In this document: positions 1-39,720 of the stretch, one piece after another | Layout of the letters: every line of letters starts with the position of its first letter | How positions within the stretch are numbered: position 1 is the stretch's first letter | NCBI GenBank assembly: GCA_003246755.1 | Contig: QKDC01000148.1 | Coordinates: 1 to 39,720 of the forward strand | Direction of reading: 5' to 3' | Length of the DNA: 39,720 bases | Source of the DNA: Gemmatimonadota bacterium | GTDB taxonomy: Bacteria > Gemmatimonadota > Gemmatimonadetes > Gemmatimonadales > GWC2-71-9 | Notes under the pieces: generated by a model | Seen by the model: the letters and a program-made list of their open reading frames with translations, nothing else | Databases searched by the model: none | Told to the model about the DNA's origin: nothing | Position numbers and translations under genes: made by a program

Positions 1-1633
1 GCCGGGCCTCGGAGCGGGGATGACCGTAGAGAGGTCCTCTGTTGTGCAACTCGCCACCGAGTCGGCGCCATCCTTCGGAGAAATCGGGGTAGTCGCTGAC
101 CAGGGAGTACAGGAGTTCAACACGCCTGGGAAAGGGGACCCCTTCAGCTTCGATGAGCAGCTGGTAGTGCCGGGGAAAGCGGTCGATGTTGGCATGCACC
201 AGGGCCGCGCCCTCGACATCTGCCTCTCGGTCGAGCCAACGACTGACGTCGTTGTATCGAAACCAGCAGAGGACGCAGGTGGAATCGATACGGAACGCAC
301 GAAGGTAGCCTCCCGCCGCGGCCTGGTATTGCCCGCCGGCATAGGAGAGCTCAGCTCTCACGAGCTCGCTCAGCCCGTCTGGGCTCCGGGGCAGCGCCTG
401 GCGCGGTACCCACCACTCGTCACGGCTCCAAAGGTGCGAGAGAATGCGATAGGCGAGAGAGTCGATCAGCGACGGCAGACTCGTGCTGGATCCTGCAAAG
501 AGTTGCTCCTGGGGAGCGTCTCCTGAGCGGACCCAGGTCGTGACTCGAATCTGGTCGCCATCCCGACTGAGTGTCCCACCTATTTGGAGCGCCCCAGGAT
601 CAATCGAGCCGCCGTGTTGGACGCGAATGTCGGTCAACCCACTGAGTGACGCGGTGAGGAGAGCGGAGAGATCGGATGCCGTCTTGCGATCATCCGGAAT
701 CGCTGCCTCGAAATCGCCAATCACGAGCGCGGCACCCGCCCGCCCAGCCGCAGGTGGAGGATCGGCAAGCATCGACCACGCAGCCACCGCCGCCACCACG
801 GCCGCTATCCCGAGACCACCAAAGGTCATCATGCGACGGAGCGACCAGGGTCGTTGCCCCAACGCGCGCTGGAAGGCGGAGGCACTGGTCCAGCGATCGG
901 CCGGACGGAGGGCCAGTCCCCGCTTGAGAATCGGCACCAGCGCGGCCGGTACACCCGTCCAGTCGCCCTTGTCCGGTGGCGTGAGGCGCGGCCATCGCCT
1001 ACCCGACAAGCTCTCATACAAGACCAGGCTCAGCGAATAGAGATCGGAACTCTGGGCGGCCTGCTCCCGCGCCAGTTGTTCCGGGGCCATGTAGGCAGGT
1101 GTGCCGAGGAGTTCGCCCTCGACGGTCAGTTGCTCGTTGCTGCTGTGTGGGACGTCGACGTGCGCGATCCCAAAATCACCGAGGAGGGCCTTCCCGTCCG
1201 ACAGGAAGATGTTGGCAGGCTTGATGTCCCTGTGAATGATTCCCAGGCGGTGGCTCTCCTCGAGGACACCGAGCAAGTCTCGCCCCATTGCCATGGTTTC
1301 GTCGGGGCTGAGCGGCCCGCGTTTGAGCCTCGACGCGAGCGTTTCCCCCACGACCAGGTCCATGACGTAATAGAGGAGTCCATCGGTGGTCCCAGCTTGG
1401 TAGACCCGAACGGCGTTGGGATGCTTGAGGCGGGCCAGGACCCGAGCTTCGAGGAGGAATCTCTCGGTGGCGATCGCCGTGGCAATCTCGGGCCGAAGCA
1501 CCTTGATCGCCACCGCGCGGTCGAGTGTGGTGTCACGTGCAACGAAGACGACACCCATTCCTCCTTGCCCCAGTTCTCGTTCCACGACGAGCGTCGGAGC
1601 AAGCACCTGCCTGACCTTCACGAGGAGCGTCAT
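1..1633 (-). CDS. Membrane-anchored Ser/Thr protein kinase with TolB-like sensor region (3' end cut by window edge)
   Basis: Transmembrane Ser/Thr kinase that phosphorylates protein substrates in the cytoplasm; the reading frame is open to the left edge, so the C-terminus is missing after about 544 residues. Visible kinase elements are the Gly-rich loop at residues 22-27, VAIK with Lys44, HRD at 134-136, DFG at 153-155 and APE at 183-185, so it should be active. A hydrophobic segment at about 269-289 is the membrane anchor. The part after it (about 290-400) resembles the TolB-like/adenylate-cyclase-associated region often fused to such kinases, and the rest looks helical and TPR-like. The ATG at 1633 was chosen because the kinase fold begins about 15 residues later; no clear Shine-Dalgarno is seen. 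It is codirectional with the quinone operon upstream but separated by 76 bases and a hairpin. Substrate and signal are unknown. Confidence 0.93.
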   Translation of the reverse strand, partial: MTLLVKVRQVLAPTLVVERELGQGGMGVVFVARDTTLDRAVAIKVLRPEIATAIATERFLLEARVLARLKHPNAVRVYQAGTTDGLLYYVMDLVVGETLASRLKRGPLSPDETMAMGRDLLGVLEESHRLGIIHRDIKPANIFLSDGKALLGDFGIAHVDVPHSSNEQLTVEGELLGTPAYMAPEQLAREQAAQSSDLYSLSLVLYESLSGRRWPRLTPPDKGDWTGVPAALVPILKRGLALRPADRWTSASAFQRALGQRPWSLRRMMTFGGLGIAAVVAAVAAWSMLADPPPAAGRAGAALVIGDFEAAIPDDRKTASDLSALLTASLSGLTDIRVQHGGSIDPGALQIGGTLSRDGDQIRVTTWVRSGDAPQEQLFAGSSTSLPSLIDSLAYRILSHLWSRDEWWVPRQALPRSPDGLSELVRAELSYAGGQYQAAAGGYLRAFRIDSTCVLCWFRYNDVSRWLDREADVEGAALVHANIDRFPRHYQLLIEAEGVPFPRRVELLYSLVSDYPDFSEGWRRLGGELHNRGPLYGHPRSEAR

Positions 1634-1688
1634 GAGGGCGGGCCTAAGGAATAGGATGCCTCAAGCTACGGGTGCGCGGCGGCGGCCG

Positions 1689-1707
1689 CCACCGATTCGT
1701 CCGGTGG
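1689..1707 (-). terminator. Hairpin just after the phosphoesterase stop codon
   Basis: Perfect 6-bp inverted repeat CCACCG/CGGTGG around a 7-base loop, starting 3 bases after the stop codon that ends the 1710-6222 operon. It is GC-rich but has no following U-tract on the minus strand; the next bases form the palindrome GGCGGCCGCC. It may end or stabilise the operon transcript. This is inference from position and symmetry only. Confidence 0.35.
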
Positions 1708-1709
1708 GG

Positions 1710-2201
1710 TCAGTCCTCCCCGGCCCCGAGCAGGGGAACGAGTCGCCCCCTGGGGGGAATGCCCGGCTCCAGTTCGAGAATCCCCACCGAGGGTGGGAGG
1801 TCGAACCGCCGCGCGCCGGCCCCTCCGGGATTCATGACCGTGACCACCTCATCGACCACGGTCAGGAGCGGCCGGTGCGTGTGACCGTAGATGAGGACGA
1901 GCGCCTCGGGGTACGCCGAGTTGACCGCTTCCGGGGTCGGAGACCCGAACTGATGCCCGTGAAGGAGGGCAAACTCGAATCCCAGAAACTCCGGATGCGC
2001 CACCTCGGGGAGCTGATGCCGAAGGTCGAACCCGTCGGTATTTCCCCAGACGGCAGTCACCGGGGCGATGGCCTCGAGCTCGGTCAAGAGTTGGATCGAG
2101 CCGATATCACCCGCATGAAGGATATGATCCACTTCGGCAAAAGCATGATAGACCTCGGGACGAAGCAGTCCATGGGTATCGGCAATGATCCCGAGCCTCA
2201 T
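1710..2201 (-). CDS. YfcE/MJ0936-type metallophosphoesterase
   Basis: Small single-domain calcineurin-like phosphoesterase (163 aa), a family of cytoplasmic dimetal phosphodiesterases with poorly known natural substrates. All metal-site motifs are visible: D8-x-H10, GD at 31-32, GNTD at 53-56, HGH at 81-83 and GHTH at 106-109. The length matches the YfcE/MJ0936 group and there is no signal peptide. Its ATG overlaps the ubiX stop as ATGA, so it is the last and probably translationally coupled gene of the ubiE-ubiA-ubiD-ubiX operon. A role in prenyl phosphate or nucleotide turnover connected to quinone synthesis is possible but unsupported by sequence alone. Confidence 0.93.
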   Translation of the reverse strand: MRLGIIADTHGLLRPEVYHAFAEVDHILHAGDIGSIQLLTELEAIAPVTAVWGNTDGFDLRHQLPEVAHPEFLGFEFALLHGHQFGSPTPEAVNSAYPEALVLIYGHTHRPLLTVVDEVVTVMNPGGAGARRFDLPPSVGILELEPGIPPRGRLVPLLGAGED

Positions 2202-2791
2202 TCCCCATCCCAGCGAGGGGCCATGGTCATTCCGAGCCCGAGTTGGTCCAGAAGACGCTGGACGATGAAGTCGACGAGTTGGTCCACCCGATCCGGCCGG
2301 TGGTAGAACCCTGGCGCGGCGGGTACCACGACCGCCCCTGCCTCCGTGACGGTCGTGAGGTTACGCAGGTGAATCAGGGAGAACGGTGTTTCCCGTGGCA
2401 CCAGAAGGAGGCGACGGCGTTCTTTGAGGGTGACGTCGGCAGCACGCTCGATCAACGATCGGCTGCTACCCTGGGCAATGGCGGAGACCGTGCCCATGGA
2501 ACAGGGACAGATCACCATCCCACTTGTCGGCTGTGACCCCGAGGCAGGAAGTGCACCCCGATCGGCGTTGCCGAAGGTCCTGATCGAAGACCAGTCGCCG
2601 TGCGCGCTGGTTCGAGCTTCCAGGGCAGCTGGGTCTTCGATACCGCATTCTTGATCCAACAAACGCCACCCGTGTTCGGACACGATGAGCCAGACCGGAA
2701 CCGCGTGCTGCACCAGGATCTCGAGAAGGCGTACGGCGTAGGGGGCGCCTGAGGCCCCCGTGATACCAAGAACGAGTGGTGGTCGGCTCAC
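2198..2791 (-). CDS. ubiX: Flavin prenyltransferase UbiX (MqnM-type context)
   Basis: Makes prenylated FMN, the cofactor of UbiD-type decarboxylases, from FMN and dimethylallyl phosphate. At 197 aa it has the usual family length. The N-terminal flavin-binding stretch GITGASGAPYA (9-19), the CPCSMGT segment (95-101), the basic patch around LKERRRLLL (122-130), RETP (133-136) and the C-terminal helix ending near residue 186 are all present. The start is GTG at 2791, overlapping the ubiD stop as GTGA, which indicates translational coupling to the enzyme that uses its product. In an operon with ubiE, ubiA and a long ubiD it fits MqnM of the late futalosine menaquinone pathway rather than ubiquinone synthesis. 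Confidence 0.96.
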   Translation of the reverse strand: MSRPPLVLGITGASGAPYAVRLLEILVQHAVPVWLIVSEHGWRLLDQECGIEDPAALEARTSAHGDWSSIRTFGNADRGALPASGSQPTSGMVICPCSMGTVSAIAQGSSRSLIERAADVTLKERRRLLLVPRETPFSLIHLRNLTTVTEAGAVVVPAAPGFYHRPDRVDQLVDFIVQRLLDQLGLGMTMAPRWDGE

Positions 2792-4545
2792 GAGAAGTAC
2801 TCCCCCCAGCGCTGGTCGACCCGATGCACGATGTCATCATCCATGGTGAGCGGCAGAGGGTACCCTTCCTTCCAGGTGGCGTCGATACCAACCCTGCCTC
2901 GGTAGATCGGTCGCGCACCACGGAACTCCTGGGCCGTGAATACCATGTCACGAGCGGGGTCGAAACGAGTGAAGATGCCCCAGATCAGATTCTCTTCATC
3001 ATCCACGGTGATGTCTTCCGAAACCGCAACCACGAAGCGGATGGGGCCGAGCGCATCGGTCTTGACCAGTGCTTCCAGCACCGATCGCGGTTCCTGGCGC
3101 ACTTTCACGACCAGGAATCCACCATCGAGCAGACGGTGCCCCGTGACCCTTCGGTCGAGGGTCGAGGGGTCCGTGACGCTCGTTGGGGGTTCGTCGGTCG
3201 TGAGGGCCTCACCGGTCGCGTCGAGCACGAGTTTGCTCCCGACGTGCATCGTGAATGAGGTGTAGTCGAGTGTATCGAGCGGCGCGATCGGGATGAGCAA
3301 CATCCGGTTTTCGGGCTCGAACCGATACCACAGTTCCCGGAGGAGTTGGGTGAACGATCGAGGATCCACACCTTCCCGCACCATGATGGCAACCTTGGTG
3401 AGGGAGAGTTGACCCGTCCCGAGGAGATTGAACGCCGTCTTGAGAACTTCCTTGGGGTGACGCTCGGTCAGGGACACCCCAAGGAGGTTGTGGAATCCCG
3501 CGGCGGGATGCGCCGCGAGATCCGTGAGGTTGGGATTCACCAATCGGATGAGGGGCCCAACCACTTCGCCCACGGCGATCCCGATGAACTTATCCTCCTG
3601 TGGTGGCCGACCGACGACCGTTGCCGGGTACACCGGTCGCGTGCGGCGCGTCAGCGTGCGCACGTGGAAGACCGGGAATTCCGATTGCTCCGAGTAGTGG
3701 CCGAAATGATCGCCGAACGGACCCTCGATCCGTCGCTCGTCCGGAGGAACCTCCCCTTCGAGGATGAATTCCGCCGACGCCGGTACCAGCATGTCCATCG
3801 AGCGGGCGCGCACCATGGGAACCGGAGCGCCACGCAGGAATCCGGCGAACGCGATTTCGTCAACGTCTTCCGGGAGAGGCATCACCGCCGCCAGCATGAG
3901 GACGGGGTCCCCGCCCAGGATCACTGCCGCAGGAAGTGCCCGGTGCAGGCGTTCGGCCTCGGCGTAGTGCCCACGGCCCCCCTTCATGCTCTGCCAGTGC
4001 ATCCCGGTTTCGGTCGGCCCGAAGACCTGGAGACGATAGAGACCATAATTCCGGCGGTGTGAACCGGGATCGTGTGTCAGGGTCGGCCCGAACGTGACGA
4101 ATCGGCCACCGTCGCGCGGCCAAGTCTTGAGGTGGGGTAACCGCCCGATGTCGGGCGCCTCTTCGACCTGCTGTACCGGAGCTCGCCGCACGATCTGGGT
4201 TCGCATATGACGCGCCCGACCCAGGAGCCCCCGCTGCCGCCACAACGACCCGAGTGAGGGAGGGTTCATCCCCTGCACCGCTCCCACGAGTTCCTCACCG
4301 ATCCGTCCTGGTTCCCTCCCAAAGGCGAGTTCGATCCGCCGCGCAGACCCGAACAAGTTCATCACCAGGGGAAAGGTGCTCCCCTTGGGTCGCTCAAACA
4401 GCAGGGCCGGTCCGTTCTCCCGTACGACGCGTTGCGCGATTTCCGACGCCTCGTAGATCGGATCGACCTCCACGTTGATCCGACGCAATTCCCCCGCTCG
4501 TTCGAGTGTGGAGATGAAGGCACCGAGACCGGAGAACGGAGGCAT
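2788..4545 (-). CDS. ubiD: UbiD-family prenyl-FMN decarboxylase, probably menaquinone type (MqnL)
   Basis: Non-oxidative aromatic acid decarboxylase dependent on prenylated FMN, Mn2+ and K+. At 585 aa it is longer than E. coli UbiD (about 497) and nearer the menaquinone-type members. Family motifs are NYGLYRLQ (166-173) with H183, EGE (263-265) and EGPFGDHFGHYS (274-285), which contribute cofactor, metal and substrate binding. The expected substrate is prenylated 1,4-dihydroxy-6-naphthoate, an inference from the neighbours: a UbiA prenyltransferase just upstream (stop and start share one base, TGATG), UbiX just downstream, and UbiE at the operon head. A role on prenylated 4-hydroxybenzoate is the alternative, but no ubiquinone hydroxylase gene is seen here. 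Confidence 0.95.
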   Translation of the reverse strand: MPPFSGLGAFISTLERAGELRRINVEVDPIYEASEIAQRVVRENGPALLFERPKGSTFPLVMNLFGSARRIELAFGREPGRIGEELVGAVQGMNPPSLGSLWRQRGLLGRARHMRTQIVRRAPVQQVEEAPDIGRLPHLKTWPRDGGRFVTFGPTLTHDPGSHRRNYGLYRLQVFGPTETGMHWQSMKGGRGHYAEAERLHRALPAAVILGGDPVLMLAAVMPLPEDVDEIAFAGFLRGAPVPMVRARSMDMLVPASAEFILEGEVPPDERRIEGPFGDHFGHYSEQSEFPVFHVRTLTRRTRPVYPATVVGRPPQEDKFIGIAVGEVVGPLIRLVNPNLTDLAAHPAAGFHNLLGVSLTERHPKEVLKTAFNLLGTGQLSLTKVAIMVREGVDPRSFTQLLRELWYRFEPENRMLLIPIAPLDTLDYTSFTMHVGSKLVLDATGEALTTDEPPTSVTDPSTLDRRVTGHRLLDGGFLVVKVRQEPRSVLEALVKTDALGPIRFVVAVSEDITVDDEENLIWGIFTRFDPARDMVFTAQEFRGARPIYRGRVGIDATWKEGYPLPLTMDDDIVHRVDQRWGEYFS

Positions 4546-5465
4546 CAGACCAACCGATCGAGAAGGGCGAAGAGGAATACGACAACCGACATGACGGCGT
4601 TCATCGAGAAGAAGGCCTGATTGAGTCGGGAGAGATCGTCGGCACGCACCAATTGGTGCTCATAGACCAGAATGCCGGCAGCCACAACCAGACCCACATG
4701 GAACCAAAGCCCAAATCCCACTCCGATCCCGAATACGATGAGTGCGGGAATCGTCACCCCGTGAAGCAACTTGGCGAACACGATGCTCCGAGGCACACCC
4801 AGCCGAACGACGGCACTCCGCAACCCGGCGGCCTCGTCGAAGGCCTTGTCGGGAAGGGCGTAGAACACATCGAAACCAGCCACCCACGAGGCAACGGCCA
4901 CGGTGATCGCCACCAATACCCACCACGGGGTGCTCCATGTTCCCGCGATCGCCAGGTACCCACCCACCGGGGCGATGGCCAGGCTGAGACCCAGCCAGAG
5001 GTGTGGCCAAAAGGTGAACCGCTTCGAAAAGCTGTAGGCCATCACCCAGGCCAGAGCAAAAGGACTCAACATTCCGCAGAGTGGATTCAGGGCACGGGAA
5101 GTCACGATGAACACCGCCCCCGCTACCAGCACCGATGCCCAAGCCTGCGGCAGGGACAGCCTTCCTTGCGGCAGTTCGCGGCGATGCGTCCGAGGGTTGA
5201 GCGCATCGTAGTTGCGATCGACGATCCGGTTGAAACCCATCGCCACCCACCGAGCGGCGGTAAATGCCAGCACGACGAGTCCCAGAGTTCTGGGCCCCAC
5301 GGGATGTGTGAAAGACGCGGCCAGCAGCCCCAGGAGCGCGAACGGCAGCGCAAAGAGGGTATGGGGCAGCTTCACGAAATTGATGTAGCGTGCGAGGAGG
5401 GATTCCCCCGCAACGAGCTGTCCGTCACCCCCGCCCGAAAGACCACCGCGCACGTTATCGGCCAT
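4545..5465 (-). CDS. ubiA: UbiA-family polyprenyltransferase, probably MqnP
   Basis: Integral-membrane prenyltransferase that attaches the polyprenyl tail to an aromatic acid. The first Asp-rich motif NRIVDRNYD is at 79-87 and the second, DVFYALPDKAFD, at 200-211; both bind Mg2+ and the diphosphate. About eight hydrophobic segments cover the protein. The ATG at 5465 gives 306 aa and lies 28 bases after the ubiE stop. A GTG at 5531 in the same frame would add 22 residues and overlap ubiE, but the extension has no family resemblance. In this operon the acceptor is most likely 1,4-dihydroxy-6-naphthoate (MqnP function). A 4-hydroxybenzoate acceptor cannot be excluded from sequence. Confidence 0.93.
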   Translation of the reverse strand: MADNVRGGLSGGGDGQLVAGESLLARYINFVKLPHTLFALPFALLGLLAASFTHPVGPRTLGLVVLAFTAARWVAMGFNRIVDRNYDALNPRTHRRELPQGRLSLPQAWASVLVAGAVFIVTSRALNPLCGMLSPFALAWVMAYSFSKRFTFWPHLWLGLSLAIAPVGGYLAIAGTWSTPWWVLVAITVAVASWVAGFDVFYALPDKAFDEAAGLRSAVVRLGVPRSIVFAKLLHGVTIPALIVFGIGVGFGLWFHVGLVVAAGILVYEHQLVRADDLSRLNQAFFSMNAVMSVVVFLFALLDRLV

Positions 5466-5493
5466 TGGAGAGACCGTCACTGGGTCGGTACGG

Positions 5494-6222
5494 TCATATG
5501 CGGGTTCCCGCGTGCCAAGCACAGATCCCACCGGTCATGGTGCGGTACTCCACCTTTTCGAATCCGGCGTCACGCATCCGATGGGCGAGGTCCTGGGGCG
5601 AGGGGAAGGAGAGAACCGACTCTGGAAGGTACGTGTATGCCGTCCTATGTTTCGAGACGAGACGTCCGATGGCGGGCAGCACCCGCGTGAAGTAGGTCAA
5701 GTAGACCGTTCGCAGGAGACCCCTCGGCGGGATGCTGAATTCGAGGATGACCAGTTTGGCACCAGGTTTGAGAATCCGCGCCGCCTCCCGAAGTCCGCGG
5801 TCCAGATCGACCAGATTCCGGACCCCGAATCCCACCGTCGCCCCATCGAAACGCCGGTCGGGAAACGGAAGGTCCAGAGCATCGGCGGTCAGAGGGATGA
5901 TGTGGCGAGACTTCGCTCGTCCGCGGAGGAGCATCTCGTGGACAAAGTCCGCACCGACGACTCGTCCCGCAAAGCCGGGCTGGGTGCCGAGGGCCACCGC
6001 CAGATCCATCGTGCCGGAACAGATGTCCAGGTAGGTACCTTCCGGGGCCCGCTCCCAGCCCAGCTGCGCGACGGCCCGGCGACGCCACACTCGATCGATA
6101 TTGAGGCTGAGCACATGATTCAACAAGTCGTAGCGCGGAGCGATGGCCGTGAACATGCCGCGAACGCGCTCGCGTTTCCCGCCTCCCTCCCTCGCCGGTA
6201 ACTCCAGATCTGTGGCGGACAT
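5494..6222 (-). CDS. ubiE: Demethylmenaquinone methyltransferase UbiE/MenG
   Basis: SAM-dependent C-methyltransferase for the last step of menaquinone synthesis. The 242-residue protein has the N-terminal MF..IAPRYDLLNHVLSL signature (23-40), the SAM-binding motif I LDICSGTMDLA (65-75), GFGVRNL in the middle, and the usual C-terminal TMTGGICAWHAG. It is the first gene of the operon and its ATG is 53 bases from the divergently transcribed sigma factor, so the shared intergenic DNA should contain both promoters; I could not identify convincing -35/-10 boxes. No clear Shine-Dalgarno precedes the ATG. Confidence 0.96.
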   Translation of the reverse strand: MSATDLELPAREGGGKRERVRGMFTAIAPRYDLLNHVLSLNIDRVWRRRAVAQLGWERAPEGTYLDICSGTMDLAVALGTQPGFAGRVVGADFVHEMLLRGRAKSRHIIPLTADALDLPFPDRRFDGATVGFGVRNLVDLDRGLREAARILKPGAKLVILEFSIPPRGLLRTVYLTYFTRVLPAIGRLVSKHRTAYTYLPESVLSFPSPQDLAHRMRDAGFEKVEYRTMTGGICAWHAGTRI

Positions 6223-6275
6223 AGCGCGCGAATGTAAGACTCCTCAAATCCTCAAAGCAACCCGAGGGGCAGTGC

Positions 6276-6884
6276 GTGGCTGAGACCGGCCCCGCTCTCA
6301 GGGATTTGACGGACCAGGAAGTCGTCCGGCATGCCCGCGCCGGTCGTGAGACCGCCTATCGCGAATTGATCCGCCGATACGAACGCCCGGTTTTCTCTCT
6401 CATCTACCGGATGGTCCGTGACCGAGAGCTCTCCGAGGACCTCTCCCAGGAGACTTTCGTCAAAGTCCTCAAGTCGATCGCGTCGTATCGACCGGAGTAC
6501 AAGTTCTCCTCGTGGGTCTTCAAGATCGCCAACAACACCGCCATCGATCACCTCCGCCGGAGGGAGCTCGACACACTCTCGATCGAGGGCTCACCCCACG
6601 CCATGACGCCCGAGGCTGTGGAGGCGACGGCGTTGCAACTTGGATCGTCACGCGCCTCGCCGTTGGAGGCCCTCGAAGCAAAAGAGCTCGGTGGAACTAT
6701 TGAAGAGGCGATCCAGAACCTCAGACCTGAGTACCGAAGTTGCATTCTGTTACGACACGTGGAAGGCCGTTCCTACGAAGAAATCGCCGAGATCATGGAC
6801 CTCCCTCTGGGCACCGTGAAGACCTACATCCACCGCGCCCGCAACGAGCTGAGGGTCACCCTCGGCCACCTGCGCAAAGACTGA
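6276..6884 (+). CDS. ECF-type RNA polymerase sigma factor
   Basis: Sigma-70 family factor of the extracytoplasmic function type (202 aa). Region 2 spans about 24-95, with the DLSQETFVKVLKS core-binding helix near 55-67 and the WVFKIANNTAIDHLRRR -10-recognition stretch at 80-96. Region 4 covers about 140-198, with the helix-turn-helix YEEIAEIMDLPLGTVKTYIHRAR at 167-189. The GTG start at 6276 follows a GAGGGG ribosome-binding site by about seven bases. A putative membrane anti-sigma factor follows at 23 bases, the usual regulator-partner arrangement; targets are unknown but probably include this operon itself. Confidence 0.95.
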   Translation: MAETGPALRDLTDQEVVRHARAGRETAYRELIRRYERPVFSLIYRMVRDRELSEDLSQETFVKVLKSIASYRPEYKFSSWVFKIANNTAIDHLRRRELDTLSIEGSPHAMTPEAVEATALQLGSSRASPLEALEAKELGGTIEEAIQNLRPEYRSCILLRHVEGRSYEEIAEIMDLPLGTVKTYIHRARNELRVTLGHLRKD

Positions 6885-6907
6885 AACCCACAGCAACTGA
6901 GGACCGT

Positions 6908-7528
6908 ATGGGAGCCCGTATGAAACGACCGCATGATGCTCACCTGACCGCCGACGAGTTGGATGCCCTCCTCCAAGGGCCCCCCGACGAAGGCCTTCAA
7001 GCCCACCTGTTCGCTTGTAGCGACTGCCGATCGACCGCAGAGGCCGACAGGAATGCGGTGACGGCGATCCGGTCCCTGGCACCGTTCCAGCCGGCCGCGG
7101 GACTGGCCGACCGGGTCATGGCGCAGGTCACGATTCAACCTGTGGCCCTCGATCGTTTCATCTTGCGACTTCCCCTCTGGGTTCGTCGTGACCGGCGATC
7201 GTTGATCCGCGCGGCCTCCATGGCGGGTGCGGTGGTCGTTGGAATGGCGGCGAGCGCGGTTTGGTCGCTGATGTATCGCGACCTCTTGTCTCTGTGGGGC
7301 AGCCGGGTCGTCTCTCTTTTCGAGGGACGACTCTGGAATGGCACGCAGGCGTTGGCGGCGAGTATTGCCGCCCAGCCATGGTACGGAGTCATTCGGGATA
7401 CGTTGGACTCTCCCGGCAGGCTCGGTATGACGGTGACGATACTCCTCTTGGGGTACGTCTCCGGCCTCATGGCGCTACGCCGGCTCGTTGCCCTTCCATC
7501 CCGGCCGGTGCCCCATGCGAACTGGTAA
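6908..7528 (+). CDS. Putative zinc-finger anti-sigma factor with two membrane segments
   Basis: Probable membrane anti-sigma factor for the adjacent ECF sigma factor. The ZAS motif H-x3-C-x2-C is visible at H33, C37, C40 in the N-terminal cytoplasmic part. A hydrophobic segment follows at about 97-120, then a stretch rich in small residues, then a second hydrophobic segment near the C-terminus (about 178-195), so it probably spans the membrane twice. The ATG at 6908 (206 aa) is preceded by GAGGA; a second ATG at 6920 is equally possible. The end overlaps the next gene by 14 bases. The signal sensed is unknown, and assignment rests on the zinc-finger pattern plus position. Confidence 0.8.
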   Translation: MGARMKRPHDAHLTADELDALLQGPPDEGLQAHLFACSDCRSTAEADRNAVTAIRSLAPFQPAAGLADRVMAQVTIQPVALDRFILRLPLWVRRDRRSLIRAASMAGAVVVGMAASAVWSLMYRDLLSLWGSRVVSLFEGRLWNGTQALAASIAAQPWYGVIRDTLDSPGRLGMTVTILLLGYVSGLMALRRLVALPSRPVPHANW

Positions 7529-8726
7529 CCCGGGTCTCCCGGCACTCCTCGGCTTGCTCGCGGCGGCCTTCCCCGTCGCTAACCTCGGTGCGCTCACCTC
7601 CATCCAGCAGCAAACTCCCAGCGTACCCCCTCGCAACGCGGCGAGCCCGCGGTTGATTCCTGCAGCAGAATCCGACGGACCGTCTATCAGCCTCTCCGAT
7701 CTCTCCGATCCGGTGAGCCTCGAGACCGAGCTCCGCCGTCTCGCCGAGGCCGGGGACCAGATGCGCGTCACGATTCCCGGAGGGCAGGCCTGGTTGGGCG
7801 GCTTCGGCGTCGGCACCTCGGAGACGGTGGCGGGCCATCTGCTGGTGGTCGGTGGGAAGGCGGAGATCTTCGGCCGTGTGGCGGGGAACGTCGTGACACT
7901 CGATGGTGACATCGTGGTTCATGCCGGCGGAACCCTCGATGGTGATGCTCTGGCCCTTGGCGGACAGGTTTTCGACCCGGGGTCGGGCATCTCGGGGCAG
8001 GCGACATCGCGGAGCCTGACGGGCATCCCCTTGGACGTCGTCCGACCGACCACCCTCCCGGTCCGAGCCGCCGCCGTGGTGGGCGTCTTCCTTACCCTCC
8101 TGGTGACGGGATTCGGGATCGTGACCTTCGCGCGCCCTCCACTCGAGGTGGTGTCCGACACGGTTGTGAATTCCCTGGGGCGGTCGTTCGTGGTGGGTCT
8201 TCTTGCGGAGATCTTGATCCTCCCCACCTTCGGCATGCTCATCGTCGGGCTGGCGTTGACGGTCGTCGGAGTCTTGCTGATTCCGTTCGCCGTCCTCGCG
8301 TATGCCCTCGTCGTCCTCGCGGCGATCTCCATGGGACTCGTGGCCGTGACGCATTCAATGGGGGAAACCCACGCACGCCGGCGTATGGCGATGGGTGTGA
8401 TGATGTCCCCCAACAGCTACCGCTACGTCCTCACGGGGCTGGTGGGGTTGGTCGGCGTCTGGTTGGTCTGGGTTCTCTTCGGCTGGGTGCCGGTTGCCGG
8501 ATGGATCGTTCTCGGTGCTGCCACGATCGCCACGTGGTTGTTGGGCACGGTGGGTTTCGGCGCAAGCCTCTTGAGTCGAGGTGGTGTCCGCGCAGAGTTC
8601 GCCGGTCGAATCGTTCCGCCGGAAGCGTTGACCGATGAGTACCTCTGGGCGACTCCTCAATTCGGTGTCCCAGCGGCCGACCGATCGGAAGCCATCAAGG
8701 AATCGAAAAAGACCGACGCGGAGTAG
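7515..8726 (+). CDS. Exported beta-helix (bactofilin-like repeat) protein with C-terminal multipass membrane domain
   Basis: Unrecognised membrane protein of 403 aa. An N-terminal hydrophobic stretch (about 8-26) looks like a signal sequence, followed by a polar region. Residues about 95-165 have the short Gly/Val/Asp periodicity of a right-handed beta-helix such as bactofilins (for example GGKAEIFGRVAGNVVTLDGD). Four to six hydrophobic helices follow (about 190-360), then a charged tail. The ATG at 7515 lies inside the anti-sigma gene and gives a sensible signal sequence. Position suggests it is the effector or sensed envelope component of the sigma/anti-sigma pair, but that is inference. 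Confidence 0.82.
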   Translation: MRTGNPGLPALLGLLAAAFPVANLGALTSIQQQTPSVPPRNAASPRLIPAAESDGPSISLSDLSDPVSLETELRRLAEAGDQMRVTIPGGQAWLGGFGVGTSETVAGHLLVVGGKAEIFGRVAGNVVTLDGDIVVHAGGTLDGDALALGGQVFDPGSGISGQATSRSLTGIPLDVVRPTTLPVRAAAVVGVFLTLLVTGFGIVTFARPPLEVVSDTVVNSLGRSFVVGLLAEILILPTFGMLIVGLALTVVGVLLIPFAVLAYALVVLAAISMGLVAVTHSMGETHARRRMAMGVMMSPNSYRYVLTGLVGLVGVWLVWVLFGWVPVAGWIVLGAATIATWLLGTVGFGASLLSRGGVRAEFAGRIVPPEALTDEYLWATPQFGVPAADRSEAIKESKKTDAE

Positions 8727-8737
8727 GGGTTGCGGGG

Positions 8738-8752
8738 AAGGCGGCGTGCCTT
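8738..8752. terminator. Short inverted repeat between convergent gene ends
   Basis: Five-base stem AAGGC/GCCTT with a 5-base loop lies between the stop codons of the convergent membrane-protein and mrp genes, with one further T on the plus strand. It is a weak candidate for a bidirectional terminator; there is no strong U-tract. Confidence 0.25.
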
Positions 8753-8760
8753 TGCCTCGG

Positions 8761-9867
8761 CTAGGTATTCAGCACCGGTAAGGTGATCGTCTCGCGGGTC
8801 GCTGCTTCCAGCACGCGGTCGGCAAGGGCGCTCAGCGCGAGGGCAGCCGGGCTTTCGGCATCGGTGGTCACGATCGGTTGGCCCTTGTCCGCCAGACTCG
8901 CCAGCTCAGGCTGAAGCGGGATTTCACCCAGCAAGGGGACTCCAAGTTCCTCGGAGAGTCGTTTCCCTCCACCTGCCCCAAACAAATCCCAACGCTTTCC
9001 CGTATCGGGATCGACGAACCCCGACATGTTCTCGATCACGCCGAGGACGGGCACGTTCACCCGCTCGAACATTCGGGCACCTCGGAGTGCATCACCCACT
9101 GCCATCTCCTGAGGGGTGGTCACGATCAATGCCCCGGCTACAGTGATGCTCTGCACCAGAGAGAGTTGAGCGTCGCCGGTGCCGGGGGGAAGATCCACGA
9201 TCAGAAGATCGAGCTCTCCCCAGTCCACATCACCCAGGAACTGTTGGATCACCTTCATGATGATTGGGCCACGCCAGATCGCCGCCGCATCCCGATCGAT
9301 GAGGAATCCCAGGGAGATCAGTTTGACGCCGTGGGCTTCGTGCGGCTGGATCCTCCCCCCGATGACCGTGGGCCGCTCGAACATGCCGAACATGCGAGGG
9401 ATGTTGGGGCCATAGACATCTGCATCCATCAGCCCCACACGATGCCCACGCTTGGCGAGGGCGATAGCGACGTTCGCGGCCACGGTGGACTTGCCGACGC
9501 CACCCTTTCCCGAGGAGACCGCGATCACGCGTTTGATGTGGTCGAAGCTCGGCGGTGGCGGTGGGGCAGCAGCCGTCCCTGGAGGCGGTGATGGACCGGG
9601 CGGTGCATGGGATTCTCGGGGAGGTCCTGCGGGATCGACAACCGTGATCTTGACCGAGGTCACTCCATCGACCGCCTGGAGAGCCTTTCGCGCCTCACGC
9701 ACCAGCGTGGCTGGATCCTCTTTGCCCAGGAGAAAGGTGAAGTTCACCTGGCCGTCCGGGTTCACCGCGAGCTCACGGATCATCCCAGCTGACAGTAGGT
9801 CGTTCCCCAGCCGGGGATTCCGGATCGAAGCGAGCACCGACATGACGCCGGACTTGATGGAACTCAC
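8761..9867 (-). CDS. mrp: Mrp/NBP35-family Fe-S cluster carrier ATPase
   Basis: P-loop ATPase (ApbC/Mrp) that carries or assembles Fe-S clusters in the cytoplasm. The N-terminal MIP18/DUF59-type domain covers about 5-80, a proline-rich linker about 81-107, and the ATPase domain follows. The deviant Walker A SGKGGVGKST is at 119-128, MDADVYGPNIPRM at 147-159 and VDLPPGTGDAQL at 224-235. The family's C-terminal CxxC, which bridges a cluster between subunits, is replaced by VDPDTG (285-290), as in some other bacterial lineages. The GTG start overlaps the NifU-like stop as GTGA; the ATG at 9843 is an alternative. The pairing with NifU supports an Fe-S role. Confidence 0.94.
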   Translation of the reverse strand: MSSIKSGVMSVLASIRNPRLGNDLLSAGMIRELAVNPDGQVNFTFLLGKEDPATLVREARKALQAVDGVTSVKITVVDPAGPPRESHAPPGPSPPPGTAAAPPPPPSFDHIKRVIAVSSGKGGVGKSTVAANVAIALAKRGHRVGLMDADVYGPNIPRMFGMFERPTVIGGRIQPHEAHGVKLISLGFLIDRDAAAIWRGPIIMKVIQQFLGDVDWGELDLLIVDLPPGTGDAQLSLVQSITVAGALIVTTPQEMAVGDALRGARMFERVNVPVLGVIENMSGFVDPDTGKRWDLFGAGGGKRLSEELGVPLLGEIPLQPELASLADKGQPIVTTDAESPAALALSALADRVLEAATRETITLPVLNT

Positions 9868-10100
9868 AGGGCCTCCACTCGACGAACCTCGGGGACCGTC
9901 TGGCGCAAACGGACTTCGATGCCTTGTCGCAAGGTCACCGTTGCTGCGGAGCAGCCGTGACAGGTGCCGCCCATGCGCAATAGGAGCGTTCCGTCGTCTT
10001 CATCGAAGTCGACGACTTCGACCGTACCCCGGTGCGAGGCGATATACGGCCGAAGGTCGTCAAGAGCGAGTTCGATGCGATCGAAAACTGAAGACGTCAT
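9864..10100 (-). CDS. NifU C-terminal domain protein (Nfu-type Fe-S scaffold)
   Basis: Stand-alone Nfu domain of 78 aa that can hold a [4Fe-4S] cluster between two subunits and pass it to client proteins. The signature GGTCHGCSAAT with C47 and C50 is intact. The protein is about the length of a minimal Nfu domain, with no added A-type domain. Its stop overlaps the mrp start as GTGA, so the two are probably made together. Because the neighbouring Mrp lacks its own CxxC, this small protein may provide the cluster ligands; that is a proposal, not shown by sequence. Confidence 0.93.
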   Translation of the reverse strand: MTSSVFDRIELALDDLRPYIASHRGTVEVVDFDEDDGTLLLRMGGTCHGCSAATVTLRQGIEVRLRQTVPEVRRVEAL

Positions 10101-10155
10101 GAGGCAGGGTATTCAGGCATACGTGCCGGGAGAATAGAGTAGGTCCCGGTGGGAA

Positions 10156-11178
10156 TCAACTTCCGTTCGTGTTGGAGAGGTACTCTCGCGCCGCCGTCAG
10201 AATCATCGCTTGGACTTCCGCCATGGTCCCCGGCAGGGCGACACCGGCCGCCTTCGCATGACCACCACCGCCAAGCGCGTGGGCGAAGGTCGCGACGTTC
10301 ACGTCCCCGACGGAACGCAGCGAAACCTTGATGCGTCCCTGGGACAACTCACGGAAGAGAATGGCCAGTCGCACCCCACTGATCGAGCGCGGATGCTCCA
10401 CCACGCCATCGAGATCGTCGGGTGTCACGCCGTAGCGCTCAATCGCTCCAGGGGGGACGGTGACCCACGCCAGTCCGTATTCGGGTTCGACGACCAGTGT
10501 CTCCAGGGTGGCCGCCAGAAGCCGTGGTCGCCCTTCCGGGGCGGTGGCGTAAACGTCGAGATAGATCGACTCGGGGTCGATTCCCGTCTCCAGCAGATCG
10601 GCAGCCACCCGTAGGGTCCGCGGATGCGTGTTGCTGAACCGGAACCCTCCCGTATCGGTCATCAGCGCCACGTACAGCGCGCGGGCGGTCGACGTGTTCA
10701 CCGGCCAGTCGTTGGCGACGGCGATCTCGTAGATCAGTTCGCCGGTGGCCGCGACGCTGGGGTCCACAAAGCGCGGTCCGGCCGGGAGGGTGCCGGGGCT
10801 TGCGTGATGATCGATACAAACGACAGGAACCTGACGGCCGCTGACCTCGGCTCCCAACACCCCCAGACGGGTCGAATCGGCAATATCGAGGACGACGATG
10901 GTATCGGCCTTCCGAATCGCACGAACGGCCTCACGCGATCGATCGAGTTCGGGCAGGTCACGAAAGAGGAAGTCGAACCGAGCGGGAGTCGGAGTCGGGT
11001 TGGCAATCACCACCGTCCTTCCCTGTGCCCGGAGCAGGTGTGCAAGGCCGACTTCACTCCCCAGGCCGTCGCCATCGGGGTTCACGTGGGTCGTGAGAAC
11101 GATGTATCTCGCGGCACCGAGGGTGTCGGCTACCTCTTGGGCGGCTTTCCGTTTGTCGTCGGTGAGGGTGATCGTCAC
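10156..11178 (-). CDS. nrnA: DHH/DHHA1 phosphoesterase, NrnA type (nanoRNase / pAp phosphatase)
   Basis: Bifunctional oligoribonuclease and 3'-phosphoadenosine-5'-phosphate phosphatase of the NrnA group (340 aa), acting in the cytoplasm at the end of RNA decay and in sulfur-metabolite clean-up. Motifs: HVNPDGDG (31-38), LDIADSTRLG (97-106), the DHH triplet at 123-125, and the DHHA1 substrate-binding GGGGHAKAAG at about 303-312. The start is GTG at 11178 with no clear Shine-Dalgarno. It lies 34 bases after the transporter small-subunit gene and 55 bases before the NifU-like gene, so it could share transcripts with either. Confidence 0.93.
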   Translation of the reverse strand: MTITLTDDKRKAAQEVADTLGAARYIVLTTHVNPDGDGLGSEVGLAHLLRAQGRTVVIANPTPTPARFDFLFRDLPELDRSREAVRAIRKADTIVVLDIADSTRLGVLGAEVSGRQVPVVCIDHHASPGTLPAGPRFVDPSVAATGELIYEIAVANDWPVNTSTARALYVALMTDTGGFRFSNTHPRTLRVAADLLETGIDPESIYLDVYATAPEGRPRLLAATLETLVVEPEYGLAWVTVPPGAIERYGVTPDDLDGVVEHPRSISGVRLAILFRELSQGRIKVSLRSVGDVNVATFAHALGGGGHAKAAGVALPGTMAEVQAMILTAAREYLSNTNGS

Positions 11179-11212
11179 TTGGCCGCTCGGCGTCGCTCTT
11201 GCCGGGGCGTGA

Positions 11213-11347
11213 TCACAACGACGTGCCTGGAGGGGGCAGGTGCTCCCTTTCCGGGTCTACTCGGAGAAGCTTGGCCCAGGTGTACCCGAGCAGGCCGAGG
11301 ACGGAGACCCAGGCCACGGCCATGAAGATCATCGCACCGATGGTCAT
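11213..11347 (-). CDS. Small subunit of NSS transporter (MetS-like), 44 aa
   Basis: Very short single-span membrane protein: one hydrophobic helix at about 5-24 followed by a charged, proline-rich tail. It closely fits the small partner subunits of bacterial neurotransmitter:sodium symporters such as MetS of the methionine/alanine MetPS system. Its ATG overlaps the stop of the large transporter as ATGA, the arrangement expected for coupled subunits. A much longer frame continues upstream but lies wholly inside the transporter gene and is a shadow. Expected role is assembly or activity of the symporter in the inner membrane. Confidence 0.82.
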   Translation of the reverse strand: MTIGAMIFMAVAWVSVLGLLGYTWAKLLRVDPEREHLPPPGTSL

Positions 11348-12930
11348 CCGACCTCCTGTCGCGCCGCACGGCGCGCCCAGGCGAGTTTGATCAGATAGAG
11401 CTGTCCGCAGAGTATCACCAGCATGACGGCGCGCGAGGCCCACCGTACCATGTGCTCCGACTCCGGTTTGTCGTGGAGGAGCAAGATCGGAATGGCCTCC
11501 TGCACGGTCCACCATACCAGCATGACCAGGAGGAACACTGGGGTGACGTAGGTGAGGACGAACTTGAAGAACCGTGGGATCCGAATCGTCGCTCCGTCGT
11601 GCAGTTCCCGCCACATGTTCTCTGGCCCGAAGACCCAGACGAACAGCACGGTTTCCAACAGCGCCAGGATCACGAGGCCGAAGGTACCGGCCCAATAATC
11701 CCACTCGTCGAGGAACCCGCGGGTGTTGTAGAGCACATGCAGGAGACCGAGAAGGGCGGCGAGGATCCCGAGAACGATGGCGCCCTTCTTCCGACTCCAA
11801 CCGAAGTTCTCCTCCACGAAGCCCAGCGCTGGAGTGGCCATGGCCACCGAGGAGGTGATCCCCGCAAAGAACAACAGTCCAAACCACATCAGGCCGGCGA
11901 GGCCCGCGATGGTGGCACCCCCCGGAAGCTGGTTGAACACCAGAGGCATGGCGATGAACGCCAGGTCGAAGTTGCCGGCCTTGGCGATGGCTACTGCACC
12001 GGTCACCCCGAAGAAGGTGACCACCGCAGGAATCGCCAACGACCCGCCCAGCACGACCTCGGCGGCTTCGTTCGTCGCCGCGGTCGCGATGCCGGAGAGG
12101 GCGATGTCGTCCCGCTTGGTCAGGTAGGATGCGTAGGCCTGCAACGTGCCCATACCGACCGACAGGGTGAAGAAGATTTGCCCGGTCGCGGCGAGCCAGA
12201 CCTTCGGCTGGGCCAAGGCGCCCCAGTCCGGGGTGTACATGAAGTTGAGTCCGTCCCACGGCGAATAGCTGGTCGTCACGCCGGCTTCGACAACCTCATG
12301 GGCCGGGAGCGTGAGGACGCGCACCACGAGAATCACCGCGAACAGGAAGAGGAGGGGCATGGCGAACTTGGCCAGCCGCTCGATGCCCGCAACGAGGCCC
12401 TTGCTCACAACCCAGAAATTGACGGCGATGGTGACGAGAAAGAACGCGATCGGTACCCACGCGGCGTGGACCCCACCGTTCAGCGGATCCTGATACGAGT
12501 CCAGGAAGCCACGCATGCCCTCCTGATCGAGTCCCTGCGTCGAACCAATCATCGAAAAGAAGGTCCACGCCAGGGTTTCGGACTCGATGAAGCTGTAGTA
12601 GATGAGCACGATGACCGGCATGAAAAGACCACACACGCCGAGGTACTTCGCGAGCGGATTCTTCCAGAGTGCCTCGAACATCCCTGGGGTCGACCCTTCC
12701 CCGCGCATTCCCCCATGTCGGCCCACTCCCCATTCGACCCACATCAGAGGGATACCGACGAGAATGAACGCGATGAAGTACGGGATCATGAAGGTCCCGC
12801 CACCATTCTCGACGGCTTGCCGAGGGAACCTCAGGAAGTTCCCCAACCCAACCGCGTTCCCCGCCATCGCGAGGATGAGTCCGATGCGCGATCCCCACTG
12901 CTCGCGCGGAGCTGCCGCGTCGTTCACCAT
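11344..12930 (-). CDS. Sodium-dependent amino-acid symporter, NSS/SLC6 family (LeuT-like)
   Basis: Inner-membrane Na+-coupled transporter (528 aa, about 11-12 helices). The TM1 substrate and sodium site, RIGLILAMAGNAVGLGNF (15-32) followed by LRFP and ENGGG, closely matches LeuT of Aquifex. The unwound TM6 region and the large extracellular loop after TM3 are also recognisable. Substrate is probably a neutral or hydrophobic amino acid; specificity cannot be read here. A CAGGAG ribosome-binding site sits before the ATG at 12930. It is followed by a coupled small subunit and lies 37 bases after guaB, so both may be in one transcript. Confidence 0.95.
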   Translation of the reverse strand: MVNDAAAPREQWGSRIGLILAMAGNAVGLGNFLRFPRQAVENGGGTFMIPYFIAFILVGIPLMWVEWGVGRHGGMRGEGSTPGMFEALWKNPLAKYLGVCGLFMPVIVLIYYSFIESETLAWTFFSMIGSTQGLDQEGMRGFLDSYQDPLNGGVHAAWVPIAFFLVTIAVNFWVVSKGLVAGIERLAKFAMPLLFLFAVILVVRVLTLPAHEVVEAGVTTSYSPWDGLNFMYTPDWGALAQPKVWLAATGQIFFTLSVGMGTLQAYASYLTKRDDIALSGIATAATNEAAEVVLGGSLAIPAVVTFFGVTGAVAIAKAGNFDLAFIAMPLVFNQLPGGATIAGLAGLMWFGLLFFAGITSSVAMATPALGFVEENFGWSRKKGAIVLGILAALLGLLHVLYNTRGFLDEWDYWAGTFGLVILALLETVLFVWVFGPENMWRELHDGATIRIPRFFKFVLTYVTPVFLLVMLVWWTVQEAIPILLLHDKPESEHMVRWASRAVMLVILCGQLYLIKLAWARRAARQEVG

Positions 12931-12967
12931 GGCGCTCCTGCAGGGTAAGGTGGAAAGGCGAAAGGGA

Positions 12968-14536
<1,569 letters not shown>

Positions 14537-14902
14537 TCAAGCGGGATCGGTGGTCGGTTTCGCTTGGCCGTTCTCCATCGGAGTCGGTTGCCGCGGGGGT
14601 GTCGGCGAAGCGGCCTTGACTGCCTCGTCCACCACGGCTTGCGCCGCAGATGCCACACCCTTCATCACTTTGCCGGCGCTGTCCACGATACCCATGGTGC
14701 CCGCGATCGCCTTGATCGGCACGCCCGCCGCGCGCATCGTATCCTCGGCGGTTTCGGTGATCTTGGTGAGGAAACCCCGCCCTCGCGACCGCTCCGCATA
14801 GCGGCTTTCCAGAAACTCGATGAAGTCGAGCACTTGATAGGCCCGCTCGTCCGTCAGATCATCGAGCCGACGCATGATGCGTTGTTTGAGTAGCTCGTTC
14901 AT
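14537..14902 (-). CDS. Small helical protein of unknown function
   Basis: Unrecognised 121-aa protein. The first 40 residues look like a charged helical segment (LTDERAYQVLDFIEFLESRYAER at about 16-38), resembling the short dimerising helices of DUF2281-like or phasin-like proteins. Residues 40-95 are Ala/Gly/Val-rich and could form an amphipathic helix, and the tail is proline-rich and polar. There is no signal peptide. Its ATG overlaps the stop of the exported SH3 protein as ATGA, implying joint expression. No function is proposed. Confidence 0.78.
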   Translation of the reverse strand: MNELLKQRIMRRLDDLTDERAYQVLDFIEFLESRYAERSRGRGFLTKITETAEDTMRAAGVPIKAIAGTMGIVDSAGKVMKGVASAAQAVVDEAVKAASPTPPRQPTPMENGQAKPTTDPA

Positions 14903-15936
14903 GGGTTCCCCTCGAGCCGAATCACAGGTACTGGAAGATAGCGGGTCCGGGGAGCGATGATCGTCCCGTGCGCCTGGAACTCCTCGAGGGCTTGCATCGC
15001 CCGAAACCGTTCGGCCTGCTCGCGGGTCACGGCCACGTACACGAAGCCCGACTCGGGCAGGGGTCCCCGCGTGAGGAGGTACGGTTCCCCGGCAGGCAAC
15101 TCAGGACGCAGTTCGTCTGCCGTGTCGATCGCGAGGTACTGCAACCGCCAGGTGACCCGTGCGCCGATGTACTTGTCGGGGTCCGTGATGATCTCATCCA
15201 ATGTCAGCATTCCCTCAGCGGGAGGTGCCGCGCCCACATCCCCCTCACGAACCCACAAATCCGCCCGGATCTTGGTCCATCCCCCACCGCGGGAAACGAC
15301 TTCGACTCGTAAATCCTCCGGGGCACGACCCACCTCCGCCGAACCGGGACCGAGTGAGATCGGCGCCCCCTCGCGCACCACTCCCATTTCGGCTGGTGCA
15401 GGCGCGGGAGAGGCGGGAGGAACCGGCGGTGGCGGCGGGGGTGTGACGGTCGCAGGTGCGGCGGCCGCGGTGGGGGTGCGAGTCGTCTGGGTGGCCTCCC
15501 CGAGACTCGCCTGTGGCACCCACACCTCCCGCCTGACATGGGACCACCCACCCTGCACGCTCAATCGCGTCAGGAAGGCCTGGTTCAGGGCGCGTGCCAT
15601 GATCCGGCCGTTGGGAGTCGACCGCAGGTTCTCTCCACCGGTCACGTCCACCCGGTGGGTGAATTCCCCTTCGCGTGCCACCGAGAGGGATGCACTGAAG
15701 ATCCACGCCTCGAGAGCGACCTGCCGCCACGATCCCCGGCTGGCAACTGCCTGGAGTGTGGTGCCCGCGTTGATCTCGCCGAGAAGAACCCCGCCGGGAG
15801 TGGCGTGGAACGGTGCCGCGCGTTGAAAGGTTACGGTGCTCTGCGCGGCCACAGGGGACGCATAAAGCGCCAGCGCGGCGCAGAGTAAGGCTGGTAGCCG
15901 GCGGAAGGGGGGACTAGATTGCCACGCGATCGTCAC
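14899..15936 (-). CDS. Exported protein with three SH3-like domains
   Basis: Secreted or periplasmic protein of 345 aa. A signal peptide occupies about 1-31 with a likely cut after VAA. Three bacterial SH3-like repeats can be seen by their Arg-Ser/Gly-W spacing at about 33-90, 93-148 and 184-237. A proline- and alanine-rich linker joins the second and third (150-183). The C-terminal part (about 243-345) is a separate unrecognised fold with the stretch DKYIGARVTWRLQYLAID. Bacterial SH3 domains often bind peptidoglycan, so an envelope role is likely. The start is GTG at 15936; only 30 bases separate it from divergent gpmI. Confidence 0.8.
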   Translation of the reverse strand: MTIAWQSSPPFRRLPALLCAALALYASPVAAQSTVTFQRAAPFHATPGGVLLGEINAGTTLQAVASRGSWRQVALEAWIFSASLSVAREGEFTHRVDVTGGENLRSTPNGRIMARALNQAFLTRLSVQGGWSHVRREVWVPQASLGEATQTTRTPTAAAAPATVTPPPPPPVPPASPAPAPAEMGVVREGAPISLGPGSAEVGRAPEDLRVEVVSRGGGWTKIRADLWVREGDVGAAPPAEGMLTLDEIITDPDKYIGARVTWRLQYLAIDTADELRPELPAGEPYLLTRGPLPESGFVYVAVTREQAERFRAMQALEEFQAHGTIIAPRTRYLPVPVIRLEGNP

Positions 15937-15966
15937 CGTCCGGCATTGTAGAACCCACGGAGAGAC

Positions 15967-17520
15967 ATGTCAAACCGTCCCGGCCGCCAACACCCCGTGG
16001 CGCTCGTCGTTCTCGACGGCTGGGGCCACCGGGTCGAGCGGGAGGGAAATGCGATCGAGATGGGAAACACTCCTGTCTGGCATCGCCTCTGGAATGCCCA
16101 ACCGACGACCCTTCTCGACGCCAGTGGGCTCGCAGTCGGCCTGCCCGAAGGGCAAATGGGGAACAGCGAGGTCGGCCACCTCAACCTCGGTGCCGGCCGT
16201 GTGGTGGCTCAGGACCTGGTGCGAATCTCTCAAAGCATCAAGGACGAGTCATTCTTCGACATCGACTCCTTGGTGACAATGTGTGAACGCGTCCGGGAGA
16301 CCGGTGGAACCCTGCACGTCCTGGGTCTCCTGGGCTACGGCGGGGTCCACGCACTCGATCGGCATGTCCTTGCGGCCGTCGAACTCGGCATCCGACATGG
16401 CGTCCCCCGCATCGCCCTCCACGGCTTCCTCGATGGGAGGGATAGCCCCCCCCTGTCGGGACGCGACGTGCTGGACCAGCTGATCGGGGACCTCACTGGA
16501 CTCGATGGTTCGCGGGTCGTGATCGGATCCCTGATCGGGCGGTACTATGCCATGGACCGCGATCGAAGGTGGGACCGCACTCGACTCGCCTACGACGCTC
16601 TCACCAAAGGGATAGGAAGGCAGGCAACCGACCCGCGGAAGGCACTCGAAGAGGCCTATGCCGCGGGCGAAACGGACGAGTTCGTGAAGCCGATCGTGCT
16701 CACGACCGAGACGGGAGCCGCCAGGGCTCCCATTCGCAAGGGCGACGCGATCTTCTACGTGAATTTCCGCGCCGACCGGATGCGACAAATCGTGGGCGCG
16801 TTGTCGGTTCATGGGTTTGATGGGTTCGTGACCGACCAGCCACTGGTCAGCAATGCGGTCACCATGACACGCTACGATGATCGTTTCGGTCTACCCGTTG
16901 CCTTCGCTCCCTATACCCTATCCCGGATTCTGGCGGAGGTGCTCAGCGAAGCGGATCTCACCCAATTCCGCACGGCAGAAACCGAGAAGTACCCACACGT
17001 GACCTACTTCTTCAACGGCGGGATCGAAACGCCATTCCCGTGCGAGGAGCGCGTCCTGATTCCGTCTCCGAGAGTGGCGACCTACGACCTCGAGCCGGAA
17101 ATGAGTGCGCCCGGTATTACCGATGCGTTTTGTGAGGCACTCGAGCGCGCCGACCACGACTTCCTCTTGTGCAACTACGCCAACGCGGACATGGTTGGCC
17201 ACACCGGGGTCGTGCCGGCCATCCTCAAGGCGGTAGAGACTCTCGATGGCTGTCTCGATCGGGTGGTCCGTGCGGCTCTCGCGTCCGGCACACGGTTATT
17301 GGTGACAGCCGATCACGGCAATTGCGAAGTCATGTTCGACCCGGCGACGGGTGGGCCTCACACGGCGCACACGACCAACCCCGTGCCATTCGTCGCCATC
17401 GGTACCGAGATTCAGTCTCTGCGCAGTGGAGGAGCATTGTGCGACGTGGCACCAACCATCCTTCAACTCATGGGCCTCGAGCCGCCGAGCGAGATGAGCG
17501 GCCGCTCTCTGATGAAATGA
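15967..17520 (+). CDS. gpmI: 2,3-bisphosphoglycerate-independent phosphoglycerate mutase
   Basis: Mn2+-dependent glycolytic mutase interconverting 3- and 2-phosphoglycerate (517 aa, full length). Features: metal ligand D17 in VVLDGWG, the phosphoserine S67 in GQMGNSEVGHLNLG (62-75), DGRDSPP in the mutase domain, FRADRMRQI, and the C-terminal metal site TADHGNCE followed by HTAHTTNPVP. The ATG at 15967 is preceded by GGAGA. It leads a run of seven same-strand genes; its stop overlaps the next start as ATGA. Confidence 0.97.
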   Translation: MSNRPGRQHPVALVVLDGWGHRVEREGNAIEMGNTPVWHRLWNAQPTTLLDASGLAVGLPEGQMGNSEVGHLNLGAGRVVAQDLVRISQSIKDESFFDIDSLVTMCERVRETGGTLHVLGLLGYGGVHALDRHVLAAVELGIRHGVPRIALHGFLDGRDSPPLSGRDVLDQLIGDLTGLDGSRVVIGSLIGRYYAMDRDRRWDRTRLAYDALTKGIGRQATDPRKALEEAYAAGETDEFVKPIVLTTETGAARAPIRKGDAIFYVNFRADRMRQIVGALSVHGFDGFVTDQPLVSNAVTMTRYDDRFGLPVAFAPYTLSRILAEVLSEADLTQFRTAETEKYPHVTYFFNGGIETPFPCEERVLIPSPRVATYDLEPEMSAPGITDAFCEALERADHDFLLCNYANADMVGHTGVVPAILKAVETLDGCLDRVVRAALASGTRLLVTADHGNCEVMFDPATGGPHTAHTTNPVPFVAIGTEIQSLRSGGALCDVAPTILQLMGLEPPSEMSGRSLMK

Positions 17521-18242
17521 ACCCAACGATTCTCCGATCCCTGACCTGCGCCGTCGCCATCCTTGCGGCCATTGGCTCTCCCCCGAACCTCCGTGCCCAG
17601 GTCGGCCACGCGCCAGAGGACTCACCCTATCGGGACATTCAACGCGCCAGTTTCTTCGTTGCCACGCTTGGGACCTTCCGCGGGTCCGGCGGCAAGCTCG
17701 GAGTGGCGCCGCACGACGGTCACACCTACGGGTTGCGGTGGAGCATTCTCGCCAACCGACCCCTCCAGGTCGGGTTTGGAGTGACCTACGGTCGCCTCCA
17801 GCACCTGGTACAGAACCAATCCGTCACGCCGGATATCCGGACCACGGGCCCCGTCGAGACCGAGGTCATCTGGACCGATGTCGCGTTCCAGATCAACCTC
17901 ACGGGAGGCAAGACCTGGCATGGCCTCGCGCCGTATTTCGGAGCGGGACTCGGTCTCGCCTTGACCAGCGAAGCTTCTGACGAGCCCACCGACTTCCGAA
18001 TGGGCAACAAGTTCTACTTCGCTCCCATGGCCGGCACGCGAATTTTTCTGACCTCTCGCTTGCACCTCCAGTTGGAGGGCCGCTACCAGTTCTGGCAAAT
18101 CACCTACCCCGAATCGTTCCGTATCCCCCCATTCGGCGGGAATGGAAACGACGCGGTTCTCCCCGGGGGATCGTTGAAGGAGTGGTCCGTCACACCGTGG
18201 CTCCAGATGGGCCTGGGGTGGGCAGTATCCCTGCCGTTCTAA
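17517..18242 (+). CDS. Predicted outer-membrane beta-barrel protein
   Basis: Exported 241-aa protein with a signal peptide (about 1-27, ending LRAQ). The remainder is built of alternating hydrophobic strands with aromatic ends and ends in a terminal Phe (AVSLPF), the pattern of small outer-membrane barrels. No specific family is recognised and no ligand can be named. The ATG overlaps the gpmI stop, and the QueD-like gene starts six bases after it, so it is embedded in the operon although its link to glycolysis or Moco synthesis is unclear. Confidence 0.78.
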   Translation: MNPTILRSLTCAVAILAAIGSPPNLRAQVGHAPEDSPYRDIQRASFFVATLGTFRGSGGKLGVAPHDGHTYGLRWSILANRPLQVGFGVTYGRLQHLVQNQSVTPDIRTTGPVETEVIWTDVAFQINLTGGKTWHGLAPYFGAGLGLALTSEASDEPTDFRMGNKFYFAPMAGTRIFLTSRLHLQLEGRYQFWQITYPESFRIPPFGGNGNDAVLPGGSLKEWSVTPWLQMGLGWAVSLPF

Positions 18243-18248
18243 ACCCTC

Positions 18249-18662
18249 ATGACCCTCTCGTTGACGCGTTCGGTCTCCTTCACCGCCCGGCACCGGCTCT
18301 TCGATGAGCGCCTGACGGCGGCCGAGAACCGGATCCGATTCGGGGAGACCGTTGACGATCACGCGCACACGTACACCGTGAGCGTCACACTCGCCGGGGA
18401 ACCCGATCCGGTCACGGGGGAACTTCTGGACCTCGGGAAGCTCGACCGGCTGCTCACCGACCGGGTCGTTCAGCCACTCGACGGCGCAAGCCTCAACGAG
18501 GCAGTACCCGTCTTCAGCAGCGGGGGGAAGCTCGCCACCTGCGAAGCCCTCGCGGCTTGGCTGTTCGACGACCTCATCACTCTTCTTCCCCCCAACCTCC
18601 GCCTCGAACGCGTTCGCGTCGCCGAGGACGCGACACTCCATGCCGACTGTACCGGGACCTGA
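18249..18662 (+). CDS. QueD/PTPS-fold protein lacking catalytic Cys and His
   Basis: Member of the 6-pyruvoyl-tetrahydropterin synthase / 6-carboxytetrahydropterin synthase fold (137 aa). The three zinc-ligand histidines are kept: H15 in FTARHRL and H38, H40 in DDHAHTY. The catalytic Cys four residues before the first of these is Thr34, and the LDH motif that carries the catalytic His is LDG (D78-G79). The pterin-binding Glu near 126 and TCE (PTSE-like) are kept. So it should bind zinc and perhaps a pterin but is unlikely to do standard QueD chemistry. It lies directly before fdhD, mobA, mobB and moeA, suggesting a role with molybdopterin, which is inference. Confidence 0.85.
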   Translation: MTLSLTRSVSFTARHRLFDERLTAAENRIRFGETVDDHAHTYTVSVTLAGEPDPVTGELLDLGKLDRLLTDRVVQPLDGASLNEAVPVFSSGGKLATCEALAAWLFDDLITLLPPNLRLERVRVAEDATLHADCTGT

Positions 18663-18699
18663 CCCCTCTCCGAACCTTCCCGCCAAAAGGGGGGGGCGG

Positions 18700-19413
18700 A
18701 TGTCGGAGGAAGCCGTGGTGGAGGAAATACCGGTGTGGCTCGAAGTGAATGGGGTACCCGCCGTCACCTGGATGTGCACCCCGTCACTCCTCGAGGAACT
18801 CGCCGTTGGATGGCTCTCGGGTGAGGGGTACATCACCTCGGTTGATGACGTGCGCCTTCGCCCGTGTGGAACCGACATGGGGTTCTGGGCGACGATCGAC
18901 GCCGAACGGGTTGACGCCGTCCGACGGGAAAACCGCCGGCCGGTACTCGCCTCGGGGTGTGGGGCGGTTCCCACCTTTCTGGCCGATCCGGCAACCCAAA
19001 TCCCCGAAGCACCGAGAGGGCCACCCCCTGAACCGGAGGCCTTGCGACGACTCTTCAAAGTGCTGTTCGGCCTGGGAGAAAGGTATCGCGAAACCGGAGG
19101 GATCCACGCCGCGGCCCTGACCGATGGGAGTGAGCTGCTCGCGCACGCGGAGGACATCGGTCGCCACAACGCCGTGGACAAAGTGGTTGGCATTGCCACC
19201 CTCTCCCGGACGGAGTTGGCGGGACGGGGACTCCTCGTCACCGGACGAATCTCCGCCGAACTCGCGTTCAAGGCCGCGAGGGCTGGAATTGCCTGGGTCG
19301 CCACTCCGTCGGTGCCCTCCACGCTGGCGGTCGAGATCGCGCGGCGGGCGGGGATGGTGCTGGTGGGGCGCGCGGTCAGTGGACAACCCCGCCATCATGG
19401 GGTCGGGCGTTAA
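18700..19413 (+). CDS. fdhD: FdhD, sulfur carrier for formate dehydrogenase
   Basis: Transfers sulfur to the molybdenum cofactor of formate dehydrogenase before insertion. The 237-aa protein has the typical GWLSGEGYI segment (37-45), the cysteine loop ASGCGAV with Cys87, EDIGRHNAVDKV and the GRISAELAFKAARAGI block. The loop carries one Cys where E. coli FdhD has CxxC; single-Cys loops may occur in other members. The ATG at 18700 follows a run of G that can act as ribosome-binding site; an upstream ATG in the previous gene is less likely. No formate dehydrogenase gene is in the window. Its TAA stop shares one base with mobA. Confidence 0.93.
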   Translation: MSEEAVVEEIPVWLEVNGVPAVTWMCTPSLLEELAVGWLSGEGYITSVDDVRLRPCGTDMGFWATIDAERVDAVRRENRRPVLASGCGAVPTFLADPATQIPEAPRGPPPEPEALRRLFKVLFGLGERYRETGGIHAAALTDGSELLAHAEDIGRHNAVDKVVGIATLSRTELAGRGLLVTGRISAELAFKAARAGIAWVATPSVPSTLAVEIARRAGMVLVGRAVSGQPRHHGVGR

Positions 19414-20009
19414 TGGGGCCGGTGCAGGGGGCCATTCTCGCCGGAGGGCATGCCACCAGATTCGCCGGGAAACCCAAAGGGCTGGAATGTGTCGGTGGTG
19501 AACGGATCCTCGACCTGGTGGCTGAAGTACTCAAGGTCGGTCTTGGGGTCGACCCGATTCTGGTTGCCAATGTTCCGGAGGCCGCGACGTGGCGCTCCGA
19601 CCTTCGCGTCGTTCCCGACCTGACACCCGGACTGGGGGCGCTCGGCGGTCTCTACACGGCAGTGGCCGTGGCCCCGGCGCCGGTGGTCTGCGTGGCCTGG
19701 GATATGCCTTTCGTGACGAGTGCTCTGGTTCGTCGCCTGGCTGAGGGACTCGAGCATTCGGATGTATTCCTTCCAGCCAGTGGGAACAGGCGGGGAGTGG
19801 AGCCGCTGTGTGCAGCCTACGGCCCGGCGTGTCGTGGGGCGATGGAGCGTGCCATTGAAGAGGGGGATGGCCGCGCAATTGGCTTCCATCGCCACGTGCG
19901 GGTGGGTATCCTATCAGAGGCGGACGTCTCGACTTTGGGCGATGCCGGCAAGCTATTCTTCAATGTCAACACCGAGCACGATCTCACACGTGCGCAGGAG
20001 CTGATCTGA
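19413..20009 (+). CDS. mobA: Molybdenum cofactor guanylyltransferase
   Basis: Adds GMP to molybdopterin to form the guanine dinucleotide cofactor. At 198 aa it is of normal length with the nucleotide-binding signature LAGGHATRFAGKPKG (9-23), GLGALGGLYTA in the middle, the metal-binding AWDMPFV, and the NVNTEHDL ending. The position between fdhD and mobB fits. It starts at the ATG that overlaps the fdhD stop by one base and ends three bases before mobB. Family relatives that use CTP (MocA) are less likely because this sits with mobB. Confidence 0.92.
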   Translation: MGPVQGAILAGGHATRFAGKPKGLECVGGERILDLVAEVLKVGLGVDPILVANVPEAATWRSDLRVVPDLTPGLGALGGLYTAVAVAPAPVVCVAWDMPFVTSALVRRLAEGLEHSDVFLPASGNRRGVEPLCAAYGPACRGAMERAIEEGDGRAIGFHRHVRVGILSEADVSTLGDAGKLFFNVNTEHDLTRAQELI

Positions 20010-20012
20010 TCC

Positions 20013-20531
20013 ATGCGTCTCGTATCCATCGTCGGGCAGAAAAACTCCGGGAAGACCACCCTGCTCATTGCCCTCGCTCGGGAGTTCAAGAGACAGGGTC
20101 GGACGGTGGCCACCATCAAGCATGCGACCCACCCGGCGGTCTTTGACACGAAGGGGACAGACAGTCAGCGGCACTTCGACGAGGGAAATGCGATCAAGAC
20201 ACTGATCGCCGCCCCGGAGCTTCGAGTGCTGTTCGAACGCACTCCCGACGATACGGATCCCGTGACCCTGGCTACGACCTACTTGCAGGGCGCGGACATC
20301 GTTCTCATCGAGGGCTTTCGCAAAGCACAACTGCCAAAGGTCGAGATTTCCCGGACCGCGATTGGTCTGCCGCCCTACTACGATCCCGCGCTCCCGAACG
20401 CTGAGGAATGGCTCGCGGTGGTCACCGACGACCCGATGTTCCAGGCCGGCTGCCGCGTCCTGCGGTTCCAGGACACCATGTGGCTCCCGGTCCTGGCCTC
20501 GCTCGCGCTGGAGTATGGAAAGGAAGTGTAG
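20013..20531 (+). CDS. mobB: MobB, GTP-binding molybdopterin-guanine dinucleotide adaptor
   Basis: Small P-loop GTPase (172 aa) that helps MobA or delivers cofactor to apo-enzymes. The Walker A sequence GQKNSGKTT is at 8-16, TIKHATH at 33-39 with a DTKGTDSQRH stretch, and IEGFRKAQLPKVEI is the family signature near 97-110. Three bases separate it from mobA. Its 3' end overlaps the reading frame of moeA. Confidence 0.93.
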   Translation: MRLVSIVGQKNSGKTTLLIALAREFKRQGRTVATIKHATHPAVFDTKGTDSQRHFDEGNAIKTLIAAPELRVLFERTPDDTDPVTLATTYLQGADIVLIEGFRKAQLPKVEISRTAIGLPPYYDPALPNAEEWLAVVTDDPMFQAGCRVLRFQDTMWLPVLASLALEYGKEV

Positions 20532-21796
20532 CCATAGCCCTTACCGCGGCCGACGCCACTCGTCGGATTCTCGCCGAACTCAAGCGCCAACCTCCGCTTC
20601 GCGTCCCGCTCCATGATGCCCTCGGTTCCGTACTCGCCGAGGAAGTGATCAGCCCCATCAACATCCCTGCCCAAACCAACTCGGCCATGGATGGATACGC
20701 CGTCCGGGGAAAGGACGTACGCGGCGCGACTGCCGAGGTGCCCTGCGTGCTCGAAGTGATCGAGACACTCCCGGCTGGGCGGTTTCCCACTCGGGGGCTG
20801 GGGCCCGGAGAGTGTGCCAGAATCTTCACCGGCGCACCCCTGCCCGAGGGGGCCGACACCGTGATCCGACAGGAGGATACCGATCTCGGTCGTGAGCGCG
20901 TCACGATCGTCACCGACCGAGACCTGGGATCGAACGTCCGGCATGCCGGTGAGGATATTCAGCGCGGAAGGCGTGTGTTCACGCCCGGAACCGAACTCGG
21001 ACCGGCTCAGTTGGGTGTCCTCGCGTCCATGGCGGTGTCACACCCGGTGGTATTTCGGCGTCCGCGGGTGGGTATTCTCGGGAGTGGTGATGAAATCGTC
21101 GAATTGGATCGACCCGACGATATCCTGAGCGGTCGCAAGGTGGCCAGCTCCAATTCGTACACCTTGAGCGCTCTGACGCGCCTCGCCGGTGGCGTCCCCA
21201 TCCCGCTCGGCATCGCCGCAGACACCCGTGACAGTCTCCGAGAACACTTCGCCAGGGCCCAGGACTGTGACCTCCTGGTGACCAGCGCCGGAGTCAGCGT
21301 GGGCGAGCATGACCACCTGCGGGACGTGGTCGCGGAAGTGGGAGGCGCGGAGGCCATCCGGTTTTGGAAACTCCGGATGCGACCGGGCGCTCCCGTGGGT
21401 TTCGGAATGATCGGGGTCATGCCATGGCTTGGCCTTCCGGGCAACCCGGTGAGCGCCATGGTCACCTTCGAACTCTTCGTCCGGCCGGCGATTCGTTGGA
21501 TGGCTGGGTTCGATGCACCGTTCCGGCGCTGCGTGCCGGTGGTGACGGGAGAACCGATCAAGGTCTCTGCCGCGCTCCAGCATTTTCTCAGGGCCCGCAT
21601 CACCGACGAGGGAGATCGCCGAGTCGCTCGGCTCACGGGGCCCCAGGGGTCGGGGATTCTCACGTCGATGGTCCAGGCGAACGGCCTCCTCATCGTCCCG
21701 GAGGGGCAGCGAGAAACACCGAAGGGCGCCATCCTGAGCGCCCTCCTCTTCGACGATCCGATCCACCAGACGGAGCCCGGGTTTGGCGGGGGCTAG
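20483..21796 (+). CDS. moeA: Molybdopterin molybdenumtransferase
   Basis: Inserts molybdate into adenylated molybdopterin. Visible motifs are NSAMDGYAV near the N-terminus, FTGAPLPEGADTVIRQED, VGILGSGDEI, TSAGVSVGEHDHL and GLPGNPVSAMVTFELFVRP. Homology begins about 20 residues after the GTG at 20483, at LTAADATRRIL, and the GTG lies 49 bases inside mobB with no Shine-Dalgarno. An ATA codon at 20534 is seven bases after GGAAAGGAAG and would give a more typical N-terminus, so the true start is uncertain. An in-frame ATG at 20408 is too deep in mobB. The stop is shared with the convergent gene through CTAG. Confidence 0.93.
   Translation, partial: APGPGLARAGVWKGSVAIALTAADATRRILAELKRQPPLRVPLHDALGSVLAEEVISPINIPAQTNSAMDGYAVRGKDVRGATAEVPCVLEVIETLPAGRFPTRGLGPGECARIFTGAPLPEGADTVIRQEDTDLGRERVTIVTDRDLGSNVRHAGEDIQRGRRVFTPGTELGPAQLGVLASMAVSHPVVFRRPRVGILGSGDEIVELDRPDDILSGRKVASSNSYTLSALTRLAGGVPIPLGIAADTRDSLREHFARAQDCDLLVTSAGVSVGEHDHLRDVVAEVGGAEAIRFWKLRMRPGAPVGFGMIGVMPWLGLPGNPVSAMVTFELFVRPAIRWMAGFDAPFRRCVPVVTGEPIKVSAALQHFLRARITDEGDRRVARLTGPQGSGILTSMVQANGLLIVPEGQRETPKGAILSALLFDDPIHQTEPGFGGG
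20517..20526 (+). promoter_or_regulatory. Ribosome-binding site candidate for moeA
   Basis: GGAAAGGAAG at the very end of mobB, seven bases before an ATA codon at the expected moeA N-terminus and with no ATG, GTG or TTG in the moeA frame in reach. If used, moeA starts with a rare AUA; otherwise the site is coincidental. Confidence 0.35.
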
Positions 21797-21804
21797 GCGA
21801 GCCC
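21790..21804. terminator. Inverted repeat over the convergent moeA / TerB-like stop codons
   Basis: GGGCT/AGCCC stem (extendable by one G-T pair) with the loop AGGCG covers the CTAG that serves as stop TAG on both strands. It could terminate or protect both transcripts. There is no U-tract on either side. Confidence 0.35.
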
Positions 21805-22722
21805 TCGAACCTTCTCCAAGAGTGCCTTCGCATCCAGGTTTTCCGCCTGGAGCTTGATCTCCTTCTCGACCTGTGGATAGATCGTTGTCGCATCGGCCTG
21901 GAATCGCTCGAACAGCTCCTTGAGGTCGGCCTTGCTGAGGGTTCGACCCTTCGCGTAGTACGTACTGGCGGCGTGTCCCAGGGCATACGTCGTCGCGAAC
22001 GACGCCATGGTTCCCACGACGGCCCCGGTCGCACCGCGCAGCACACCGCCCAGCAAGCCCCCACCAACCCGCTTGGCAATCCCGCCCACGAGCCGCCGAG
22101 CAATCGTCTCGACCGCCTGAGAGGTGGCGCCGAGTCCGAAGGTGGCAACGAGTTCGGCAATCTGGGAACGGTCGAGCCGCACTCCATGGCGGCGACCAAT
22201 CTCATAGACCAGTTTGAGCTGAAGGGGAAGGACGACGACACTCGCCGTCGCTTGGGGGAGCAGTTCGGCCGCCCCGGCGAGAATCGCATGCCGGAGGATG
22301 GTCTGATCGAGGTCCCCTCCCCCAGCTTCATGTTCTCCGGTGGAAACCGGCGGGAGACCGGGATCGACATAGTGCTCGGCCTCGAGTCGCATTCCGATCG
22401 CGGCGGCCTCGGAAATCCCGAGCGCTACCCGAAGTTCCTCGAGGAAGGTCTCCTCGGGTTCGTTCAACGCATCATCGGCGCGACACACCGTTGCGGCAAG
22501 GTGGTAGGCCGTCCGACGGGCCTCCGGGGTGGTGAGTGCCTCGGCAATCGCCTCGGGTGAAACCGGCTTGAGGAAGGCCATCCGAAACAGATCCTTCCCA
22601 CCATACCCCATCTCCTCCATGAGGTGTTGGATCCGCTGCCGTTCCGATGGATCGAGGTGACCATCGGAACACGCTGCCGCGACACAGGTCAGGGCGATGA
22701 ATTCGATTTCCGTCTCGGTCAT
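21793..22722 (-). CDS. TerB-like N-terminal domain fused to DUF697-like membrane-associated domain
   Basis: A 309-aa protein of unknown function. Residues about 3-125 resemble the helical TerB/DjlA acidic fold (ALTCVAAACSDGHLDPSERQRI is typical). Residues about 150-260 resemble the DUF697/YcjF-type domain: LLPQATASVVVLPLQLKLVYEIGRRHG followed by Gly/Ala-rich hydrophobic helices. The C-terminal 50 residues are charged and helical. TerB-like domains are known in metal-stress and membrane-complex proteins, but no ter gene is nearby. It is divergent from htpX across 84 bases, a possible hint of a membrane-quality role. Confidence 0.82.
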   Translation of the reverse strand: MTETEIEFIALTCVAAACSDGHLDPSERQRIQHLMEEMGYGGKDLFRMAFLKPVSPEAIAEALTTPEARRTAYHLAATVCRADDALNEPEETFLEELRVALGISEAAAIGMRLEAEHYVDPGLPPVSTGEHEAGGGDLDQTILRHAILAGAAELLPQATASVVVLPLQLKLVYEIGRRHGVRLDRSQIAELVATFGLGATSQAVETIARRLVGGIAKRVGGGLLGGVLRGATGAVVGTMASFATTYALGHAASTYYAKGRTLSKADLKELFERFQADATTIYPQVEKEIKLQAENLDAKALLEKVRGLA

Positions 22723-22794
22723 GTTGCCTCCCGGAGCACCGGCCAGGATGGGACGTCTGGAAGATAGTCGGGTGCTGACGCTACCTTTCTAACC

Positions 22795-22801
22795 GGAGGA
22801 G
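22795..22801 (+). promoter_or_regulatory. Strong ribosome-binding site of htpX
   Basis: GGAGGAG five bases before the ATG at 22807 is one of the two best Shine-Dalgarno sequences in the window; it fixes the htpX start. Confidence 0.8.
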
Positions 22802-22806
22802 TAACG

Positions 22807-23634
22807 ATGAACAACGCCAAGACTTTCATCCTGATGGCCGGCATGATGGCGCTCTTCATGGTCGCCGGTCAGGCCATTGGAGGCAGCCAAGGGCTCCTGG
22901 TGGCCCTGCTCATCGGCGGCACCATGAACTTCCTTTCCTTCTTCTTCTCCGACCGCATGGTGCTGCGCATGTACCGCGCCCGGGTCGTGACCGAAGCGGA
23001 GGCTCCCGATCTCTACCGAATGGTCGACCGGCTCCGCCAGCGAGCTGGACTACCGATGCCTGTCGTCGCGGTCGCGCCGCATGAGCAGCCCAATGCCTTC
23101 GCGACCGGCAGGAGCCCCACCAAGGCGGTCGTAGCGGTGACCACGGGGCTTCTCAAACGGATGCCCGGTGAGGAGGTCGAGGGGGTCATCGCCCACGAAT
23201 TAGCGCATATCAAGAACCGCGACATGCTGATCTCCACCATCGCGGCGGCCATGGCCGCGGCGATCGGTTACCTGCCCTACCTCCTGTTGTTTGCCGGTGA
23301 CCGTCGCGATCGGGGTGGCAGCCCGTTCGTGGCCATTGGCATGATGATCCTCGGTCCCTTGGCAGCCATGGTGATTCAGATGGCCGTTTCGCGACAACGG
23401 GAATTCGAGGCGGACCGGGTCGCGGCGGAGATCCTGGGGCGCCCCGAACCCTTGGCGAGGGCGCTGCAGCGACTGGATGCCATGTCCAAGCGCATCCCGA
23501 TGGATGTCGCCCCTGCGGTTGCTCCCCTCGCCCAAGTGAACCCGCTCGCCGCCCACCCCGGAGGCATGGCGCGTTTGTTCTCCACCCATCCACCGACCGA
23601 GGAGCGGATCGCGCGGCTCCAGGGACGACCCTAG
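22807..23634 (+). CDS. htpX: HtpX-type membrane zinc metalloprotease
   Basis: Inner-membrane M48 protease that removes damaged membrane proteins. The 275-aa protein has two N-terminal helices (about 7-25 and 28-47), the zinc motif HELAH at 130-134 with E131 catalytic, two further helices at about 143-163 and 173-195, and the third ligand E201 in REFEADR. The C-terminal STHPPTEERIARL is typical. The start follows a strong Shine-Dalgarno. Often stress-induced in other bacteria; no heat-shock promoter could be identified here. It is followed by a hairpin and no obvious cotranscribed partner. Confidence 0.95.
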   Translation: MNNAKTFILMAGMMALFMVAGQAIGGSQGLLVALLIGGTMNFLSFFFSDRMVLRMYRARVVTEAEAPDLYRMVDRLRQRAGLPMPVVAVAPHEQPNAFATGRSPTKAVVAVTTGLLKRMPGEEVEGVIAHELAHIKNRDMLISTIAAAMAAAIGYLPYLLLFAGDRRDRGGSPFVAIGMMILGPLAAMVIQMAVSRQREFEADRVAAEILGRPEPLARALQRLDAMSKRIPMDVAPAVAPLAQVNPLAAHPGGMARLFSTHPPTEERIARLQGRP

Positions 23635-23637
23635 GTC

Positions 23638-23685
23638 AGGAGGACACAGGGGTCTCCGAAGCAGGACACGCGTGTTGCCTCCTTT
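23638..23685 (+). terminator. Hairpin region after htpX
   Basis: AGGAGG-ACAC (23638-23647) can pair with GTGT-(TG)-CCTCCT (23672-23683), followed by TT; inside lies a perfect 10-base palindrome ACACGCGTGT (23666-23675). It begins four bases after the htpX stop, so it is a reasonable terminator candidate. The rest of the 158-base gap shows nothing else I can name. Confidence 0.4.
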
Positions 23686-23792
23686 CCAGTCGCTCCACCC
23701 AGTAACTCATTGCCTCGGGGAGAGATAGCCGAAGCGGCAGGACCAGGCATGCGCTCTGCTGATGAGAAGCTATCCGACGTGGGAGCGGAATC

Positions 23793-24254
23793 ATGCGCAG
23801 GCTTGCCAGACGACTCCTGTATTTCATCCCGATCCTGTGGCTGAGCGGCTGTCGACTGCTCAACCCGACCGACCCACTCGACGAACTCGACCATGCCTAC
23901 GATCTCTGGGCAACCCGAGGATACGACTCCTACAGCTACGAAGTCATACGCAGTTGCTTCTGCGGTCTACCCGGGGTCGGTCGCGTCGTGGTCGTGGTGG
24001 TCCATGACTGGGTGCCGGTTGCGGCCTGGAATGCCGATACGGGAGAGCCTTTCGGGCCCGGCGAGGTGGCGGCCTTTCCCACGGTCGAGGACTTGTTCGA
24101 CCTCGCGGAGGACGCCATCCGTCACGCGGATCGTTTCACCATCGAGTATGACGACCGGCTGGGTTACCCCCGGGTCCTCGACATCGACTACCTCAAGAAT
24201 GCCATCGACGACGAGTTGTTCGTCGGGTCGAGCCGACTCGAACCGATCGGGTAG
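23793..24254 (+). CDS. DUF6174-like lipoprotein (copy 1)
   Basis: Predicted lipoprotein of 153 aa: short basic start, hydrophobic stretch and lipobox LSGC with lipidated Cys20. The mature part has the pattern of DUF6174-like proteins: YDSYSYEV, a CFC (CxC) motif, a strand block, FPTVEDLFDL, and IEYDDRLGYPRVLDIDYL. It is 34% or so shaped like the second copy at 26239, judged by eye from shared motifs and not by an alignment. GGGAG precedes the ATG. Function unknown; it is probably anchored in a cell-envelope membrane. Confidence 0.85.
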   Translation: MRRLARRLLYFIPILWLSGCRLLNPTDPLDELDHAYDLWATRGYDSYSYEVIRSCFCGLPGVGRVVVVVVHDWVPVAAWNADTGEPFGPGEVAAFPTVEDLFDLAEDAIRHADRFTIEYDDRLGYPRVLDIDYLKNAIDDELFVGSSRLEPIG

Positions 24255-24308
24255 GTACCGACAGCCGCACCTGGCGTAACCGCGGAGCCAGCAGCATCTT
24301 CCCCGCTC

Positions 24309-25646
24309 ATGCCTCCGACACCCCGTGTTGGTTTGTTAGCTCGCCTTGGTCTCGGTCGTCCCGATGCCCGGGCATGGGCCATGTACGACTGGGCGAACTC
24401 GGGTGTGTACACCCTGATCATCACCGCGGTCTTCCCGATCTTCTTCCTCGACTATGCCTCCGAGGACCCGCAGTTGGGGGTGAGTCGGTTCACTCTGGCC
24501 ACGACGCTCGGTCTCACCATCACCGCGGTTCTCTCACCCTTCCTCGGGACCCTGGCGGATCAGTCCGCCTCGAAACTCAAACTCCTCGCAACGTTCATCG
24601 CGATTGGTGTTTCTGCTGCGTGTGGCATGTTCTTCATCGGCCAAGGGCAATGGATGTTTGCCCTCGTCCTCTTCATGCTCGTGACGCTGGGCATCAACGG
24701 GAGTTTCGTCTTCTACGATGCGCTGCTCCCCCACGTGGCGGATCGGGAGGATGGGGATCGACTCTCCAGCGCGGGTTACGCCCTGGGCTACCTAGGGGGT
24801 GGGCTGGTCCTCGCGTTGGGGCTGGGGATCATCCAAGCACCCGGGTTCTTTGGATTACCCTCTGGAGACGGACTCTCCCCCAGCGCTGCAAGTCTCAAGA
24901 TCCGGATAGGATTCCTCATCGCCGCGGCCTGGTGGCTGCTGTTCTCGATCCCGCTCTTTCGCCAAGTCCCCGAACCACCCGCCACACCACGTCTCCCCGG
25001 GCACGAGGGGCACAACGCCTTCACCGAGACCTTCGCCCAACTGGCGCGGACCTTCAAAGATCTGCGTCGCTACCGGGACGCTTTCATCTTCCTCATCGCG
25101 TTCCTGATCTACAACGACGGGATTGGGACGATCATCAAACTCGCGACAGCGTACGGCACGGAGATCGGCATCACTCGCACGACCATGATTGCGGCCATCG
25201 TGGTGACTCAGTTCGTGGGAGTCCCGTTCGCGTTCATGTTTGGCGCGCTGGCAGGAAGGATCGGGACACGGCCCTCGATCTTCCTGGGCATTGCGGCATA
25301 CGGTGTCATCGCCGTCCTCGGCTTCTACATGCGAACCGACACGCACTTCATCATGCTCGCGATCTTGGTTGGGATGGTACAGGGCGGTACCCAAGCGCTG
25401 AGTCGCTCCCTCTTCGCCAGTATGATCCCGAAGAGCAAGTCGGGAGAGTTCTTCGGGTTCTTCAGCGTCTTCGACAAGGGTGCGAGCATCCTCGGGCCGC
25501 TGGCGTTTTGGCTCGTGCTCGAACTCACCGGCTCGAGCCGAAATGCCATCCTCTCCCTCATCATCTTCTTTGGCATCGGGGCGGCGCTACTCGCGACCGT
25601 CAACGTCAGTCGGGGCCAGGCCGCCGCACTCGAGGGTGATGCCTGA
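24309..25646 (+). CDS. MFS transporter of the UMF1 (Atg22-like) family
   Basis: Inner-membrane carrier of 445 aa with about 12 hydrophobic segments. The UMF1/Atg22 signature [13 protein letters not shown] is at 22-34, and the later [17 protein letters not shown] stretch is diagnostic of the same group. The substrate of bacterial members is largely unknown; the yeast relative exports amino acids from the vacuole. It starts 54 bases after the first DUF6174-like gene, and its last eight bases overlap the YjbQ gene. A competing frame of nearly equal length on the same strand is a shadow. Confidence 0.93.
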
Positions 25647-26070
25647 GGTGAAAGCGCACACGCACTATCTCTGGTTCAATACGAAGAAGCCGCAGGAGAT
25701 CATCAACATCACTGATGAGGTGCAACGACAGGTCGAAGAGAGCGGAGTCCGTGAAGGCCTGGTCCTCGTGTCCGCCATGCACATCACGGCCTCCGTGTTC
25801 GTCAACGACCATGAGTCCGGGCTGTGGCAGGATATCCTGCATTGGCTCGAGCACACCGTGGCCCCCTGGAGTCCCGATCGCTACCACCACAACGACACCG
25901 GCGAAGACAACGCCGCGGCCCATTTGCGGAGCCTCACCGTCGGGCACGAGGTTGTGATTCCCATCACCGATGGCGCCCTCGACCTCGGACCCTGGCAACA
26001 GGTGTTCTATGGAGAATGGGACGGCCAGCGGAAGAAACGGGTGGTAATCAAAGTCCTGGGAGACGCCTGA
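25639..26070 (+). CDS. YjbQ/UPF0047 family protein
   Basis: Small cytoplasmic protein of 143 aa from a widespread family reported to have weak thiamine phosphate synthase activity. Conserved residues are present: [12 protein letters not shown] (48-59), [15 protein letters not shown] (82-96), the [23 protein letters not shown] region (107-129) and RKKRVVIKV. The ATG at 25639 overlaps the transporter stop by eight bases and gives the normal family length. Its stop codon lies in the loop of an inverted repeat. Confidence 0.92.
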
Positions 26071-26111
26071 CAGACCTGCCGGTCCCGACGGCGTCTGTGT
26101 CCTTCCGACAC
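26061..26111 (+). repeat. Tandem inverted repeats across the yjbQ stop codon
   Basis: Perfect 7-bp outer stem AGACGCC (26061-26067) / GGCGTCT (26090-26096) with an inner GACC/GGTC stem (26073-26084), abutting a second hairpin GTGTC-CTTCC-GACAC (26097-26111). The yjbQ stop TGA (26068-26070) is in the outer loop. No U-tract follows. It may be an RNA stability or termination structure. The remaining bases to 26227 hold no other element I can support. Confidence 0.4.
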
Positions 26112-26238
26112 GTTCCAGTGTCCAGAATCCGTGCAAAAATAGAGGAGTCGCGTGGTCCCTACACCGCCCCCGCGACCAAGTTCCGCGCCTTATCTCCCCA
26201 TCCGACGCGGCATGGACCGTGCTCCTTGGAGGAGACCT

Positions 26239-26697
26239 ATGCGAAGCTCATCTCTCCTCCTGGTCTCCTTGCTTTTCGCTGGGGCCTGTACCGATTCCAC
26301 GGGTCCCTCGGACCCGGAAACCCTTCTCGAGAAGAACATCGCCCTCTGGAACCGGACCGGACCCGCGAGTTACGAATACACCCTGACCCGACTCTGTAAC
26401 TGTGCCGATCCGATTACCCAACCCGTGACGATCGTCGTGAGGAATCGGCTCGTCGAAACCCGGAACTACCTCTCCGGCCTGGCCGTCGAACCACAGTACG
26501 ATCAGTTGTTCACGTCCGTGCCGGGGCTCTTCGATCTCATCCGCACGGGAATCACGACACCCGCGGCGGCGCTCGCCGTTCGCTACGACGAGACGATGGG
26601 ATATCCGGTGTCGATCCAGATCGATTGGGTGGCGGGTGTGGTTGATGACGAGGTGTCGTATCGGATAGAGGACTTCGAGGCCTTGCCACCGCTGTAG
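26239..26697 (+). CDS. DUF6174-like lipoprotein (copy 2)
   Basis: Predicted lipoprotein of 152 aa with lipobox AGAC, lipidated Cys17. The mature part repeats the plan of the gene at 23793: SYEYTL, CNC (CxC), a strand block VTIVVRNRL, VPGLFDLI, VRYDETMGYPVSIQIDW and DDE near the end. The ATG at 26239 is fixed by GGAGGAGA just upstream and by the signal sequence. Function is unknown. It ends 13 bases from the convergent ETF-quinone oxidoreductase gene. Confidence 0.86.
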   Translation: MRSSSLLLVSLLFAGACTDSTGPSDPETLLEKNIALWNRTGPASYEYTLTRLCNCADPITQPVTIVVRNRLVETRNYLSGLAVEPQYDQLFTSVPGLFDLIRTGITTPAAALAVRYDETMGYPVSIQIDWVAGVVDDEVSYRIEDFEALPPL

Positions 26698-26710
26698 TCC
26701 CGGTCACCGC

Positions 26711-28396
26711 CTACATGTTGCGATAGGTCGGTCCGCTTCCCCCTTCTCGCGCAGTCCATCGAGGACCGACAACGTCGGTCGCCTTGCAGTCGATGCAGTT
26801 CGGTGGATTGATACGAAGCGACCCATCATCTGCCCGCTCATAGACACCGGCGGGACACACGTGGGAGTAGAACTCCGCGACCTCCGCAGGAACATCTTGG
26901 CTCACCAGGTGCGACGGTATGGTGTCCCGGGTCGCATTGCCCGATTTGAAGACCGCGTCGACCTTGCTGAAGGTCAGGGCCCCATCGGGTACGAAGGGCA
27001 CAGCCTGTTCGACCTGTCGTCTTGCCTCCGCATCCGCCGCCATGGCGATTCTCCCGCCCGGGAAACGACCACCAGTGATGGTCATCAGGCCGGCCCGCAT
27101 GGCGCCACCCAGGAATCCATCTTTGAAGGCAAGACGCATGTTCCTCGTCCGCTCGAGGTCGGAGGCGATGTAACTGTCATTGACCATGCGGTCGTACGAG
27201 GCGAGCGACTCGGCCGACACCTCCCTCACCCCCCCCGCACGACCGGCAAGGGCCTTGAAGATCGCCCGAGCGGCATAGATACCCGACTGCATGGCGTAGT
27301 GAATTCCCTTGAGTGAGGGAACATCCACGAAACCAACCGCATCACCGACGATGACGAGGCCTGCCCCATACCGTCGCTCGGGGAGCGCATAGTATCCGCC
27401 TTCAGGAATGGTCTTGGCCCCCCACTCCAGAAGCTCCCCGTCCGCCAGCAGGGGTTTGACCAGTGGATGCTCCTTCAACCGCTGAAGCAGCACGTGCGTG
27501 TCGAGGGCAGTGCCTTCATAGTCGAGGCCCGCCACGACACCGATCGAGATCTGGTTCGATCCCATCGGGTAGATCCACGTTCCACCGAAGGCATCCCGCG
27601 GCAGGGGCCAGCCCAGCGTGTGAATCACGCGATCGAGCGGGCGCGTCACCCCCCACATTTCCTTGACCCCAAGCGCGAAGATCTGGGGGTTCGGAGCCCC
27701 GATGCCCTGCCACCCGAGATAGGCCTGCGTCAAGGCGCCGCGTGTCCCCTCGGCGAGGACGGTCACCTGAGCGGTCAGGTCGGTTGGTTCCGCGTAGGTT
27801 GATGTGGGGTTCCCATCACGATCGAGACCCGAGGCCGTGGTCCGGACACCTCGGACGGCATCGCCCTCGACGAACAGGGATTCCGCGGGGAAGCCGGTAA
27901 AGATGTTGACGCCGAGTTCTTCGGCATGCCCCCCCAACCACCGCACGATTTCGCAGATCGAGGCGGAGTAGTTTCCGTGGTTCCTCATCGTCGGGGGAGT
28001 GGGAACTTTGGTGTGACCGCTGCCGGTGAGGTAATAAACCGATTCGTTCGTGACCTTCTCCCGGAAGGGGAACTCCTCATCGGCCACTCCCGGGAAGAGT
28101 TCTCTAAAGGCCCTTGGGTTGACGACGGCTCCCGACAGATTGTGCTCCCCCAGGCTTCCCGCTTTTTCCAGCACACCGATGGCCAGGTCGCCGAGGGGGC
28201 CGCCCTTTTCAGCGCTTGCGTGGGAGAGTCGAGCGAGTTCGATGGCGGTCGCGAGGCCGGCCGGACCGGCGCCGACGATCAAGACGTCCATCTCCACGGC
28301 CTCGTCACCAGGCGTTCCCCGAGTGAGGAGTCGCTCGGTGGGGAGGTCCGGCTGGTAGTCAGCGGGACGGAACGAGGTCAACTTGGGCGCGCTCAC
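26711..28396 (-). CDS. Electron transfer flavoprotein:quinone oxidoreductase with incomplete cluster motif
   Basis: Membrane-bound flavoprotein that passes electrons from ETF to the quinone pool. The FAD motif VGAGPAGLATAIEL is at 41-54, and the body (561 aa) follows the family throughout, including EHNLSGAVV and GDAVGFVDVPSLKGIHYAM. The C-terminal ferredoxin-like part normally holds four cluster cysteines; here Cys514, Cys534 and Cys537 are present but the fourth position is Thr540 (NCIDCKATD). The GTG start at 28396 overlaps the etfA stop as GTGA; the longer open frame upstream is inside etfA. The quinone is expected to be menaquinone in this organism. Confidence 0.94.
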   Translation of the reverse strand: MSAPKLTSFRPADYQPDLPTERLLTRGTPGDEAVEMDVLIVGAGPAGLATAIELARLSHASAEKGGPLGDLAIGVLEKAGSLGEHNLSGAVVNPRAFRELFPGVADEEFPFREKVTNESVYYLTGSGHTKVPTPPTMRNHGNYSASICEIVRWLGGHAEELGVNIFTGFPAESLFVEGDAVRGVRTTASGLDRDGNPTSTYAEPTDLTAQVTVLAEGTRGALTQAYLGWQGIGAPNPQIFALGVKEMWGVTRPLDRVIHTLGWPLPRDAFGGTWIYPMGSNQISIGVVAGLDYEGTALDTHVLLQRLKEHPLVKPLLADGELLEWGAKTIPEGGYYALPERRYGAGLVIVGDAVGFVDVPSLKGIHYAMQSGIYAARAIFKALAGRAGGVREVSAESLASYDRMVNDSYIASDLERTRNMRLAFKDGFLGGAMRAGLMTITGGRFPGGRIAMAADAEARRQVEQAVPFVPDGALTFSKVDAVFKSGNATRDTIPSHLVSQDVPAEVAEFYSHVCPAGVYERADDGSLRINPPNCIDCKATDVVGPRWTAREGGSGPTYRNM

Positions 28397-29364
28397 CCTT
28401 CGGCGCGGAGCTTCCGTACCTCGGCGGTCAGCCGAGGAACCACTTCGAAGAGATCTCCCACGATACCGTAGTCGGCCACCTTGAAGATCGGGGCGTCCTT
28501 GTCGCGATTGATGGCCACGATCACCTTGGCGGTTCTCATTCCGGCCAAGTGCTGAATCGCACCCGAGATGCCCACGGCCACATAGAGGCCAGGGCTCACA
28601 GTTTTGCCGGTCTGCCCCACTTGGGCAGAATGGTCCCGCCACCCGGCATCGACCACCGCACGGCTGGCGCCGACGGCTGCCTGTCCAAAGGCGTCGGCGA
28701 GGTCCTCGATCAGCGAGAAGTTTTCGGGCTCCTTCAAGCCCCGACCACCCGACACGACGATGGCCGCCTCGCCGACATCCAATGCCGCCTCGGCCGGTGC
28801 CTTGACCTCTACGACTTCCACGTTGGCGGTGAACTCCGGCACCGGTATGGATTCCAGGGTCCCAGGCCGACCCGCATCCGTCACCGGGAAGGTATTGGGG
28901 CGGATCGAGAGAACGGCCGTTGATGCCATCATGCGGAGCTGCTGAATGGCACGCCCTGCGTACACCGGTCGGGTCACCACCACTCGACCTTCCGCCACCG
29001 TGATGTCCGTCACCTCGGTGGCGCACGACGTCTCCAGTCGAGCCGCGACGCGAGGGGCGAGGTCCTTCCCGGTGGCGGTCGCCGCGAAGAGGACAGTCGA
29101 GTAGTTCGCGGCGAGTCCGGCGATGGTGGCGGTTTGTCCCTCGGGTGAATAGAGGCGGAAGGTGTCGTGAGTCGCCACCAGGACCCGATCGGCCCCGCAG
29201 GCCCCGAGGGCGTCGAGCCCCTCGACATCGTCGTGACCGAACACCAGGGCGTCGACCGTAGTGCTCATCGCATCCGCCACCTTCCGCCCGGCAGCGACGA
29301 TCTCATGCGAGACTTTCCGCAGGGTCCCGTCCCGCTGTTCGAGCACACAGAGCATAGGAGACAT
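28393..29364 (-). CDS. etfA: Electron transfer flavoprotein alpha subunit
   Basis: FAD-carrying subunit of the soluble ETF heterodimer (323 aa). The C-terminal signature for FAD binding is clear: GGRGLKEPENF, then DAGWRDHSAQVGQTGKTVSP and YVAVGISGAIQHLAGM, and the tail carries the usual INRDKDAPIFKVADYGIVGD. It starts two bases after etfB and its stop overlaps the quinone oxidoreductase start, so the three are likely one coupled unit. It accepts electrons from acyl-CoA dehydrogenases such as the one upstream. Confidence 0.96.
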   Translation of the reverse strand: MSPMLCVLEQRDGTLRKVSHEIVAAGRKVADAMSTTVDALVFGHDDVEGLDALGACGADRVLVATHDTFRLYSPEGQTATIAGLAANYSTVLFAATATGKDLAPRVAARLETSCATEVTDITVAEGRVVVTRPVYAGRAIQQLRMMASTAVLSIRPNTFPVTDAGRPGTLESIPVPEFTANVEVVEVKAPAEAALDVGEAAIVVSGGRGLKEPENFSLIEDLADAFGQAAVGASRAVVDAGWRDHSAQVGQTGKTVSPGLYVAVGISGAIQHLAGMRTAKVIVAINRDKDAPIFKVADYGIVGDLFEVVPRLTAEVRKLRAEG

Positions 29365-29366
29365 CG

Positions 29367-30116
29367 TCAGATCGCCTTGGCTTCGGTTCGGAGGAGACGG
29401 ACAAGTTCGGGAACGGCGTCGGGGCCCTCACCCACGATCCGTCCCGGAGGTCGGTCGGGAGGCAGGGTCAGGGAGAGCACCTCGAACGCACTCTCCCCCG
29501 CGGTCACCGGCTTGATGTCGAGGGGTTTCTTCTTGGCGGCCATGATCCCCTTGAGGGCCGGAAGCCGCGGGGTATTGAGACCCTTGTCACAGGTGATCAC
29601 CGCCGGCAGTCCACAGCGTACAACCTCCACGGCCCCCTCGATCTCGCGTTCCGCGGTGACCGTTCCACCGTCAATCTTCAGGTGTGCGACCGCGGTGATA
29701 CACGCCATTCCCAAGCGTTCGGCAACTTGGGGTCCCACCTGATGCTGGGAATCGTCGACGGCCATCTTGCCCATGAGGATCAGGTCGTAGCCGCCGGTCG
29801 CCAGCTCGTCGGCCAGGAGTGCGGCTGCCGCGGCAGGATCCGGATGCTCTGCGATCTGGAGAAGCACGCCGCGATCGATTCCCATCGCGAGAGCGCTTCG
29901 AATCGTCTCCTGGGCCGCATCGGTCCCCAAGGAGACGACGACCGTTTCCCCTTCCCCTGCAGCCGTTTTGCGGGCGATCGCCTCCTCGATCGCGTACTCG
30001 TCGTAGGGGTTCGGGACGAATTTCACACCCGTTGGATCGATGGAGACTCCGTCATCGGCGATGACCACCTTGGCGGTGGTATCAGGGACGCGTTTGAGAC
30101 AGACGGCAATTTTCAT
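29367..30116 (-). CDS. etfB: Electron transfer flavoprotein beta subunit
   Basis: AMP-binding partner of EtfA (249 aa, normal length). Typical stretches are IAVCLKRVPDT at 3-13, NPYDEYAIEEA (37-47), LILMGKMAVDDSQHQVGPQVAERL and the tail IKPVTAGESAFEVL. The conserved recognition-loop region before the acyl-CoA dehydrogenase docking site is present. It follows gcdH at 28 bases and is followed by etfA at two bases. Function is cytoplasmic electron carriage. Confidence 0.96.
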   Translation of the reverse strand: MKIAVCLKRVPDTTAKVVIADDGVSIDPTGVKFVPNPYDEYAIEEAIARKTAAGEGETVVVSLGTDAAQETIRSALAMGIDRGVLLQIAEHPDPAAAAALLADELATGGYDLILMGKMAVDDSQHQVGPQVAERLGMACITAVAHLKIDGGTVTAEREIEGAVEVVRCGLPAVITCDKGLNTPRLPALKGIMAAKKKPLDIKPVTAGESAFEVLSLTLPPDRPPGRIVGEGPDAVPELVRLLRTEAKAI

Positions 30117-30144
30117 AAGGGCGTCGACGTTGCTGGTAAGGAAA

Positions 30145-31344
30145 TCAGAAGGCGCTGAGACCGGTGATCTTCTCGCCCAGAATCAGCGAGTGCATGTCAT
30201 GGGTTCCCTCGTAGGTATACACCGATTCCAGGTTGGCCATATGACGCATCGAGTGATACTCGGCGAGAATGCCATTGGCCCCGAGCAGGCGGCGCGCCTC
30301 ACGGGCGCACTCGGTGGCCATGTTCACGTTGTTCCGCTTGGCCAGTGACACCTGCTGTGGTGTCAGGAGATGGTCGTCCTTGAGCCGGCCCAACTGGAGG
30401 GTGAGGAGTTGGGCCTTGGTGATCTCGGTGAGCATGTCGGCGAGACGGACCTGCTGAATCTGGGTCTGCCCGATCGGCCGGTCGAACATGACCCGGTTCA
30501 CCGCATAGCGGAGGGCTTCGTCGTAGCACGCCATGGCGGCCCCGATGGCGCCCCAGGCAATGCCGTACCGAGCCTGGGTGAGGCACATCAAAGGACTCTT
30601 GATCCCCGACGACTCGGGCAGGAGCGCATCGACCGGAAGGTGGACGTCCTGCAGGTGCAGCTCACTGGTGTCCGACGCCCGCAGGGAAAGTTTCCCCTTC
30701 TGATCCTTGGCGGTGAACCCTGGCGTGTTGGTGGGTACGATGAACCCGCGGATCGATGCAGGGTCATCCACCTCTCCCACTTTGGCCCACACGATGGCAA
30801 CGGTTGCCTGCGACCCGTTGGTGATCCACATCTTGGTCCCGTTCAACACCCAGCCCCCGTCGCCCTTACGAGCCGTGGTGACGAGTCCAGCGGGGTTCGA
30901 TCCGAAGTCGGGTTCGGTGAGTCCGAAACACCCGATCTCCTCGCCGGAGGCCAGGCGGGGAAGCCAGTACTGCTTCTGTTCCTCCGCACCGAAGGCGAAG
31001 ATGGGATACATGACCAGCGCACCCTGGACCGAGGCAAAGCTCCGCACACCGCTGTCGCCGCGTTCCAACTCCTGCATGATCAGGCCGTAGGCAACGTTGT
31101 TGAGACCGGCACATCCGTACGCTTCGGGGAGGTTCGCACCGAAGAACCCCAACTCTCCCATGCCGCCGATCAGTTCCTTGGGAAACCGTCCTTCGACGTA
31201 GCAGTCGCCGATGATCGGCATGAGGTTGTCGTCGACCCAGGTGCGGACCGTGTCCCGAATTGCCCTCTCCTCTTCACTGAGAAGGCGATCGGCTTCGTAA
31301 AAGTCGACCCCAGTGAACCGAGAATTGGCCGCCGGTGACGACAT
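30145..31344 (-). CDS. gcdH: Acyl-CoA dehydrogenase, glutaryl-CoA dehydrogenase type
   Basis: FAD acyl-CoA dehydrogenase that reduces ETF; the glutaryl-CoA type also decarboxylates to crotonyl-CoA in lysine and tryptophan breakdown. At 399 aa it has GLTEPDFGSNPAG, KMWITNGSQA, and the catalytic base Glu379 in TYEGTHDMH. The stretch DSGVRSFASVQGALVM carries the Arg (R101) matching the glutarate-binding Arg of known GcdH, and EYHSMRHMANLESVYTYEG is a close match to that subgroup. The ATG at 31344 follows AAGGGGG; a TTG seven codons earlier is unlikely. It heads the ETF operon. Confidence 0.92.
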   Translation of the reverse strand: MSSPAANSRFTGVDFYEADRLLSEEERAIRDTVRTWVDDNLMPIIGDCYVEGRFPKELIGGMGELGFFGANLPEAYGCAGLNNVAYGLIMQELERGDSGVRSFASVQGALVMYPIFAFGAEEQKQYWLPRLASGEEIGCFGLTEPDFGSNPAGLVTTARKGDGGWVLNGTKMWITNGSQATVAIVWAKVGEVDDPASIRGFIVPTNTPGFTAKDQKGKLSLRASDTSELHLQDVHLPVDALLPESSGIKSPLMCLTQARYGIAWGAIGAAMACYDEALRYAVNRVMFDRPIGQTQIQQVRLADMLTEITKAQLLTLQLGRLKDDHLLTPQQVSLAKRNNVNMATECAREARRLLGANGILAEYHSMRHMANLESVYTYEGTHDMHSLILGEKITGLSAF

Positions 31345-31380
31345 GAATCCCCCTTGGATACGCAAACCGGATAGAGTCGG

Positions 31381-31409
31381 AAGATACCCTGAGACACACT
31401 GGGTCGGAA
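31381..31409 (-). promoter_or_regulatory. Candidate promoter for gcdH-etfBA operon
   Basis: On the minus strand TTCCGA (31404-31409) is followed after 17 bases by TATCTT (31381-31386), spacing as for a housekeeping sigma factor, about 36 bases before the gcdH ATG. The -35 match is moderate. The lineage's promoter preferences are not known to me, so this is only a candidate. Confidence 0.3.
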
Positions 31410-31449
31410 GCCGCCGAGTGGGCAGTGCAACTATAGGTGGAATCGAGAG

Positions 31450-32280
31450 TTAGGCCCTCCTGACAGAGCGCGCGTACCGGGCTTCCGTCCCTGGGATGAA
31501 GCGTCCGGTTTCTCGATCCCATCGGTGTTGCCGGACCGCAATCACCTGGTCGTCGGCGGTGATCACATTGAAGACGGAGGGACGTCCCCCACGACTCATG
31601 CTGGTGTGCGTGCCTGAAGCCGCGACGACGACGCGACCAGCCAGCTGGCCCACCGACTCCTGGTGGTCGTGTCCGCAGAGCACCAGATCGGCGCCGGAGG
31701 AAACCAGCCTCTTGTGGGCATCGCGCCAGTGCGCCAACCCCATTCTGCGAGAGATCTGCCCTCGCAAGACGTTATGGTGCAACACGAGGACCCTGAGACC
31801 ATCGGGTCCAGACTTGAAAAGAGACTCCGCCCTGGCAGTCTCCGTCTTTGGGAGATGTCCCTTCACGGTGAGATCGCGAGGGTTCCAGGTCACCGAACCG
31901 ACATCGAGTCCATGACTCGAAAGGGTGCCCACCAGAGTGGCACCGGGAATTTCGACCACGGGTCCAAGCTCGGGCCCGAAATACTTTAAGTACTTCCGGT
32001 GGCGGACCGCCTTGCCGAACAGCCCCAGTGGGCTCTTCCACCATTCGGTGTCGTGATTCCCCGGGACCACCAGAACCGGGGAAGTCTCCCGCAGCCCCTC
32101 CACGAAGCGGAGGGCACGTTGGAACTCCCCATGCCGGGCACGTTGGGTGAGATCCCCAGACACCACGACGGCGCTCGGGTTGAGGCTGGGCACGAATTCT
32201 TCCAGATCACGAACCTGATCCAGGGCGACATGCGCGCCAAAGTGAATGTCCGACAAGTGAACAAGGGTCAGACTCACCAT
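31450..32280 (-). CDS. Calcineurin-like metallophosphoesterase (CpdA-like)
   Basis: Cytoplasmic dimetal phosphoesterase of 276 aa in the same broad group as cAMP phosphodiesterase CpdA and UDP-diacylglucosamine-like hydrolases. Motifs are DIH (11-13), SGDLT (41-45), PGNHD (73-77), LHHN (about 164-167) and GHDH in the last third. No signal peptide or membrane segment is visible. The substrate cannot be determined. It overlaps the end of the DUF4139-like gene by seven bases; 105 bases separate it from gcdH. Confidence 0.92.
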   Translation of the reverse strand: MVSLTLVHLSDIHFGAHVALDQVRDLEEFVPSLNPSAVVVSGDLTQRARHGEFQRALRFVEGLRETSPVLVVPGNHDTEWWKSPLGLFGKAVRHRKYLKYFGPELGPVVEIPGATLVGTLSSHGLDVGSVTWNPRDLTVKGHLPKTETARAESLFKSGPDGLRVLVLHHNVLRGQISRRMGLAHWRDAHKRLVSSGADLVLCGHDHQESVGQLAGRVVVAASGTHTSMSRGGRPSVFNVITADDQVIAVRQHRWDRETGRFIPGTEARYARSVRRA

Positions 32281-33629
32281 GTCACCGCGACGCGATAGGA
32301 CAGAGTCGCTTCACCCTTGGCCGGCACCCGTACCCGGAATCGGGTCCGCGTGCTCGAGAGACGCTCGGCGGGAAGCGTACTACTGAGAAGGGTCCATTCG
32401 CCCTGCCGCTCCTCGAGGACCTCCACGACCACGGCGACGTCTTTGGCATTCGCCAAGGTAACGGTATACCCCGCGGTGGCCCGCATCCGCGTGCTGTCCC
32501 GGCGCGTCGTGTACTCCGTCTGCACCCGGCGCGCGGTAATATCGAACGCGGTACCGGCCGTGAGGTCGAGGTCCTGTCCCACGGCGCTGTGCGGTTCGAA
32601 GGTTTCGCCAATCAGTTGAAGCCTCCCGCCGACATCCTGCTCGTAGAGGCGGTATGTCCCCATGGGGAGCGGTGTCCGACCGAAGTTGGAATCGGCCGGC
32701 CGCTGCAAGAGGTATCGAACTTCGACCGGTTGGGGGTCCGCTTCCCCGTACTGCATCAAGGGACCTCTCCACGGCAGGAGTCCGCGCAGGACGTAACGTC
32801 GTTGGAACCCCGTCGTGATCGGTTCGAAGAGGGCCGCTGTGGTGGTGACACCCGGGGTCAGGTCGAGCCGACCCGGGATCGTGTAGAGATGGGATTCGCC
32901 GATCTCCTGTTCGACCGCCGACGCCATGGCCACACCACCCACCGCACTTTCTCTCGCGGCCAGCCTTTGCATCATGGGTGGATTCGCCCGTCCGGTCTCC
33001 CCTGCGAGAAGTTGAACCTCCGCGTCCTCAACCAGGAGGGTGGCGGAAGGAATGACCGCCTCTCCTCCGACCCGGGCAGTCGTGCTCCCCAACACGACGG
33101 TGTACGACGCGCTCCACGAGGCGCCTGAGGTGAACCATCCCAGAGTGAGATCGGCACGGGCTGCGGAGTTCCGGATTCCCAGCAAGAGCGCCGGGGCGAT
33201 CTGGACCAAATCATCCGGGTAGCGCGGCATGCCCGGTCGTTGGAAGAGCACCCGACCATCCGAGAGCCGGAATCGCTCGGGGTCCGTTCCGAGTACTTCG
33301 GCCACCACGGTATCCCGAACGCCATTCCGAGTCGCACCGGTTTCGAAGACCAGGGTGCGGCCGACGGCTCGTCGCATGGTGTTGGCTTCATCCACGGCGG
33401 CATCGTACCGGCCGCGAAGGAGGGTAACCCCCGGTGACGTCGTGAAGACCGAACCGGGGTCGAGCGCGCCGAGTTCGAGCCGGTGAGTCGACTCGCCGGC
33501 TGGGACCCGCAGAGGAAGAACACGACGGACCAGGACTCGTCCGTCCGAATAGATCGTGAGTCCCGACTGACTGGCGAGGGGTTCGGCCAGGAACGAGATG
33601 AGAATGGCAACGAGCAGGTAACGCGACAT
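32274..33629 (-). CDS. Exported DUF4139-like protein
   Basis: Secreted or periplasmic protein of 451 aa: signal peptide at about 1-19, then a mostly beta-strand protein. The C-terminal half, with TGFQRRYVLRGLLPWRG, QPVEVRYLLQRP, LPMGTYRLYEQD and LANAKDVAVVVEVLE, matches the DUF4139 plan (presumed envelope or adhesin-like). The ATG at 33629 was chosen for its AAGGAG eight bases upstream and the signal sequence; a longer frame upstream has no support. Function is unknown, and no partner is evident apart from the downstream phosphoesterase. Confidence 0.83.
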   Translation of the reverse strand: MSRYLLVAILISFLAEPLASQSGLTIYSDGRVLVRRVLPLRVPAGESTHRLELGALDPGSVFTTSPGVTLLRGRYDAAVDEANTMRRAVGRTLVFETGATRNGVRDTVVAEVLGTDPERFRLSDGRVLFQRPGMPRYPDDLVQIAPALLLGIRNSAARADLTLGWFTSGASWSASYTVVLGSTTARVGGEAVIPSATLLVEDAEVQLLAGETGRANPPMMQRLAARESAVGGVAMASAVEQEIGESHLYTIPGRLDLTPGVTTTAALFEPITTGFQRRYVLRGLLPWRGPLMQYGEADPQPVEVRYLLQRPADSNFGRTPLPMGTYRLYEQDVGGRLQLIGETFEPHSAVGQDLDLTAGTAFDITARRVQTEYTTRRDSTRMRATAGYTVTLANAKDVAVVVEVLEERQGEWTLLSSTLPAERLSSTRTRFRVRVPAKGEATLSYRVAVTW

Positions 33630-33652
33630 GACCGGTCTCCTTTCCGGCGACG

Positions 33653-33946
33653 TCAATCGGGCAAGAACTCCAGCGCGACCCTCATGACGATGAGGTGGGT
33701 GAGGAGATAGGTCGCCAAGGTGCCGACGGCAACCCACACCCGGGATGACGTGGCAACGGGTTGACCCAATCCCAACACGGCCGCCGTGATGAGGCAGGCC
33801 ACTAGGGAGATGCGCCGGGAGATCCGTCTTGCACGCCGCGTGCGCTCGACATCGCATGCTCTGCAACGCGCTCCCCAGGGGAGCCCGGCCACGCGCTCCC
33901 CACACCGGATGCAGGGAACCTCAGGCGAGCCGGGCAGCGACGGCAT
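33653..33946 (-). CDS. Zinc-ribbon protein with two membrane helices
   Basis: Unrecognised 97-aa protein. A zinc ribbon of two CxxC pairs (C12, C15, C28, C31) is followed by a basic stretch (RTRRARRISRR, 35-45) and two hydrophobic segments at about 46-62 and 70-91. The ATG at 33946 lies 26 bases inside the end of the isocitrate dehydrogenase gene. A longer upstream frame is inside that gene and rejected. Could be a small membrane adaptor; no function is proposed. Confidence 0.65.
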   Translation of the reverse strand: MPSLPGSPEVPCIRCGERVAGLPWGARCRACDVERTRRARRISRRISLVACLITAAVLGLGQPVATSSRVWVAVGTLATYLLTHLIVMRVALEFLPD

Positions 33947-34937
33947 CGCCAAATGCGGCCGTGGTAGCCGTTCCGCCGAGGTCCCTCGTCCGAACCCGGT
34001 CTTCAACGATCGACAGGCGAATGGCCTCCCGAAGGCGCCGTGCCGCATCGTGTTCGGTGAGGTGGTCGAGCATCATGGCAGCCGCAAGCATCTGGGCCGA
34101 GGGGTTGGCAATGCCCTGGCCTGCAATGTCGGGAGCGCTGCCATGCACCGCCTCGAAAATGCCGACCGCATCGCCGATGTTCGCCCCCGGCGTGACCCCC
34201 AATCCCCCGACCAGGCCGGAGATCTCGTCACTCAGGATGTCGCCGAAGAGGTTGGTGGTCACGATGACGTCAAATTGCTCCGGGCGCAACACGAGTTGCA
34301 TGGCCGCGTTGTCGACGATCATGTCCTCGCATTCCACTCGCCCGTCGAAGTCCTCGGCCACCTTCCTGCCGACTTCCAGGAAGAGGCCACCGACCATCTT
34401 CAGGATGTTGGCCTTGTGCACCATCGTCACTTTGCGACGGTTGTTTTCGACAGCGTATTCGAACGCGAAACGAATGATGCGCTCCGCGCCATGACGGGTG
34501 AGAATCGCCTCGGAGACCGCCACCGCTCTCGGGTCGCCGTCGATGGGAATGAAGTGTTCCACCCCACTGTAGAGCCCTTCGAGATTCTCCCGCACCATCA
34601 CGATGTCGACGTCTTGAAAGCGTCCGTCGGGAACGATCGTATAGGCGGGTCGCATGTTGGCGTAGAGCTGAAATTCCTTGCGGAGAGCAACGTTCACCGA
34701 TCGGAACCCTGTCCCCACGGGCGTCATCAAGGGACCCTTGAGGGCCGTCCCCCGTTCTCGAATGCTCGCGAGTGTGGCCTCGGGAATCAGCGATCCGGTC
34801 TGCTCGAGCGCCGTGACACCCGCCGGCTGCTCGTCCCACTCGAAGTGCACCCCCGTGGCCTCGAGCACCTTGAGCGTCTCGGACGTGATTTCCGGGCCGA
34901 TCCCGTCACCGGGTATCAGGGTCCCACGATGGGTCAT
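33921..34937 (-). CDS. icd: NAD-dependent isocitrate dehydrogenase
   Basis: Oxidative decarboxylation of isocitrate to 2-oxoglutarate in the TCA cycle (338 aa). The start LIPGDGIGPEIT and substrate residues of the isocitrate type are visible: S80, N82, R86 in RSVNVALR, with R96, Y123 and K175 as the other active-site residues. The cofactor loop HGSAPDIAG has Asp270 where NADP enzymes have Lys, so NAD is expected. The short, monomer-like length matches the eukaryotic-mitochondrial-type bacterial enzymes. An ATGA overlap couples it to the exported protein upstream. Isopropylmalate dehydrogenase is less likely given the Ser/Asn residues. Confidence 0.93.
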   Translation of the reverse strand: MTHRGTLIPGDGIGPEITSETLKVLEATGVHFEWDEQPAGVTALEQTGSLIPEATLASIRERGTALKGPLMTPVGTGFRSVNVALRKEFQLYANMRPAYTIVPDGRFQDVDIVMVRENLEGLYSGVEHFIPIDGDPRAVAVSEAILTRHGAERIIRFAFEYAVENNRRKVTMVHKANILKMVGGLFLEVGRKVAEDFDGRVECEDMIVDNAAMQLVLRPEQFDVIVTTNLFGDILSDEISGLVGGLGVTPGANIGDAVGIFEAVHGSAPDIAGQGIANPSAQMLAAAMMLDHLTEHDAARRLREAIRLSIVEDRVRTRDLGGTATTAAFGDAVAARLA

Positions 34938-35566
34938 GGCTGTGGGTAGGGAAGAAATGAGGCGACCGCGGCGGTGATCGCTGCACCGGGATCTGCTCCA
35001 CTTCCAATTGCCGTGGTGCGCCAAGAGACGCGACCGAGACGACTGTCGGCGAGTACTGCCTCGAGGGTGGCGCGAATGGCCCCGTCCTCATCCACGCCGA
35101 GCGACAACGAGGCTGGAATGAAGGCGAAGCGGCCCCCCGCGAGAGCCATCAGTGTGCGAAGAGAAGAGCGCAGCGGGTCCGGGACGGTCTTGATCTCGGA
35201 CGACCTCATCACCGCCTGCCCCATGCGGTCCGGCTCTGGAACGAACCCTGCCGACCGCCTGGCAATGCGCCGGAGATCCGGCGAAAGCAGCCAGTTGATC
35301 TCCGGGGCGCCGGCCAAAAGGGCTTCACCGATCAGCGAGTCCGCCCAGGCAAGCACCTGCTTCCGATCCCGGGCAACAGAGCCGTCGTGAATGGCCGTAT
35401 CACGGGCAACCATCGTAAGTGGAAGGGAGGCAACCGTTTGGCCCGCCAGGGCCTCGGTCAAGAGCCCGGTCTGCGTCGCAGGTGTCTCCTGACCCCAGGA
35501 GACGGCGGCGGAGGACGTCAAGAGGACGGCCGCGAGCGCGGCGCTACGGAAATGCAATCGTATCAT
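34934..35566 (-). CDS. Exported protein of unknown function
   Basis: Predicted secreted or periplasmic protein (210 aa) with a signal peptide at about 1-25 (cut near SWG-QE). The mature part is helical, with Arg-rich stretches and no motif I recognise. The ATG at 35566 is confirmed by the signal sequence. Its stop overlaps the isocitrate dehydrogenase start as ATGA, so expression should be coupled although a functional link is not apparent. Confidence 0.75.
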   Translation of the reverse strand: MIRLHFRSAALAAVLLTSSAAVSWGQETPATQTGLLTEALAGQTVASLPLTMVARDTAIHDGSVARDRKQVLAWADSLIGEALLAGAPEINWLLSPDLRRIARRSAGFVPEPDRMGQAVMRSSEIKTVPDPLRSSLRTLMALAGGRFAFIPASLSLGVDEDGAIRATLEAVLADSRLGRVSWRTTAIGSGADPGAAITAAVASFLPYPQP

Positions 35567-35651
35567 GGACTTGGAAGGTAATGGTCAGGAGGCTCAGAAT
35601 CATGGGCTGGAGACGAACCACTGCACCGTCCGGACCACGGCCCCGTCCGCA

Positions 35652-36509
35652 CTAGACCAGAGAGAGACCCCCATCCACCACGACCACCTGCCCCGTGACG
35701 TGGCGCGCGGCATCCGAGCAAAGGAACGAGATCACCTGAGCCACGTCCGAGGGCTCTGCGATTCGCCCCAGGACGGCACCCTTCTTCGCCCGCTCGATGA
35801 CCTCGACCGGGAGCTGTTCGAGTCGCTCGGTTCGCACGAAGCCCGGAGCCACCGCGTTCACATTCACGTTGGCGGGTCCGAGGTCGACCGCGGCGGACCG
35901 AGTGAGGCCTTCGAGTCCCGCCTTACTGGCGGCATAGCTCCCCACCCCGAATCCCGGGATCTGGGATTGATGGGAACTCACGTTGACGATTTTCCCGAAG
36001 TGCTGTCCCCGAAAGAGCGGGGCCACCGCGCCGATGCAATTGAAGGCGCCGGTGAGATTGGTTTCGATGACCTCGGCCCAGTTTCGCGGAGTGAGACGCC
36101 AGAGAGCTCCATCCGCGGCGATCCCCGCGTTGTTCACCAGGTAGTGGATCGTCTCGAACTTGTCGCATGCACGGTAGACGAACTCTTCGACTTCATCTCT
36201 GTTTCTGATGTCACAGGTGTTGGCATAGACCCCGACCCCCATCGCGGTGAGGGTGGTCTCGGTGAGGAGGGCCATCTCCCGCACATCGCGACCGGGCATG
36301 TCGAGGAAACAGAACGCGATGTTGCACCCCAACCTGGCGAACTCGAGCGCAACCGCCCGTCCCAGTCCCGTCGCCCCACCCGTCACGAAGAGGGTCTTCC
36401 CGCGGAACCCTCCATGAGTGATCCGGCTGGCGCGCGGCTCGGTCAGAGCCGAACCCGCCCTTTCGGGATCGGGGCTGTGGAAGGGGGATGGCAAACTGGA
36501 GGCCGACAT
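35652..36509 (-). CDS. Short-chain dehydrogenase/reductase (FabG-like)
   Basis: NAD(P)-dependent oxidoreductase of 285 aa. The cofactor motif TGGATGLG is at 43-50, NNAG at 126-129, catalytic Ser179, Tyr192 and Lys196 (SYAASK), and the family ending GQVVVVDGG. There is an extra 30-residue unstructured N-terminus. FabG-type activity (3-oxoacyl-ACP or acyl-CoA reduction) is most likely, perhaps with the acyl-CoA genes nearby, but substrate cannot be assigned. It is divergent from cstA; 69 bases between them contain a small TCCCG/CGGGA repeat. Confidence 0.9.
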   Translation of the reverse strand: MSASSLPSPFHSPDPERAGSALTEPRASRITHGGFRGKTLFVTGGATGLGRAVALEFARLGCNIAFCFLDMPGRDVREMALLTETTLTAMGVGVYANTCDIRNRDEVEEFVYRACDKFETIHYLVNNAGIAADGALWRLTPRNWAEVIETNLTGAFNCIGAVAPLFRGQHFGKIVNVSSHQSQIPGFGVGSYAASKAGLEGLTRSAAVDLGPANVNVNAVAPGFVRTERLEQLPVEVIERAKKGAVLGRIAEPSDVAQVISFLCSDAARHVTGQVVVVDGGLSLV

Positions 36510-36578
36510 AGGATCCCGAACCTACGGGACGGCCGACGACCTCGCAAGACACCCATGGCCGGCCTACATTGTCTTTTC

Positions 36579-38612
36579 ATGCGAATTCTCATCTGGACCA
36601 TCATCAGCGTCGTGGGAGCCGCTGCGTGGGGCGTGCTCGCCCTGCATCAGGGTGAGACCATCAACGCCGCCTGGTTGGTTCTCGCGGCGGTCGGCACCTA
36701 CCTGGTGGGATATCGCTTCTACAGCCACTTCCTGGCCCACAAGGTCTTTGGCCTCGATAACAGCCGTGCCACTCCCGCGGAGCGGTTCGACAACGGACGT
36801 GACTTCGTGCCCACCACGCGCTGGGTGCTCTTCGGCCATCACTTTGCCGCCATTGCCGGAGCGGGTCCGCTGGTCGGGCCGGTGCTCGCCGCGCAGTTCG
36901 GATATCTCCCCGGGGTGCTGTGGATCGTTTTCGGGGTCGTGATCGGCGGTGCGGTGCAGGACTTCATCATCCTTTTCGCCTCGATGCGACGGGATGGCAA
37001 GTCCCTCGGCCAGATGGCGAAGGAGGAGATCGGAGAGGTCACGGGGCTGGTGGCCATGATCGCGATCCTCGCCATCATGGTGATCCTCCTCGCCGTGCTC
37101 GCCCTGGTTGTGGTGAATGCGTTGAAAGACAGTCCTTGGGGCGTCTTCACGATTCTCTGCACCATCCCCATCGCAATCTTGATGGGCTTCTGGATGAAGG
37201 TCTGGCGTCCCGGTCGCACCGTCGAGGCCACGGCCGTGGGGGTGATTCTCCTGGGGTTCGCCCTCGTCGGGGGAGGCTGGGTGGCCGATTCCGCCACGCT
37301 GGCTCCACTGTTTCGCTACGATGGCGTGACGGTGGCCTATGGGATCATGGCGTACGGGTTCATCGCCAGCGTGCTCCCCGTCTGGATGTTGCTTTGCCCC
37401 CGAGACTATCTCTCCACCTTCCTCAAGGTCGGGACGATCATGCTGCTGGCGGTGGGCATCCTCGTCGTGCTCCCGCCGCTCCGCCTGCCGGCCCTCACGC
37501 CGTTCATCGACGGCACGGGACCGGTGTTCGCCGGAAAACTTTTCCCCTTTGCCTTCATCACCATCGCATGTGGCGCGATCAGTGGCTTCCATGCGCTCGT
37601 GGCATCGGGCACGACGCCCAAGATGATTCGCCGCGAGGGTGACGCCCGCGTCATCGGGTACGGCGGGATGCTGATGGAATCGTTCGTGGGCGTGATGGCT
37701 CTGGTGGCGGCAGCCGCCCTCGACCCCGGGATCTATTTCGGTATCAACGCCCCAATCGGAATACTGGGAGGCAGCGCCGCTTCCGCGGCAGAGGTGGTGC
37801 GGGGCTGGGGGTTCGTCCTGACACCGGAACAGATGACCGGCCTCGCTGCCTCGGTCGGAGAAGGGACCCTCCTCGGTCGAACCGGAGGAGCCACCTCCTT
37901 GGCCGTTGGCATGGCCACGATCTTCAGCGGCTTTCTCGGCAAGGGACTGATGGCGCTCTGGTATCACTTCGCCATCATGTTCGAGGCGCTGTTCATCCTC
38001 ACGACGGTGGACACGGGCACGCGCGTCGGACGGTTCATGTTTCAGGAACTCGGCGCCCACATCTGGAAGCCTCTTGGGAGGACCTCCTGGTATCCCTCGA
38101 TTTTCATCTCTTCTGCGCTTGTCGTCGCAGCCTGGGGTTACTTCCTGGTACAAGGGGTTCGCGATCCATTGGGAGGGATCAACTCGCTCTGGCCGCTGTT
38201 CGGGATCAGTAACCAACTCCTCGCGGCGGTCGCCCTCTGTGTCGGCACGACGATTCTCATCAAGAGCGGCAAGGTCCGGTACGCCTGGACGACGCTCATC
38301 CCGCTCGCCTGGCTGCTTCTCGTGACCCTCACGGCGGGCTGGCAGAAGATCTTCGCTCCCGATCCGCGGCTGGGGTTCCTGTCACATGCGGCATCGGTAC
38401 GAGAGAGTATTGCGGCGGGATCGATGGACCCGGTGGAAGGTGCGCGGATGATCTTCAACGACAGGCTCGACGCGGGCCTGGCGGCCCTGTTCATGTCGAT
38501 CACCGTCGTGTTGCTCGCAGCCTCCATTCGGAAGTGGATAGCCGTACTGCGGCGTCGGGAACCGGCGGTGAGTGCGGAAACACCCTTCGTGGCGACCGCC
38601 TATGTCTCGTGA
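36579..38612 (+). CDS. cstA: CstA-type carbon starvation transporter
   Basis: Integral membrane carrier of 677 aa with about 16-18 hydrophobic helices, of the CstA family that takes up pyruvate or peptides. Family marks include FGHHFAAIAGAGPLVGPVLAA and FGVVIGGAVQDFIILFASMR, then FKxxxIACGAISGFHALVASGT-like sequence around residues 328-350, and SLAVGMATIFSG. The ATG at 36579 was chosen because the first helix begins at once; an ATG at 36555 would add 8 residues, and the long upstream frame is inside the SDR gene. The usual small partner YbdD is not present nearby. Confidence 0.94.
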   Translation: MRILIWTIISVVGAAAWGVLALHQGETINAAWLVLAAVGTYLVGYRFYSHFLAHKVFGLDNSRATPAERFDNGRDFVPTTRWVLFGHHFAAIAGAGPLVGPVLAAQFGYLPGVLWIVFGVVIGGAVQDFIILFASMRRDGKSLGQMAKEEIGEVTGLVAMIAILAIMVILLAVLALVVVNALKDSPWGVFTILCTIPIAILMGFWMKVWRPGRTVEATAVGVILLGFALVGGGWVADSATLAPLFRYDGVTVAYGIMAYGFIASVLPVWMLLCPRDYLSTFLKVGTIMLLAVGILVVLPPLRLPALTPFIDGTGPVFAGKLFPFAFITIACGAISGFHALVASGTTPKMIRREGDARVIGYGGMLMESFVGVMALVAAAALDPGIYFGINAPIGILGGSAASAAEVVRGWGFVLTPEQMTGLAASVGEGTLLGRTGGATSLAVGMATIFSGFLGKGLMALWYHFAIMFEALFILTTVDTGTRVGRFMFQELGAHIWKPLGRTSWYPSIFISSALVVAAWGYFLVQGVRDPLGGINSLWPLFGISNQLLAAVALCVGTTILIKSGKVRYAWTTLIPLAWLLLVTLTAGWQKIFAPDPRLGFLSHAASVRESIAAGSMDPVEGARMIFNDRLDAGLAALFMSITVVLLAASIRKWIAVLRRREPAVSAETPFVATAYVS

Positions 38613-38649
38613 ACCGGGGAAACGGAGAACGCCCTCCGGCGAAGTGTTG

Positions 38650-38661
38650 GGCCTTTAGGCC
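38650..38661. terminator. Palindrome over the stop codon of the right-edge MFS gene
   Basis: GGCC-TTTA-GGCC, extendable to GGCCT/AGGCC, contains the TAA stop (38655-38657) of the minus-strand transporter and lies 38 bases after cstA. It could serve both converging transcripts. The stem is short and there is no U-tract. Confidence 0.25.
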
Positions 38662-39720
38662 TCGCTCGGCAGTTTCCCCGCCACACGCCACCAGAAGCCG
38701 ACAGCAACGAGCACCACTATCCCAGACGCTCCCAGCGCCACGGACCCGCCGAGGCCATCATAGATCCAACCGAACGCGAGCGCGGCCGGCAATGAGGCGA
38801 GACCTACCACGCCTTGGACGTTCCCAAACCCGCGACCCGTGAGCACGGGGGCCAGGCGAGCCACGGTAGCGCGCTCCGCGCCCTCGGTGAGCCCGGTCAC
38901 CATCCCCAGGGCAAGGAAGGCACCGCTGGCCATCAGTGGAGTCAGCTCCGTGGAAAGCACGAACAAGAAGATGGTGAAGAGCACCCCGGCCAGGGCCAGC
39001 GTCATGCGGGGGCCGACATGGTCGCTCAACCACCCACCGGGGTAGGCCCCTGCCGTCCTGACCACGTGGAGACCGGCCCACACCAGCGGGATGGCAACCA
39101 CCGACACGCCGAGATCCTGTAGTCTGAGCAGGAGCAGCATCTCCGGCAGCCGGCCGACCGTCAGAAGGGTGAGGGCGAACGTCGGACCCCAGAACGACCA
39201 GCCCCTCGCATCCCGCGGCGGATCCCTTCGCTCCTTTACCGCGGGAGACACGGATTGCCCGGCACCCCGCAACACGACCATCAGGACCAGCACGGCCACC
39301 ACGCCGGGGACGGCACTGAAGCCGATCACGTCCCGCACGCTGACCGAGCGGGTGAGCAGAACCCACGCGAGAACCGACCCGAATACGGCGCCGAGGTGAT
39401 CGGCCATGCGGTGGAACCCAAACGCTCTCCCGAGTTGACCGGGGGGCGTCACCTGCGCGACGAGGGCATCGCGCGCAGGCGAGCGGAGCCCTTTTCCGAC
39501 ACGGTCGAGCACCCGGAATCCGATGACCTGCCAGGCAGACGAAGTGATCGCGATGAGGGGTCTGGCGAGCACCGCCGATCCGTAGCCGACCAGAATCAGG
39601 GGCTTTTTCCATCCGGGACGATCGGCCAGCCGCCCGCTCACCCACCTGAGGACCGCGGAGGTGAGGTCGGCGGCCCCGTCGAGCGCACCGAGTGCGACGG
39701 CGCTGCCGCCAAGCGTCCGG
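38655..39720 (-). CDS. MFS transporter (5' end cut by window edge)
   Basis: Major facilitator with the 12-helix type; the reading frame is open to the right edge, so the first helix or two are missing. The first intact motif is the loop 2-3 signature VSGRLADRPGWKKPL (starting near 39641), followed by GFRVLDRVGKGLRSPARDALVAQ, a hallmark of the DHA-like group without a clear substrate. Nine or ten hydrophobic segments follow. The apparent GTG start at 39641 is internal to the conserved region, so it is not the true start. Confidence 0.9.
   Translation of the reverse strand, partial: RTLGGSAVALGALDGAADLTSAVLRWVSGRLADRPGWKKPLILVGYGSAVLARPLIAITSSAWQVIGFRVLDRVGKGLRSPARDALVAQVTPPGQLGRAFGFHRMADHLGAVFGSVLAWVLLTRSVSVRDVIGFSAVPGVVAVLVLMVVLRGAGQSVSPAVKERRDPPRDARGWSFWGPTFALTLLTVGRLPEMLLLLRLQDLGVSVVAIPLVWAGLHVVRTAGAYPGGWLSDHVGPRMTLALAGVLFTIFLFVLSTELTPLMASGAFLALGMVTGLTEGAERATVARLAPVLTGRGFGNVQGVVGLASLPAALAFGWIYDGLGGSVALGASGIVVLVAVGFWWRVAGKLPSEA

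Follow-up and report, generated by a model that had tools for sequence, protein, structure and literature searches.

A 6-pyruvoyl-tetrahydropterin synthase homologue without the catalytic Cys and His in a late-Moco operon of Gemmatimonadota

The published classification of 6-pyruvoyl-tetrahydropterin synthase (PTPS) proteins comprises class I (QueD), class II (biopterin), class III (folate), and classes IV, V, and VI; a Moco-linked class is absent from it (PMC5041015), and no report of a Moco-linked PTPS was found in the open-licence literature searched. In this family, the catalytic Cys acts as a base taking a proton from the substrate, and a Plasmodium PTPS carrying Leu in place of the nucleophile gives no detectable product (PMC2229834). 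PTPS-III of Plasmodium and bacteria differs naturally at this Cys (PMC2229834), which is replaced by Glu with catalysis kept. Proteins are believed to bind Moco and its intermediates at all times; few bacterial carriers have been identified, with only a single prokaryotic carrier of Moco on record, and mutants affected in Moco distribution are not known (PMC9571131). In plants, Moco-binding proteins have the Mo insertase as an interaction partner (PMC9571131). The protein analyzed herein is a concrete candidate for a role in protecting molybdopterin and Moco in bacteria and passing them between enzymes.

The window, i.e., the whole stretch of DNA analyzed in this study (39,720 nucleotides; contig QKDC01000148.1), belongs to an order of Gemmatimonadota that consists of soil and water bacteria. 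The PTPS gene and its neighbours in the window are the following.

15967–17520, plus strand: iPGM (gpmI), left flank; PF01676 and PF06415; kept in most loci, present in 84
17511–18242, plus strand: barrel-like outer-membrane protein; PF09411, 23.6 bits against a cut-off of 23; ends 6 bp 5' of the PTPS start
18249–18662, plus strand: PTPS/T-fold protein lacking the catalytic Cys and His; PF01242, 72.2 bits; AlphaFold2 pLDDT 96.4; Foldseek TM 0.90–0.91 to human and rat PTPS
18640–19413, plus strand: fdhD; PF02634, 180.6 bits; a further candidate ATG is at 18700; the more upstream one lies within the 3' end of the PTPS gene
19413–20009, plus strand: mobA-like guanylyltransferase (NTP transferase); PF12804, 87.9 bits; start shares one base with the fdhD stop
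20013–20531, plus strand: mobB; PF03205, 100.2 bits; TIGR00176 above cut-off
20408–21796, plus strand: moeA, Mo insertase (open reading frame; homology from about 20546); PF03453, 151.6 bits; PF00994, 86.9 bits; PF03454, 50.2 bits

Thus, fdhD, the mobA-like gene, mobB, and moeA are located directly 3' of the PTPS gene on the same strand, in frames that overlap or nearly touch; this gene order, already given in a preliminary description of the locus, is borne out by the Pfam matches. The Rfam scan of the window gave no match.

The PTPS gene is a complete, open reading frame encoding 137 aa. Its product has a single Pfam match, PF01242 (PTPS), covering residues 5–134 with an E-value of 4.6e-20 and exceeding the profile cut-off of 22.4 bits. 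Together with the TM of 0.90 to 3i2b and the three zinc-binding His, this match places the protein in the PTPS superfamily (T-fold); it is a whole PTPS-type T-fold and no fragment. The AlphaFold2 model, based on 95 aligned sequences, has a pTM of 0.89 (the pLDDT above is a mean), and its top Foldseek matches, human and rat PTPS, have an rmsd of 1.6–1.8, against a TM of 0.78 for QueD. The closest solved relatives by sequence are also human PTPS (E 4e-18) and rat PTPS (1e-17), with E. coli QueD at 2e-4, and the score with the QueD equivalog model TIGR03367 (NCBIfam) is 36.5 bits against a cut-off of 89.25. The term QueD-fold, under which the protein was first described, is therefore correct for the superfamily and wrong for the nearest member, which is 6-pyruvoyl-tetrahydropterin synthase. 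E. coli QueD was accordingly dropped as a reference in favor of PTPS-II. PTPS proteins encoded in Moco operons are prone to being mislabelled as QueD or PTPS.

The residues of the active site are encoded as follows.

18291–18293, plus strand: His15, zinc ligand; kept in 64/64 orthologues with loss, 33/33 intact ones, and 14/14 canonical proteins; invariant in alignment A1
18348–18350, plus strand: Thr34 (ACC), read from the sequence, where the catalytic Cys is expected (human Cys43)
18360–18368, plus strand: His38-Ala39-His40, of which His38 and His40 are zinc ligands; invariant in 97 orthologues
18480–18485, plus strand: Asp78-Gly79, read from the sequence; Asp present, Gly79 (GGC, 18483–18485) instead of the catalytic His
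18540–18545, plus strand: Cys98-Glu99 of the T-x-E pterin-site motif; Glu99 in 97/97, Cys98 in 39/39 of the T-C-E clade, Gly in 24/24 of the second clade
18624–18626, plus strand: Glu126 (position of human Glu134); 97/97 orthologues

Both substituted codons had been correctly identified in the preliminary description; in the numbering of human PTPS, the lost residues are Cys43 and His90. With PTPS-II (human and rat PTS), the protein has in common the fold, the length, the three zinc His, and the two pterin-site Glu, but the CxxxxxHGH motif and the Asp-His pair of the triad are replaced by Thr34, a two-residue deletion, HAH, and Gly79, and late-Moco genes are found in place of the folE/sepiapterin reductase linkage (in this genome, folE is linked to another PTPS gene, L001). 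With QueD (PTPS-I), it shares the superfamily, the zinc site, and the late Glu, whereas the CxxxHGH motif and the His of the LDH motif are absent and no que genes are nearby. Compared with PTPS-III, Cys has been replaced not by Glu but by Thr, Ala, Leu, or Val in this clade, with His lost as well, and VDDHAH is found at the site of the ExxHGH motif. The PTPS fold of SCO6650 (PDB 3d7j), a PTPS homologue of Streptomyces coelicolor, was also matched by Foldseek. SCO6650 has a pterin-like pocket but is not known to possess the catalytic triad, PTPS activity, or zinc; the clade of the window protein, in contrast, has kept all zinc ligands without exception, and its gene is located in a Moco operon.

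Protein and family searches covered the 102 genomes of the window's family as well as its order, and the neighbourhoods of the matches were then retrieved. In total, 97 orthologues were aligned, all belonging to the window's order; alignment A1 contains 95 of them. A single scan by genome contigs gave one true orthologue, L004. Both Cys and His are absent in 64 of the 97 orthologues and both are present in the other 33, with a single loss in none (0/97). In the 64 degenerate proteins, the Cys position is occupied by Ala (25), Leu (18), Thr (13), or Val (2) or is deleted (6), and the His position is occupied by Gly (62), Gln (1), or Asp (1). The triad Asp is kept in 35 of the 64. All 97 orthologues have each of the three zinc-binding His as well as Glu99 and Glu126; retention of H15, H38, H40, and the late Glu, noted previously for the window protein, thus holds, and the pterin-site Glu99 is retained too. 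Judged by the alignment, the loss pattern is beyond chance, as both losses recur across 64 orthologues, all of which retain the zinc ligands and the Glu residues. The degenerate set consists of a T-C-E clade (39 proteins, including that of the window), a T-G-E clade (24 proteins), and the single protein L039 from another family.

The reading frames of the orthologues are open, with no internal stops. The dN/dS values calculated by YN00 were 0.06–0.16 in close degenerate pairs versus 0.12 in one intact pair, the range being that of the computable close pairs, as several further pairs gave no estimate. These values indicate that the degenerate proteins are maintained by purifying selection. A pseudogene was ruled out by the low dN/dS, the invariant residues, and the confident fold.

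Unusual active sites were also observed elsewhere. The f4 homologue L172 (433–909, plus strand) has kept Cys, has Arg at the position of the catalytic His, and carries T-C-E, a state midway between intact and disarmed. A QueD-like protein of Comamonadaceae, L005 (7998–8369, plus strand), encoded next to a queE-like gene, has Ser-Arg-Arg-Ile-His-Gly-His without the usual Cys; its late Glu is absent and its LDH motif is retained.

Three changes were obtained by parsimony on the PTPS tree, and likewise on a tree built from the adjacent MoeA proteins. When this MoeA tree was subjected to the AU test, the two large f1 clades together were not rejected (p 0.517), and a single clade of all degenerate loci was rejected once L039 was included (p 0.00076), by which a single origin of the loss is ruled out on this tree. 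On the PTPS tree alone, neither was rejected (p 0.71 for the two f1 clades together and 0.244). The operon of L039 has the gene order of its own family (dacB). This gene order and the rejection on the MoeA tree support the independent loss of the catalytic residues at least two times; three losses are not claimed. In an extended PTPS tree, the degenerate copies of family f5 group with the window's clade; this grouping is unsafe because of long branches and only 145 columns and is not read as transfer.

A late-Moco gene (fdhD, mobA, mobB, or moeA) on the same strand was found downstream of the PTPS gene in 96 of the 97 orthologues: all 64 degenerate ones and 32 of the 33 intact ones, the lone exception being located at a contig end. 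The 5' neighbour varies, being either the barrel gene or modC; modC of a modB-modC pair was found in 36 loci. Part of the synteny may be inertia, since iPGM, a housekeeping gene, is also within the conserved gene order. A barrel-like frame resembling that at 17511–18242 was also observed immediately 5' of the PTPS gene in L085, L048, L134, and L149.

Several loci lack mobA and fdhD in the interval from the PTPS gene to moeA, and fdhD was not detected in five genomes in which the PTPS gene adjoins moeA (G034, G108, G111, G114, and G115). The constant partner is thus moeA, and fdhD was ruled out as a general functional partner. The Moco link of the preliminary description is conserved across the order, but not with fdhD as a constant partner. 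A tie of the Moco context to the loss of the residues does not hold: intact Cys, Asp, and His in 33 orthologues at the same operon position indicate that linkage to Moco genes preceded the loss and is independent of it.

In at least 13 relatives, this operon is present but lacks the PTPS gene. These genomes have moeA, and an unfiltered HMM search for a diverged PTPS hidden in these operons found none; the PTPS gene is thus accessory, and Moco synthesis itself does not depend on it. Operons that are otherwise equal but carry the gene intact, disarmed, or not at all provide built-in controls. Orthologues in families f1–f3 are always in Moco operons, whereas related copies in f4–f6 are away from Moco genes. 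The latter include intact copies in other orders of the class (L171 and L173–L175) and the degenerate f5 copies L184–L187, which have Cys changed to Gln and His changed to Gly or Asp, keep the zinc site, and have no Moco neighbours. In L184–L186, the next gene is divergent and large (721–735 aa), encoding an ADP-forming acyl-CoA ligase in L186, the one tested. In genomes with non-Moco copies, moeA is on another contig, was not found (G196), or is 1.5 Mb off. The f5 copies show that this paralogue can be disarmed outside the Moco operon as well; similar substitutions without Moco genes, which had been named beforehand as evidence against a Moco-related role, were thus found in part (Cys to Gln, His to Gly). 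Inspection by eye of the molybdoenzyme content (MoCoBD_1, Molybdopterin, and Oxidored_molyb) of 102 genomes revealed no evident difference between those that have the gene and those that lack it.

Three PTPS genes were found in the window's genome: the window copy and the catalytically intact L001 and L002. A normal QueD elsewhere in the genome, proposed earlier as a check, thus has its counterpart in these two copies. L001 encodes a PTPS with Cys, Asp, and His and adjoins folE and a short-chain dehydrogenase gene, a tetrahydrobiopterin-like gene set (coordinates of this Gemmatimonadota cluster of PTPS, folE, and short-chain dehydrogenase: 1495–2073, 927–1541, and 235–930, all on the minus strand). 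L002 (1450–1971, plus strand) is QueD-like with the motif CERLHGH, the signature of the PTPS-I/III hybrid type for queuosine and folate (PMC5041015). FolB was not found in the window's genome, and, in agreement with this and with the signature, L002 may supply both the queuosine and the folate pathways. With intact BH4-type and QueD-like copies in the same genome, canonical activity of the window protein is not needed. Such activity, QueD or PTPS, also appears very unlikely, since Cys and His are absent, Cys acts as the base in this family, and Leu, which abolishes the Plasmodium product, is found at this position in 18 of the 64 degenerate proteins; the absence of QueD chemistry predicted in the preliminary description is in line with this.

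The simplest reading of these sequences would be a pterin-binding protein without side-chain chemistry. Starting from the fold, the residue losses and retentions, the operon linkage, the purifying selection, and the intact paralogues, all established computationally, we tentatively propose, with somewhat less than even confidence, a non-catalytic pterin- or molybdopterin-binding accessory of Mo insertion that arose from a third PTPS paralogue. This paralogue would have been fixed in a late-Moco operon (modBC - PTPS - fdhD - mobA - mobB - moeA) in the ancestor of the order, with at least two later losses of the triad Cys and His and retention of the zinc site and both pterin-pocket Glu. The protein would still bind zinc and a pterin but no longer process the pterin side chain. 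A non-nucleophilic residue for Cys and Gly for His would remove the groups that attack the 6-side chain and widen the pocket, which would suit a bulkier, labile pterin. As the neighbours MoeA, MobA, and FdhD act on molybdopterin, the likeliest ligand would be molybdopterin, Moco, or a precursor, and the role may be that of a binding and hand-over or protection factor near the MoeA step, at or after Mo insertion. Of the binding role suggested previously, the pterin part fits the retained residues, whereas molybdopterin as the ligand stays inference. A similar role, binding and passing on Moco beside the Mo insertase, is that of the Moco carrier and binding proteins MCP and MoBP (PMC9571131), but their fold appears unrelated: the PDB matches with E≤0.001 comprise PTPS homologues and related T-fold proteins, with no MCP among the matches listed. 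The locus probably represents a new role in a known fold family and not a new kind of system. The stronger proposal of a dedicated bacterial molybdopterin/Moco-binding pseudoenzyme working with MoeA, i.e., a pterin enzyme recruited and at least twice disarmed by the same replacements (Cys lost, His to Gly), is to be regarded as unlikely.

Against the accessory reading stand the operons without PTPS, the f5 copies away from Moco genes, the possible gene-order inertia, and the absence of a molybdoenzyme pattern; additionally, intact orthologues in the same slot point to an original role that was enzymatic or had no connection with the loss. A pseudoenzyme of ordinary pterin metabolism, which would form mixed oligomers with the intact BH4-type or QueD/folate-type PTPS copies or regulate them and would owe its Moco position to co-regulation or gene-order inertia, is rather doubtful. 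The PTPS catalytic triad is reportedly intersubunit (Burgisser 1995, cited in PMC2229834), so mixed oligomers could modulate activity, and two intact copies in the genome, f5 homologues without Moco neighbours, and operons lacking the gene would agree with such a protein. However, the late-Moco linkage persists in 96/97 loci although the 5' neighbour changes, no folE or que linkage was seen in the Moco-operon clade, and intact orthologues occupy the same operon slot.

Invariant zinc ligands and Glu residues would also be expected of an enzyme with new zinc-dependent pterin chemistry and other catalytic residues, possibly Cys98 in the T-C-E clade, where it is fixed (39/39); moreover, a single change at the Cys position of the Plasmodium PTPS alters the product (PMC2229834). 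We hold this improbable, as the second clade has Gly at the Cys98 position (24/24), no conserved new nucleophile is common to both clades, and the triad Asp drifts (35/64), as expected with catalysis gone. The graded series in the same operon, from intact through residues lost to gene absent, could be taken for a decaying relic that lost catalysis first and, in several lineages, the gene later; such decay is quite unlikely in view of the low dN/dS, stop-free frames, invariant zinc and Glu residues, and confident fold. PTPS, CPH4-synthase, or folate-bypass (PTPS-III) activity retained through substitute residues has very little probability: the fold, zinc, and pterin Glu are kept, and some PTPS may have to provide a folate bypass where FolB was not found, but the site (T-V-D-D-H-A-H) has neither Cys nor Glu at the PTPS-III position, Leu at this position abolishes Plasmodium PTPS activity, and the CERLHGH hybrid L002 can serve folate (PMC5041015).

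Several of the genomes (G124:C1:1994063-1995334, G013:C87, G117:C10, and others) encode molybdopterin oxidoreductases of the formate dehydrogenase type whose genes contain one in-frame TGA, probably for selenocysteine. In several cases, these genes share a contig with an fdhD of a higher-scoring type.
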